Of a stretch of 43,653 bases of DNA, positions 1-43,653 are shown one piece after another (position 1 is the stretch's first letter; each line of letters opens with the position of its first letter). Source of the DNA: a virus; the IMG/VR virus record IMGVR_UViG_3300018719_000003, positions 64,001 to 107,653 of that record. One strand, written 5' to 3'. The notes under the pieces are model-generated. The model was not told the DNA's origin, made no database searches, and saw nothing but the letters and a program-made list of their open reading frames with translations. Both the position numbers and the translations under genes were made by a program.

Positions 1-716
1 TAGTCCCAAGTCAGCTCGGATAGAACGCTATCAGGATAGGTGTTTACCGTTCCGAACCGTGGGTCATTCACGGGTACAGGTTGAAGTCCTTTAGCCTTAC
101 ATAGTGCCGCAGCTTTTCTTCCTTGGTTGTTCATCCACTCAATAGACTTCTTAATTCCATGTTTGCTACACCAACCCGCAATACTGAACCAGAAGCCGTG
201 CCCATTTCTGAACCTTTCGAGTTCGGCTGTGTTGGCTACCGTCTCCATGTCAACAGCCTCTATCTGCTCTTTGAGTTGCTGGTTTTCCTCTTCAATAGCA
301 GCCAGCCTTTGTTCATGTTCCTTGAAAGCTTGAGCGAACATCATGAGCATATCGCCTGTTGACTGAGGCTGTTGAGCTGTTGCTGCTTTGGCAATGCGCT
401 CACACTCGATGAAGTAAAGCCGGATTTGCCGACCTTTTTCTGTACCTGCCATCATACCCCACTGCTTGAAGCAATCGCAAGCAAGCCTGATGTCTTCGCG
501 ATTACTCAGACCTCAAGGGGGTTTGAGTTCCTGAGAAATCAGGACTTGAAAATCAATGCCTTCAACAAAACCACATTTCATGAAACTGGCTTTAGCATTG
601 TCTTTCCGGCTGTACTCCAGCCACACCCAAGCGTCATCGAAATCGATAGGGAAGCGCTCCGTTGAGTCGTAAAGCTGTTTTGCGAGTTCAAGTGAAAAGA
701 TATTGTTCTGTGACAT
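1..716 (-). pseudogene. AntA-type phage antirepressor broken by an in-frame TGA
   Basis: Translation from the ATG at 716 gives an AntA/AntB-like N-terminus (FDDAWVWLEYSRKDNA, CGFVEGIDF). A TGA at 515-513 stops it after 67 residues. The same frame stays open to the window edge and continues the family pattern (SNREDIRLACDCFKQWGMMA, then RQIRLYFIECERIAKA), followed by a coiled-coil stretch and a C-terminal domain. A single base change of the stop would restore the gene. AntA proteins antagonise phage repressors. The last bases at the edge are TA, so the normal stop may lie just outside. A recent nonsense mutation, a read-through stop or a sequencing error are all possible. Confidence 0.75.
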
Positions 717-812
717 AATCTTGATTGCCTTTATATGGTTTGTGCTGTGTGAAGGTGCGATCGCCTCTTAGATGTCGTAGTCAGGGAGGCGATTCGCTTG
801 CGTAGGGTTAAA

Positions 813-1346
813 CTAACTCTTCTCCTTAACTTCAAGTTTTCCGTTTACAACTGGAATTAACCACTCGCAACCTATCTTGATGCCATCTAAGCGCTTGACT
901 ATTAGCATCCGTCGTACATATCCTTCAGTACAGTCAAGTAGAGTGCAAGCCTCTTTAACAGTGGCGTAGGTCCCTTCAAAAGTCCAAAACTGAATGTCTT
1001 TAACTATTCTCTCTTTGTTCTTGACTCCATTAAGTAATGGGCTAAATTCAGTAATCATTGTCCGTTCTATCTGTAGCAAAGATTTTTGTTCAGCAATAGT
1101 CAAATATGCAATTTTGAATTGCTTCCCTAATCGCTGCAACTCATTTAGTCGATGATGGCTTGCCCAGCGACGCCGAAAATTCACCGCTTTGCCAATATAG
1201 TAAACTTTACCCGTTTCATCTATCACAAAGTAGACTCCGCTAGTTTTTGGTAATAAATGTTTCTCTGTCAAGAAGCAAAAAGGGAGGCTTTGTAAGTTGA
1301 CCGACGTATTTGCTAGTTGATAGCAGCGGTCTAATTTTTGTTGCAT
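813..1346 (-). CDS. GIY-YIG nuclease domain protein with C-terminal HTH-like domain
   Basis: 177 residues. Residues about 36-110 carry the GIY-YIG signature (GVYFVID, then VYYIGKAVNFRRRW, SHHRL, and the acidic ER in LQIERTMITEF), expected to form a metal-dependent nuclease fold. Residues about 125-165 (YATVKEACTLLDCTEGYVRR) look like an excisionase/MerR-type helix-turn-helix that would give DNA targeting. The ATG overlaps the stop of the small ribbon-helix-helix gene upstream (TAATG), so the two are co-translated. A paralogue of the nuclease half, with a different C-terminal HTH, lies at 29793-30449. Homing, regulation or host-DNA attack are all possible roles. Confidence 0.75.
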   Translation of the reverse strand: MQQKLDRCYQLANTSVNLQSLPFCFLTEKHLLPKTSGVYFVIDETGKVYYIGKAVNFRRRWASHHRLNELQRLGKQFKIAYLTIAEQKSLLQIERTMITEFSPLLNGVKNKERIVKDIQFWTFEGTYATVKEACTLLDCTEGYVRRMLIVKRLDGIKIGCEWLIPVVNGKLEVKEKS

Positions 1347-1480
1347 TACTTTTCTTTCAGTGAACGGATTAGTTCTCTAATTACTTCGGTCTGACTTCTG
1401 GTAGTGCGATCACAATAGTCTTTTAGGATTTGTATTTCGGACTTTGGTACTCGTACATTGAGCATTTGTTTCTCTTCCAT
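1346..1480 (-). CDS. Small ribbon-helix-helix (CopG-like) DNA-binding protein
   Basis: 44 residues from the ATG at 1480: MEEKQMLNVRVPKSEIQ, then TRSQTEVIRELIRSLKEK. The pattern of a short basic strand (LNVRVPKSE) followed by two helices, with S-T-E-V-I-R, is typical of CopG/Arc-type ribbon-helix-helix repressors. The stop overlaps the start of the GIY-YIG gene by one base, so it is probably the regulatory partner of that gene and may autoregulate the pair. The upstream gap to 1571 is a divergent promoter region shared with the Thr-rich gene. Confidence 0.65.
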   Translation of the reverse strand: MEEKQMLNVRVPKSEIQILKDYCDRTTRSQTEVIRELIRSLKEK

Positions 1481-1570
1481 CACTAAAGTAAAGCATATTG
1501 CTTTACACAAGTCAAGCTATTTGAGGTAATTACTCGCGAAGCTTATTATTAAAGAAAAAGGGTAAAAAAT

Positions 1571-2800
1571 ATGGTACTTGGAGGTTTAACGCCCAGCACC
1601 ACCACAACCAGCACGACACGCGCCCCAAGTACCAGCACGTCTACGACTCAGGCTCCCACAAGCACCAGTACCAGCACTCGTCCTCCAAGCACAAGTACTA
1701 CGACGCCGCTAATTCAGGTGTCGGCTCCAATCTTGGGGGGAACTACCACCACTTCAACAGCGCCGCCGCCATTGGTGGCAGTGACTTCACCCCTGATAGA
1801 TGTCACCACCGCACCCGCTCCAAGCACTTCTACTAGCACCTCAACGGCTTTACCCACCAGTACTTCGACCACGACTCCTGTACCTGTTCCCACCTCAACT
1901 ACAACGCCGCCAATCCCAACCAGTACTAGCACTTCAACTCCAGTCCCCACCCCAATCACGACAACACCGCCGCCGACTAGCACCTCGACAAGTACACCCG
2001 CACCAATCCCAAGTAGTAGCACGACAACACAGCTACCGATTATTTCTAGTACAACCACGAGTAGTAGTACTCAGGCTCCAAGTACTCTTCCCACAACGCC
2101 GCCAGCTCAAACCACTACCAGCTCTTCGTCAACCACTCAGGCTCCTACTACAACAGCAGCTCCAACTCAACCCACTATCTCAATTCTCTCGACTTCGAGT
2201 AGCATAACCACACAGAAGCCAGTAAGTACTAGCACAAGCAGCAGCACCACTACACAGCCGCCGCCACTCTCAACCACCCCTGTTCCGACGAGTACCAGTA
2301 CTTCTACTCAACCCCCAACTTCGACCAGTACCAGTACCCCTGCACCCCTGCCAAGTACCTCAACGAGTTCGACTACACAAGCTCCATCCACAAATACCAG
2401 TACTTCGACGCCTCCACCGATTCCGATTACTCCTACTCCAACTAGCAGTAACACGATTCAACCGTCAGTAAGCTCAACGAGTACAGCAGCGCCCAATCCT
2501 ACCCCTAGTCAAATACCCATGAACAGCAGTAACTTATCTGGACTTGCTAGCAACATCGAAAATCTGATTATCACCATTGACGAAATGCCAAATGTGACGG
2601 GACTGCCTCGCGATATCCCTGCTATCCCGCCGAATAATTCCTACTTAAAAAGAGCTAACTACGAGTTATCGGTTATCGACAAAACCAGCACAGAGACCCG
2701 CCCTGGTCAAAATTGGGACAGAACCAAGTCGGAGTGGGATAAAGTTCTGCTAACTCCTTACGAAGTCGCTTACGGTGGACTTCGTGATTTCCCACGATAG
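1571..2800 (+). CDS. Thr/Ser/Pro-rich repeat protein with short conserved C-terminal motif
   Basis: 409 residues. Residues about 8-325 are almost entirely Thr, Ser, Pro, Ala and Gln in mucin-like runs such as TSTSTTQAP and TSTSTSTP. From about 326 the composition becomes normal and ends with YELSVI, KTSTETRPGQNWD and a short helix. The same C-terminal motif forms most of the next protein (2877-3101). There is no signal peptide or membrane helix. The architecture suits an extended, possibly glycosylated spacer with a small attachment domain, for example a virion decoration or fibre, but that is inference. The start is the ATG after an AAAGGG-type weak ribosome site. Antisense ORFs here are composition shadows. 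Confidence 0.7.
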   Translation: MVLGGLTPSTTTTSTTRAPSTSTSTTQAPTSTSTSTRPPSTSTTTPLIQVSAPILGGTTTTSTAPPPLVAVTSPLIDVTTAPAPSTSTSTSTALPTSTSTTTPVPVPTSTTTPPIPTSTSTSTPVPTPITTTPPPTSTSTSTPAPIPSSSTTTQLPIISSTTTSSSTQAPSTLPTTPPAQTTTSSSSTTQAPTTTAAPTQPTISILSTSSSITTQKPVSTSTSSSTTTQPPPLSTTPVPTSTSTSTQPPTSTSTSTPAPLPSTSTSSTTQAPSTNTSTSTPPPIPITPTPTSSNTIQPSVSSTSTAAPNPTPSQIPMNSSNLSGLASNIENLIITIDEMPNVTGLPRDIPAIPPNNSYLKRANYELSVIDKTSTETRPGQNWDRTKSEWDKVLLTPYEVAYGGLRDFPR

Positions 2801-2801
2801 T

Positions 2802-2818
2802 GACCGGAGACTCCGGTC
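2802..2818. repeat. Copy 1 of dispersed palindrome GACCGGAGACTCCGGTC
   Basis: Perfect 17-bp palindrome (8-bp arms around one A) directly after the stop of the Thr-rich gene. Identical copies lie at 16901 and 25447, with variants at 8966 and 28743. It could form a 7-bp stem with a 3-nt loop or be a dimeric protein-binding site. Confidence 0.8.
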
Positions 2819-2876
2819 GTTTTGAGAGCAACGAATACGTTCGGTAAGATAGAAGCACACGAATCAGGAAAATACT

Positions 2877-3101
2877 ATGACTATCGGAGCATCAGGACTT
2901 CCCGCCAGAATCCCTAAACCAGCAGTCGATCCACGATACTTGGCTAGGGTCAACTACGAGTTATCGGTTATCAATAAAACCAGTACTGAAACCCGTCCCG
3001 GTCAAAATTGGGACAACGAGAAAGGGCAGCATGATCAGGCACTGCTGGCTCACTACAAGGTAGCCTTCGAGAAACTGAAGGCAGATGCGATGGCGGCTTA
3101 G
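2877..3101 (+). CDS. Small protein sharing the C-terminal motif of the Thr-rich protein
   Basis: 74 residues, start ATG preceded by AGGAAAA. The central part (ARVNYELSVI, KTSTETRPGQNWD, then a charged helix ending LLAHYKVAFEKLKAD) is nearly the same as the last 45 residues of the protein encoded just upstream, without the Thr/Ser-rich arm. The two therefore probably bind the same partner or assemble together; one looks like the free domain of the other. Function unknown. A hairpin terminator follows at 3139-3165. Confidence 0.65.
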   Translation: MTIGASGLPARIPKPAVDPRYLARVNYELSVINKTSTETRPGQNWDNEKGQHDQALLAHYKVAFEKLKADAMAA

Positions 3102-3138
3102 AGTCAGCTGGATGAGTGAGTAAGCTAATTAGGGTTGC

Positions 3139-3165
3139 AGCCGCCTGTTATGGGCGGTTTTTGTT
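3139..3165 (+). terminator. Intrinsic terminator, first copy of a duplicated element
   Basis: CCGCC / GGCGG stem with loop TGTTAT followed by TTTTT. It ends the 1571-3101 transcription unit. A similar sequence including the upstream AAGCTAAT and AGGGTT recurs at 4898-4942. Confidence 0.7.
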
Positions 3166-3386
3166 GTGGGTATTTCCAAGAATAAGCTGGGGCGTGAATA
3201 TATTTTTGACATACTCACCGCGAGTAGAGCGACGGTGATTCTTGACGCTTCATCGACTGGCGCTACCGAAGTAGTCTTACTCTGTCTCGACGTACATTTA
3301 GAGTCGTGGCAATGCCCTATCCCGACTTTTTCTATACAGTTGATTCTCAATTAACCTTGACAGGTGTAGACACCCAGGAGCTTTAC

Positions 3387-4001
3387 ATGAATACGGCGAT
3401 CGCACAACATCTAAAAATTGCTAGCAATTTAGTTTTAGAAGTCCAGGAATGGGCAAAAGTGTTGTGGTGTCGAATTCAAGGAATGCGTCCTAGATTTGTA
3501 AGCAAGGTTGCTTTGATTATGCAAGCTCAAAAACTTTTGTTGACCCACTATAAGCGTAAAGGTATTTACGCTTATCTGTGCCCACTGACTATTAATGGTT
3601 CAGAAATCCAGCGAGGTGAATTTTACAACGGCAATCCTTTAGATGAAGGAGACAACAAAGAGCGCTACTACAGAGGCAAATCTGCAACGGTTGAGATTGA
3701 CTTGGGTAAATTTGATAACGGGCTTTATGAATATAAAGAAGCGGTTGGGCATAAAGAACGTCGTGGATACATTCAAGTAACGGCAGGGCAAATCGAAAAA
3801 GAATGGGAAACCCAGCAAGAAATGATTGATGAGGTTAATCCCATTCCTACATTGCCTGAATTAGAAGGAACACCTAAACAAGTAGCTTGGGCAGAAAGTA
3901 TTCGGGAAAAAGCAATCCGCAATGGACTCTCCCTAGAGAAGGCAGCCTCTGTAACCAGCGCAAAACTTTGGATCGACAATCGGAGCAAGTTTAGTGCCTA
4001 G
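3387..4001 (+). CDS. Hypothetical protein with C-terminal KQVAWAESIR motif
   Basis: 204 residues from the ATG at 3387, chosen because AGGAG lies 6 nt upstream; the frame is open further upstream but without a ribosome site. The N-terminal half (VLEVQEWAKVLWCRIQG) is helical; the middle is charged and Tyr-rich (KERYYRGKSATVEIDLGKFDNG). The C-terminus has TPKQVAWAESIREKAIRNG, a short motif I recall from phage and plasmid proteins without a defined function. The next gene overlaps by 8 nt. First gene of a plus-strand group 3387-4778. Confidence 0.6.
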   Translation: MNTAIAQHLKIASNLVLEVQEWAKVLWCRIQGMRPRFVSKVALIMQAQKLLLTHYKRKGIYAYLCPLTINGSEIQRGEFYNGNPLDEGDNKERYYRGKSATVEIDLGKFDNGLYEYKEAVGHKERRGYIQVTAGQIEKEWETQQEMIDEVNPIPTLPELEGTPKQVAWAESIREKAIRNGLSLEKAASVTSAKLWIDNRSKFSA

Positions 4002-4191
4002 TAACCCGGATAGTCGAATTGAGTTTAGGGATATAGAAGCCAAATCAAAAATTCGTAAATTATCCCCTCAGCTCAATCCCAACAGTTTCGCCAAAGCGGC
4101 ATTGAACAAAGTAATCGAGCTAGGAAAGTGCCCTGTCTGTCACAAATCTTTTGCAAGTTGTGAGTATTTTCGGAAATTAGAAGAGGAGTAA
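3994..4191 (+). CDS. Small protein with CPVC zinc-ribbon-like motif
   Basis: 65 residues from a GTG start that overlaps the end of the previous gene by 8 nt. The C-terminal half has CPVCHKSFASC, possibly one metal-binding knuckle with three cysteines. The N-terminal half is polar. The next gene begins 5 nt after the stop, with GAGGAG lying inside the 3' end of this gene. No recognised family. Confidence 0.55.
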   Translation: MPSNPDSRIEFRDIEAKSKIRKLSPQLNPNSFAKAALNKVIELGKCPVCHKSFASCEYFRKLEEE

Positions 4192-4196
4192 AACCG

Positions 4197-4778
4197 ATGG
4201 AAACAGCAGCAGCAACTTGGAGCGATCGCAAAGCAAGCCTTAAAAGAGAAATTTGCAATTATTTCTTCAATCAAGGGGCAACAAAAGAAGCTGTCATCAA
4301 AGCCTGCGGACACATTAAGCTATGGGCAGAAGTTCAAACTGAATTGGCTAATGTAGATGGCAAGATGACGCCATCCACCCCTAAAGATGATTACATAACA
4401 GACAGCTTTTCTCAAACCCATAGAGCGAAAGTAGCAAACTGGATTAATCAATACGCTGAACTTCACCAAGAAGCGCTCAATTATTTAGAATCTCAGCGCA
4501 ATTATGGAGAGAAAACCAACTGGGCACGAGATGACTTTGAACAAGAAGATTGGGAATCTACTCAACCAGACGGAGAGATTCAAGTCAAGAGTGATTGCGT
4601 TGAGGTTTATGCTTTTGGATACAAAGAAGGGTTTGCCCAGTCACTACCAAAACAAGGAAAAAAGTCTATCGGAAAAACAAACGATGGTTACAAGTGGGAA
4701 TATCCTTTAAGCGCTATAGACGCGCTCAAGAAAATAGGACTACCTGTACTTTACGCAATTGATACCAAGAAGGGTTGA
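4197..4778 (+). CDS. Hypothetical protein
   Basis: 193 residues; strong ribosome site (GAGGAG) before the ATG. Soluble and acidic in the middle (RDDFEQEDWESTQPDGE), with an alpha/beta-looking C-terminus (VEVYAFGYKEGFAQ, DALKKIGLPVLYAIDTKKG). No catalytic motif or membrane segment is visible. Last gene of the 3387-4778 group; an intrinsic terminator follows within 25 nt. Confidence 0.6.
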   Translation: METAAATWSDRKASLKREICNYFFNQGATKEAVIKACGHIKLWAEVQTELANVDGKMTPSTPKDDYITDSFSQTHRAKVANWINQYAELHQEALNYLESQRNYGEKTNWARDDFEQEDWESTQPDGEIQVKSDCVEVYAFGYKEGFAQSLPKQGKKSIGKTNDGYKWEYPLSAIDALKKIGLPVLYAIDTKKG

Positions 4779-4798
4779 AAGACTCTCTTAGCAAGCAA

Positions 4799-4821
4799 GG
4801 GCGGGTATCACCGCTCTTTTT
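4799..4821 (+). terminator. Intrinsic terminator
   Basis: GGGCGG / CCGCTC stem (one G-U pair), 6-nt loop, then TTTTT. Ends the 3387-4778 unit. Confidence 0.7.
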
Positions 4822-4826
4822 GTTTG

Positions 4827-4870
4827 ATGAACTACTCCGACCTCAACGCTAGCAGGTCGGAGTAGTTCAT
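4827..4870. repeat. 17-bp perfect inverted repeat (long hairpin)
   Basis: ATGAACTACTCCGACCT at 4827-4843 and its exact reverse complement at 4854-4870, loop of 10 nt. It lies between two terminators in a convergent region, about 5 nt after the U-tract. Function unknown. Confidence 0.85.
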
Positions 4871-4897
4871 GTACGGGGGTTTTACGCATTACAACTC

Positions 4898-4942
4898 GTA
4901 AGCTAATAGGGTTTTCGTCGCCTGTAATGGGCGGCTTTTTGT
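4898..4942. terminator. Terminator, second copy of the duplicated element
   Basis: GTCGCC / GGCGGC stem with loop TGTAATG followed by TTTTT; upstream GTAAGCTAATAGGGTT matches the copy at 3120-3165. It lies at the end of the convergent minus-strand gene 4946-5287. Confidence 0.6.
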
Positions 4943-4945
4943 TGC

Positions 4946-5287
4946 CTACTTTTCCACTTTCTCAAACCGCCAACAGTTACTTGCTCCTACTCCGTAGGGA
5001 CTGCTAACCACTCCCATAAACATTTCAAAGGGTCGTGCCCATACCTTTAGGTACTCTTTAGCGTTCAGTCCTTCTTTGCGGACAGTATAAGCGGGACAAC
5101 CTTCTTGAACTAGCAAATACTCATTTGTCTCTGTGTGTTTAGCAGTGACTGGGAGGTAGGGTAACTCATCTCCATAGATCACTATCTTGCCGTCAAGCTT
5201 ATCTTCTGCGATCGCAATAATCACATACTCGTTGCCCTTGAAGTGTTGCCACTTTTCCCCTGGTCGTGGGTGATTTCTGTGCATCAT
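4946..5287 (-). CDS. DUF1653-like protein
   Basis: 113 residues. The opening GEKWQHFKGNEYVIIAIA and the closing VWARPFEMFMGVV match the DUF1653 pattern (xHFKGxxY ... WxRPxxMF). Between them lies an insert of about 30 residues compared with the usual short domain. DUF1653 proteins are small beta-rich proteins of unknown function. Start overlaps the stop of the iron-permease-family gene by 4 nt (ATGA). Confidence 0.65.
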   Translation of the reverse strand: MMHRNHPRPGEKWQHFKGNEYVIIAIAEDKLDGKIVIYGDELPYLPVTAKHTETNEYLLVQEGCPAYTVRKEGLNAKEYLKVWARPFEMFMGVVSSPYGVGASNCWRFEKVEK

Positions 5288-5643
5288 TCCTCGTCCCGCA
5301 GTTGCTTAAATTCCTCTTGCAACTCGTCAACCACTTCGTCGGCTTTCTCTTCCAGAGCAATCACCTTATTTCGGGCATCGCCGCTTGAGCGAATGATTTC
5401 ATCCAGCTTGAGCTGCATTGCGCGGGAGTCTCTGTTTTGGGTGTTTTGGATTAGAAAAATTGCCAATCCGGTTGATATTGTGCTAGTGGTATTTATAAAT
5501 AATTGCCAGTCAGAGGAAAAATCTAGGAAGAATCCCGATATTCCCCAAGCGACGGTAATCCCAACCGCAATCGCAAAAGTCCGAGGCGAACCCATCACTA
5601 ATGCAGACTTACGGGCAAACTTAGCAAACGTATCATGTCTCAT
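5284..5643 (-). CDS. Low-affinity iron permease family membrane protein
   Basis: 119 residues. Two hydrophobic helices (about 23-40 and 48-65) are followed by a family signature: FLIQNTQNRDSRAMQLKLDE, then a coiled-coil tail. The INTTSTISTGLAIFLIQNTQNRD region is the diagnostic part of PF04120. That family is named for iron uptake, but transport by the short bacterial forms is poorly supported; a phage accessory or membrane-remodelling role is possible. It is translationally coupled to the DUF1653 gene. Confidence 0.7.
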   Translation of the reverse strand: MRHDTFAKFARKSALVMGSPRTFAIAVGITVAWGISGFFLDFSSDWQLFINTTSTISTGLAIFLIQNTQNRDSRAMQLKLDEIIRSSGDARNKVIALEEKADEVVDELQEEFKQLRDEE

Positions 5644-5663
5644 CGAAAACTTTTTATTCTATT

Positions 5664-5756
5664 TTAGCCCGACTCCTCCTCCCAAATAGAGAGTATCCTC
5701 ACCAGCACACTAACGCCGCTAATCCCCATCGCTATTAACCCGATTAGAATCACCAT
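5664..5756 (-). CDS. Possible small one-helix membrane peptide
   Basis: 30 residues from the ATG at 5756: a hydrophobic segment (MVILIGLIAMGISGVSVLV), then RILSIWEEESG. Lies 20 nt upstream of the iron-permease-family gene on the same strand. No clear ribosome site, so real expression is uncertain. Confidence 0.35.
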   Translation of the reverse strand: MVILIGLIAMGISGVSVLVRILSIWEEESG

Positions 5757-5845
5757 GAAGTTTTATGAAGTTATGACACTTCAAGCTACAGGTGAGGCTA
5801 TGTGGCGTCAGGATTGCACAGTTACAATTGTGGATATTTAGCGTT

Positions 5846-6739
5846 ATGCAGAAGTGCATATATACAAAAGTGAAAATCGGTAAATTTGTCAAATGGCAGA
5901 GTCAAGTTGGGACAGCCATTGGCAAGGTAGAGGAAATTCGCCACAATACTGCCTCAGTCAGGGTATACCGAGACAAGAAGCCATCCGACGCAATTGTCAG
6001 CATCCCCCTCGACTACCCAGTTGAAGACTACGATGACTATGACGAACGCGCCTCCTATCCTCGGATGCCAACCGACGACGAGTTCGACCTAATCAAGATG
6101 TACACCCCGGACGTAGCAGCAGAGGAGTTGGTGGTATACACAATTCGTGCTGCTAATAATCTGGTGAATCGGTCAGGGTGGAAATTCAACCGTGAGGGAT
6201 TGGAGGAGTTAGCGAAGTTTGCTGTAGGGGTGCGATCGCAAGGTTTGCCGTTGCCATTTGAAAGCGATCACGATTGGGAATCAGTGGACAAAACCTGCGG
6301 ATTCGTATTTGACGCAATAGTAGTATCCGAACCCGCCCCCGCCGATATCTTGGAGCAAGCGGGAAATACTGATATCAACAAAGAAGTAGGGCAAAAAGAA
6401 GGCTTAATATCTCTGGAGTTTAAAGTAGCTTTCCCCCGCTACGGAGAAACAGCGGAAGTCATTAGATTAGGATGCAGAGGGTTCGTGTCGATGGGCAGAT
6501 TTATTGCGACTGATTTGATATGCCCAATCGATGGCAAGAGTTTCTATGATCCGGAATGCCCGTACCTGCCACCCGATCCTATGTGGGGGTACGCCCCTGG
6601 CATGAAATTCGAGGGGAGTGACGGTCAAGAGTATGAGGTTGCTCCCTACTCAATCTATGCTGGACTAATTGACTTAGGAGAATGCTCGTGGGTCACTATT
6701 CCGAAGTTACCTGGGGTTGGGGTAGTGAGGAGCAAATAA
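5846..6739 (+). CDS. Hypothetical protein, weakly prohead-protease-like
   Basis: 297 residues if started at the ATG at 5846; the frame opens earlier with a GTG at 5792 and no good ribosome site for either. The segment YTIRAANNLVNRSGWKFNRE ... LPFESDHDWESVDKTCGFVF resembles the core of caudoviral prohead proteases (a strand, a region with Asp-His, then a Gly-rich turn), but no clear Ser nucleophile motif was found. The C-terminus has CPIDGKSFYDPECPYLPPDP. The assignment is weak. The stop codon lies inside an 18-bp inverted repeat. Confidence 0.5.
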   Translation: MQKCIYTKVKIGKFVKWQSQVGTAIGKVEEIRHNTASVRVYRDKKPSDAIVSIPLDYPVEDYDDYDERASYPRMPTDDEFDLIKMYTPDVAAEELVVYTIRAANNLVNRSGWKFNREGLEELAKFAVGVRSQGLPLPFESDHDWESVDKTCGFVFDAIVVSEPAPADILEQAGNTDINKEVGQKEGLISLEFKVAFPRYGETAEVIRLGCRGFVSMGRFIATDLICPIDGKSFYDPECPYLPPDPMWGYAPGMKFEGSDGQEYEVAPYSIYAGLIDLGECSWVTIPKLPGVGVVRSK

Positions 6740-6791
6740 TTAATCTTAGATAAATGATTGACAAGCCCAGATAATTTATCTAAGATTAATT
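6738..6791. repeat. 18-bp perfect inverted repeat overlapping a stop codon
   Basis: AATTAATCTTAGATAAAT at 6738-6755 and its exact reverse complement at 6774-6791, spacer 18 nt. AT-rich, no U-tract. It may stabilise mRNA 3' ends or act as a regulator site for the gene at 6828. Confidence 0.8.
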
Positions 6792-6827
6792 CAGTCCGGC
6801 AAACAAGCGTATAAAGAGGACGCGCAA

Positions 6828-7547
6828 ATGGTCTTATTAAGAGAGCAGCTATTCCCAAAAATAAGGCTTACTGTTTCACCTTGCCCTTGGCATGAAACAG
6901 CAAGGATTGCCCACAAGACAGCATTTGAAAAGCGTCTTGAGCGGTGGAAGCAGAAAGCTACAGAGTACGAGAAAGAGACGGCAAAAACGCCTTTCCTTGT
7001 GGAAACAGTTTTTGTTGAGATTATCGAGCTTAAAACTAAATGCGCTTATGAGGTTGGGCAGGTTATTGAGGTTCCGGCTCTTGAGATTAAGCCAGCTCTG
7101 AAGGTTGCTGGGGCTGAATACTCTGATTGCTGGATTAAAGGAATCATCAAAGAAATTAAACCTGTCCAAAAGGGTGAACGGATAGTCTATCCAGGCTGGG
7201 AATTAGAGCCTGAGCCTACTTATGACCCCTTTGAGTTTTCCGTGCATGATGCTGTACGGAAGATGCAGCAGTTAATTTGTGAGGTATGCCCATTCGCGAC
7301 GTGGGAAGGATTTTGGACAAAATATCCCGAAGCGATGGGGTATGACGATGTTGTGTTTACTGAAACAAGTGAGCGCCATTTAGGCAACATTGTGCATCTA
7401 GAATCAGGTGTTGGGTATCGAGTTGAAGTGAAGGGCGAACAGCTTGTGTTATGCAAGTTTAAAATCGAGCGCTATCATTTTTATTCTTCTGTTTCTAGCG
7501 CAGGGTATTCAGGTATTGGTTCTTGGTCAGACAAAGGATATTGGTAA
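6828..7547 (+). CDS. Hypothetical protein
   Basis: 239 residues, ATG preceded by AGAGG. N-terminal charged helix (FEKRLERWKQKATEYEKETA), then beta-rich segments (FLVETVFVEIIELKT, EVGQVIEVPALEIKPALKV) and an aromatic, Ser/Gly-rich tail ending YSGIGSWSDKGYW. No recognised domain, no membrane helix. Nothing points to a catalytic function. Confidence 0.55.
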   Translation: MVLLREQLFPKIRLTVSPCPWHETARIAHKTAFEKRLERWKQKATEYEKETAKTPFLVETVFVEIIELKTKCAYEVGQVIEVPALEIKPALKVAGAEYSDCWIKGIIKEIKPVQKGERIVYPGWELEPEPTYDPFEFSVHDAVRKMQQLICEVCPFATWEGFWTKYPEAMGYDDVVFTETSERHLGNIVHLESGVGYRVEVKGEQLVLCKFKIERYHFYSSVSSAGYSGIGSWSDKGYW

Positions 7548-7570
7548 TGTTGGGATTAGGTAGCATGGGT

Positions 7571-7600
7571 CATTAGCTGAATTCTATTTATCAGCTAATG
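7571..7600. repeat. 10-bp inverted repeat in intergenic gap
   Basis: CATTAGCTGA and TCAGCTAATG with a 10-nt spacer. Sits 23 nt after the stop of the preceding gene. Hairpin without a U-tract on the plus strand. Confidence 0.6.
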
Positions 7601-7675
7601 CAAAAAAACAAATTCAAAACAACAGTTCGTTGTGGCTGCAATGGATGCCGTCGCAATCGTACAGGAGCTAACAAC

Positions 7676-7798
7676 ATGAAAGCGTACATTCTACGCCAGT
7701 CAAATCGCAAAAGTTGGCATATTGCCAAACAAATGCTAAAAGATTGTGACTTTGAAGAAGTAAGTATTCCTCTAATTAGTGCGGGATACACGGATTAG
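7676..7798 (+). CDS. Small hypothetical protein
   Basis: 40 residues from the ATG at 7676 (AGGAG 8 nt upstream): MKAYILRQSNRKSWHIAKQM and a short acidic tail. The frame is open to an ATG at 7598 that would add a Cys-rich extension (RCGCNGCRRNR), but that start overlaps the hairpin and has no ribosome site. Lies directly upstream of the Nudix/Csx3 gene. Confidence 0.45.
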   Translation: MKAYILRQSNRKSWHIAKQMLKDCDFEEVSIPLISAGYTD

Positions 7799-7888
7799 TT
7801 GAATAGCGGTCGCGCCTAATGGAGGTCTAGCAGCAGTCGGAGGCTGGCGATCGCATTGAGAGGCAGTACCCCTCTCATCATTGCAACT

Positions 7889-8737
7889 ATGCAACTAATT
7901 GAAAGCCTACCCGTAAAACTTTACGGTCAGGGTGAAGCGAAAACTATTGAGCATCTTTTGGAAGAAATCGAGTCGGGGGAGTGCCTGATTCAGTGGCAGG
8001 CTTATCACCCTGTCAGAGTGATCAATGTTGTGGTAGCGAACGTTTTCACGCTGGACGCCAAGCAGTATCTGATTGAAGAGAAGCAAGTTTTCTCTGATGG
8101 CAGAGTTCGCCAGCGCCAAGAGAAAGATGGCTCTCCAAAGCGGGGAATATCTGAAAAGATGCAACCTAAAGAGGTGTCTCAAGATGCGGTTCTTAGGGCA
8201 GTAGAGGAAGAGCTGGGAATAGACCCGGATTATGTCCGGACAGCTTGCCTAGGAATGAATGCGGAGGAGAGTGAATCTCCTTCGTATCCAGGGTTGTTGA
8301 CGAGATACGTGCGGCATAAGTACGACGTATTTATAGAGCCGGAGGCTTATAAAGCTGAAGGCTATGTAGAGGTTCAGGATGACAAAACAACTTACTTTGT
8401 GTGGAGAAAAGTACCAATGAAAAACATTGAGCTTGTAGCCAGCGATCGCGGTGACTTCACCTTACTGGAGATCGGCTTACCCAACGAGGTTTGTGAACCC
8501 GCAGACTTGAAAGGGTTAGAACTGCCCAATTGCGACACAACTAAGGGTATCGTGCTTTCAGGTCGCGCTCCGGTGTGGTTGTTTGCCTGCCTAGCGCATC
8601 AAGCCCATATCTATAAATGGGTCGGAACTTTCGATCCGAGGTTAGAAGTTGATGGGGTCAAAGGGGCGGCTGTTGTGGTTGAGTCGCACGGCGGTAATTA
8701 TCGAGCGGGGGATGTTATTCCTGTCCCAAAGCAGTAG
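7889..8737 (+). CDS. Nudix-like / Csx3-like (Crn3 ring nuclease) fusion protein
   Basis: 282 residues from the ATG at 7889 (a TTG at 7856 would add 11). The middle has a Nudix-box-like helix (EVSQDAVLRAVEEELGI, i.e. Ex7RxxxEExGI, with the canonical RE as RA and an insertion before the box). The last 75 residues match Csx3: CDTTKGIVLSGRAPVWL, LAHQAHIYKWVGTFDPRL, AAVVVESH and AGDVIPV. In archaeal Csx3, known as the ring nuclease Crn3, a His and Asp of the equivalent LAH...DPRL region cut cyclic tetra-adenylate; both are present here. A phage copy would be expected to quench type III CRISPR signalling. The Nudix half might act on nucleotide products or another signal. The family call for the C-terminus is good; substrates are inference. 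Confidence 0.75.
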   Translation: MQLIESLPVKLYGQGEAKTIEHLLEEIESGECLIQWQAYHPVRVINVVVANVFTLDAKQYLIEEKQVFSDGRVRQRQEKDGSPKRGISEKMQPKEVSQDAVLRAVEEELGIDPDYVRTACLGMNAEESESPSYPGLLTRYVRHKYDVFIEPEAYKAEGYVEVQDDKTTYFVWRKVPMKNIELVASDRGDFTLLEIGLPNEVCEPADLKGLELPNCDTTKGIVLSGRAPVWLFACLAHQAHIYKWVGTFDPRLEVDGVKGAAVVVESHGGNYRAGDVIPVPKQ

Positions 8738-8877
8738 TCAGGAAGCGTGGCAGACCGAGTAGCGGTCAGGGTCAAACTCGGTATATTCGTGCTTCACTGG
8801 TTCCAATTGTTGAGGCTTTGGAAGATGGAGACAAAGCCAAAGCCATTGAGTTAATTCAAAGCCTCAAAGAAAACTAA
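8737..8877 (+). pseudogene. Small basic/helical ORF lacking a start codon
   Basis: A 46-residue frame reads VRKRGRPSSGQGQTRYIRAS, then LVPIVEALEDGDKAKAIELI, and a natural C-terminus (QSLKEN, TAA). KRGRP resembles an AT-hook and the rest a short DNA-binding helix pair. No ATG/GTG/TTG is in the right place; the first codon overlapping the upstream stop is GTC (TAGTC), one base from GTG. It may be a gene with a mutated start, or use a rare start. Confidence 0.35.
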
Positions 8878-9124
8878 AGCTAGCGATCGCACACTGCGAG
8901 AAACCGCCACAAGGCAACGCACTCACATCAACTGGAGGCGATCGCACTTACAGTAAAACAGCAGTGACCGAAGTCTCCGGTCGGCAAAAACAAAAATTCC
9001 CAGAAGCCGACAGGCAGCTAATGGGAAGCGAAGTGTCCGAAAAGACGGGGTTATATTCGGTTGAGTGATTCTGTAGCGCGAAACCCGCATTCTGTCGTTG
9101 AGTGTCGAAAAAGGCGGGAAAGTA
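8878..9124. other. Intergenic gap with palindrome variant and HIP1 sites
   Basis: Convergent gap. Contains two GCGATCGC octamers and the palindrome variant GACCGAAGTCTCCGGTC at 8966-8982 (one arm mismatch). No convincing coding frame or U-tract terminator seen. Confidence 0.6.
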
Positions 9125-9268
9125 TTAGCTAAGTGGGCAATGTTTCGGACAGTTTTCGTAGTCTGGATAACAGCCAGCTTCACAAGGATCAATGGATGGC
9201 GCAATAGAGTTACAACCACAAACTACAGCCAAAGCAAAAACAGCAGCAACTATTGACATTCTTTTCAT
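9125..9268 (-). CDS. Small lipoprotein with Cys pairs
   Basis: 47 residues: MKRMSIVAAVFALAVVCGCN, then SIAPSIDPCEAGCYPDYENC and PKHCPLS. A short basic start, a hydrophobic stretch and a lipobox-like VVCGC suggest a lipoprotein signal peptide cut before Cys. The mature part has two CxxxC pairs (C..GC, C..HC). GGAG lies 8 nt before the ATG. Overall plan resembles the lipoprotein at 10033-10200 in the same operon. Could be a superinfection-exclusion or lysis (spanin-like) lipoprotein; no direct evidence. Confidence 0.6.
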   Translation of the reverse strand: MKRMSIVAAVFALAVVCGCNSIAPSIDPCEAGCYPDYENCPKHCPLS

Positions 9269-9288
9269 TGTCTAACTCCATTTTTTTG

Positions 9289-9669
9289 TTAATCAGCTTG
9301 CACCCAGATCTCAATTCTCTGCTGCCACTGACTCTCGGCTTTGCACCAGGCAGAGTGAAAGTCATCAATATTGTTCAGGTTGTCATTCTTTAGGATTTCC
9401 GCTCTTACCAAACTGTCCTGAACCGCACCGTGCAGATTGTCTAAGTCGCTCCCCTTGCGCCAGCCATGCATCAGAACGTCTAGAACTACTGTTCTGTTGA
9501 TTGGCTCACCCCTCCACTGCTGGCAAAGTTGCCCGTGAGAGTCTTGAATAAAGGCTTCGTAATCAGCAGTATAAAACCGCACCTTCCCGTTACTTCGTGC
9601 CCGTGGCTTCGATTTGGGTGCGGTTTCAATTACGAAGTAGAAGGAATCGTGTGGTTTTTCTTTCAACAT
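9289..9669 (-). CDS. rusA: RusA-like Holliday junction resolvase
   Basis: 126 residues, the usual length for RusA. The family core is visible: an N-terminal basic strand (PKSKPRARSNGKVRFYT), then SDLDNLHGAVQDSLVRAEIL with the Asp-x-Asp-Asn pattern that binds metal, followed by KNDNLNNIDDF with further acidic residues. RusA cuts Holliday junctions in phage DNA before packaging. Overlaps the upstream gene by 7 nt; the lipoprotein gene follows after 20 nt. Confidence 0.8.
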   Translation of the reverse strand: MLKEKPHDSFYFVIETAPKSKPRARSNGKVRFYTADYEAFIQDSHGQLCQQWRGEPINRTVVLDVLMHGWRKGSDLDNLHGAVQDSLVRAEILKNDNLNNIDDFHSAWCKAESQWQQRIEIWVQAD

Positions 9670-9854
9670 TTCTTTTCTATGTACAGGTGTGCTTTTGTCC
9701 CGTCTTCGAGTTCCCAGGTTGTCCGACTACCTCGACACGCTGGATCGTTCAACGCCTCAGCTTCTTTGGGGTGGAATGTCTCAACCCAGGATTGGTCAAC
9801 CTCAGTAGATCGAGTGTTTCGATTTTCTCCGGTTATGTTTACTTGATATTTCAT
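9663..9854 (-). CDS. Small hypothetical protein
   Basis: 63 residues from the ATG at 9854, chosen because it overlaps the upstream stop as ATGA; an upstream in-frame ATG at 9875 is less likely. MKYQVNITGENRNTRSTEVD ... ends with a beta-like SRTTWELEDGTKAHLYIEKKC. No known domain. Coupled to RusA downstream by a 7-nt overlap. Confidence 0.5.
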   Translation of the reverse strand: MKYQVNITGENRNTRSTEVDQSWVETFHPKEAEALNDPACRGSRTTWELEDGTKAHLYIEKKC

Positions 9855-10021
9855 TTGTTTTTTAGAAACTCCCATGCAGCCGTAATGATGGTTTGTTCTT
9901 CAGATGTTCGAGTTCGTGTGCTGTCTCTTAGTTCTTGGGCAAGTACCTTAGCAGCGGGGACTGCTTTGTCAGTCGGTACGCCCTTGGCTTCTAGTGTCTG
10001 CTGAATTTCTTCGGCTTGCAT
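9851..10021 (-). CDS. Small helical hypothetical protein
   Basis: 56 residues from the ATG at 10021, which has AGGAG 6 nt upstream. Composition is helical and polar (MQAEEIQQTLEAKGVP, AAKVLAQELRDS, IITAAWEFLKNK). Lies between the lipoprotein gene and 9663-9854, coupled to the latter by ATGA. Function unknown. Confidence 0.55.
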   Translation of the reverse strand: MQAEEIQQTLEAKGVPTDKAVPAAKVLAQELRDSTRTRTSEEQTIITAAWEFLKNK

Positions 10022-10032
10022 TGTTGCTCCTT

Positions 10033-10200
10033 TTAGCAAAGTGGACATTTGTTTTCTTTGAATCCAGTTGGAGGTTGAGCTTCTTCGCTATCGGGACACC
10101 AAAAAGGACAGTTATACTTTCCTTGCGAAGGAGATATCTTTTGGCAAGACGCCAACGTCAAAGTGCAAAACAAAATCAATAAAATTTGCTTGGCTTGCAT
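10033..10200 (-). CDS. Small lipoprotein with Cys pairs (second copy of the type)
   Basis: 55 residues: MQAKQILLILFCTLTLASCQ then a polar mature part with NCPFWCPD and KCPLC. LASC is a good lipobox after a basic start and hydrophobic core, so the protein is probably membrane-anchored through Cys19. The two Cys pairs parallel those of the 9125-9268 lipoprotein. AAAGGAG precedes the ATG by 9 nt. The 5' end overlaps the 3' end of the HNH gene by 25 nt. Confidence 0.6.
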   Translation of the reverse strand: MQAKQILLILFCTLTLASCQKISPSQGKYNCPFWCPDSEEAQPPTGFKENKCPLC

Positions 10201-10532
10201 GATTGTCGCTCCTTTAATTCGTTAAAACCTTGTTTTAGTTTTGCTTCCCACTGTGGAGTGTTGTGGCTTTTCCAGAGTGGGTTGCCTTTGTGCTTGACCC
10301 AGTTCTTTGGGGAGTGACAGAACTTATCACAGGTGGGGCAGACGGGAAACACGTTCACCCCTTCTTTGTCTTTTTTCCACAAGTATCGGGTGTGATGCGC
10401 TGTAGTAGATGGCTTGACTTTGCAGCAACAGCAAATGCCCTCGGTCGCTCTGTGTGCTGCTCTGCGAATGTCTGCCCAGTTAGGAGGGTAGCGGACATCC
10501 CAGTTGAGACTAGGGTAGTAGTGACCCATCAA
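10176..10532 (-). CDS. HNH-type Zn-binding protein
   Basis: 118 residues. ADIRRAAHRATEGICCCCKV supplies the first Cys pair, TTAHHTRYLW the HH of an HNH core, and VCPTCDKFCHSP the second Cys pair and terminal His. The order fits a small HNH endonuclease with a structural zinc. In phages such proteins often aid packaging or homing. ATGA overlap with the ATPase gene upstream. Confidence 0.6.
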   Translation of the reverse strand: MMGHYYPSLNWDVRYPPNWADIRRAAHRATEGICCCCKVKPSTTAHHTRYLWKKDKEGVNVFPVCPTCDKFCHSPKNWVKHKGNPLWKSHNTPQWEAKLKQGFNELKERQSCKPSKFY

Positions 10533-12079
10533 GCCAGACCCAACTTCTCAAGGATTATCTTTAGCAGCTTTTCTGATGGAGGCTTGCTGCTTAGAGACTC
10601 CCACTTAGAGGCGATCGCTTGAGGTGAAGGTAGTTCATCAAGAGACTGCATCCAGGCGATCATTTCTTCCATGAGTTGGTCAGATGTCTTGAATGTCCGT
10701 TCATCAGTTTCGATTTGGGTAACAGGTAGGGATACCTCAGTTTGATAACCATCTACGTCAAACTGAGGAATCAGTGCAACGTAGGGATTACCGCGCATGG
10801 GAATAACGAGGGCGCATCTTTGTCCAGCGTTGGTCATCATCTCGAATGCCTGTTGTAAAACTTCTTGAATTTCTTTATTGACATTCAAAAAGTCGCCAGG
10901 GTGGTCAAAAATATAGTTGGCTGTGTTACCCAGAGCGATAAAGCAGCAGGACTTGTAGGCTGGTCGGGATAAACCCGTATCTCCAGACAAGGGGGATTGA
11001 CCAATCCCAATGTAGTGACCTTTTGCCCCCGCTGTGTACTTGATCAAAAAGTTCCAAAGCGACTGAAGCGATTGAGCTTGAGACGCTTGCACTTTTTTGT
11101 CAGCACCTAAAAAACCCAAGAAACCTTTACCTCCGTTGTAGACAGAATCAACTTCATCTTGAACAAAGAACATCTCGCCAACTTCTTTAGGGTTTTTAGA
11201 GTAGGCTTTCTTTTGGTCGTTGGCTTTCTGGAAGGCAAACTGAATCCAGTTGTCAATCGTCTCAACCCCATCAAACCGATGACTGAATTTACACAGCCAT
11301 CGGCTAACGCCGTCCTTGGGGTCATTGCCGATGATAGTGGCAGGACTAGCAGACTTAGCAGCTACCTTGTTGATGATTACGCCAGCGATGGTGGATTTAC
11401 CTGACTGGGTTTCTCCTGTTATGCAAAAGTGATGATTGTATCGCTTCGACATATTCGGATTAGAGGCAGCATCGCATAACTCATCAATCCATCGCTCATC
11501 GACTCGGATGTATTGCGGGAATGCGGCGGATAGCTGCTCAAGCTTGACGAGTTCACCAGGAGAGACAATACCATCAACTTCGGATTGGCTAATGGTTGCA
11601 ATCTCAGGTGAAGGAATGCCAAGTCTTGTGGGTTGTTCAACGGGTTCAGAGGTCAATTCTTGATAAGACGGAGGCATATTCGCCGCGACCCCTGCGTGTT
11701 TTGCCCAATAATTTTCTTCCCATGAATCTGCTCTATTGAGGATTAGTTCAACTTTACGCTTTGTGCCTTCAATTTCAGCAGCGAGTTGATACACTTCCTC
11801 CTCTTCTTTAAGTTGATACTTGAGGCTGTCCCATTGCACCGCCTCTAATGCATTGTCTACCTTGCGAACCTTTTCTGAGGCTTTGCAGTTGATGGTATAG
11901 CAAGCCAAACCAGCAACCCCTGTAGTGGTCAGCATGACTTTACTGAGCTTATCGAGAGAGCTTGCGAATAACAAGGCACTCCCGAATCCAATTACAGCAG
12001 ACGAGAGGAACATTGCGTCGTAAGCGTTAGCTATAACGCGACTAGGCTTCAGGGCGGCTTTTTCGGCTTGGAATAACAC
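10529..12079 (-). CDS. Membrane-anchored FtsK/HerA/VirD4-type ATPase
   Basis: 516 residues from a GTG with AGGAG 5 nt upstream. Two N-terminal hydrophobic helices (about 22-40 and 48-64) are followed by a coiled-coil region, then an ATPase core with Walker A GETQSGKST (222-230), a strand ending GNDPK near 251, and a Walker B-like EMFFVQDEVD (302-311). Family members pump DNA or protein through membranes. It is the only large gene in a long operon of small membrane proteins (13020-13808), which suggests a membrane-associated machine. Conjugative coupling protein, phage assembly motor (Zot-like) or DNA injection factor are alternatives. Confidence 0.7.
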   Translation of the reverse strand: MLFQAEKAALKPSRVIANAYDAMFLSSAVIGFGSALLFASSLDKLSKVMLTTTGVAGLACYTINCKASEKVRKVDNALEAVQWDSLKYQLKEEEEVYQLAAEIEGTKRKVELILNRADSWEENYWAKHAGVAANMPPSYQELTSEPVEQPTRLGIPSPEIATISQSEVDGIVSPGELVKLEQLSAAFPQYIRVDERWIDELCDAASNPNMSKRYNHHFCITGETQSGKSTIAGVIINKVAAKSASPATIIGNDPKDGVSRWLCKFSHRFDGVETIDNWIQFAFQKANDQKKAYSKNPKEVGEMFFVQDEVDSVYNGGKGFLGFLGADKKVQASQAQSLQSLWNFLIKYTAGAKGHYIGIGQSPLSGDTGLSRPAYKSCCFIALGNTANYIFDHPGDFLNVNKEIQEVLQQAFEMMTNAGQRCALVIPMRGNPYVALIPQFDVDGYQTEVSLPVTQIETDERTFKTSDQLMEEMIAWMQSLDELPSPQAIASKWESLSSKPPSEKLLKIILEKLGLA

Positions 12080-12161
12080 ATGAACTCCTTTCTTGAGAAC
12101 TCAGGCGATCGCTCATCTCTGCCATTGAGCTAGGGGCTTGATTACCCGCAATCGCGTACTG

Positions 12162-12437
12162 TCACCAACCGATATACACCCCCACGCATACCAGAAAAAA
12201 CAGCCCAATCGCGTAGCCAACGTGGGGGGTAACAGCAGCTAGCCAATCGCCGTAAAACTCGCCGCTTGCCTCAAGCTTGGCTTTGTCGATGAAGGCATCA
12301 ACAGCGATCGCTATGAAATACCCAAAAACTATCAGCCAGCATCCCATCCGAACCAGGGCGAATGAAGTGGCGAGTTGGGCTAGCCATAGTCCTGAAGCGA
12401 GAAGGGTTGCGATTAGCGAGAGTTGAAATCGTGTCAC
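12162..12437 (-). CDS. Small membrane protein, three predicted helices
   Basis: 91 residues from a GTG (AAGGA 8 nt upstream). Hydrophobic segments at about 6-28, 32-50 and 72-90 (LSLIATLLASGLWLAQLA; CWLIVFGYFIAIAV; YAIGLFFLVCVGVYIGW). An in-frame stop lies just upstream, so this is the true limit unless it is joined by frameshift to the overlapping 12298-12564 frame. Likely part of the ATPase-associated membrane set. Confidence 0.55.
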   Translation of the reverse strand: MTRFQLSLIATLLASGLWLAQLATSFALVRMGCWLIVFGYFIAIAVDAFIDKAKLEASGEFYGDWLAAVTPHVGYAIGLFFLVCVGVYIGW

Positions 12438-12564
12438 AGTTTAGTTCCTTGCTTTCAGATATTTTCTTGGCTAAAGCTTTTTTGTATGCTTCTACTTGAG
12501 CCTTGGCGTTTTCTTGTCTAGCTTTTTCTTCTGCTATCTTTTGCTGAATGGTTTTAGGTTTCAT
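12298..12564 (-). CDS. Coiled-coil protein with long overlap into next gene
   Basis: 88 residues; AGGAG 6 nt before the ATG. Residues 1-42 form a convincing charged helix (QQKIAEEKARQENAKAQVEA). The remaining 46 residues run out of frame over the membrane gene 12162-12437 and look like frame noise. Either the C-terminus is meaningless, or the two frames once made one coiled-coil plus membrane protein. Confidence 0.45.
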   Translation of the reverse strand: MKPKTIQQKIAEEKARQENAKAQVEAYKKALAKKISESKELNCDTISTLANRNPSRFRTMASPTRHFIRPGSDGMLADSFWVFHSDRC

Positions 12565-12573
12565 GTTCTACTC

Positions 12574-13020
12574 CTACAACAAATCAATAGCGGATTGCTT
12601 GGTATACGCTTGCTGAGTGCCAACTGACTCAGACTGGATTACGCCAGTGGCTAGTCTGTGCTGAAGCTGTATTTCCTGAAGCTGCTGTCCTTGCTGCTGC
12701 CAGGTTTGCTCTGCTCTCATCTTGGTGCTAGCAAACTTAATAGCAGCGCTTCTATTGTCTAACGAGGCTTTAATTTGGCGCTCTTGATGAGAGATTTGTT
12801 GATTGATTAAGTCGTTTTGGTTTTCCATAAACTTGGCTAACTTTGCTGCGTTCATTACTGATTGACCTGAAGCCTTCATAGGCATTCTGCCAGCCCGTTG
12901 CATCACTTTCTTGGTTCGAGCTTCCACTGCTCTAATGTCGTCGGGATTAAGCCCAGAAGCTAGCCCTTGACCGTGGCTGATACCACTTGAGTTGAACGGA
13001 ACTAATCGACCTAATACCAT
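12574..13020 (-). CDS. Hypothetical Gln-rich helical protein
   Basis: 148 residues. After a short N-terminus (MVLGRLVPFNSSGISHGQG) it is mostly helix, Gln-rich and basic (INQQISHQERQIKASLDN; QTWQQQGQQLQEIQLQHRL). No membrane helix or motif. Its ATG overlaps the stop of the small membrane gene upstream (TAATG). Probably a structural or adaptor component of the same assembly. Confidence 0.55.
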   Translation of the reverse strand: MVLGRLVPFNSSGISHGQGLASGLNPDDIRAVEARTKKVMQRAGRMPMKASGQSVMNAAKLAKFMENQNDLINQQISHQERQIKASLDNRSAAIKFASTKMRAEQTWQQQGQQLQEIQLQHRLATGVIQSESVGTQQAYTKQSAIDLL

Positions 13021-13145
13021 TACTTGACCTCTGCTGTAATTACCTGATTGTCTTGCAATGCGATCGCACCCATTGAGCCGATGTTATGGAATAGCAGGAA
13101 CACGCCCACTGTCATGAGAATAAGCGAAATACTATCTTTGGACAT
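13020..13145 (-). CDS. 41-residue single-pass membrane peptide
   Basis: MSKDSISLILMTVGVFLLFH then a short tail ending VITAEVK. One hydrophobic helix at about 7-22. The 5' end overlaps 13132-13452 by 14 nt and the stop overlaps the next ATG by one base, so it is embedded in the operon. Size and topology resemble minor coat or holin-like peptides; no specific match. Confidence 0.5.
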   Translation of the reverse strand: MSKDSISLILMTVGVFLLFHNIGSMGAIALQDNQVITAEVK

Positions 13146-13452
13146 TTTGTTGAACCTCTGGGGTAAACATACTTGATACCACCCTAGATACGGTGAAGCT
13201 AAATCCTGTTACCAGTACCACCACAAAGCCCAAGGCTAGGCAGTGCATAAAGAATTCAGACGTGAGTTTTATCTCCTGAATCTTTTTGGTAGCACTGCGT
13301 TGTTCTCTGGCTTGGGTTGCAACCTGACTGATTATCTCGATAGCTTCCCACTCACTCAACCCTTGAGCATCAAACTCGATTTGTCCTTCCGGGTTGATGC
13401 TGAATCGAACTTTGTTGGTTGTCGCCTCCTTCTGTTCGTTGTAGCTGCCCAT
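13132..13452 (-). CDS. Membrane protein with N-terminal soluble domain, paralogue of 13370-13696
   Basis: 106 residues from the ATG at 13452 (GGAG 9 nt upstream). A soluble beta-helix part (VRFSINPEGQIEFDAQGLSE) is followed by a helix and one membrane segment (ALGFVVVLVTGFSFTVS). The same order, with similar residues (SIYNNGRSILFDVKGLSSYE), is seen in the gene immediately upstream, so these are tandem paralogues. The G-x-I-x-FD-x-x-GLS pattern is shared. Confidence 0.6.
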   Translation of the reverse strand: MGSYNEQKEATTNKVRFSINPEGQIEFDAQGLSEWEAIEIISQVATQAREQRSATKKIQEIKLTSEFFMHCLALGFVVVLVTGFSFTVSRVVSSMFTPEVQQNVQR

Positions 13453-13696
13453 AAAACATTGCTCCACAAATCAAAAAAAGTAGTAATTGACCAAAGGCTA
13501 TTAAGGTTATGAGTTGCGATTCTCTGTTTTGCTGCCTTATTTGTGCAGCTTGTTGAACCATCTCTTCATGCAGCCTTGAGGTTTCGTAGGAGCTTAATCC
13601 CTTAACATCAAAAAGTATTGATCGTCCGTTGTTGTAAATTGACGTTTTGACTGTGGGCTGAATCTCTTCCTCTTGTATCTCGATGTAGTTGTCCAT
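13370..13696 (-). CDS. Membrane protein with N-terminal soluble domain, tandem paralogue
   Basis: 108 residues, GGAG 9 nt before the ATG. Acidic start, then TSIYNNGRSILFDVKGLSSY and a helix, one membrane helix (LITLIAFGQLLLFLICGAMF) and a polar tail. The post-membrane YGQLQR resembles YGQLHR in the neighbouring 13608-13808 protein. Overlaps both neighbours (about 80 nt each), an unusually compressed arrangement. Confidence 0.6.
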   Translation of the reverse strand: MDNYIEIQEEEIQPTVKTSIYNNGRSILFDVKGLSSYETSRLHEEMVQQAAQIRQQNRESQLITLIAFGQLLLFLICGAMFYGQLQRTEGGDNQQSSIQHQPGRTNRV

Positions 13697-13808
13697 AAAT
13701 TAGCGCTCCAAGTGTTAGTGACATTAAGACCACGTAGGCTGCACCCATCCAGACGAGAGCGCTACTAGGCTTCAGTTGTGAAACTAACCCCGAATAAAGC
13801 ACTAGCAT
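13608..13808 (-). CDS. Small single-pass membrane protein
   Basis: 66 residues from the ATG at 13808 (GAGG 8 nt upstream). Membrane helix VWMGAAYVVLMSLTLGALIY followed by GQLHRDTRGR and a polar tail. Similar to the membrane/tail part of the next protein (YGQLQR). Both ends overlap neighbours in other frames. Confidence 0.5.
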   Translation of the reverse strand: MLVLYSGLVSQLKPSSALVWMGAAYVVLMSLTLGALIYGQLHRDTRGRDSAHSQNVNLQQRTINTF

Positions 13809-14280
13809 CGTCTTCACCTCGTTGACGAAAAAAGGTGGGGTTCCCCTTGTAGTCCCTCGCTTTTTCTCCTAGCTTTTCCAAAAAAACGTTGGGGTGATTC
13901 TCGACAATCTCAATCACTTTGTCCGATTCAATCTCAGCAGCGGCGTCAGAAGCTTGCTGGAACGCATCAACGTAGTTTCCAACTTCTTCTGTAACTTGCT
14001 TGGCTAGGTTGCTGATAGGGTTGTCTAGCTTAGGAGTTTTGGCTAGGCGATCTTCTTTAGGCTTTCTCGCCGCTGGCTTTCGCTTAGTGGCTTTACCATT
14101 GCCATTGGTTACAACCAATCCATTACTAGAAGATGGATGTTTTAGTTCGGCTACGACAGCTAGCACATTCTCATCGGTGAGACTATCTAGGCTAATGTTT
14201 CGACGCATCGCAGCCTCTCTAATCTGCTCATCAGTTGCGGCTATCTCTTCAAATTCAAGCAACTCTCTGATTTTGTCCAT
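13765..14280 (-). CDS. Hypothetical protein with basic linker
   Basis: 171 residues. N-terminal helical part (MDKIRELLEFEEIAATDEQI), a basic central linker (KATKRKPAARKPKEDRLAK) that could bind nucleic acid, and an acidic helical C-terminus. No recognised domain. AAGGAG 11 nt before the ATG. Second gene of the minus-strand operon 14743-9125. Confidence 0.55.
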   Translation of the reverse strand: MDKIRELLEFEEIAATDEQIREAAMRRNISLDSLTDENVLAVVAELKHPSSSNGLVVTNGNGKATKRKPAARKPKEDRLAKTPKLDNPISNLAKQVTEEVGNYVDAFQQASDAAAEIESDKVIEIVENHPNVFLEKLGEKARDYKGNPTFFRQRGEDDASALFGVSFTTEA

Positions 14281-14743
14281 TGTCCGAATATCTCCTTAGT
14301 TTGTTTGAGCAGTATTCATATCTGGGATTAGTCACTATTTTTTCAACCCACCGATTAACTTCGTCTCCAACATAAGTTCGTTCCTTGCTAAACTTCAGTC
14401 CTATTTCATCACCCCACCGATAAAGAGTTGAGTCAGACGGGCGAGGATTAAGTTGCTGGACTAGATTGTGAATTTGCACCCCTGTGCATTGAGTGAAGCT
14501 TTTACCAGCCAAAAACAACTTAATATCAATAAACCGTTGCACCGTAAGCGTAGAGATTGCCCGATTTGGGTAGCGCTTCCGGAGGTAGACGTAAACCCTA
14601 ATTTGTCTTGCTGTCTCTGCTTTTTGATCAGAAGGTACTGGCTCTTTTATGCCTAGCCGTCGTTTAACTCTGTCCCAGGTGCGATCACAAACGGGCTGGT
14701 GTTCCTGCTCGTAGATTATTCGCAGTGGAGACTTATTTGACAT
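14255..14743 (-). CDS. Probable DNA-binding protein, first gene of the long minus operon
   Basis: 162 residues, basic and helical. CDRTWDRVKRRLGI and PSDSTLYRWGDEIGLKF look like helix-turn-helix or MerR-like elements, but no exact family was recognised. Being promoter-proximal to a repeat-rich divergent region at 14744-15105, it may be an autoregulator of the operon. Overlaps the next gene by 26 nt. Confidence 0.5.
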   Translation of the reverse strand: MSNKSPLRIIYEQEHQPVCDRTWDRVKRRLGIKEPVPSDQKAETARQIRVYVYLRKRYPNRAISTLTVQRFIDIKLFLAGKSFTQCTGVQIHNLVQQLNPRPSDSTLYRWGDEIGLKFSKERTYVGDEVNRWVEKIVTNPRYEYCSNKLRRYSDNGQNQRVA

Positions 14744-15105
14744 TGCTGGTTGACAAGGTTGTGCTTGGCTTACTGAAATTACTCTAACCAGCTAGCAATA
14801 GAACTTTTATAGTTTCGATACTAAAATTGGACAACTCACGCAAGTGTCTCATATCCAATATCTATATATGCACTAAAAACGCTTGTCTGGGTTGTCTCAC
14901 ATTCGATATCTATATATACGCCAAAAACACTTGTCTAAAATTTACCTCGTCAAAAAACAAAACAGGTCGTATTAGTATGGTTAGTACCAAAAACGACTAA
15001 ATTCAGACAACCCGTAAGCTGTCTTTTTTGTCGTCAAAGCTTACGGATACAAAGCCTTGAGCTTGTAGTAAGAATAAGAAACCGCAGAGTTGCAAGAGCT
15101 AACAA
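14744..15105. promoter_or_regulatory. Divergent promoter region with tandem repeats
   Basis: About 360 bp with no gene, between two divergent units. Holds two 43-bp direct repeats (14846-14888 and 14894-14936) each containing ATATCTATATAT, several CTTGTCT/AGACAAG motifs, and an inverted repeat CCGTAAGCT...AGCTTACGG at 15012-15046. Could be operator, promoter array or iteron-type origin. Confidence 0.6.
14846..14936. repeat. Two 43-bp tandem direct repeats (48-bp period)
   Basis: Copies at 14846-14888 and 14894-14936 match at 36 of 43 positions; all seven differences are transitions. Each starts GTCTCA and ends CTTGTCT. Confidence 0.8.
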
Positions 15106-15912
15106 ATGCTAAATAAACAGAAAATTACAGACTCACTAGAACTGGTTTTTGCTCGACAGGAAGTAGAGGATCTGCGGTTAAAAACAGCAAGACTGGAAGA
15201 ACGACTGAAAGCAGCACAAACAGAAATTGAATTCCTTGCAAAAGAGTCAGTAGAGAAGAGTAAGCGCATTCGTGAGCTTGAGAAAAACCTACTCAAGTTT
15301 GTCGAGGATTTCCTGTCTAATAAAAGTGGTAGCAAGCAGAAAGATGTACCGCCTACAACAAAATCAAAGAAAAGAAGAGGTTGTAGCAACGAAAGCGTCA
15401 ACTATCCTCACGAGGCTTATCCGCTGGTTTTGTACTTTATCTACTGCGAACCTGCTAAAGCCGTAAAAATCGGTTACACCTCTGATATCAAGAATCGAGT
15501 TAGCAATATTCAGGTAGGCAATCCATTCAGGTTAACCCTGCTTGGCTGTATTCCAATTCCTAGCATTTCTTGGGAAGCGAAAGTCCACAGAATTTTTGAT
15601 GAATTCTGGATTACTGGAGAATGGTTTAGCCTCGACACAGAAATTATTTCCTGTATCGCAGAAGTTATTACCTCTATGTCAAAAGTGAAACCAGAGCTAA
15701 ACAGCTCAGAGCTGGATAAAGAACTATCAATTTGGATAGGCGCTTTAGAAGAGTCGATGCAAGCACTAAGTCGAACCCAGGTAGAAAACATGAAGGAAAA
15801 TCGGATTCAAAGCAAAGTAATCGCTAAATTACAAAGTGCTGATGCTTACCTGCTTTCATTACCTGAAGCAGTATCTCAACAACAAAAATCGCTCAAGCCT
15901 GCTAAAACTTGA
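15106..15912 (+). CDS. T5orf172/MUG113-type GIY-YIG superfamily protein with N-terminal coiled coil
   Basis: 268 residues. Residues 15-70 are a long coiled coil (ELVFARQEVEDLRLKTARLE). Residues about 108-175 carry the T5orf172 signature: LYFIYCEPAKAVKIGYTSD, NRVSNIQVGNPFRL, then EAKVHRIFDEFWITGEWF. This fold belongs to the GIY-YIG nuclease superfamily, and coiled-coil plus T5orf172 is common in phages. A role in DNA cleavage or antirepression is plausible. The last bases form part of a bidirectional terminator. Confidence 0.75.
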   Translation: MLNKQKITDSLELVFARQEVEDLRLKTARLEERLKAAQTEIEFLAKESVEKSKRIRELEKNLLKFVEDFLSNKSGSKQKDVPPTTKSKKRRGCSNESVNYPHEAYPLVLYFIYCEPAKAVKIGYTSDIKNRVSNIQVGNPFRLTLLGCIPIPSISWEAKVHRIFDEFWITGEWFSLDTEIISCIAEVITSMSKVKPELNSSELDKELSIWIGALEESMQALSRTQVENMKENRIQSKVIAKLQSADAYLLSLPEAVSQQQKSLKPAKT

Positions 15913-15918
15913 GCGATT
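15887..15918. terminator. Bidirectional terminator hairpin between convergent genes
   Basis: AATCGCTCAAG and its perfect reverse complement with a 10-nt loop. On the minus strand it is followed by TTTTTG, so it terminates 15939-16238; on the plus strand it overlaps the stop of the T5orf172 gene. Confidence 0.75.
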
Positions 15919-15938
15919 CGTTAATAAGTAATTTATGG

Positions 15939-16238
15939 CTAGGATCGGCTATTCAAAAGCAGCTTGTGAGCCGTTCCTAGCCAAGCTTTTTGAGCGTCAC
16001 TAGGTCGCTTCCCAGTTTGTCCTTTACAGAACCAGCTAGCCACTGTGTTTCGACTGCACTTGCATATTGCTGCAATCTCGCTGTAGGTGCAATCCCAGTG
16101 AGCCAAAAAATCTTCTGGCTCCATCATTAACTGATTGACTTTATTTTCAAAAGCCTGCCACTGAAATGAGGTGATGTGACGAGGACTGCTGAAATCTGGA
16201 CGGGAAAAGGACTTGTGTCGAGGAAACTGTGCAACCAT
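15939..16238 (-). CDS. Helix-turn-helix protein
   Basis: 99 residues. The core DCTYSEIAAICKCSRNTVAS is a good helix-turn-helix (helix, turn, recognition helix), followed by WFCKGQTGKRPSDAQKAWLG. The N-terminus is basic and Ser-rich. Probably a small transcription regulator. Faces the 16404 gene across a 165-bp divergent promoter region containing two HIP1 octamers. Confidence 0.65.
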   Translation of the reverse strand: MVAQFPRHKSFSRPDFSSPRHITSFQWQAFENKVNQLMMEPEDFLAHWDCTYSEIAAICKCSRNTVASWFCKGQTGKRPSDAQKAWLGTAHKLLLNSRS

Positions 16239-16403
16239 TATTTTTAGCCTCTAAATCGTGATCAGGGGTTAGTGCTTCGGCACGGAGCGATCGCATACTG
16301 TCCAATGTCGTGCGATCGCTTTTACGTACCTTCCCATAGATAATATCACAAACTGCGCTAGAGGTTGCGGCGCAACTTGAGTTAAGCTAGCGCTTATTAC
16401 TAA

Positions 16404-16802
16404 ATGAGAGCTATGCCAGAAAAATCAAACAAAAAACCGCAAAGCCCAGAGGAAGTAGCAACTGACATTGAAACTCATCCAGAACGCGGCAAGTTAGACG
16501 ATGAAGAAGTTGTAAGATTTGATCGGGTTGAATTACGTCAGTACGTGCCTCGTGAGCTGTGGAGACGAAGCCTAGAAATTGGTGGCTCAATGGGACTGAA
16601 TAAGTCTGACATAGTACAATCTGCATTGATTGAATGGGTAAGTCACCCAGGGCGACAGGCAATGAGGGAGCAATTCTACCAAGTCAAAATGGATAAGCAC
16701 CAAGTATCTAGATACAGAATCTTTGAAAAGATACTTGGTGCTTATAAAGCGATTGCTCGGAAGATGAGAGCGAACTTGGGAGAGCAGGATAGTGGCGAGT
16801 AA
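16404..16802 (+). CDS. Ribbon-helix-helix-like protein with an intragenic inverted repeat
   Basis: 132 residues. ELRQYVPRELWRRSLEIGGS followed by GLNKSDIVQSALIEWV fits a ribbon-helix-helix strand and two helices; the tail is basic and helical. A 16-bp perfect inverted repeat lies within codons 97-114. The start could also be the ATG nine bases downstream. An intrinsic terminator follows at 16861. Confidence 0.6.
   Translation: MRAMPEKSNKKPQSPEEVATDIETHPERGKLDDEEVVRFDRVELRQYVPRELWRRSLEIGGSMGLNKSDIVQSALIEWVSHPGRQAMREQFYQVKMDKHQVSRYRIFEKILGAYKAIARKMRANLGEQDSGE
16693..16745. repeat. 16-bp perfect inverted repeat inside a coding sequence
   Basis: ATAAGCACCAAGTATC at 16693-16708 and its exact complement at 16730-16745, spacer 21 nt. 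A second palindrome GTATCTAGATAC (16704-16715) overlaps the left arm, so two alternative hairpins are possible. Confidence 0.8.
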
Positions 16803-16860
16803 TACTGGCGATCGCACCCACCAAAAACTGTAAAATAAAACCAGATGCACCCTGACCAAT

Positions 16861-16899
16861 CCCCGCACGACTCAGATATGTGTGGGGTTTTATTTTGGT
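16861..16899 (+). terminator. Intrinsic terminator
   Basis: CCCCGCAC / GTGTGGGG stem (one G-U), 11-nt loop, then TTTTATTTT. Ends 16404-16802. Confidence 0.75.
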
Positions 16900-16900
16900 T

Positions 16901-16917
16901 GACCGGAGACTCCGGTC
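16901..16917. repeat. Copy of dispersed palindrome GACCGGAGACTCCGGTC
   Basis: Perfect 17-bp copy between the terminator of the plus-strand gene and the stop of the minus-strand DndC-like gene, two bases from the latter. Confidence 0.8.
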
Positions 16918-16919
16918 AC

Positions 16920-17993
16920 TTACAGCAGTACCAATTGTTCATATTTGCTCGATACTGTCACCTTGCCTTTTCGCTGTCTCCATGGGGTAGCGCTGCCCTC
17001 TTGCTCGTCAATCCACTCTTGCCTGTAAGTGGGTGGATAGGCGCGTCTTTCCAAAAGTTCATTCACTGTCTGCTCAACCTCTTCACTGAGCCAGCCATAT
17101 TCTCGAAGCTGTGGGATTAGTGGCTGTAGTTCCTTCCAGAATTCAATCCTTGAGTCAATATGGATAGCACCAGCCTTGCCTGTTCGCTCTGACAAGATAC
17201 GAGGTGCAAATCTGAGTTTGCCGTTAATCAAGTCCCAGACTTGTAGGGCAATAGCCGGAATGATGCCATCATCTACCTGTTTAGAGATCGCTGCTCTACC
17301 TACCACTGGGCACATAAAGCACCCCATCCGCAAGCTGCCGTTCTGGCTTTCCGATATTTCGTAGAGGGACAGCAGCGCACCAGACACCCCTTGATAGAGA
17401 ACATCGTCAGAAAACAAGATTATCCAGTCCCACACGTCGCAGTTCTTCCACGGAGTTAGAGGCTCTACTTTGTTCTCAAGAGAGTCAATTCCACACTCAG
17501 AGCTTCCGCACCCATCTAGGCGATCGTTTCTCTTGCTAGATTCTCCCTTGTGAGAGCCTGCAATCGCGATAGATTTAAGTTTGTCCATTGGCTCTACTTT
17601 GAGCTTTCCGGTACACCAGCGATTCTTCCAGTTTGGTACTGGATAACCTCGACCAACAAGCAGCACCCAGAAGCTTTTCTCGATGGAAGGATGGACTTTA
17701 ACGAATGGGATGGACAGGCGATCGCATAATTGAGCAGCCGAATCGATCAGAGCGTACAGCTTAGGAGACTCCAGAAACGTATCGCTAAAAACCACCTTCA
17801 GATTCAACCGCTTACCCCTGCTCTCACACCACAGCAGATACACACCCAGCAAAACATGGCTATCCTTACCACCAGAGAAGGCAAGTTGATATTCCTGGTT
17901 AGGGTCAAGCGAGTCGAACACCCCGAATGACCAATCAAGGAGAGAGTCGAGGCGAGTTCGGGGTTCAGGAAACAGGGAAAGCTGCTGATTCAC
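16920..17993 (-). CDS. DndC-like PAPS-reductase-family protein
   Basis: 357 residues. P-loop-type FSGGKDSHVLL at 39-49 binds ATP; VFSDTFLESP near 68-77; NRWCTGKLKVEP at 124-135; SHKGESSKRNDRL (147-159), the GxRxxESxxR-type motif; GCFMCPVVG at 224-232. This set, especially RWCT plus the C-terminal Cys pair, is nearer DndC of DNA phosphorothioation than assimilatory PAPS reductases. DndC is an Fe-S ATP-pyrophosphatase that activates DNA for sulfur insertion. No dndA/B/D/E is visible here. It could join host Dnd proteins or modify something else. ATGA overlap with the upstream gene. Confidence 0.7.
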   Translation of the reverse strand: MNQQLSLFPEPRTRLDSLLDWSFGVFDSLDPNQEYQLAFSGGKDSHVLLGVYLLWCESRGKRLNLKVVFSDTFLESPKLYALIDSAAQLCDRLSIPFVKVHPSIEKSFWVLLVGRGYPVPNWKNRWCTGKLKVEPMDKLKSIAIAGSHKGESSKRNDRLDGCGSSECGIDSLENKVEPLTPWKNCDVWDWIILFSDDVLYQGVSGALLSLYEISESQNGSLRMGCFMCPVVGRAAISKQVDDGIIPAIALQVWDLINGKLRFAPRILSERTGKAGAIHIDSRIEFWKELQPLIPQLREYGWLSEEVEQTVNELLERRAYPPTYRQEWIDEQEGSATPWRQRKGKVTVSSKYEQLVLL

Positions 17994-18172
17994 TTTGCCG
18001 CTACCTCCAAATCAGGATTAACCTTGACCGCCTCTTCCCCTTCCTCTGCCACTCGCCACTGATTCGCATAGAACCGACTCCCGCCTTTGGTGACTACGTA
18101 GTCACCGTAGAAGTGTGCCACGTCGAAAGCCCATCCAGCACAGAGGTAGTGGTTGGTGATGATTATTCTCAT
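17990..18172 (-). CDS. Small hypothetical protein
   Basis: 60 residues: MRIIITNHYLCAGWAFDVAH, then GDYVVTKGGSRFYANQW. ATGA-type overlaps with both the MazG gene upstream and the DndC-like gene downstream make it real despite its size. No known domain. Confidence 0.55.
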   Translation of the reverse strand: MRIIITNHYLCAGWAFDVAHFYGDYVVTKGGSRFYANQWRVAEEGEEAVKVNPDLEVAAK

Positions 18173-18504
18173 ATGTTATCGCCGCTCCCATTCAGTACGG
18201 CTCTTTCCTTGCGAGAGTTCAGCTTGTCCAAGTTCGCCTGTGCTACTTCGTCAAGATTCAACCCTAGCTCAGTCGCAACTGCAGCTATGTACCAGAGGAC
18301 ATCGCCTAACTCTTTCTGGATGGCTAGTCGCGACTCGTCATCAACTATGCCAGCCTTGTCTCGGAGAATTTTCTTGACCTTCTCTGCTACCTCACCAGAC
18401 TCACCTGCCAATCCAAGTGCTGTGTAAGCGAGTCCCATAGGTTCGCCCTTACCTGGGTAAATAGCTGTTTTGGTTGTAGCGTTCTGATATTCGTTTAGGT
18501 TCAT
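18169..18504 (-). CDS. MazG-like nucleotide pyrophosphohydrolase
   Basis: 111 residues. The MazG signature is complete: ALGLAGESGEVAEKVKKIL (ExxE) and KELGDVLWYIAAVA (ExxD), followed by NLDEVAQANLDKLNSRK. Hydrolyses nucleoside triphosphates to monophosphates; phage copies are thought to influence nucleotide pools or ppGpp-like signals. AGGAG 7 nt before the ATG. In the minus-strand lysogeny/early operon. Confidence 0.85.
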   Translation of the reverse strand: MNLNEYQNATTKTAIYPGKGEPMGLAYTALGLAGESGEVAEKVKKILRDKAGIVDDESRLAIQKELGDVLWYIAAVATELGLNLDEVAQANLDKLNSRKERAVLNGSGDNI

Positions 18505-18520
18505 TTCATCACTCCTTTTA

Positions 18521-18745
18521 TTACAAGAATCGCCACAGTAGCGCTATCAACGGATTCCGTAAGGCTGCATCAATATCCCTGCTGTACTCATCGCAAATCA
18601 ACTCAGCTAAATCTCGCTCATCACTGGGATTGACCATATAGCGATATTCTTGCCATGCCTCAACAGCAGAGTAGGGGTCACTTGCTAGCACCCAACGAAC
18701 TGCCCAGAATCGCCAGCTATTGTTAATCCACCAAGTTCTAATCAT
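18521..18745 (-). CDS. Small hypothetical protein
   Basis: 74 residues; Trp-rich N-terminus (MIRTWWINNSWRFWAVRWVL) and a helical acidic part (SDERDLAELICDEYSRDID). The start overlaps the end of 18738-18965 by 8 nt, so it is coupled. No recognised family. Confidence 0.5.
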   Translation of the reverse strand: MIRTWWINNSWRFWAVRWVLASDPYSAVEAWQEYRYMVNPSDERDLAELICDEYSRDIDAALRNPLIALLWRFL

Positions 18746-18965
18746 TGTCTTTAATTTCCTCTACTTGAATCGCACACTCAGAACGAATCAGAGCGCATTG
18801 CACATCATCCAATCCCTTGAGCGCATACACCAAATCCCTAGGCGATCGCTGATTTTTTGGCACGTAATCATCAATCAACCGATAAGCTTGCTTGATTTTG
18901 ATTTCTAAGTCACGGGACTGCTTAAGTAATTCGCCTAAGTGGGCTTTGAGTTCTTTAGGTGTCAT
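18738..18965 (-). CDS. Helical hypothetical protein
   Basis: 75 residues from the ATG at 18965, chosen because it overlaps the DUF551 stop as ATGA with GGAG 9 nt upstream; the frame extends further but as shadow. Helices PKELKAHLGELLKQSRDLEI and DDVQCALIRSECAIQVEEI. Possibly a coiled-coil regulator. Confidence 0.5.
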   Translation of the reverse strand: MTPKELKAHLGELLKQSRDLEIKIKQAYRLIDDYVPKNQRSPRDLVYALKGLDDVQCALIRSECAIQVEEIKDND

Positions 18966-19195
18966 TTCACTTCTCTCCATTCGATAATCTCTCTCCACTG
19001 CGGATATGAAGTCCAGTAGGCAATAGGCGAACCTGAAAAACACTCATGCATCCATCGCCCTAACTTCCTCCTGATTGGTTTTTCGTATAACTCCCACTTG
19101 AGATTTATTCGGTAGTCGCCTCGGATATTCTTGCCGTGACACTCGATTACTTTGCTGGGTTCAGGCAATCTGTCTTTGACTTTAATCCAGGTCAT
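18962..19195 (-). CDS. DUF551-like protein
   Basis: 77 residues. Starts MTWIKVKDRLPEPSK and ends YWTSYPQWREIIEWREVK; W-x-x-V-x-D-R-L-P-E near the start and a Trp-containing end are typical of DUF551 in phages. Function unknown. AAGGAG 8 nt before the ATG, with a HIP1 octamer inside the spacer. Confidence 0.65.
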   Translation of the reverse strand: MTWIKVKDRLPEPSKVIECHGKNIRGDYRINLKWELYEKPIRRKLGRWMHECFSGSPIAYWTSYPQWREIIEWREVK

Positions 19196-19481
19196 TGCGA
19201 TCGCTCCTTTCCTCTAACTCCTGTTTCATCCTTGCCGACAGCCAGCGCATCATCCCGCTATCCCCTGCCCAAGCGTTCGTTGTTCGCAGGTAATCCTCCT
19301 CCCATTGGTCAGCGTCACCATTCCAATTCACATAGGCTTTGTTAATTTCGTAGGCTTGCTCTGGTGTTAGTCCAGCCTCTTGCACTAAGTCGAAGTCATT
19401 GCAGCCGTGGCTGGCAAATTGATCGGCAGCTAACTCCAGAAGCTTTGCGGCTAGTTTTAGTTCGTGGGGTTTTAGGGTCAT
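19182..19481 (-). CDS. Hypothetical protein
   Basis: 99 residues; AGGAGG before the ATG. Helical N-terminus (ELKLAAKLLELAADQFASHG), then acidic NDFDLVQEAGLTPEQAYEIN, and a charged C-terminus. The 3' end overlaps the DUF551 start by 14 nt. No recognised domain. Confidence 0.55.
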   Translation of the reverse strand: MTLKPHELKLAAKLLELAADQFASHGCNDFDLVQEAGLTPEQAYEINKAYVNWNGDADQWEEDYLRTTNAWAGDSGMMRWLSARMKQELEERSDRNDLD

Positions 19482-19485
19482 TTGT

Positions 19486-19917
19486 TTATTCCTCCTCTCC
19501 GTTTACATCAGCTTCCCAGTCATATAGATACGGTGCATCGTCATCAACCATTGACTGAAGTAGTCCAGCCGAATCCATGCGGTAGAGTGCTTGGTTGTAT
19601 TGGTGTTCTAGCATGGCGTTTTCTACTGCTATTACTGTTAGACTTTCTGAAAGCTGTTCGGTTTTAGCTTGCTCTGCACCAAGAGCGTCTGCTAGTTCTT
19701 TTAATCGAACATCATCTAGCTCAACCTTGCCAGTTAATAACAAGTCTTCTATTGAACCGTAAACCCAAGCCTCAAAGTCTTCATTAAGCCAAGCTGCCAG
19801 ACGAAGGGCAACTCTGCGATGAACCCATGTACCACTGTCGTCAACGTCGCCACCCTTGGACTTATAAATCAATGCGCGATTTTGAGCAATGGACTCAACT
19901 GATTGATTTTCAGTCAT
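19486..19917 (-). CDS. Short KilA-N domain protein (antirepressor type)
   Basis: 143 residues. GGDVDDSGTWVHRRVALRLA followed by AWLNEDFEAWVYGSIEDLL is the C-terminal half of a KilA-N domain; the N-terminal half is short. A coiled coil follows (ADALGAEQAKTEQLSESL). KilA-N proteins bind DNA and often antagonise phage repressors. The start overlaps the XRE repressor gene by 8 nt, a classic repressor/antirepressor pairing. Confidence 0.7.
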   Translation of the reverse strand: MTENQSVESIAQNRALIYKSKGGDVDDSGTWVHRRVALRLAAWLNEDFEAWVYGSIEDLLLTGKVELDDVRLKELADALGAEQAKTEQLSESLTVIAVENAMLEHQYNQALYRMDSAGLLQSMVDDDAPYLYDWEADVNGEEE

Positions 19918-20161
19918 TGCGCTTTTTTCTCCCTGGTTTGCGTTTGACTCTATTCGTCATTGATTCCTTCCATGCTGCGGTTAGCTCCGTTGGTGTTATC
20001 CCTAGCAGTCTTAGCAGTGTTTCATACTGTTCTGGGTTTAACGTGGGAGCCGTTCTCCCACCAAGCCAGTTCCTTATCGTTGTAGCGCTAACATCTAGCT
20101 GCAAAGCTAGATCTTCTCTAGTTACGCCAGCCTGAGCCAGCAATCCTTCCATATCCGTCAT
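19910..20161 (-). CDS. XRE-family HTH repressor (Cro/CI-like)
   Basis: 83 residues. TREDLALQLDVSATTIRNWL is a typical XRE helix-turn-helix; the basic tail NRVKRKPGRKKRND is extra. No oligomerisation domain, so more Cro-like. No ribosome site, and the promoter lies about 20 nt upstream, suggesting a near-leaderless mRNA. It faces an operator-rich divergent region and probably controls both its own operon and 20351 onward. Confidence 0.75.
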   Translation of the reverse strand: MTDMEGLLAQAGVTREDLALQLDVSATTIRNWLGGRTAPTLNPEQYETLLRLLGITPTELTAAWKESMTNRVKRKPGRKKRND

Positions 20162-20350
20162 TGAACTCGATGCCCTAAGAATAGCAAATCAATTTTTAAA
20201 AATCAATTGACAATTTAGGAAAATTGATTTTCAATATAACTATAGGCAACCACATCGGACGCCAAAACAAAAACCCGCCCTCTGAACGATTGCACAGCGA
20301 CAGAGCGACGGGAGTCCCAGAGAACACACAGTAACCCTGAGAACACAATC
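20162..20350. promoter_or_regulatory. Divergent operator/promoter of the XRE repressor
   Basis: Three AAATCAATT-type half-sites: 20186, 20200, and inverted at 20221 (AAATTGATTTT). Minus-strand promoter candidate TTGATT-17 bp-TATTCT reads into the XRE gene; plus-strand TTGACA at 20207 overlaps the second half-site. Layout suits mutual repression. Confidence 0.6.
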
Positions 20351-20848
20351 ATGACATATACATCCGATCGCACAGTACAAGTCTTCGACCACACCACCAC
20401 AGAAGCCCAAATCGGTGACTACTTCCGCCTCCCTTATCAGCCAACGTTTCGAGTTGTCGCGCTGGTTGACCTAGGTGATTACGTCAGCTACCTCGTGCAG
20501 AGTGGCAGCAACACCCCTGAGCAGTGGGACATCATGAAGCCTGAGGCGGAGTTGGTCGAGCAAGAGCGGAACCGGGTTGAGTCTGAAGAACTTGAAGCCT
20601 ACGAGCGAGAGATGTCTGCAATCATCTACCAGTCATCTGAAGATGAAATCATGCAACTACTAGGGTTGGTCACTACGACACCAGAAAGACTGGACTGGCT
20701 AGAGGATGACAAATGGCTAAACGAGCCTGTCAGTGCGGGACTGGACTACATTCTTGGAATGTCAGAGCAAAAACAAGCCGACTACCTCCCACCCGTCGAG
20801 AATGCTTATCACGGCCCTAACTGGACTGCGGACGGCTGCGAGTTTTAG
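20351..20848 (+). CDS. Hypothetical early protein
   Basis: 165 residues, acidic. N-terminal beta-rich part (IGDYFRLPYQPTFRVVALVD) and a helical acidic middle (EELEAYEREMSAIIYQSS). No motif recognised. First gene to the right of the repressor operator, so probably under its control. No clear ribosome site, as is common in cyanobacteria. Confidence 0.55.
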   Translation: MTYTSDRTVQVFDHTTTEAQIGDYFRLPYQPTFRVVALVDLGDYVSYLVQSGSNTPEQWDIMKPEAELVEQERNRVESEELEAYEREMSAIIYQSSEDEIMQLLGLVTTTPERLDWLEDDKWLNEPVSAGLDYILGMSEQKQADYLPPVENAYHGPNWTADGCEF

Positions 20849-20907
20849 AGAGAGTTGAGACAATAGAGTCAGGGTGTATTTATTGCCAATAAGCCCACAA
20901 TCCTACG

Positions 20908-21399
20908 ATGAACAAGCAGCAATTAATCGACGCAATTAACGCCCATCCCAACCACAGTGCAGAATCGCTTCACTCTCACTCACAAGGATCGGCGCTGACA
21001 AACGAAATGCTTTTCGACTACCTTTGCGAACTAGAAAACTGGCATCCTCTCGAAGTTAAAAAGTCTTCGCATCCTGATTGGTGTCTGGTAGCTAGTAAGT
21101 CCGAGATTGGCGCATGGCACAAGACTAATTTCAAGCACCAAGCCTGTGATTGCCTTCGCACCAATAACAACCGGTGCGCTCACCTTTGGGCAGCTAAGGC
21201 TAAATTCCTTGGCTTCGATATCACTTACAAGTCAGGTATCTATCACTTAATAGACAACGCGAAGCCAGTAGCAGAAGTCACATTCAAGCCAGGACAATGC
21301 ATCGTCAAAGACGAAAAGCGTAGTTCAGTTTTTCCCAATGGCGACGAAGCGATTGAGTACCTTTCAGCAGTGGCTAGCTTCGGTGTCCAACTAGGGTGA
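20908..21399 (+). CDS. SWIM-like zinc-finger protein
   Basis: 163 residues. QACDCLRTNNNRCAHLWAA gives C-x-C ... C-x-H, the SWIM zinc-finger pattern, in the middle of the protein. The flanks resemble a small alpha/beta domain. SWIM fingers bind DNA or protein. Lies in the early rightward unit. Confidence 0.6.
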   Translation: MNKQQLIDAINAHPNHSAESLHSHSQGSALTNEMLFDYLCELENWHPLEVKKSSHPDWCLVASKSEIGAWHKTNFKHQACDCLRTNNNRCAHLWAAKAKFLGFDITYKSGIYHLIDNAKPVAEVTFKPGQCIVKDEKRSSVFPNGDEAIEYLSAVASFGVQLG

Positions 21400-21476
21400 A
21401 GTACACACGGCGCAACCTGCCTTAAGTGGTTGGGATTGGCAGCTATGTCAAGTAAACCTATCCCCAATTCAATCAA

Positions 21477-22244
21477 ATGGCTGTTAACAAATCTGAATCC
21501 TCTGTTCTTCGACCAATCATCTTTGACGACGAGCCGTTCAATGTTCTTATCTCCTTGCAAGGTGACGGCGCATTGAAGGGAGTTGATGATGAGAAGCTAG
21601 GGGATAATTTCTCTTGCTTCGTTCTCAAGACCAATCTCTGGTATGGCTTACCAGGCTGGGACAAGGGTGATGAAGCAACAGGACGACTGCCCAAGCCTGA
21701 CTTCTGGACACAAGTTCTATTCGTCCCAACCGAGGCAATCAAAGCTGACAACAAACTGTACTCCAAGGTGAGCGATCGCACTGTCTGCCAACTGTTCAAG
21801 CGGGGTCGCCACTTAGCTAGTTTCAGCGCCGCCTGCAAGACGACACGGAACGAACCGAAGTTAGATCAACAGCTTGACGAACTCAATATCCCTGGATTGC
21901 AAGCATGGCAGTTAGTTGTATGGACTCCTGAGTTTTTAAAGAAGTCCAACAAACACGGTTCATACTCTGCACTCAAGTGGTGGTGGAATATGCCGGAAGG
22001 TCGCCAGGTTGAAACAAGCCAACGCATCATTCAGATGTATCAACAGTTTGGCTTAAATCCGATGGAGTTGGACTTTGAGATTGACCCAGGATTGCTGAAT
22101 CTGGATGCCTTAGAGCCTACTGAAAAGCAGAGTTTCAAAAAGATGATTGCAAGACAAAATCAACCTGAGCTAATGCAAGGAGCAGCTCAAGCTATATCTC
22201 TTGCCGTGCTACCAACGGTTGAAGTTGAGCCTGAAAGCTTCTAA
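21477..22244 (+). CDS. Hypothetical protein
   Basis: 255 residues. DNFSCFVLKTNLWYGLPGWD, KPDFWTQVLFVPTEAIKADN and a C-terminal EPTEKQSFKKMIARQNQPEL are visible, but no known catalytic motif. Conserved-looking aromatic pattern suggests a cyanobacterial plasmid or phage family I cannot name. A stem-loop element follows immediately after the stop. Confidence 0.55.
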   Translation: MAVNKSESSVLRPIIFDDEPFNVLISLQGDGALKGVDDEKLGDNFSCFVLKTNLWYGLPGWDKGDEATGRLPKPDFWTQVLFVPTEAIKADNKLYSKVSDRTVCQLFKRGRHLASFSAACKTTRNEPKLDQQLDELNIPGLQAWQLVVWTPEFLKKSNKHGSYSALKWWWNMPEGRQVETSQRIIQMYQQFGLNPMELDFEIDPGLLNLDALEPTEKQSFKKMIARQNQPELMQGAAQAISLAVLPTVEVEPESF

Positions 22245-22246
22245 AT

Positions 22247-22287
22247 CCTCGCCTCCTGCCTTTCACGAAAGTGCAGGCAGGACGAGG
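22247..22287. repeat. Stem-loop element A after a stop codon
   Basis: CCTCG...CCTGCCT pairs with AGGCAGG...CGAGG around a short loop; followed by GGATTCCCTCAGTC. A related layout follows the next gene (22588-22645). Confidence 0.55.
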
Positions 22288-22317
22288 GGATTCCCTCAGT
22301 CGTAAGCAAAAAAGAAA

Positions 22318-22590
22318 ATGAGTGGACTAGAACAGTTAAACCAAGCCATCGAACTCCTCAAAAAAGAAGGTGTAAGTGATGAAACTTTCAGGTTATTAGC
22401 AGCGATCGCATCTTGCCCTGTTTTTGACGAACCCCTTGACAGAGAATTCAGAAAATTTGGCTACAAAGCAGCGGTGACGATCTATCAGGAAAGCAATATC
22501 GTTTGGATGGGCGAACCTGAACAAATAGCTACAGACCCAGATAACCCAATCAATTGGGAGGGATACCAGGAATATCACGGTAAAGAGTAA
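22318..22590 (+). CDS. Hypothetical protein
   Basis: 90 residues. Helical N-terminus (MSGLEQLNQAIELLKKEGVS), then FRKFGYKAAVTIYQESNIVW and an acidic tail. No domain recognised. Flanked on both sides by related stem-loop elements. Confidence 0.5.
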   Translation: MSGLEQLNQAIELLKKEGVSDETFRLLAAIASCPVFDEPLDREFRKFGYKAAVTIYQESNIVWMGEPEQIATDPDNPINWEGYQEYHGKE

Positions 22591-22683
22591 ATCTTCTCAC
22601 CCGTCCCTCTGTGAAGAAGGCGGGATGAGGCGATGTCCTCAAGTCAATAGCCAGCAGCAAAGCTGATTACTACCTGCTGGCTA
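22588..22683. repeat. Stem-loop element B plus a 10-bp inverted repeat
   Basis: TAAATC...CTCACCCGTC...GGCGGGATGAGG...GATGTCCTCAAGTC resembles the element after 22244. Directly after it, TAGCCAGCAG (22648) and CTGCTGGCTA (22674) form a perfect 10-bp inverted repeat. Confidence 0.5.
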
Positions 22684-22714
22684 CTACTCAAAACCACAGT
22701 TAGGAGCATTTTCA

Positions 22715-22867
22715 ATGTTATCAGCTCTCATTGCCGCCGCAGTCTTTGTATCAGGCTTCGGATGGTATCACACGCTAACTTGGCATGACTTCCTAGCGCA
22801 GACTCAATCTGAATGCAATAAGCCCGACCAATCACCAATGCCTGGATGCCCAAAGGAGAGTAAATAA
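22715..22867 (+). CDS. Small membrane or exported peptide with Cys pair
   Basis: 50 residues: MLSALIAAAVFVSGFGWYHT, then a polar tail with SECNKPDQS and MPGCPKESK. AGGAG lies 9 nt before the ATG. One hydrophobic N-terminal helix, either an anchor or signal. Stop and next start overlap by one base. Comparable in size to the two lipoproteins near 9-10 kb but without a clear lipobox. Confidence 0.55.
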   Translation: MLSALIAAAVFVSGFGWYHTLTWHDFLAQTQSECNKPDQSPMPGCPKESK

Positions 22868-23013
22868 TGTCAAAGCTAGATAGCCTCAAACAACGAATCG
22901 AGAACGAAATCGCGATAGCAACAGAACAGGACAATGACCAAGCTTTGCAGGTGCTGTCTGGACTAAAAACAGAAGTCGAAGAAATAGAGGCTGAAGAATC
23001 TGCCGAAAGCTAA
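22867..23013 (+). CDS. Small acidic coiled-coil protein
   Basis: 48 residues: MSKLDSLKQRIENEIAIATE, then VLSGLKTEVEEIEAEESAES. Strongly acidic coiled coil. Coupled to the previous gene (TAATG). AGGAGAG sits inside the previous gene before this ATG. The IS element lies shortly downstream. Confidence 0.55.
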   Translation: MSKLDSLKQRIENEIAIATEQDNDQALQVLSGLKTEVEEIEAEESAES

Positions 23014-23166
23014 ACAAAAAGCCCTCTAGCGGACAAAACTAGAAGGCAATGCCAGGGTGTTTCTACTCAACAAACCTGAATACGAGGAAGCGCACGGGAG
23101 CTTGATAGCCCCGCCAATTCATTGCGGGGTGGAAAAGCGACTCGGCAGTTTTAACTGCCGTGAATA

Positions 23167-23571
23167 TTAAGCATGATGCGGGTCGTTGATATACTCAGTA
23201 ATCTTAGCCGTCGTTACTTTGCCCGTGGCGTCATAAAAGTAAGAATGCGTCCAGAGTGTAGGTAGCTTAAGCAGATGAGAAAACTCCTTCCTAAGTAACC
23301 GAGATGAACGCCCCTTGAACGCCTTAACAACTGAGTTAATCGGGGTCTTTGGGTCGTACTCCACCAACAAGTGAACATGATCTGGAGCAATTTCCATCGC
23401 CCTTATAATCCACCCTCTTTCCACTGCTACATCTGTAAGAATCTGATTTAACCTAAGCCTGACCTCTCCCACGAGGACAGGCTTTCTGCGTTTAGGTATC
23501 CAAACTAAGTGGACATTCGCCATTCCTACTGAATGTCTCGTGCGATTATATTGTCGTTCTTGAGTATTCAT
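23167..23571 (-). CDS. tnpA: IS200/IS605 TnpA, HUH Y1 transposase
   Basis: 134 residues, usual length. The HUH motif is in APDHVHLLVEYDP and the catalytic Tyr in AKITEYINDP near the C-terminus; KAFKGRSSRLLRKEF and LWTHSYFYDATG are family signatures. It excises and inserts the element as single-stranded DNA at subterminal hairpins. Looks intact, so the element may be active. Confidence 0.9.
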   Translation of the reverse strand: MNTQERQYNRTRHSVGMANVHLVWIPKRRKPVLVGEVRLRLNQILTDVAVERGWIIRAMEIAPDHVHLLVEYDPKTPINSVVKAFKGRSSRLLRKEFSHLLKLPTLWTHSYFYDATGKVTTAKITEYINDPHHA

Positions 23572-23634
23572 TTACTTAGAAATGCAGTACACTCTTATTG
23601 TATATGTGTAGCGTCCTTCAACAGGAGTAAGTTT

Positions 23635-25017
23635 TTGCCTCGTTCCCAAACCCCATCATTTGTTGCCACTCTCCCGCTAAAAACCTCTAGCTCCGACGAG
23701 AAGGAACTAGAGGCAAGATTCAATGCAGCACAGAACTTATACAACGCTGTCCTGAGTGAATCTAAAAAGCGACTGGAATTGGTACGCAATAGTGAGGCTT
23801 ATCAAGAGGCGATAAAGACTCCCAAGAAGGATAAGAAGCTACGCTCTGAACGATTTAAAACAGCAAGAGCTGCTTATCGCTACTCCGAATATGACCTGCA
23901 TGAGTTCGCAGCGTGTACAGCTAAGGCATCAAAATGGATAGCCCAAAAAGTAGATGCTCAGGCTGCTCAGACAATTGCGACTCGTGCTTTTAAAGCATCT
24001 GAGAGGATGTTAGTTGGCAATGCCAAAAAGGTTAGGTTCAAAGGGAAGGGGCGCTACCGTTCAATTGAAGGGAAAACTAATAAGCAGGGTATTCGATTCA
24101 AGGATGAGTGTTTAGTTTGGGGGAAACTCCAAATCCCCATTCTCATTGACAAGAATGACCCCGTCATCCTGCACGCCCTTGGTTCTCCCATTAAGTTCTG
24201 TCGGATTGTCAGGAAAATCATTAAAGGCAGACAACGATGGTATATCCAGCTTGTCTGCGAAGGGTTTCCTTATGTCAAAACAGAGAACAAATTAGGGAAG
24301 GGTGTTGTTGGGGTTGACCTCAATGTTTCCGCTGCTGGAATTGTTTCTGACCAGAAAGCATCTCTTTCTGAATTCTGCTCAGAGCTTAATCAGCGAGAGC
24401 AGGAAATTAAGAGACTTCAACGACAAAACTCTCGACAACTTCGAGCTAACAATCCCCAGAATTATGAGCCAGACTTTAAGACTCGACGGGGGAACAAGGT
24501 TGTTACTAAAAGAGGAAAAGTCAAGAAGGGTTCTAAACAGTGGAATCGCAGTAGGCGCTACCTCAAAACCCAAGCCAAAAAAGCAGAGATTCAGAGGCGT
24601 CAACAAGAGCACCGGAAATCCCTGCACGGTCAACTAGTAAATGAGGTTATTCGCCAAGGCAACCACTTCAAGATGGAAAAAGTTTCTGTCAAGGCGTGGC
24701 AGAAAAACTGGGGGAAACAGATTGGTTATAAAGCCCCAGGTGAATTTCAATCCCGCTTAGTTCGCAAGGCTGAAAGTGCTGGCGGACGGGTGGACAAGTT
24801 TTCTTGCCAAAAAACAAAACTCTCCCAAACTTGTGTGTGTGGGAGAGTGGAGAAAAAGTCGCTGTCTCAGCGTATTCATATTTGTGAATGCGGTGTAAAA
24901 GTTAAACGAGACGTACTGAGCGCATTTTTGGCAAGAAGCGTCACTGACGATAGTCTCATCATGCCCTTAGTCCTTGATGACTGGGGGAGGTTGGAAGCAA
25001 CGCTCAGGCAGGTATGA
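23635..25017 (+). CDS. tnpB: TnpB, RNA-guided RuvC-type nuclease
   Basis: 460 residues from a TTG at 23635, with AGGAG 9 nt upstream; the frame extends upstream into tnpA as shadow. RuvC residues are present: GVVGVDLNVSAAG (Asp), FKMEKVSVKAWQ (Glu) and VKRDVLSAFLAR (Asp), plus the zinc ribbon CVCG...CECG. TnpB cuts DNA guided by an RNA made from the element's right end, promoting retention of the IS. Divergent from tnpA. Intact. Confidence 0.9.
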   Translation: MPRSQTPSFVATLPLKTSSSDEKELEARFNAAQNLYNAVLSESKKRLELVRNSEAYQEAIKTPKKDKKLRSERFKTARAAYRYSEYDLHEFAACTAKASKWIAQKVDAQAAQTIATRAFKASERMLVGNAKKVRFKGKGRYRSIEGKTNKQGIRFKDECLVWGKLQIPILIDKNDPVILHALGSPIKFCRIVRKIIKGRQRWYIQLVCEGFPYVKTENKLGKGVVGVDLNVSAAGIVSDQKASLSEFCSELNQREQEIKRLQRQNSRQLRANNPQNYEPDFKTRRGNKVVTKRGKVKKGSKQWNRSRRYLKTQAKKAEIQRRQQEHRKSLHGQLVNEVIRQGNHFKMEKVSVKAWQKNWGKQIGYKAPGEFQSRLVRKAESAGGRVDKFSCQKTKLSQTCVCGRVEKKSLSQRIHICECGVKVKRDVLSAFLARSVTDDSLIMPLVLDDWGRLEATLRQV

Positions 25018-25190
25018 TGAGTAACAAATTGCGAGCAAGTAAGCACTGCCGAAAGCAGGAAAGGTCAGTTTTCCTCAGAGCAATTCTGCCTAGATTTCTT
25101 CAAGAAATAAGGAAGTCGGAGACAGCAGGTCACACGAAACCTTATGTATTGAAGAACCCCCGATTTTCTAAATCGGGGAGTTATCAGAGT
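25018..25190 (+). ncRNA. Predicted omega RNA / right end of the IS
   Basis: In IS605 elements the guide RNA (reRNA) covers the 3' end of tnpB and the right end. The hairpin CCCCGATTT-tct-AAATCGGGG followed by AGTTATCAG is a plausible scaffold end; sequence after about 25190 would be the guide. Extent inferred, not seen directly. Confidence 0.4.
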
Positions 25191-25202
25191 TAGATCAACA
25201 TC

Positions 25203-25373
25203 ATGACACACCAAATCGACTACTCTATAGTTCAACCAACCAAGCAAGAGATCACAACCCAACCAACCACACTAGACCAGCTAGCTAGCCAGATCAAGGA
25301 AGTGGAAACAGGCACAGAACTAGCCAAAGCCAAGTCACGGACGCTGAAGATGTTCTGTAACTGGAACATTTAA
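25203..25373 (+). CDS. Small hypothetical protein next to the IS
   Basis: 56 residues: MTHQIDYSIVQPTKQEITTQ, helical TLDQLASQIKEVETGTELAK, and a C-terminus SRTLKMFCNWNI. Followed by a terminator at 25401. No ribosome site; the insertion may have replaced its native promoter. Thr/Gln-rich start. No family recognised. Confidence 0.45.
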   Translation: MTHQIDYSIVQPTKQEITTQPTTLDQLASQIKEVETGTELAKAKSRTLKMFCNWNI

Positions 25374-25400
25374 TTTTCGGTCAAATCTGATACAAAAATA

Positions 25401-25431
25401 AACCCGCCCAATAACACAAAAGCGGGTTTTC
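25401..25431 (+). terminator. Intrinsic terminator
   Basis: AACCCGC / GCGGGTT stem with a 14-nt A-rich loop, then TTTTCTTG. Confidence 0.75.
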
Positions 25432-25446
25432 TTGTAGCTGCTAAGT

Positions 25447-25463
25447 GACCGGAGACTCCGGTC
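25447..25463. repeat. Copy of dispersed palindrome GACCGGAGACTCCGGTC
   Basis: Perfect 17-bp copy 16 nt after the terminator hairpin, in a gene-free stretch (25432-25636) that otherwise shows nothing clear. Confidence 0.8.
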
Positions 25464-25636
25464 GGTATCATTGTGAATCTACTGGTATAGCCAAAAACAA
25501 TCTACAGCCGCTGCCCGCCCAGAAGAAATAGATCGCTTTAGAATAAGCAGGTGGAAAGCATCACCAGGTATCAGTGAGCATTTTACTTTCCCTGTCAACA
25601 CTCATCAAGCAAATACGCACCTACTTCCAAATAACT

Positions 25637-25789
25637 ATGATTCAGTTAGAACCCAAGAAGAAGCAGGACTCTCCCAATACTGACGCCAATACCAGTACTG
25701 GGAGCAAGCGAGAAACAGACGGTTCCGTAATTAGATCATCTAACTACGGAACCAGCGAACCAGATCCAAGCAAACAAAACGGCGGTTAA
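25637..25789 (+). CDS. Possible small polar protein
   Basis: 50 residues from the ATG at 25637: MIQLEPKKKQDSPNTDANTS, then Ser/Asn-rich to KQNGG. The frame opens at a GTG at 25574. No ribosome site, low complexity, and a long hairpin lies inside it, so coding status is doubtful. Converges with 25786-26607 with a 4-nt overlap. Confidence 0.3.
   Translation: MIQLEPKKKQDSPNTDANTSTGSKRETDGSVIRSSNYGTSEPDPSKQNGG
25721..25753. repeat. 16-bp near-perfect inverted repeat at convergent gene ends
   Basis: GGTTCCGTAATTAGAT (25721) pairs with ATCTAACTACGGAACC (25738) at 15 of 16 positions with a one-base centre. Probably a bidirectional transcription or mRNA-end structure. Confidence 0.65.
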
Positions 25790-26607
25790 CCGATTAGCGC
25801 ACCATTGCGGGTAACGTCACTCAATAGTTGTTCTACATCACCTTCATAAGTCAAAATTTCATCACATACCGCATGAAATGCCGGAAACTCGTAATACTTG
25901 GTTAGTTTGTGGCAAAAGTGTGCCAAATAAACCAAGTGATAGTCCCCTACCGCGTCTAGTGTTCCTTCGTCAGTCTTCAAAAAACTTTCCAGCATTTCAA
26001 GTCCAGCGTTAAACCGCAACGGTTCGTTTCGGTCGTAACCCATTGCATCAGCGATCGCTTCTAAGTCTTCTTCCTCTAGGTTCTCTAGGGGAAGATTTTT
26101 TATACGCAATGTGGCGACCAAGATCGCCTTAAGCTTCAAATGCCGAGGAGAACCCACTTCTATTAGTTCAAATCCGCGTGTATTACTCATCTCACAATCT
26201 CCCACCACTTCCTTATCAAAAGGAAGGGTACAGGATTGTGGCTGCGATCGCACTAGGGGGATTTCCCCGTCTTTTGCAGCTGGCTTAAGCAGTGCAACTT
26301 GTTGGTGCATTAACTCGGCTAGTAAACTCGCCTGGATATGATGCGGAAGCTCTCGGATTTGGTCTACAAGGCTAGGTTTCCCTTCAAGCCAGTCTCGCGT
26401 CTGTTCTGGCGTTTCGTTTCTATCCCATGCCAGACAAAGTAAAGTATGTAGCCGAATCGGTTCTGTTAAGGTTCCTTCTAGCCAAGGCTTGGCTGTAGTT
26501 TTATCTACCCCGATTCGGCAAGTCCATGCTCGGATTGAGCCTTCTTCCCGGACTCGACGCTGGCAATATTCTTTCAATCTGTGTTTGTATCCTTCTCCGA
26601 AAATCAA
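25786..26607 (-). CDS. Hypothetical protein with HTH-like N-terminus
   Basis: 273 residues; start uncertain (TTG at 26607 is very close to GGAG). N-terminal [14 protein letters not shown] and [20 protein letters not shown] may be an HTH that recognises a DNA site. The C-terminal half is helical and acidic ([40 protein letters not shown]). Divergent from the sigma-factor unit; may regulate it. Unnamed family. Confidence 0.55.
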
Positions 26608-26761
26608 CTCCTTCCCCTCCCAATATTCAGTTTTGTTTTAACTGCAATCAAATTACCAAAAAATTCATTGCAAAGTGGTGGGTGTAACCGCCATTTACGC
26701 GATACGATAAGCAAAAAATACCCCCAGGCGTGGGGGATGGTTCATTACAAGTTAAACCAGT
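26608..26761. promoter_or_regulatory. Divergent promoter region with hairpin
   Basis: Between 25786-26607 (minus) and 26762 (plus). Holds a CCCCCA-GGCG-TGGGGG hairpin at 26721-26736 about 25 nt before the ATG, a possible leader regulator. No further motif identified. Confidence 0.4.
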
Positions 26762-26950
26762 ATGACACGACAAGAAGATGTAGAATTCCGGTTGAGGTAT
26801 CAGCTCGATCAGTCCCAAAGAGAGGCAGGTGGATTGCGAATGGCTCTTATTCACATCCTCCAGGAAGGGCAGGTCACTCCGGAGCTAAGGAAAAAAGCTT
26901 ACTTGGCACTAAACAACGGAGAAAAAGTCGTGGCGAGGGAGCAGGCATGA
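26762..26950 (+). CDS. Small helical protein upstream of the sigma gene
   Basis: 62 residues: [20 protein letters not shown], then [20 protein letters not shown]. Helical and charged. Overlaps the sigma-factor start as ATGA, so it is co-translated; could be an anti-sigma or adaptor peptide, but no family match was recognised. The frame of the sigma gene reads through this region as a shadow. Confidence 0.5.
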
Positions 26951-27957
26951 GTAATGCAACGCACCCCAAAGTCCGTGTCACTATTCCCGAACCTAAAACC
27001 TATAACGGACGGGTTGAAGGCTCCCGAAAGCTAGACACCGACCCAGTACGCCGCTACCTCCGAGATATTGGCAGAATCCCACTTCTAAAGCCAGAGCAGG
27101 AATTAGAGCTAGCTTACCAAGTCGGCAGTGGCTGTCTTAAAGCCAAGCAGAAACTGGTCGAATCCAACCTCCGATTAGTGGTGAGTATTGCCACCAAGTA
27201 CCAGAAACGCGGACTACCCTTGCTAGACCTCATTCAAGAAGGAAGCCAAGGCTGCCAACGTGCTGCCGAGAAGTTTGACCCGACGAAAGGCTATAAGTTC
27301 TCGACTTACGCAACTTGGTGGATTCGGCAGTCGATTACGCGCGCCATTGACAACCAAAAAGATGTAGTTCGCAAGCCAAATCACATTCACGATACAGTAA
27401 CGCAACTTGGCAAAGTCGAGAGAGTAATTGCCCGACACCAAGGAATGCCCCCGACCATTTGGCAAGTTGCAAACTACCTCTTAGACTTTGAGTCAAACAT
27501 CAGAGAAAGCAGCATAAAAACATGGGCTATTGAGTACCGAAAGATAGATACTACTGATGAGCGCAGGGAAGAATTATTAGCAAAGTCTGTCGAACAAATC
27601 CGCTGGATAAAAAGTGTCACCAGAAAAGCACAATCGCTCAACAGAATTGTTAGTGAAGGCAATCAAAGAAATGTAGAATTTATCGACTGGTTAACAAAAC
27701 CAGGAAGTGAAAATGCCGCTAAGGAGATCGACAAGTCTTTGGCAGTGAAAAAACTGAAAGAAGCGATCGCCCAACTCAGTCCAAAACAGCAGGAGGTTAT
27801 CTTAATGCGATTCGGTTTTTGTGGCAATGCCATGAGCCTTAATCAAATTGCCAAAAAACTAAAAATAAGTACACAAGGAGTGCAGCAAACTCAAAATAGA
27901 GCGCTGTGCAATCTTGCTTTTCACTTACAAGGATTAGAAGGAGTCTTGGAATGGTAG
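26947..27957 (+). CDS. Sigma-70 family RNA polymerase sigma factor (group 2/3-like)
   Basis: 336 residues from the ATG at 26947. Region 1.2: [20 protein letters not shown]; region 2: [20 protein letters not shown], then [19 protein letters not shown]; region 4: [20 protein letters not shown] and [20 protein letters not shown]. Very like cyanobacterial SigB/SigC-type factors, with an unusual [13 protein letters not shown] in 2.2 where hosts have G.I/L..A..KFD. The centre (regions 3) diverges. Would direct host polymerase to phage promoters. Confidence 0.85.
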
Positions 27958-28766
27958 CTTCACGCATCCCAACACCCCCAGCTGTTCGAGTTGTTAAAGC
28001 TGCCAGCCTAGAAAATGCTGCCACTGCGCCACTAGAAGAGTTGGGTGAAGTGCGGACTCAATTCCTTCGTTTAAGCCCTGAAAGAACAGGACATCCTTGG
28101 CACGGAGATAGCCCAGATCAGATTAATCAAGGTGAAATTCGTAACTGCATTTCTGCATTGAAAGATTGCCAAGCGGAACGAGTCAGGTTATGGACAATAG
28201 AGCGCAAAATCCTGATGCGCTTGCATGACACTGAGGCACACAAGCACCCTGACATTAATCTGCCATCGTTTCAACAGTTTCTAGTTAAATACTTTGATAA
28301 AACTGCTGCTGAACTTTACCGAAAGGAAGTGGCAGCGGCAAGGATAGAACGAGCGCTAGAACTGCCACCAGGTAGCTACTCAATCCACCAGCTTAAGCCA
28401 TTGCAAAGGTTCAGAGCATTTGTCCCAGTGGGCAGCCACCAAGCCCCAAAAACAGAGGGTAGTTCACACAAAGTATTCAGGGGGAAACAAAACGTCGAAG
28501 AGTATGGAGTCAAGCCTAATCCCAAAGGCATCGAGAGGGTTAGAGAGTGCTGGGCGATCGCCTGCAAGGAGTCGGGTAATGATCGACCAAAAACCCCACA
28601 CATTGAAGCTGCGGTGCAGGAGATGGCTCGACGCTATCCCGAAGATTACGGGCACAAGAAAACGACTTCTTTGCTAAAGCGGTGGAAGGAAAGAGCGATC
28701 TCTGCTGAAGCAAGAGTCAAGGAATTAGAGCAAATCTTAAGTGATCGGAACTCCGGTCAAAGTTAA
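27951..28766 (+). CDS. Hypothetical protein downstream of sigma factor
   Basis: 271 residues from the ATG at 27951 (AGGAG 7 nt upstream, 8-nt overlap with sigma). Helical; [20 protein letters not shown] and [20 protein letters not shown] are the most distinct pieces, then a coiled-coil end ([19 protein letters not shown]). Could be a DNA-binding or replication-initiator-type protein; not recognised. A degenerate copy of the dispersed palindrome lies at its 3' end (28743-28758). Confidence 0.5.
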
Positions 28767-28800
28767 CAAGATCGCCCCATCTTTACGGTGGGATTTTTCT

Positions 28801-28998
28801 ATGCCAAAACTCAACGAATTAATCCCACCTCCTCTGAAAAAAGTCTGTCCAGTATTCCCATGTTCTACCTGCCGATACTGGGTCGGACAGTACCGTTTTG
28901 GTGTGCCATTGCTGTGCCAAATTAAGCACCAAGGAATGAGACAGGACGAAATCAACTGTCACTATTACCAACCAAGAAACAATGACAGTACCTACTAA
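28801..28998 (+). CDS. Small Cys-rich protein
   Basis: 65 residues from the ATG at 28801; the frame opens earlier at 28741. CPVFPCSTCRYWVGQYRFG and LLCQIKHQGM plus NCHYYQPR contain five Cys and two His, probably zinc-binding. Next gene overlaps by 17 nt. No named family. Confidence 0.5.
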   Translation: MPKLNELIPPPLKKVCPVFPCSTCRYWVGQYRFGVPLLCQIKHQGMRQDEINCHYYQPRNNDSTY

Positions 28999-29272
28999 GC
29001 CAATCTCAAATGTTGTTCAGTTACTCGAAAACGCAGGCTTTCATTTCATTGGCTTCGACTGCCTTGAAGATGTAATCATTTTTGACCAAGAAACTGACGC
29101 GGAGAAAATACTTAACTGGGAGATTCAGTCGGAGCCTTTTATCTGCATATCTCACACTCCTACAGGGGCTTGGTGGATTCCACCTACCTGTGTCTACAGA
29201 CTTACCGAAGCCAAGCGGTTGTTGTGGATTGGGATTAGGCAGGATTTGGAATTGCTGGAGGCGGCGGCGTGA
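28982..29272 (+). CDS. Small hypothetical protein
   Basis: 96 residues: FHFIGFDCLEDVIIFDQETD in the middle, then GAWWIPPTCVYRLTEAKRLL. Alpha/beta appearance, no known motif. Overlaps both neighbours by a few bases, so it sits in the same unit as 29269 and 29516. Confidence 0.5.
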   Translation: MTVPTKPISNVVQLLENAGFHFIGFDCLEDVIIFDQETDAEKILNWEIQSEPFICISHTPTGAWWIPPTCVYRLTEAKRLLWIGIRQDLELLEAAA

Positions 29273-29523
29273 CTTGTGGACACTTTAACTTCACGGTGCG
29301 AGATCGCTGGATATTTTGCTCAGATTGCGACGCTGGTATTGATGCCAATAGTCATCGAGGCTTAAGAATGCTTGCCAGAAAACGAGGCGATCGCAAACTC
29401 GACCCATCCCAGTTGGCTACATTTCGCGCGTTGCAGGATTCCTACAGGGAGATAGCACTGCTGGCGGGTACAACTGACCCTGATGGCATCCAGGCGTATC
29501 TGGAGAGGAGGCACGGTGGTTAA
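29269..29523 (+). CDS. Small zinc-ribbon-like protein
   Basis: 84 residues from a GTG. TCGHFNFTVRDRWIFCSDCD gives C-x-H ... C-x-x-C, a possible zinc knuckle; the rest is helical (SQLATFRALQDSYREIALLA). ATGA/GTGA-type overlap with the previous gene. Function unknown. Confidence 0.5.
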   Translation: MTCGHFNFTVRDRWIFCSDCDAGIDANSHRGLRMLARKRGDRKLDPSQLATFRALQDSYREIALLAGTTDPDGIQAYLERRHGG

Positions 29524-29779
29524 CCTAAAGCTAACAACAGACGAGTTACTTGACCTTGAGAACGCACTTGATATGTTGCGAGTCTATACTCTGCCGAACT
29601 TTCCCGCGACTCCTGAACAGAAGCTGGCTAGCCTGTCTAGATTGGTGACACCAAAGACGCTGTTGATTCTGAGCAAAATCCATCTGGAGTTGGGGCGATC
29701 ACACGAAGCTCACACTGTGTTCGCTTTGGCGCGGGAGCTAGAGGCAGTAGGGGAAGAGGATAGGGGGACGGGACGGTGA
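29516..29779 (+). CDS. Small helical protein
   Basis: 87 residues from the GTG at 29516, preceded by GAGGAGG. Helical: LTTDELLDLENALDMLRVYT, KTLLILSKIHLELGRSHEAH. TPR-like appearance but only one repeat. Converges with the GIY-YIG gene 29793-30449. Confidence 0.5.
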   Translation: MVNLKLTTDELLDLENALDMLRVYTLPNFPATPEQKLASLSRLVTPKTLLILSKIHLELGRSHEAHTVFALARELEAVGEEDRGTGR

Positions 29780-29792
29780 GCTATTCTTCCTC

Positions 29793-30449
29793 TCAAGCGG
29801 CTGTGGCTTGGGGCTTACGCATTTTCTCAGCACGAAAATCAGAGCGCTGGGGAGCATTTTTTTGCGTTCTTAGCTCCTCAATCCCAGCGGTTAGTTCAGC
29901 CATACTCATGCCATCACAAAGTTTTGGAGCTATTTCTCTAAGCGTGTCTAGCGATGGCGATCGCTTTCCATTTACCCATCTTGACCAAGTCTCTAAAGCT
30001 ATACCAGACTCTTTCGCTAGTTTGACTAGACCTGTACCCAGAAACTCATCAACCTTCGATTCTCGAAAAAGTAGAGCATTCCACAAATATTCAGAATCAT
30101 TAGGTAAGCAAGGGGTAGGCTCAATTTCCTCTCTTAACCTTGGCTTGACCGGGCTTCTATTTAATAGGGGGTTCCACGCCTTAATCAAGGCTGACTCAAT
30201 CGAGTGTAAAAGCTTAACGTCAACGCACTCTAGCCAAGCAATCCTTGTATTCGGATATTCACTCTTTATTTGCTTGATTCGATGATGTTGCTTCCACCGC
30301 GCTCGAAAATTAACAGTTCTGCCAATGTAAATAATTGCTTCTTCGGCAGAAATAACAAAATAAATTCCTCCACTAGTTGGCAAATTACTTTTGCTCTTAA
30401 AAGGAATCGAGGGCAAATCATTAACACTGACATCTTCAACAGCAAGCAC
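29793..30449 (-). CDS. GIY-YIG nuclease domain protein with C-terminal XRE-like HTH
   Basis: 218 residues from a GTG at 30449 (GAGGAGG 6 nt upstream). GGIYFVIS, then IIYIGRTVNFRARW, QHHRIKQIK and LLHSIESALIKAWNPLLN are the GIY-YIG core. The C-terminal VKLAKESGIALETWSRWVNG is an XRE-type helix-turn-helix. Paralogous to 813-1346 in the nuclease half but with an unrelated DNA-binding half. Overlaps the small XRE gene just upstream by 14 nt, repeating the regulator + nuclease pairing seen at 813-1480. Confidence 0.75.
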   Translation of the reverse strand: MLAVEDVSVNDLPSIPFKSKSNLPTSGGIYFVISAEEAIIYIGRTVNFRARWKQHHRIKQIKSEYPNTRIAWLECVDVKLLHSIESALIKAWNPLLNRSPVKPRLREEIEPTPCLPNDSEYLWNALLFRESKVDEFLGTGLVKLAKESGIALETWSRWVNGKRSPSLDTLREIAPKLCDGMSMAELTAGIEELRTQKNAPQRSDFRAEKMRKPQATAA

Positions 30450-30654
30450 AATCAACCTCCTCAACTAAGTCAGCTAGTCGGCACTTCAATACCTTGCAAA
30501 TGGTTGCCAATGATTCACCGTCTATTCTTGGCATCTCGTCAGCAGACTTCATTCGTGATATGGAAGTCCAATGAACCCCTAGTGCCTCAGCTAGATCTTT
30601 ATTCTTTACCTTCCTGTCAGCCATTAACTGGCGAAGGTTCCACTTTAATTTCAC
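30436..30654 (-). CDS. Small XRE-family HTH regulator
   Basis: 72 residues from a GTG, ribosome site AAAGG. LRQLMADRKVKNKDLAEALG and VHWTSISRMKSADEMPRIDG form the XRE helix-turn-helix, followed by LATICKVLKCRLADLVE (Cro/CI C-terminal helix). A TATACT -10 lies about 40 nt upstream. Likely autoregulates the pair with the GIY-YIG gene and may repress 30836 onward. Confidence 0.75.
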   Translation of the reverse strand: MKLKWNLRQLMADRKVKNKDLAEALGVHWTSISRMKSADEMPRIDGESLATICKVLKCRLADLVEEVDCACC

Positions 30655-30835
30655 TACCCTTTCCTCTTGGCTTTTCTTTTTCTAGTATAGCAAATATCGC
30701 TCAAATGTTGAAAAAATGCTATTATAAAGAGAAGACGCAAGGGTTAGCCCCCAAAAGCGAAACCCACCTGCTGGTAACGGGTGAGTCTCTGGTTCCTTAA
30801 ACATTACTCCGCTCCCAAGAGGGCGGTCATTTTCA
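30655..30835. promoter_or_regulatory. Divergent promoter region with possible structured leader
   Basis: Minus-strand -10 TATACT for the XRE gene; inverted TATAGC and GCTATTATA motifs flank it as operator candidates. Plus-strand leader has CACC/GGTG-type and CCGCTC/GGGCGG hairpins between 30760 and 30825, just before the 30836 start. Confidence 0.4.
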
Positions 30836-31327
30836 ATGAGTATACCACGTAAAAGTGTTACCCCACAAGGGATTGAGCGAACATCAGTGGCGGTTGCGAT
30901 CGCCAAAGAACCTCAAAACGGCGACTTGGTGATGGGAGGAAAGAACCCGCTATCTACCGCAGCAGTACTAGGAGGGCAAGAGAAGTATTTGGCAAGGCTG
31001 TTCGACTTATTCAATACAGAAGCCAAGTGTGACCTTAATTTTTGCAGCCTAGCGATATCGGCTGAGGTTGAGCTGTGGAGATGGGTTAAAGCTTCGCCTC
31101 TTGATGACCTAAGTATCAAGGCGTTGAACAGAAAGAGCTTCGACATTGACGATGGCACGACATACGCCTACACCTTCTGGGACTTCGCCGGACGCCTAAA
31201 ACATGGTGGTGCATTATTCACCCCAGCTACTGCCACTTACGACCCGATGAGGTGCGAAAAGAAATTGCGAGGGATTGCGTATCAGGCGCTGTTGGCTAAG
31301 GCGAGAGAAATGGGAGGGGTGAAGTGA
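30836..31327 (+). CDS. Hypothetical protein, first gene of replication operon
   Basis: 163 residues. SIPRKSVTPQGIERTSVAVA, helical EKYLARLFDLFNTEAK, VELWRWVKASPLDDLSIKAL and FAGRLKHGGALFTPATATYD are visible. No motif recognised. Overlaps DUF488 by 4 nt. Operon continues to 38369. Confidence 0.55.
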   Translation: MSIPRKSVTPQGIERTSVAVAIAKEPQNGDLVMGGKNPLSTAAVLGGQEKYLARLFDLFNTEAKCDLNFCSLAISAEVELWRWVKASPLDDLSIKALNRKSFDIDDGTTYAYTFWDFAGRLKHGGALFTPATATYDPMRCEKKLRGIAYQALLAKAREMGGVK

Positions 31328-31695
31328 AGACATCCTACTTCGGCGTCACACCAAAAACAGCGCCGGGAGCGATCGCAATCAGCCTTTACCTTCCCAAAGG
31401 TCGCAAGTATCCCCACTACCCTCAGTTAGCACCAACACCTGAGCTGCTGAAGACTTACAAAAGCCCGTCAGCAGCAATGCTGTTTGACCTAGAGAGGTAT
31501 TACACCGACGAGTTTTTCAGTCAACTGTTCGATCTGAACCCCAAAAAAGTCTGGGACGAACTCCATTGGCTAGCTGGTGGAGCCGAGCCAGTCTTGCTGT
31601 GCTACGAAAAGCCGGGGGAGTTCTGCCATCGGAGGCTGGTTGCGAAGTGGTTTGAGGTTGAGTTGGGTGAGTTGGTTAAGGAGGTAGTGAAGTGA
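31324..31695 (+). CDS. DUF488-like protein
   Basis: 123 residues. APTPELLKTYKSPSAAMLFD, a helical centre, then VLLCYEKPGEFCHRRLVAKW, the DUF488 signature (L-L-C-x-E ... CHR). The family is often next to replication and modification genes; activity unknown. Coupled on both sides by GTGA-type overlaps. Confidence 0.65.
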   Translation: MKTSYFGVTPKTAPGAIAISLYLPKGRKYPHYPQLAPTPELLKTYKSPSAAMLFDLERYYTDEFFSQLFDLNPKKVWDELHWLAGGAEPVLLCYEKPGEFCHRRLVAKWFEVELGELVKEVVK

Positions 31696-32828
31696 GAAAG
31701 CGCTGCTTGAGGAATCTTCCTTTCAACGAACCAAAAATCGTTATCGAAACTTGGCATTTAAAAGCCTGTGACGGCAACTCCACAGCGGCGGCTTTACTCT
31801 CGTTTTTTGAGTACTGGCACGAAATTAAACTAGAGATGCAAAAAAAGGTAAAGCGCTCTAACGACATTGCCGAAATGCATGGCGACGAAAGAAGCCAAGA
31901 CGAAAGCCTTTATCAGTTCCACAGCGAAGAAGAGTTAATAGAGGGCATCTTAATTGCTAAAAGAGACGCCATCCGCAAAGGTATCTCTCTACTGCAAGAA
32001 AAACAATTTATCTCAGTTCATAAAAACCCTAACCCTAGGTACGCATTTGACCGAACGCGGTACTTCCTTTTTCACACTGAAACCGTAGATGAGTGGTTAG
32101 CCAACTATGGATTGTCGGATATTCAACTATCGAAGTCGGAAAACCAACCACGGTCGTTGGAGAAACCATCACGGCAAGCGGAAAACCAATCACCGTCGTC
32201 GGAAATCAACTCAGCAATAACAGTAATTACTTCAGAGACTTCTTCAGTAATTACTTCATATAGTAATTCCCCCCCTACCCCCCAAGGGGAAGCGGAGGGG
32301 TGTAAAGCAGAGAAGCAAGTCAAAGAGGAAGAGCCAAGCGATACACATCTCCCTTCGTTGTCAAAAAAGGCAGAGGGTATTCCACTAACCAAGGATATTC
32401 CTGAGACTAAAGATTCCGCCGCGCCGTGTGATAACAGTGTATTCGTAGGCAATGGAAACACTGCCCCAGATGGTAAGCAACGACCTTTTGACCAACGTAA
32501 GGCGACTTGGAAAAGTGTAGGGACTGACCCTTGGATGGCAAGTGGGTCAAATCCAGTAACAGAGTTTAAGCAATGGCTGTATCAGCAATATCAACAGAAA
32601 GGCAAAAGCCTAGGTTTAGCCGATGCCGCGTCAGAGATTCGCAACGACTATGCCAGGGCATCGGACTTGTGGGCAGAGTACCAAGACGAATTAATCCATC
32701 GTCAGCAAGCAGCAGAGAGGTTAAAAGCTCAACCTACAAGAGAGGTAACCAAAACAGCTTCACCCATTTCATCTGAGTTCAAGAATCAGTTTAAGCAGCA
32801 ATTGCTCAACAAAAAGGCAGGAGTTTAG
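31692..32828 (+). CDS. Replication initiator/helicase-loader-like protein
   Basis: 378 residues. N-terminal winged-helix region: AAALLSFFEYWHEIKLEMQK, IAKRDAIRKGISLLQEKQFI and SVHKNPNPRYAFDRTRYFLF, as in phage replication proteins with an early wHTH. The middle is Ser/Thr/Pro-rich and disordered; the C-terminus (NSVFVGNG onward) has helical segments like helicase-loader tails. Position directly before dnaB supports a loader role. Start GTG overlaps DUF488. Confidence 0.6.
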   Translation: MRKRCLRNLPFNEPKIVIETWHLKACDGNSTAAALLSFFEYWHEIKLEMQKKVKRSNDIAEMHGDERSQDESLYQFHSEEELIEGILIAKRDAIRKGISLLQEKQFISVHKNPNPRYAFDRTRYFLFHTETVDEWLANYGLSDIQLSKSENQPRSLEKPSRQAENQSPSSEINSAITVITSETSSVITSYSNSPPTPQGEAEGCKAEKQVKEEEPSDTHLPSLSKKAEGIPLTKDIPETKDSAAPCDNSVFVGNGNTAPDGKQRPFDQRKATWKSVGTDPWMASGSNPVTEFKQWLYQQYQQKGKSLGLADAASEIRNDYARASDLWAEYQDELIHRQQAAERLKAQPTREVTKTASPISSEFKNQFKQQLLNKKAGV

Positions 32829-32830
32829 TC

Positions 32831-34195
32831 ATGTACGCACCAAAGCAAAATCTAGTCTCAGTCAACTTTGGTGGCGGACAAACCCTGCCACCGCAGAACG
32901 TTGATGCAGAAGAAGCCATCCTAGGCGGCATATTGCTTGACCCGAACGCAATAGGACGAGTGGTTGACATCCTTGTCCCGGAGGCGTTTTACATATCGCA
33001 CCATCGAGAGATATACAAAGCGGCGGTTACGCTTCACGCCGCAGATCGCCCAACTGACTTACTTTGTGTTTCAACTTGGCTTTATGACCATGACTTGATT
33101 GAGAAGATTGGCGGACAAAGTAAGCTCGTTAGCCTAGTAGATCGGACGGTCACAGCGTTGAATATAGACCGCTTTGCTGCTCTTGTGATGGACAAATATC
33201 AGCGGCGCAAGCTCATCCACGCTGGCAACGAGATAGTTCAACTGGGATATGAAACTTCAGTTGAGCTGGACGAGGTAATAAATCAAGCCGAGCAAAAAGT
33301 GTTTGACCTTACCCAAGGAGATGCAGTCGCGCCGGAGATTGAGCAGCCGATAGATATCCTCATTCGCATCTACGACCAATTAAGCGCTGTCAAGCCGAAA
33401 GGACTACCAACCCAGATTTATGACCTTGACAGGTTGATTGGTGGGCTGAAACCCAAAAAGCTGTATATCGTTGCTGGACGTTCCGGTATGGGCAAGACCC
33501 AGTTAGCCGTCAACCTAGCTGCCCAAGTTTTAAAAAGCCGCCAACCCGTTGTCTTTTTCTCGGCTGAGATGGACAGAGATGAGCTGATGACAAGAGTGCT
33601 TGCCTGGGAATCGGGTGTAGACGCCAAGAAAATTGAAGAATGCACTCTGGATAGCCAAGAGGAGTTTACCTGCCTTACAGAGGCAATCAACCGCCTCTCA
33701 GATGTTCCCTTGTATCTAGATGACACTACTGGTTCTACGCTTACCCCAGTTCGCATTCGTTCAGCTATCCGACGTGCTACTTCAATGTATGGAAAGCCAG
33801 GGCTAATCGTACTGGACTACTTGCAACTCCTAGGCGATGAAGCGGGTAACACGAATCGAGTTACTGAGCTGGATAAGCTGGCGAATGCTTGCAAAGCGAT
33901 CGCTAAGGAATTTGATGTCCCATTCGTTGCGCTAGCTCAAATCAATCGAGCAGCGGACAGCCAAGCAAACAAGCGTCCTGTAATTTCTCAACTTCGAGAA
34001 TCAGGGGCAATTGAGCAAGCGGCTGATGTAATTCTGCTGTTGTACCGCGACGAATATTACAACACCAATACTCCTGATAGAGGGATTTGTGAAGTCATTG
34101 TCGGGAAGCAAAGAAGCGGTGCAACTGGAACTGTCAAAACAATTTTTCAACCTGAAACAAGCCGATTTCTAAACATCGCGCAAAGAGAGTTTTAG
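32831..34195 (+). CDS. dnaB: Replicative DNA helicase DnaB
   Basis: 454 residues, normal length. N-terminal DnaB domain (LPPQNVDAEEAILGGILLDP), linker helix, then RecA-like core: GRSGMGKTQLAVNL (Walker A, about 216-229), GLIVLDYLQLL (Walker B, near 316), and LRESGAIEQAADVILLLYRD (DnaB4). Unwinds the replication fork. Two bases after the loader gene stop. Phage copy means replication does not depend on host DnaB. Confidence 0.95.
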   Translation: MYAPKQNLVSVNFGGGQTLPPQNVDAEEAILGGILLDPNAIGRVVDILVPEAFYISHHREIYKAAVTLHAADRPTDLLCVSTWLYDHDLIEKIGGQSKLVSLVDRTVTALNIDRFAALVMDKYQRRKLIHAGNEIVQLGYETSVELDEVINQAEQKVFDLTQGDAVAPEIEQPIDILIRIYDQLSAVKPKGLPTQIYDLDRLIGGLKPKKLYIVAGRSGMGKTQLAVNLAAQVLKSRQPVVFFSAEMDRDELMTRVLAWESGVDAKKIEECTLDSQEEFTCLTEAINRLSDVPLYLDDTTGSTLTPVRIRSAIRRATSMYGKPGLIVLDYLQLLGDEAGNTNRVTELDKLANACKAIAKEFDVPFVALAQINRAADSQANKRPVISQLRESGAIEQAADVILLLYRDEYYNTNTPDRGICEVIVGKQRSGATGTVKTIFQPETSRFLNIAQREF

Positions 34196-34197
34196 CT

Positions 34198-34401
34198 GTG
34201 GAAGATTTGTCAGATTTACTCGCAGGTTGCAAGTGTGAATTGAAGCGCGTTGGGCTTAACTGGCGATCGCCTCGCGCCCTCGACTTCTGCGAACGAGCCA
34301 CTGGACATCGAGACGCCCATTACCTCGAAGCAGCGCATCTAGAAATGCTTTTAACCAAGTTACAGAAAGAACCGACGCCAACAAAGGAGGAGGTAGCATG
34401 A
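34198..34401 (+). CDS. Small hypothetical protein
   Basis: 67 residues from GTG, two bases after dnaB. GCKCELKRVGLNWRSPRALD and YLEAAHLEMLLTKLQKEPTP. Helical C-terminus. Coupled to the next gene by a 4-nt overlap. Unknown. Confidence 0.5.
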   Translation: MEDLSDLLAGCKCELKRVGLNWRSPRALDFCERATGHRDAHYLEAAHLEMLLTKLQKEPTPTKEEVA

Positions 34402-34808
34402 CACCCCCTGAATACGAAACCAGAATTCAGGAAATCAACAGACGACTGGGCAAGTTAGCACCCCCAGCAAAAAATGGGAAAAAAGAAACCCAAGCAGAGA
34501 AAAAAGTACGAGAGGATTACGAAGCTGACAAAGCCAATCTAGAAAGTCAGCGAGATTTGGTCAAAAAATACGCGACTATCTACAACCAAATTCACGTTGG
34601 TGATGGTGTGGCGACTGAAGGTAAAACGGGCGTGATTATCCAGAAAACTATCAACGTCGGTGGGCTTCCTCAAGTGTGGGTTCACTGGGGAGTTTCGGCT
34701 ATTCCTTACCCAGAATATCCCGCGATATCAGGCGAATGGTGTCTTCAGTTCTTCCCAGCGTGTGGGTTGGACGAGGTTGTGGAAGTTCAGAGAGAGAGGG
34801 TTGCGTGA
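34398..34808 (+). CDS. Coiled-coil hypothetical protein
   Basis: 136 residues. Charged helical N-terminus (ETRIQEINRRLGKLAPPAKN; AEKKVREDYEADKANLES) and a beta-rich C-terminus (VGDGVATEGKTGVIIQKTIN, VWVHWGVSAIPYPEYPAISG). The second part looks like an SH3-like fold. Stop overlaps the C5-MTase ATG (TGATG). Unknown function, possibly an accessory to the methyltransferase. Confidence 0.5.
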   Translation: MTPPEYETRIQEINRRLGKLAPPAKNGKKETQAEKKVREDYEADKANLESQRDLVKKYATIYNQIHVGDGVATEGKTGVIIQKTINVGGLPQVWVHWGVSAIPYPEYPAISGEWCLQFFPACGLDEVVEVQRERVA

Positions 34809-35356
34809 TGCCGACTAGTGCAGCATTATTCGCTGGTGGTGGAGGCGACACAGAAGGAGCGATCGCCGCTAATTACACCCCACTTTGGGCGATTGAGTCA
34901 GATCCAAAAGCCGCCGCTATTTACCGCAAAAGATTTCGCCAAGTTCAACTGATAGAAGCCGATGTCACAAGTCTCTCAACTGAGTTTATTTGCTCTCTCC
35001 CGGTTCCAGACGTTCTCATATGGGGTTCACCTTGCCCAGACTTTTCAATGGCTGGCACAAGAGCCGGATTTGATGGCACTCGCGGACGCTTGTTTTTTGA
35101 AGGAGTCCGATTTCTTCGACTTCAAAAGCCTAAGAGCTTCGTGTTTGAGAACGTTGATGGACTCCTTAGCCACGACAACGGGCAAACCTTCCAGAAGGTC
35201 ATCTCTGCGTTTGGACAATTGGGGTATGTGGGGACATGGCAAGTACGAAATGGCAACCGTCATGTCCCACAAAGCCGAGTTAGGGTCTTCTGTGTGGGTT
35301 ATTACCGGGAATGTATCAGCGACACTGCCGAAATCTTACAAGAAAACGCTTGCTGA
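34808..35356 (+). CDS. C5-cytosine DNA methyltransferase, N-terminal part (frameshifted)
   Basis: Open to a TGA at 35354-35356. Contains motif I (ALFAGGGGDTEGA), motif IV (WGSPCPDFSMAGTR, with the catalytic Cys), motif VI (FVFENVDGLL) and motif VIII (QSRVRVFCVGYY). Motifs IX and X are missing from this frame but present in the +1 frame that continues (35292-38369). A shift somewhere in 35293-35356 is needed; an AAAA run at 35343-35346 is the simplest place for an indel. Without the shift the enzyme lacks its target recognition domain. Confidence 0.8.
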   Translation: MPTSAALFAGGGGDTEGAIAANYTPLWAIESDPKAAAIYRKRFRQVQLIEADVTSLSTEFICSLPVPDVLIWGSPCPDFSMAGTRAGFDGTRGRLFFEGVRFLRLQKPKSFVFENVDGLLSHDNGQTFQKVISAFGQLGYVGTWQVRNGNRHVPQSRVRVFCVGYYRECISDTAEILQENAC

Positions 35357-38300
35357 ATGTTTAGCCAGTCAGGGTGTACCGGTCAAGGGAAGGGCAGACA
35401 AAGGAATCTGGTCGGTTAAAGAATCGCCCTCACTAGTCTCGTCTAACTGGATGGGATATCTAGATGTTAACCGAGGAAAGGATGGAGGCGGCGCAGGGTT
35501 TGCGATTCTTGATCCCATTGCCATTAATTCGGCAACAGGGGAGCCGACAGACGAGGCTTTTTCGCTTCGCCACAGTTCTCACAAGCAAGGCAGAGGCAAT
35601 TTAGCTCACCCTAATACTTACGTTGTCTACAAGGCTGCTGGCGGTGATCGCATTTACTCCGAGAATGCTCCAACATTGCGATCGCTGACTAACACCAACG
35701 GACACCAGGGCGGCAGTGGTGCAATGAAGGTTCGTGAGCTGAATGGTGAGTTTTATTACGAGCGCCCTATGACAGCCGCCGAGTACGAGAACTGTATGGG
35801 GTGGAAGCCGGGATGCACTACCACGGGAATTACGGCAGACGGCAAAGAGATTGAGTTAAGCGAAACCCAGCGCAAACGGGTTTTGGGGAACGGAATTATC
35901 CCGCAAGAGATCACAGAGCTATTGACTGCATTAAGACCTTTTCTTGAAGCGGAACCGGAGCCAGTCGAGTACCAGTGGGGTGCTGACGGTGTGGGTCGCG
36001 GCAACTGTGCAGGTCTGAACATCTGGGCAGTCTGCGGAATTCCCAAGGGAATCGTTATCGACGGGGTGAGGGATTCCAAGAAAACTAATCGACAACAGCG
36101 TGTAAATCTAGTCGCCAAGATTCACGACCAATGCGTTATCGGGTTGGGAGTCGCCACACCAGTTGAGATTGATGAGCTAGGGATAAACCAGGCTGAGAAA
36201 TTGGCACTATCCAGAGCGATCGCCTATGTCCGCTCCCAAGGGCATGAGCCAACAGGCTTGATAGGCGACTTGGCAATGCCCCCTATCGAGGGAGTTCTCA
36301 CCAAGAGAGAGAAGTCGGCTGACGACAAGTACCCAGAAGCGTCAGCGGCATCTATTGCTGCCAAGTATGCCCTGGACTTGTACTGGGAGCGGGTCAATGA
36401 GCAATATCCGGACTATGGCTTCTTGGCTCATGCCGGATACGTACAGCCTCCACATTTAGAGGCGATCAACAAGCTTGGATTGATACCCCATGTCCACAGG
36501 CTTTCTTATAAGCCATGCAGAGAAAAAGCGACTGCGACAACAGCCGCCGAATCATTAAACACATCAGGAGGATACACGATGGTTGCTACATTTTCAGGAC
36601 TTGATGATTATTCCAGCTTCCCTTCCAACGAATCGGCTGAGTCTAAATCAGAGAAAGCCCGACTGATTCGTGATCAGATACTCGCCGTTGACTCCGAGGC
36701 TGACTACACCGAGCTTCGCAGCAATCCGAACCTGACACGGGAGCAGTTGAACTGGGTGCGGGAGAACCTAATCACCAAGGAAGAACGTAAAACCTTAGCC
36801 CAAAGAATCCGAGCCAATCCTCTACCTAAACCTGTAGCTGTTGGAGATGTGGTGTGCGATCGCTCTGGTCAAGTTGTCGGCACTGTTATTAAGGTGATGG
36901 TGACATTTTTGGAGATTGGCGACACCAAATTAAGCTGGGAGGATTTTGAGGCACTAGGCTACACAAAACAGGAAATCGAGAGAGAACAAAATCAGACTGA
37001 AGTCGCTGAGTCTCCTATTCCCACTGAACTAGTCGCCACATCTGACGCAGAGGAATTGAGCCAAATTGAAACCGAGATAGAAGAAATTCAGAAATCGGCT
37101 TGGGCTGAAATTGGACAACGGCTGCTAAGGATTCGTGAAGGGAAACTGTATAAGGCAAAAGGCTACTCAAATTGGGATGCTTACTGCCGCGATCGCTGGA
37201 ACTATGGCAAGAGTTATGCCAACGACCTAATCAACGCAGTCAAAGCCCAAGAGATTTTGACCGGAACTGCGGTCATTTTGGATAACCCCAATCAAGCTGT
37301 TCCGATTCGCAAGATGGTAAATGCCGGGATTGAGTCTAGCCAGATTCAGGAATTGGTGCAGGAAGTAGCAGAGTCAGGAAATCTGACAGCCGAAACAATC
37401 GAGCAAGCGGCTCAAAACAAAGGATTGCTGCCCACGACTAAACCCAAAAAACAACCCACCCCAATCGTTGCCGCTGCTCAGTCGGTTGGCTTAAGCGGGA
37501 AGGAGACACAGCAGCTGCCAGACGTTCCACCCAATGCAGACATCCCGCCTGACAGCCAACCCAGCGCTTTGTATAATTGCTGCTCACAGCCTGAGTTGAA
37601 GATTTTCTGTGAACAGCACACCCAGGATGCGATCGCCCAACTCAAGTCATTGGATTGGGAGAAGCGCTTTGAATTGCGTGGTATCTGGACAGAATTTGAA
37701 GCATGGTTAGCTACCTGTGCATTTCATCACCAGATTGATGCTCAAGGTGTGCTGACGCTGATGGAGGCGGATAGTAAAGCCAAGATTAAGTGGCTTGAGT
37801 CTGAGGTATCTCGACTGATGGCAGAGAACGAAGACTTACGGCTAAGATTGCAAAAGCCAACGTCTACTCGAACCGACGAGTGGTACACGCCACCTGAGTT
37901 TATTGAAATGGCAAGGGAGGTTATGGGCAGTATTGATCTTGACCCCGCTAGCAATGAACTGGCACAGTCCTGGATTAAAGCTAAGAAATATTTCACCAAA
38001 GATGACGATGGTTTGCGCTGTGAATGGTCTGAAAATGTGTGGGTAAATCCTCCTTATGGGCGCTCTGTCGAGGATTGGCTAGTTGATGCGGTTAATCGCT
38101 ATGGGAACGGCGACATCAAGTCTGCTATCCTCCTTCTCAACCGCACGGGCGCAGCCTGGTATAAAGCCAGGACAAAGGAAGTTACCGCAATTTGCGAAGT
38201 TTATAAGCGGATAGCTTTCATTGATGAGAATGGACAACGCCAGTCATCGCCGCGCTACTACAACGATTTTCTCTACTTGGGCAAGGATGTCGAGAAGTTC

Positions 38301-38369
38301 GTAGAAGTGTTCAGTGCGATCGGTGACGTGACGGTGATGCAGCAATCGAGCCAACAGCAGGCGGCTTAG
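35292..38369 (+). CDS. C5-MTase C-terminus + RNase HII-like domain + N6-adenine MTase in one long frame
   Basis: Continuous frame (open from 34962; before about 35293 it is shadow) with no own start here. (1) Target recognition and motif IX/X: YERPMTAAEYENCMGW, RKRVLGNGIIPQEI. (2) From about 35950 to 36520 an RNase HII-like domain: WGADGVGRGNCAG, DSKKT, VEIDELGINQAEKLALSRA, SAASIAAKYALD, YPDYGFLAHAGY and H-x-HRLSYKPC; the catalytic DE is DG here. (3) An internal ATG at 36579 with AGGAGG starts a helical region, then a Dam-type N6-MTase (DEWYTPPEF, IDLDPASNE, VWVNPPYGRS). Probably translated partly as separate 596-residue protein. Confidence 0.75.
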   Translation: MWVITGNVSATLPKSYKKTLAECLASQGVPVKGRADKGIWSVKESPSLVSSNWMGYLDVNRGKDGGGAGFAILDPIAINSATGEPTDEAFSLRHSSHKQGRGNLAHPNTYVVYKAAGGDRIYSENAPTLRSLTNTNGHQGGSGAMKVRELNGEFYYERPMTAAEYENCMGWKPGCTTTGITADGKEIELSETQRKRVLGNGIIPQEITELLTALRPFLEAEPEPVEYQWGADGVGRGNCAGLNIWAVCGIPKGIVIDGVRDSKKTNRQQRVNLVAKIHDQCVIGLGVATPVEIDELGINQAEKLALSRAIAYVRSQGHEPTGLIGDLAMPPIEGVLTKREKSADDKYPEASAASIAAKYALDLYWERVNEQYPDYGFLAHAGYVQPPHLEAINKLGLIPHVHRLSYKPCREKATATTAAESLNTSGGYTMVATFSGLDDYSSFPSNESAESKSEKARLIRDQILAVDSEADYTELRSNPNLTREQLNWVRENLITKEERKTLAQRIRANPLPKPVAVGDVVCDRSGQVVGTVIKVMVTFLEIGDTKLSWEDFEALGYTKQEIEREQNQTEVAESPIPTELVATSDAEELSQIETEIEEIQKSAWAEIGQRLLRIREGKLYKAKGYSNWDAYCRDRWNYGKSYANDLINAVKAQEILTGTAVILDNPNQAVPIRKMVNAGIESSQIQELVQEVAESGNLTAETIEQAAQNKGLLPTTKPKKQPTPIVAAAQSVGLSGKETQQLPDVPPNADIPPDSQPSALYNCCSQPELKIFCEQHTQDAIAQLKSLDWEKRFELRGIWTEFEAWLATCAFHHQIDAQGVLTLMEADSKAKIKWLESEVSRLMAENEDLRLRLQKPTSTRTDEWYTPPEFIEMAREVMGSIDLDPASNELAQSWIKAKKYFTKDDDGLRCEWSENVWVNPPYGRSVEDWLVDAVNRYGNGDIKSAILLLNRTGAAWYKARTKEVTAICEVYKRIAFIDENGQRQSSPRYYNDFLYLGKDVEKFVEVFSAIGDVTVMQQSSQQQAA
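35293..35356 (+). other. Frameshift interval in the C5 methyltransferase
   Basis: Both frames are open here. Motif VIII ends the first frame; motifs IX/X need the second. The TGA at 35354 follows TTGC, not the prfB-type CTTTGA slip, so a sequence error or mutation in the A4 run at 35343 fits at least as well as programmed shifting. Confidence 0.6.
36566..36581 (+). promoter_or_regulatory. Internal ribosome binding site and ATG inside the long frame
   Basis: AGGAGG (36566-36571), 7-nt spacer, ATG (36579), in frame with the long ORF, directly after the RNase HII-like domain. It would yield a separate 596-residue N6-MTase protein. Confidence 0.7.
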
Positions 38370-38399
38370 TTTTTCACCCAGTTTTGCTCTCAATAAAGA

Positions 38400-38432
38400 A
38401 CCCCTCTGGATAACCTAGAGGGGTTTCGTTTT
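38400..38432. terminator. Bidirectional intrinsic terminator
   Basis: AACCCCTCT / AGAGGGGTT stem, 9-nt loop, T-rich sides (TTTCGTTTTG on plus; TTCTTTATT on minus). Ends the replication/modification operon and the convergent helicase gene. Confidence 0.8.
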
Positions 38433-38446
38433 GTATGATTGCTGTC

Positions 38447-40315
38447 TTATCCCCGTAGGCTTAAGTACTCATCCCACGCATTGTTGATCGCCTGCATATG
38501 CTCAAGCGCTTGCGGTTCGTCTGACACATCAGGATGGTAGGTTTTAGCCAACTCCATATAGCTAGCCTTTACTTCACTGTGACCAGCCCCACTAGCTACG
38601 CCCAGCACTGCCCACCAAGGCTCATTAACCCACTTGAATATGGGTTGCTGTACTTCACCAAATTCTAGGCGTTTGTGATGCCTTAGCCAGGATTGGTGAT
38701 ATCTGGACTTGGCTAGCGACTCCAAGTACTCAAAATATTCACGCTTTTTCTTCTTAGAGGGTCGCTTACCCAACACTGCAAATGCGTGCCAAGCATCAGG
38801 CGGGATGTGCCCAAACTCTTTGAGGAACCTTTCGACTGCTACATCAGGCGATAATCTCTCCTTGAAACATAGCCGTTTTTGCTCTCTTAAAAACTTAGCT
38901 TTTGTCTTTTCTAGTCCCAGCAAAAGTTCTACTAATTCAATATCAGCCGACGCTGCATCCTCGTCTTCATTCTTGGGAAACTCGTAGCCACAGCTAGGGC
39001 AAACTCGAACGAAAACTGAGATTATTTCATTACATTCTGGACACTCTTTTGTGGGTGATTTCCTCTCCTTTTCTTCCTGCTGTTTTTTCCACGCCTCTTC
39101 ACTAATGTCGTAGTTCTGATAATCACTAGGAGAACCAAGGCGCTTGGCATTATTACCGAAATCTAGGATTAGGTAGTCTGTCTTACCAGGATAAGTTCTA
39201 GCAGCGCGTCCAACTGATTGATGCCAGAGTGACTTAGATTTGGTGGGACGAACGAATAGAACAGCCGAGATATTTCTTACGTTAAAGCCAGTATTGAGTG
39301 TTCCTACAGACACAAGAACTTGAATCCGTCCTTCTTTAAGTGCCGTGAATTTCTCCTGCCTTTCGGCTTCGTTAGTTTCTCCAATAATCCAATCAGCCGC
39401 TACTCCTGCTTCTCTGAATGCCAAAGCCAGCTTTTCAGCGTGACGAACAGTGGCACAAAATGCGATCGCAATCCTATCCCCTGCCAGTCGCTTGTATTCC
39501 TTGACTACACCCTCTAGCGCCGCCTTAGTTGTACCTTGCTGCTCAACTTGGTCAACCCGATAATCGCCGTCTCTACCCAAGTCGATAGCAGTCAAGTCAA
39601 AAGTATTGCCAAAGCCAAATATTCGGCACGGCACAGCACGACCTGATTTGATTAACTCCGGAGCCTGCGGTGCGGTGACTACTTCGTCAAACCATTGCCC
39701 CATATACTCGGTCTTCTTGGTTCGCCACGGTGTCGCTGTTAGCCCCAGAATCGTTGCTCCGGTGGCTAGGTAGTAATCATGTAGCGCGATAGTGGCTTTG
39801 CGAAAAGAGGAGAAATGCGCTTCATCGATTATCACGACTCCCACCCCTTCACCTAGTAACTCTGGCACAGTCTGCTTTTTCAGGCGACTACCGACAGTAT
39901 CTAAGCTGGCGATGACTACCGTCGCACTTCTGTCAAACTTCCGGTTAGCCTGCAAGATGGTTGATTGCACACCTAGCGACTCAAATTCTTCTTGAGCCTG
40001 TTTGAGTAGACAGGTGAGGGGAACTAGGAAGAGGCAACGTGTCGGTTTTTTGGCTTTTTGGGTGGCATCGCGAATTATCCAACCTGCCATTACTGTCTTG
40101 CCAGTACCGCAAATCGCCACCAATAAAATGCGCTGAATTCCGTTACGGATCTGACCATAGATTTCCCGAACACAATTCTGTTGATCAGGGTGCAAATGGG
40201 TGATGATTTGCTTACTCGGTTTAGCCAGTCCACCTGTGACTGATTCGGGCTGAGGTTCGGGTGTGAACTGCTGTTGGAATAATGTGAGCTGAGTTGATTG
40301 TGTGGAGGTGAGCAT
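38447..40315 (-). CDS. DEAH-box superfamily 2 helicase with C-terminal J domain
   Basis: 622 residues from the ATG at 40315 (a TTG at 40372 would add 19). Walker A AICGTGKTVMA; motif II IIDEAH; motif III GLTATPWR; motif VI QSVGRAAR: a type III restriction/UvsW-like helicase. A zinc ribbon CPEC...CPSC follows the helicase core. The last 65 residues are a DnaJ domain: AVLGVASGAGHSEVKASYME and LAKTYHPDVSDEP with the HPD motif. Phage UvsW-like helicases aid recombination; the J domain may recruit host DnaK. Confidence 0.85.
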   Translation of the reverse strand: MLTSTQSTQLTLFQQQFTPEPQPESVTGGLAKPSKQIITHLHPDQQNCVREIYGQIRNGIQRILLVAICGTGKTVMAGWIIRDATQKAKKPTRCLFLVPLTCLLKQAQEEFESLGVQSTILQANRKFDRSATVVIASLDTVGSRLKKQTVPELLGEGVGVVIIDEAHFSSFRKATIALHDYYLATGATILGLTATPWRTKKTEYMGQWFDEVVTAPQAPELIKSGRAVPCRIFGFGNTFDLTAIDLGRDGDYRVDQVEQQGTTKAALEGVVKEYKRLAGDRIAIAFCATVRHAEKLALAFREAGVAADWIIGETNEAERQEKFTALKEGRIQVLVSVGTLNTGFNVRNISAVLFVRPTKSKSLWHQSVGRAARTYPGKTDYLILDFGNNAKRLGSPSDYQNYDISEEAWKKQQEEKERKSPTKECPECNEIISVFVRVCPSCGYEFPKNEDEDAASADIELVELLLGLEKTKAKFLREQKRLCFKERLSPDVAVERFLKEFGHIPPDAWHAFAVLGKRPSKKKKREYFEYLESLAKSRYHQSWLRHHKRLEFGEVQQPIFKWVNEPWWAVLGVASGAGHSEVKASYMELAKTYHPDVSDEPQALEHMQAINNAWDEYLSLRG

Positions 40316-40357
40316 TGCTGTGGAGTTGGGGTGAGGGGAAAGGAAGAAGGGGTTAGA

Positions 40358-40375
40358 GGGTTGGAATTCCAACCC
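40358..40375. promoter_or_regulatory. 18-bp perfect palindrome upstream of the helicase gene
   Basis: GGGTTGGAATTCCAACCC, between the stop of 40388-41215 and the helicase start. Perfect symmetry suggests a dimeric operator. Confidence 0.5.
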
Positions 40376-40387
40376 TAAAGATTTGAC

Positions 40388-41215
40388 TTAGAGCGCTGGC
40401 TCTCCTTTACCTAGTCGAGCGCAAAACCAAGTTGAATCTCGGCTACTATCTGGTTTGCCGTTGCCAATGGTTAGGTTTAATTCCCACTCAAGCTCATGCT
40501 GTGGAGTCGCAGGGTAAGACAAGGGAGCTGTGTAGCCTTTTGTCTCAAGTTCGTGATGATTTACGTAGCTTTTGTTCTCCCAAACGTTAGCCCACTGATA
40601 GGTTTCGGCAAGTTCTAACACTAGGTCAGGTGTAGCGGGTATCCAGTCATCTTGCTTATTGATATCAGTATCGTTCGTTCGACGGTAAAGTTTCATTTCG
40701 TGATACCGAAAAGCAGATACAAACCCTTCAGCTAGTAACATTCGCTCAGATTCCATTACCTCATAATCAGAGGGAAGCAACTCTAATTCGTAGCTTGGTT
40801 CGTGATATTTAACAGTGAACTCACCGAAATCAATCTCACATTCATCTAGTCCGCTAATTTTATGTTTGCGTTGAATGTCAAGAATCTTTTTGTCGCGATT
40901 CCACTTTTGCTTCAGCACTCGATCCCATGAACTCAGCCACGCTTCTTTGATAGCCTCGGCACTGTTGATACTGCGTGATGCACTCCAATGGGACAGCCGA
41001 CTCAATATCTTTTCAGGGTCAGTGAAACCTTGGTAGGCTAGCTCTAATCGCTCCTTCTCTGTTATTTCGGTATCTTGTCCGAATGCATTGGCGCAAGCTG
41101 TCCTCATCCCTATATGTGCCAGTGTCCGTACAATATGAGTTTCTGGTTTGTTGTGGCAGTAACGAGAGCTATTTTCGAGAGCTTTGAGGATACGTTCCTT
41201 GGTGATGGTTTTCAT
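40388..41215 (-). CDS. Hypothetical protein
   Basis: 275 residues. TITKERILKALENSSRYCHN, helical ILSRLSHWSASRSINSAEAI, WDRVLKQKWNRDKKILDIQR, then beta-rich EIDFGEFTVKYHEPSYELEL and HELEWELNLTIGNG. No motif known to me. Precedes the DEAH/J helicase on the same strand, possibly an accessory. Confidence 0.55.
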   Translation of the reverse strand: MKTITKERILKALENSSRYCHNKPETHIVRTLAHIGMRTACANAFGQDTEITEKERLELAYQGFTDPEKILSRLSHWSASRSINSAEAIKEAWLSSWDRVLKQKWNRDKKILDIQRKHKISGLDECEIDFGEFTVKYHEPSYELELLPSDYEVMESERMLLAEGFVSAFRYHEMKLYRRTNDTDINKQDDWIPATPDLVLELAETYQWANVWENKSYVNHHELETKGYTAPLSYPATPQHELEWELNLTIGNGKPDSSRDSTWFCARLGKGEPAL

Positions 41216-41257
41216 TTACCGGATTCCTAGGTGATTGTTGTGGTGCAAGGATTGGGG

Positions 41258-41288
41258 CTAACTTAAGGGCATCCTGCCCTTAAGTTAG
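41258..41288. repeat. 14-bp perfect inverted repeat, 3-nt loop
   Basis: CTAACTTAAGGGCA-TCC-TGCCCTTAAGTTAG, after the BRO-N stop (minus strand). Very stable stem but no U-tract; likely an mRNA processing/stability structure or atypical terminator. Confidence 0.75.
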
Positions 41289-41307
41289 AAGATGGTTGAA
41301 AGAAGTA

Positions 41308-42066
41308 CTACGCTTCGCTCATCGGCTCTAATCGAATGTTGCAGTAGTCTTCCGTCTCTTCAACAATCACAGGTAAAAATTCTTGAGGGTAGACTTTGAT
41401 GTTTTCTGCCTGGTGATTAGTCCCAACGTATTTTGGTGCTGTCTTTGGTTCGCAGTTATATTGCAATCGCCAACGTGCTGCAACTTTGCGCCCAAGTACA
41501 CTGTCTTTACCTTTGGGGACGCGATAGCCGAAAGTTCCTACCCACTCAGTCACAGAGAGGAGCTTGTTTTCTTCTGGCTGACTTGTGCCCTCCATTATGT
41601 TTTTAGCCTCAGCCTGTACTGCCATTAGCAGTCGTTCGTCGTGACGCAACTCAAGCGTTTTGACTGCCAGTTCCATCACTCGGATTCGGTTCTCTTGGTT
41701 TAGTGGAGGTAGAGCTTTTTGCCCTGATTGGTTGCCTGGATCGTATTTGCCAGTTTTACGGATACTTGGCAGCACTTCTTCATAAAGCCAATCTTGGAAC
41801 GGTTGAGCATTGGGGCTGTTTGAGCGATTAATAAAAAAGTACAGTCCCGGCTCCAAAAGAGTTACAACGTCTTGCTCTCCACCAGGGGTCATAATTCGTT
41901 TAATACCCTTCCACTTTGCTGGCACTTTTCTTAGGTAGTTAGAGCGATTAGTTTTGGCGGCTTCAGGGTACAAGACATCAACAACATCATTAGCTACCCA
42001 TTCAGGTTTGTCCCATGTGCCAAGACAGAGGATATCTTTTTGCTCGAACTGAAAAACCTGTAACAT
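41308..42066 (-). CDS. BRO-N domain phage antirepressor
   Basis: 252 residues. BRO-N: DKPEWVANDVVDVLYPEAAK, LYFFINRSNSPNAQPFQDWL, YEEVLPSIRKTGKY. A coiled-coil linker (RIRVMELAVKTLELRHDERL) leads to a C-terminal domain (LSVTEWVGTFGYRVPKGKDS, KVAARWRLQYN) resembling an antirepressor KilAC/HTH part. Would antagonise a phage repressor or bind DNA during induction. Divergent from 42185; third antirepressor-type gene in the window. Confidence 0.8.
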   Translation of the reverse strand: MLQVFQFEQKDILCLGTWDKPEWVANDVVDVLYPEAAKTNRSNYLRKVPAKWKGIKRIMTPGGEQDVVTLLEPGLYFFINRSNSPNAQPFQDWLYEEVLPSIRKTGKYDPGNQSGQKALPPLNQENRIRVMELAVKTLELRHDERLLMAVQAEAKNIMEGTSQPEENKLLSVTEWVGTFGYRVPKGKDSVLGRKVAARWRLQYNCEPKTAPKYVGTNHQAENIKVYPQEFLPVIVEETEDYCNIRLEPMSEA

Positions 42067-42184
42067 TAAATTGCTCCATTGTGTGATTACGGTGGGCAGG
42101 CGATCGCAACTCCAAGACTTTGCGGGAATGGGTGCGATCGCTTTTTATATGGTAGCATGATATTGTCGCGAGTATATAGCCGAA

Positions 42185-42430
42185 ATGCCGAAAACATCAG
42201 ACTGGGGAGAAACCAAGACAAATAAGGGAATTCGCATCACTCCTACCGCTTGGGAGGGCTGGCACGAATTAGCAGAATCTCTTGGTCTACCAATGAATGA
42301 GGTAATGGAAAGGATTGGTCGCAGCGTCAAAGACGAGTCATCTAAAAAAATATTATGGGGAGTCTTGACAGGTTTAATAGTGCCGATGCAGAATGAGAGG
42401 GCAAGCAAAAAACTGAAACAGAAGAAATGA
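42185..42430 (+). CDS. Small ribbon-helix-helix/arc-like protein
   Basis: 81 residues. KGIRITPTAWEGWHELAESL and GLPMNEVMERIGRSVKD match a ribbon-helix-helix-like strand-helix-helix. A hydrophobic helix follows (ILWGVLTGLIVPM), so the protein may be membrane-associated, and ends in a basic tail. Coupled to the next gene by a 4-nt overlap. Confidence 0.55.
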   Translation: MPKTSDWGETKTNKGIRITPTAWEGWHELAESLGLPMNEVMERIGRSVKDESSKKILWGVLTGLIVPMQNERASKKLKQKK

Positions 42431-42852
42431 TACTTCGACTCATTAAATTCTGGCTCACTCGCCAACAACAACCCCGTACTCTCTACCTCATCAGAGGTAT
42501 TGCTGGGACAGGCAAGACAACGCTCGCTGAGGCACTGACACCGTGGCATTGTGCCGCCGATATGATGCCGGGACTCTATACCAAGGACGGGTACAATCAA
42601 CACTTGCAGGGAAGATCGCACGAGTGGTGCAAAGATACTGTCGAGGCGTGGATGAAGGCTGGCAAGCGCAAGGTAGCCGTCCACAATACCTTTGTTCTTA
42701 ACCAGTACATCGAGCCATACGAGAAGCTAGCGCATCAATACGGCTACCGATTCCAAGTCATTCAATGTGAGGGGGAGCATGGCTCACTCCATGACGTGCC
42801 AGAAGAGATAATGCAGAGATGGCGAGAGACTTGGGAGCCATACAAGAAGTAA
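42427..42852 (+). CDS. P-loop polynucleotide-kinase-like protein
   Basis: 141 residues. Walker A LIRGIAGTGKTTLAEAL; a central KDGYNQHLQGRSHEWCKDTV; VAVHNTFVLNQYIEPYEKLA; a C-terminal RWRETWEPYKK. The pattern fits NEDD4BP2-like/T4 PNK-type small kinases (AAA_33). Substrate probably a nucleic acid 5' end or nucleotide; could serve in RNA/DNA repair. The upstream regulator is co-translated. Confidence 0.7.
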   Translation: MILRLIKFWLTRQQQPRTLYLIRGIAGTGKTTLAEALTPWHCAADMMPGLYTKDGYNQHLQGRSHEWCKDTVEAWMKAGKRKVAVHNTFVLNQYIEPYEKLAHQYGYRFQVIQCEGEHGSLHDVPEEIMQRWRETWEPYKK

Positions 42853-42965
42853 CAATTATAAAGTAATTATGTAGAACCTCTAGGGCAATCTCAAGGGTTT
42901 TTCTTTGCTGACTAATATTGTTATCAGTCAGATTGTAAAATGACTTAACCCCACCTCCTTGTCTC

Positions 42966-43653
42966 ATGACTCTTCTCTCCACCCTTGACGAGCTTGCCCT
43001 ACTCGAACACTTCCAGGAAGTACATGGCGTTGAGCTGGAACTGGGAGAGTTGAGGGCACTCCAAGCCTACCTTTACGAAATCTCCCGCACCGAACGCAAC
43101 CATCGCTTAGTCCCCGGTGAGATAGTGCCGGACGATATTCAAGACTTGCCCGTAGCCGTCGCAGTTGTTGGTGGCTCGCTAGGTGGATTCTTTGCGGGTT
43201 CGCTCGGTGTCTCTACTATTGCAGGTATCCTCATCGGGGCGAGTCTGTTCTCAAAGCTATTCGATCTCTTCAATCGTCCCAAACAGGAAGAAGAACCCAC
43301 GAGAGCGTATGGCTTTGACTCTGTGGTTAACCTCGTGCCGTTGTCTGGTGCGATTCCGTTATTTTGGTGCAACCGTGATGTCAATCCCAACGGTGGCGTT
43401 AGGGCATCAGGTTTTCTACTCCATGCCAGAGTAGAGACGTTCAAGGGTAGCCAGAGGTACTTTGGATTACAGGCTTTTGGCTACGGGCGCATTGGCGAGA
43501 TTGACGAGAGTGAGTTACTGATTGATGACCAGCCGTTGGATAATTTCTTTGCTGGGGATATTGAGCAATACGTGAGGCTTGGGACTGCTGAACAAGCAGC
43601 GATCGCCCAGTTCCCCTTTTACTCCCAAGCCATCAGCCCCAACACCAATACAT
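42966..43653 (+). CDS. Phage tail tip / assembly protein (lambda I/J-like), partial
   Basis: The frame is open from the ATG at 42966 to the window end (229 residues, C-terminus beyond). A hydrophobic region (VAVAVVGGSLGGFFAGSLGV, then STIAGILIGASLFSKLF) as in tail-assembly proteins precedes a domain like the start of host-specificity J: RAYGFDSVVNLVPLSGAIPL, ALGFGRIGE-type motif seen as FGYGRIGEIDESELLIDDQP. It would continue into the large fibre-contacting tail tip. Shows that structural genes lie to the right. Confidence 0.7.
   Translation, partial: MTLLSTLDELALLEHFQEVHGVELELGELRALQAYLYEISRTERNHRLVPGEIVPDDIQDLPVAVAVVGGSLGGFFAGSLGVSTIAGILIGASLFSKLFDLFNRPKQEEEPTRAYGFDSVVNLVPLSGAIPLFWCNRDVNPNGGVRASGFLLHARVETFKGSQRYFGLQAFGYGRIGEIDESELLIDDQPLDNFFAGDIEQYVRLGTAEQAAIAQFPFYSQAISPNTNT

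Follow-up and report, generated by a model that had tools for sequence, protein, structure and literature searches.

A C5 cytosine methyltransferase split over overlapping frames of a likely cyanophage genome and joined to an RNase HII-like domain that probably binds without cutting

How does a single reading frame of a viral genome come to hold parts of two DNA methyltransferases and an RNase HII-like domain, and what could such a protein do? The question is raised by a stretch of 43,653 nucleotides (the window) that forms the final 43.6 kb of an IMG/VR virus record of 107,653 bp. Megablast searches of phages and plasmids gave zero matches, as did exact-peptide scans with the RNase HII or the C5 C-terminal region of the window as queries. 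HIP1 octamers (GCGATCGC) are typical of cyanobacteria, and since the window and all seven related viral loci counted are rich in them (5.6–15 per 10 kb), the hosts of the window virus and of these loci are likely cyanobacteria. Upstream of the C5 methyltransferase region lie genes for a DnaD-like loader and a DnaB helicase. The features that matter for the argument are the following.

32831..34195, plus strand: DnaB-like replicative helicase (phrog_19, 2.9e-101), syntenic in the related phage L007
34808..35356, plus strand: alpha, N-terminal half of a C5 cytosine methyltransferase with motifs I–VIII, 182 aa (PF00145, 1.3e-45, profile positions 5–167 of 324)
34962..35356, plus strand: putative dual-coded stretch, where the +1 frame over alpha would encode an N-terminal extension of beta; the frame is open in each of the seven phages, and its translation resembles the nested beta of Streptococcus phage MM1
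35355..35963, plus strand: C-terminal part of beta with the target-recognition region and motifs IX and X (joined PF00145 match; PHROG methyltransferase profiles)
35970..36542, plus strand: RNase HII-like domain (PF01351, 5e-15, residues 340–519 of the 1135-codon ORF; AlphaFold; structure matches)
36566..36571, plus strand: Shine-Dalgarno sequence AGGAGG, preceding the ATG at 36579 (L007 counterpart AGGAGA)
36579..38369, plus strand: Dam-family N6-adenine methyltransferase, 596 aa (PF05869, 3.3e-15; Dam domain 37866–38297)

The frame of 1135 codons from which the original prediction started does exist (34962–38369), and it contains the target-recognition region and motifs IX–X of the C5 enzyme, the RNase HII-like domain and the Dam-family methyltransferase. 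The further claim that both methyltransferases lie in this single frame holds for Dam and for the C-terminal half of the C5 enzyme but not for C5 motifs I–VIII, which are read in frame 2 and end at 35356. Because these motifs are in a different frame from beta, the C5 enzyme is split and a single continuum is incorrect; a fusion of both methyltransferases in one frame is thus ruled out. Alpha starts with an ATG that shares bases with the stop codon of the preceding gene (TGATG), and homologues of alpha are 60–63% identical to it. Beta (P0002) starts with the ATG at 34962, stops immediately upstream closing its frame, and carries target recognition and motifs IX–X in residues ~186–331, with motif IX at ~35760 and motif X (GNGIIP) at ~35868–35912. 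When alpha and beta are joined, the PF00145 match runs over positions 5–289 of 324, and structure prediction of beta by itself yielded no confident model (pLDDT 37).

Is this split a property of the phages or an accident of one contig? Alpha and beta as queries turned up six homologous IMG/VR phages (L006, L007, L010, L011, L034 and L035), and in all seven, the window included, alpha stops after motif VIII and beta lies in the +1 frame. The possibility, raised beforehand, that homologues would have separate genes whose stops are missing here through assembly error therefore fails for the C5 split, and assembly error or a pseudogene as its cause is ruled out by the homologues. Moreover, the beta frame is open for at least 400 nt through alpha, that is through most or all of it, in each of the seven phages. 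In L006 and L007 it extends further upstream into recognisable families (phrog_3193 and phrog_11705), so that alpha is nested whole there; in L007 a frame of 1363 codons (4582–8670) spans the whole nested alpha, C5 beta, a region that is ParB-like by eye, and Dam.

Several measures suggest that the overlap is translated in both frames. Within the final 128 codons of alpha the beta frame has no stop in any of the phages, as compared to 1.0–3.7 expected from synonymous shuffles, with P values per phage of 0.004–0.30 and a product of 5e-11 under the assumption, not fully valid, that the phages are independent; in the control genes, three chromosomal C5 genes of cyanobacteria, the corresponding part has 6–10 stops, matching expectation. 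In addition, identity at fourfold-degenerate sites is 47% in alpha versus 30% in the non-overlapping part of beta, alpha being higher in 18 of 21 pairs, and between the window and L007 it is 57% in alpha versus 49% in Dam and 38% in DnaB. Protein similarity above a shuffled null was found in the +1 frame (z 6.2) and, as a control, in the +2 frame (z 3.6), and as the control is raised too, the excess in the +1 frame comes partly from shared ancestry. Furthermore, Streptococcus and gut phages with a single-chain C5 enzyme have an open +1 frame too, and for this reason an open frame is not in itself proof of a beta start within alpha. Dual coding of the alpha/beta overlap, for which the likeness to the nested beta of phage MM1 (below) also speaks, is well supported but not proven.

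A two-polypeptide C5 enzyme has known counterparts. According to one report (PMC3404938), the larger subunit of M.AquI from Agmenellum quadruplicatum contains motifs I–VIII and the smaller one the distal variable region and motifs IX–X, and M.EcoHK31I requires two polypeptides. The genes of the window show the same distribution of motifs: I–VIII in alpha, target recognition and IX–X in beta, an ORF of its own. It differs in that beta runs for ~400 nt through alpha in the +1 frame, the likeness to M.AquI being one of motif distribution, and in that beta is fused to the RNase HII-like and Dam domains. A restriction enzyme was not identified near the C5 genes of the window. The C5 methyltransferase would thus consist of two polypeptides of the M.AquI type, alpha and beta, which may reassemble into a single enzyme, as part of an overall explanation set out below to which we give an even chance.

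A second point of comparison is Streptococcus phage MM1 (L029, 2637–3062), in which the C5 gene is complete and the +1 ORF nested over it is annotated as C5 methyltransferase beta subunit; among the records listed this annotation of the nested ORF is found in MM1. The MM1 beta belongs to phrog_16143, a family that matches the cyanophage beta overlap with E values of 1e-5 to 3e-4 in four phages and weakly or not at all in three. Profile comparison of the cyanophage overlap with the MM1-type beta gives a probability of 97%, the excess over shuffled sequences being modest (z 1.7–3.7). Related nested +1 ORFs are widely conserved over the C5 methyltransferase genes of phages, with matches in 226 phage records, and stops are significantly avoided in loci L018–L028 and in MM1 (P 0.001). 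Nested position, sequence and start are thus similar to those of the cyanophage beta, whereas in MM1 alpha is full-length and the nested beta ends early and in the cyanophages alpha is truncated and beta supplies the C-terminal half. It could be imagined that a frameshift after motif VIII in an MM1-type gene gave rise directly to the cyanophage arrangement. If so, a long dual-coding overlap would be a recurrent way by which phages encode C5 methyltransferases, as the 226 records with a nested ORF suggest.

Alternatively, a full-length C5 methyltransferase could be made by +1 ribosomal frameshifting from alpha to beta, the overlap being a mere window for the shift. In line with this, alpha and beta are offset by +1 in every case, and PF00145 matches across the two joined halves. 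However, the contexts of the alpha stop differ among the five phages compared and a shared slippery sequence was not found among them. Frameshifting would also have no need of a beta frame that remains open long before any shift site and, in L006 and L007, reaches into recognisable families. As separate alpha and beta polypeptides moreover suffice in related C5 enzymes (PMC3404938), we regard frameshifting as improbable. Still less credible, indeed very improbable, is that gene decay or broken assembly has left the frame switch and the RNase HII variant behind as degenerate remnants. The window is one metagenomic contig and the frame switches inside a conserved enzyme, but seven phages share the split at 40–54% beta identity, and the active-site variant is conserved in a second virus (L039, below) at saturated synonymous sites.

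What is the RNase HII-like domain, and is it still a nuclease? Its assignment, made originally from the order of motifs, is confirmed by the PF01351 match (5e-15) and by an AlphaFold model from 19 rows (pLDDT 96, pTM 0.91), the best PDB matches of which are RNase HII chains (query TM 0.8–0.88). The catalytic positions are a D-G pair at 35985–35990, a middle Asp at 36267–36269 and a last Asp at 36321–36323. As noted from the start, the first pair is DG instead of DE, Gly standing in for Glu. The middle Asp, by contrast, is not displaced as had been thought: in HMMER and in a 19-sequence alignment the D of IGDLAMP falls on the column of the invariant catalytic D107, and in the model it comes directly after strand 4, so that the two alignments and the model rule displacement out. 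In the same 19-sequence alignment D14, D108 and D126 of the DEDD set are kept and the sole change is Glu to Gly; the domain has the fold of RNase HII but not its complete set of carboxylates. The Gly is confined to the window and L039, Glu being present in 54 of 54 other RNase HII rows of a tree, and the 107,653-bp record holds no second RNase HII that could supply the intact DEDD set elsewhere, as the original prediction had allowed for. In T. maritima RNase H2 the side chain of this Glu binds metal B and its backbone carbonyl metal A, mutation of the equivalent of Glu19 abolished activity in two archaeal enzymes, and the 2′-OH is read by GRG and Tyr163 (PMC3025331). The corresponding parts for 2′-OH recognition are present in the domain (G17-R18-G19, D43-S44-K45 and Y165 in the 19-sequence alignment). 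Compared to the bacterial enzymes of T. maritima and E. coli the domain thus shares fold, GRG, DSK, Tyr and three catalytic Asp, and differs in the Gly for Glu, in the loss of the Gly following the middle Asp, in a conserved block (NCAGLNIWAV) unlike ordinary RNase HII, in being joined to C5 methyltransferase parts and in its separate long branch.

The altered domain is not unique to the window. Whether the same fusion occurs in other cyanophages had been posed as a check, and the answer is mixed: the records of L006, L007, L010 and L011 lack the RNase HII insertion, but L039, a different HIP1-rich virus contig, joins the altered domain, 59% identical to that of the window, to another C5 methyltransferase. 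There, at 2980–4767, a protein of 596 aa carries the RNase HII-like domain at its N-terminus and a complete C5 methyltransferase in the remainder (PF00145, 2.1e-25), whereas in the window the domain lies C-terminal to the C5 part. Both share the DG pair, around which they are identical over a long run, and the IGDLAMP and REK-AD segments. Of the 111 identical residues 64 differ in codon and only 21 of 55 fourfold sites are identical, synonymous sites between the two domains being saturated; that the residues are identical despite different codons argues that selection maintains the altered protein. In the tree with the 54 other RNase HII rows the two sit together on a long branch (support 100/100). 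A search of 386 cyanobacterial-phylum genomes with the signature WGADGVGRGNCAGLNIWAV found no host copy of the altered domain, which together with the long branch led to the rejection of a host copy, and a further viral scan returned the L039 contig alone, so that two members of the subfamily have been found. The C5 methyltransferase of L039 has TQSC in motif IV instead of the usual PC, and a gene that is TnpB-like by eye lies directly upstream of the fusion gene.

These observations lead to the explanation to which, as a whole, we assign that even chance: a split C5 enzyme of cyanophages carrying, at the C-terminus of beta, a ribonucleotide-binding, nuclease-dead module of RNase HII fold that tethers the methyltransferase. 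As the metal-B Glu is lost and the parts for recognising a ribonucleotide in DNA are retained, the domain probably binds and does not cut, in line with the earlier suspicion of an inactive nuclease; loss of cutting with recognition kept is the outcome to be expected. Loss of the same catalytic residue in a second virus speaks for a kept binding module and probably not a decayed nuclease, and since the altered domain is conserved and has been joined twice to C5 methyltransferases, it is likely a nuclease-dead module for ribonucleotides or hybrids. While the phage replicates, it may hold the methyltransferase on DNA that contains ribonucleotides or carries primers; the DnaB gene adjoins.

Two other functions have to be weighed against such a binding module. 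The domain could be an active three-Asp ribonuclease that clears phage DNA of ribonucleotides, with the linked enzyme methylating the DNA at the same time. Three of four carboxylates are kept, and what metal A contacts at the Glu position is a backbone carbonyl, equally available with Gly (PMC3025331), but the archaeal mutants just mentioned were dead and Glu is found in every one of the other 54 rows, which makes activity unlikely. Or the domain could have a protein ligand in place of ribonucleotides, such as a partner from the replisome or RNA polymerase. The top fold matches include E. coli RNase HII chains of a transcription-coupled repair complex and the NCAGLNIWAV block differs from ordinary RNase HII, yet the GRG, DSK, Tyr and Asp residues would be needless without nucleic acid binding, and we give protein binding a low probability.

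More tentatively, and we would call it possible without expecting it, the ribonucleotide-binding module could be one of a conserved nuclease-dead RNase HII subfamily that senses ribonucleotides or RNA primers and, attached to either end of different methyltransferases, directs the C5 enzymes of phages to DNA that has just been replicated, the split enzyme being encoded in long dual-coding frames. Motif X of C5 enzymes lies against motif I, as in the structure of M.HhaI, and therefore the fusion positions in the window and in L039 would be spatially close. If true, a retired nuclease would link DNA methylation to the recognition of ribonucleotides or primers in DNA. The original prediction knew of no such fusion, and in the literature searched, the coverage of which was incomplete, we found neither an RNase HII–C5 methyltransferase fusion nor a precedent for a methyltransferase carrying a nuclease-dead RNase HII, nor a report of targeting by way of a retired nuclease.

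The last part of the frame resembles the phage Dam family in its domain match (55 bits versus the curated PF05869 cut-off of 28.1; residues 969–1112 of the 1135-codon ORF, 1e-14) and its NPPY motif, and differs in being open in frame with C5 beta, the two frames being continuous in the window and in L007. The 30 nt around the Dam start are nearly identical between these two phages, and with a strong ribosome-binding site ahead of it the N6-adenine methyltransferase probably has a translation start of its own as well; Dam could occur both as an independent polypeptide and fused to beta. In L011 the product of the gene after beta (6096–7442) matches 2OG-Fe(II) oxygenase (PF13532) and DUF488-N3a in a single protein.

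Elsewhere in the window, an element that looks like the IS200/IS605 type occupies 23167–25017, with divergent TnpA-like and TnpB-like genes. A DNA helicase is encoded on the minus strand at 38447–40372; its C-terminal region, beginning near residue 582, has matches in other viral families and is J domain-like by eye. An anti-repressor-like gene (phrog_130, 7.8e-24) lies on the minus strand at 41308–42066.
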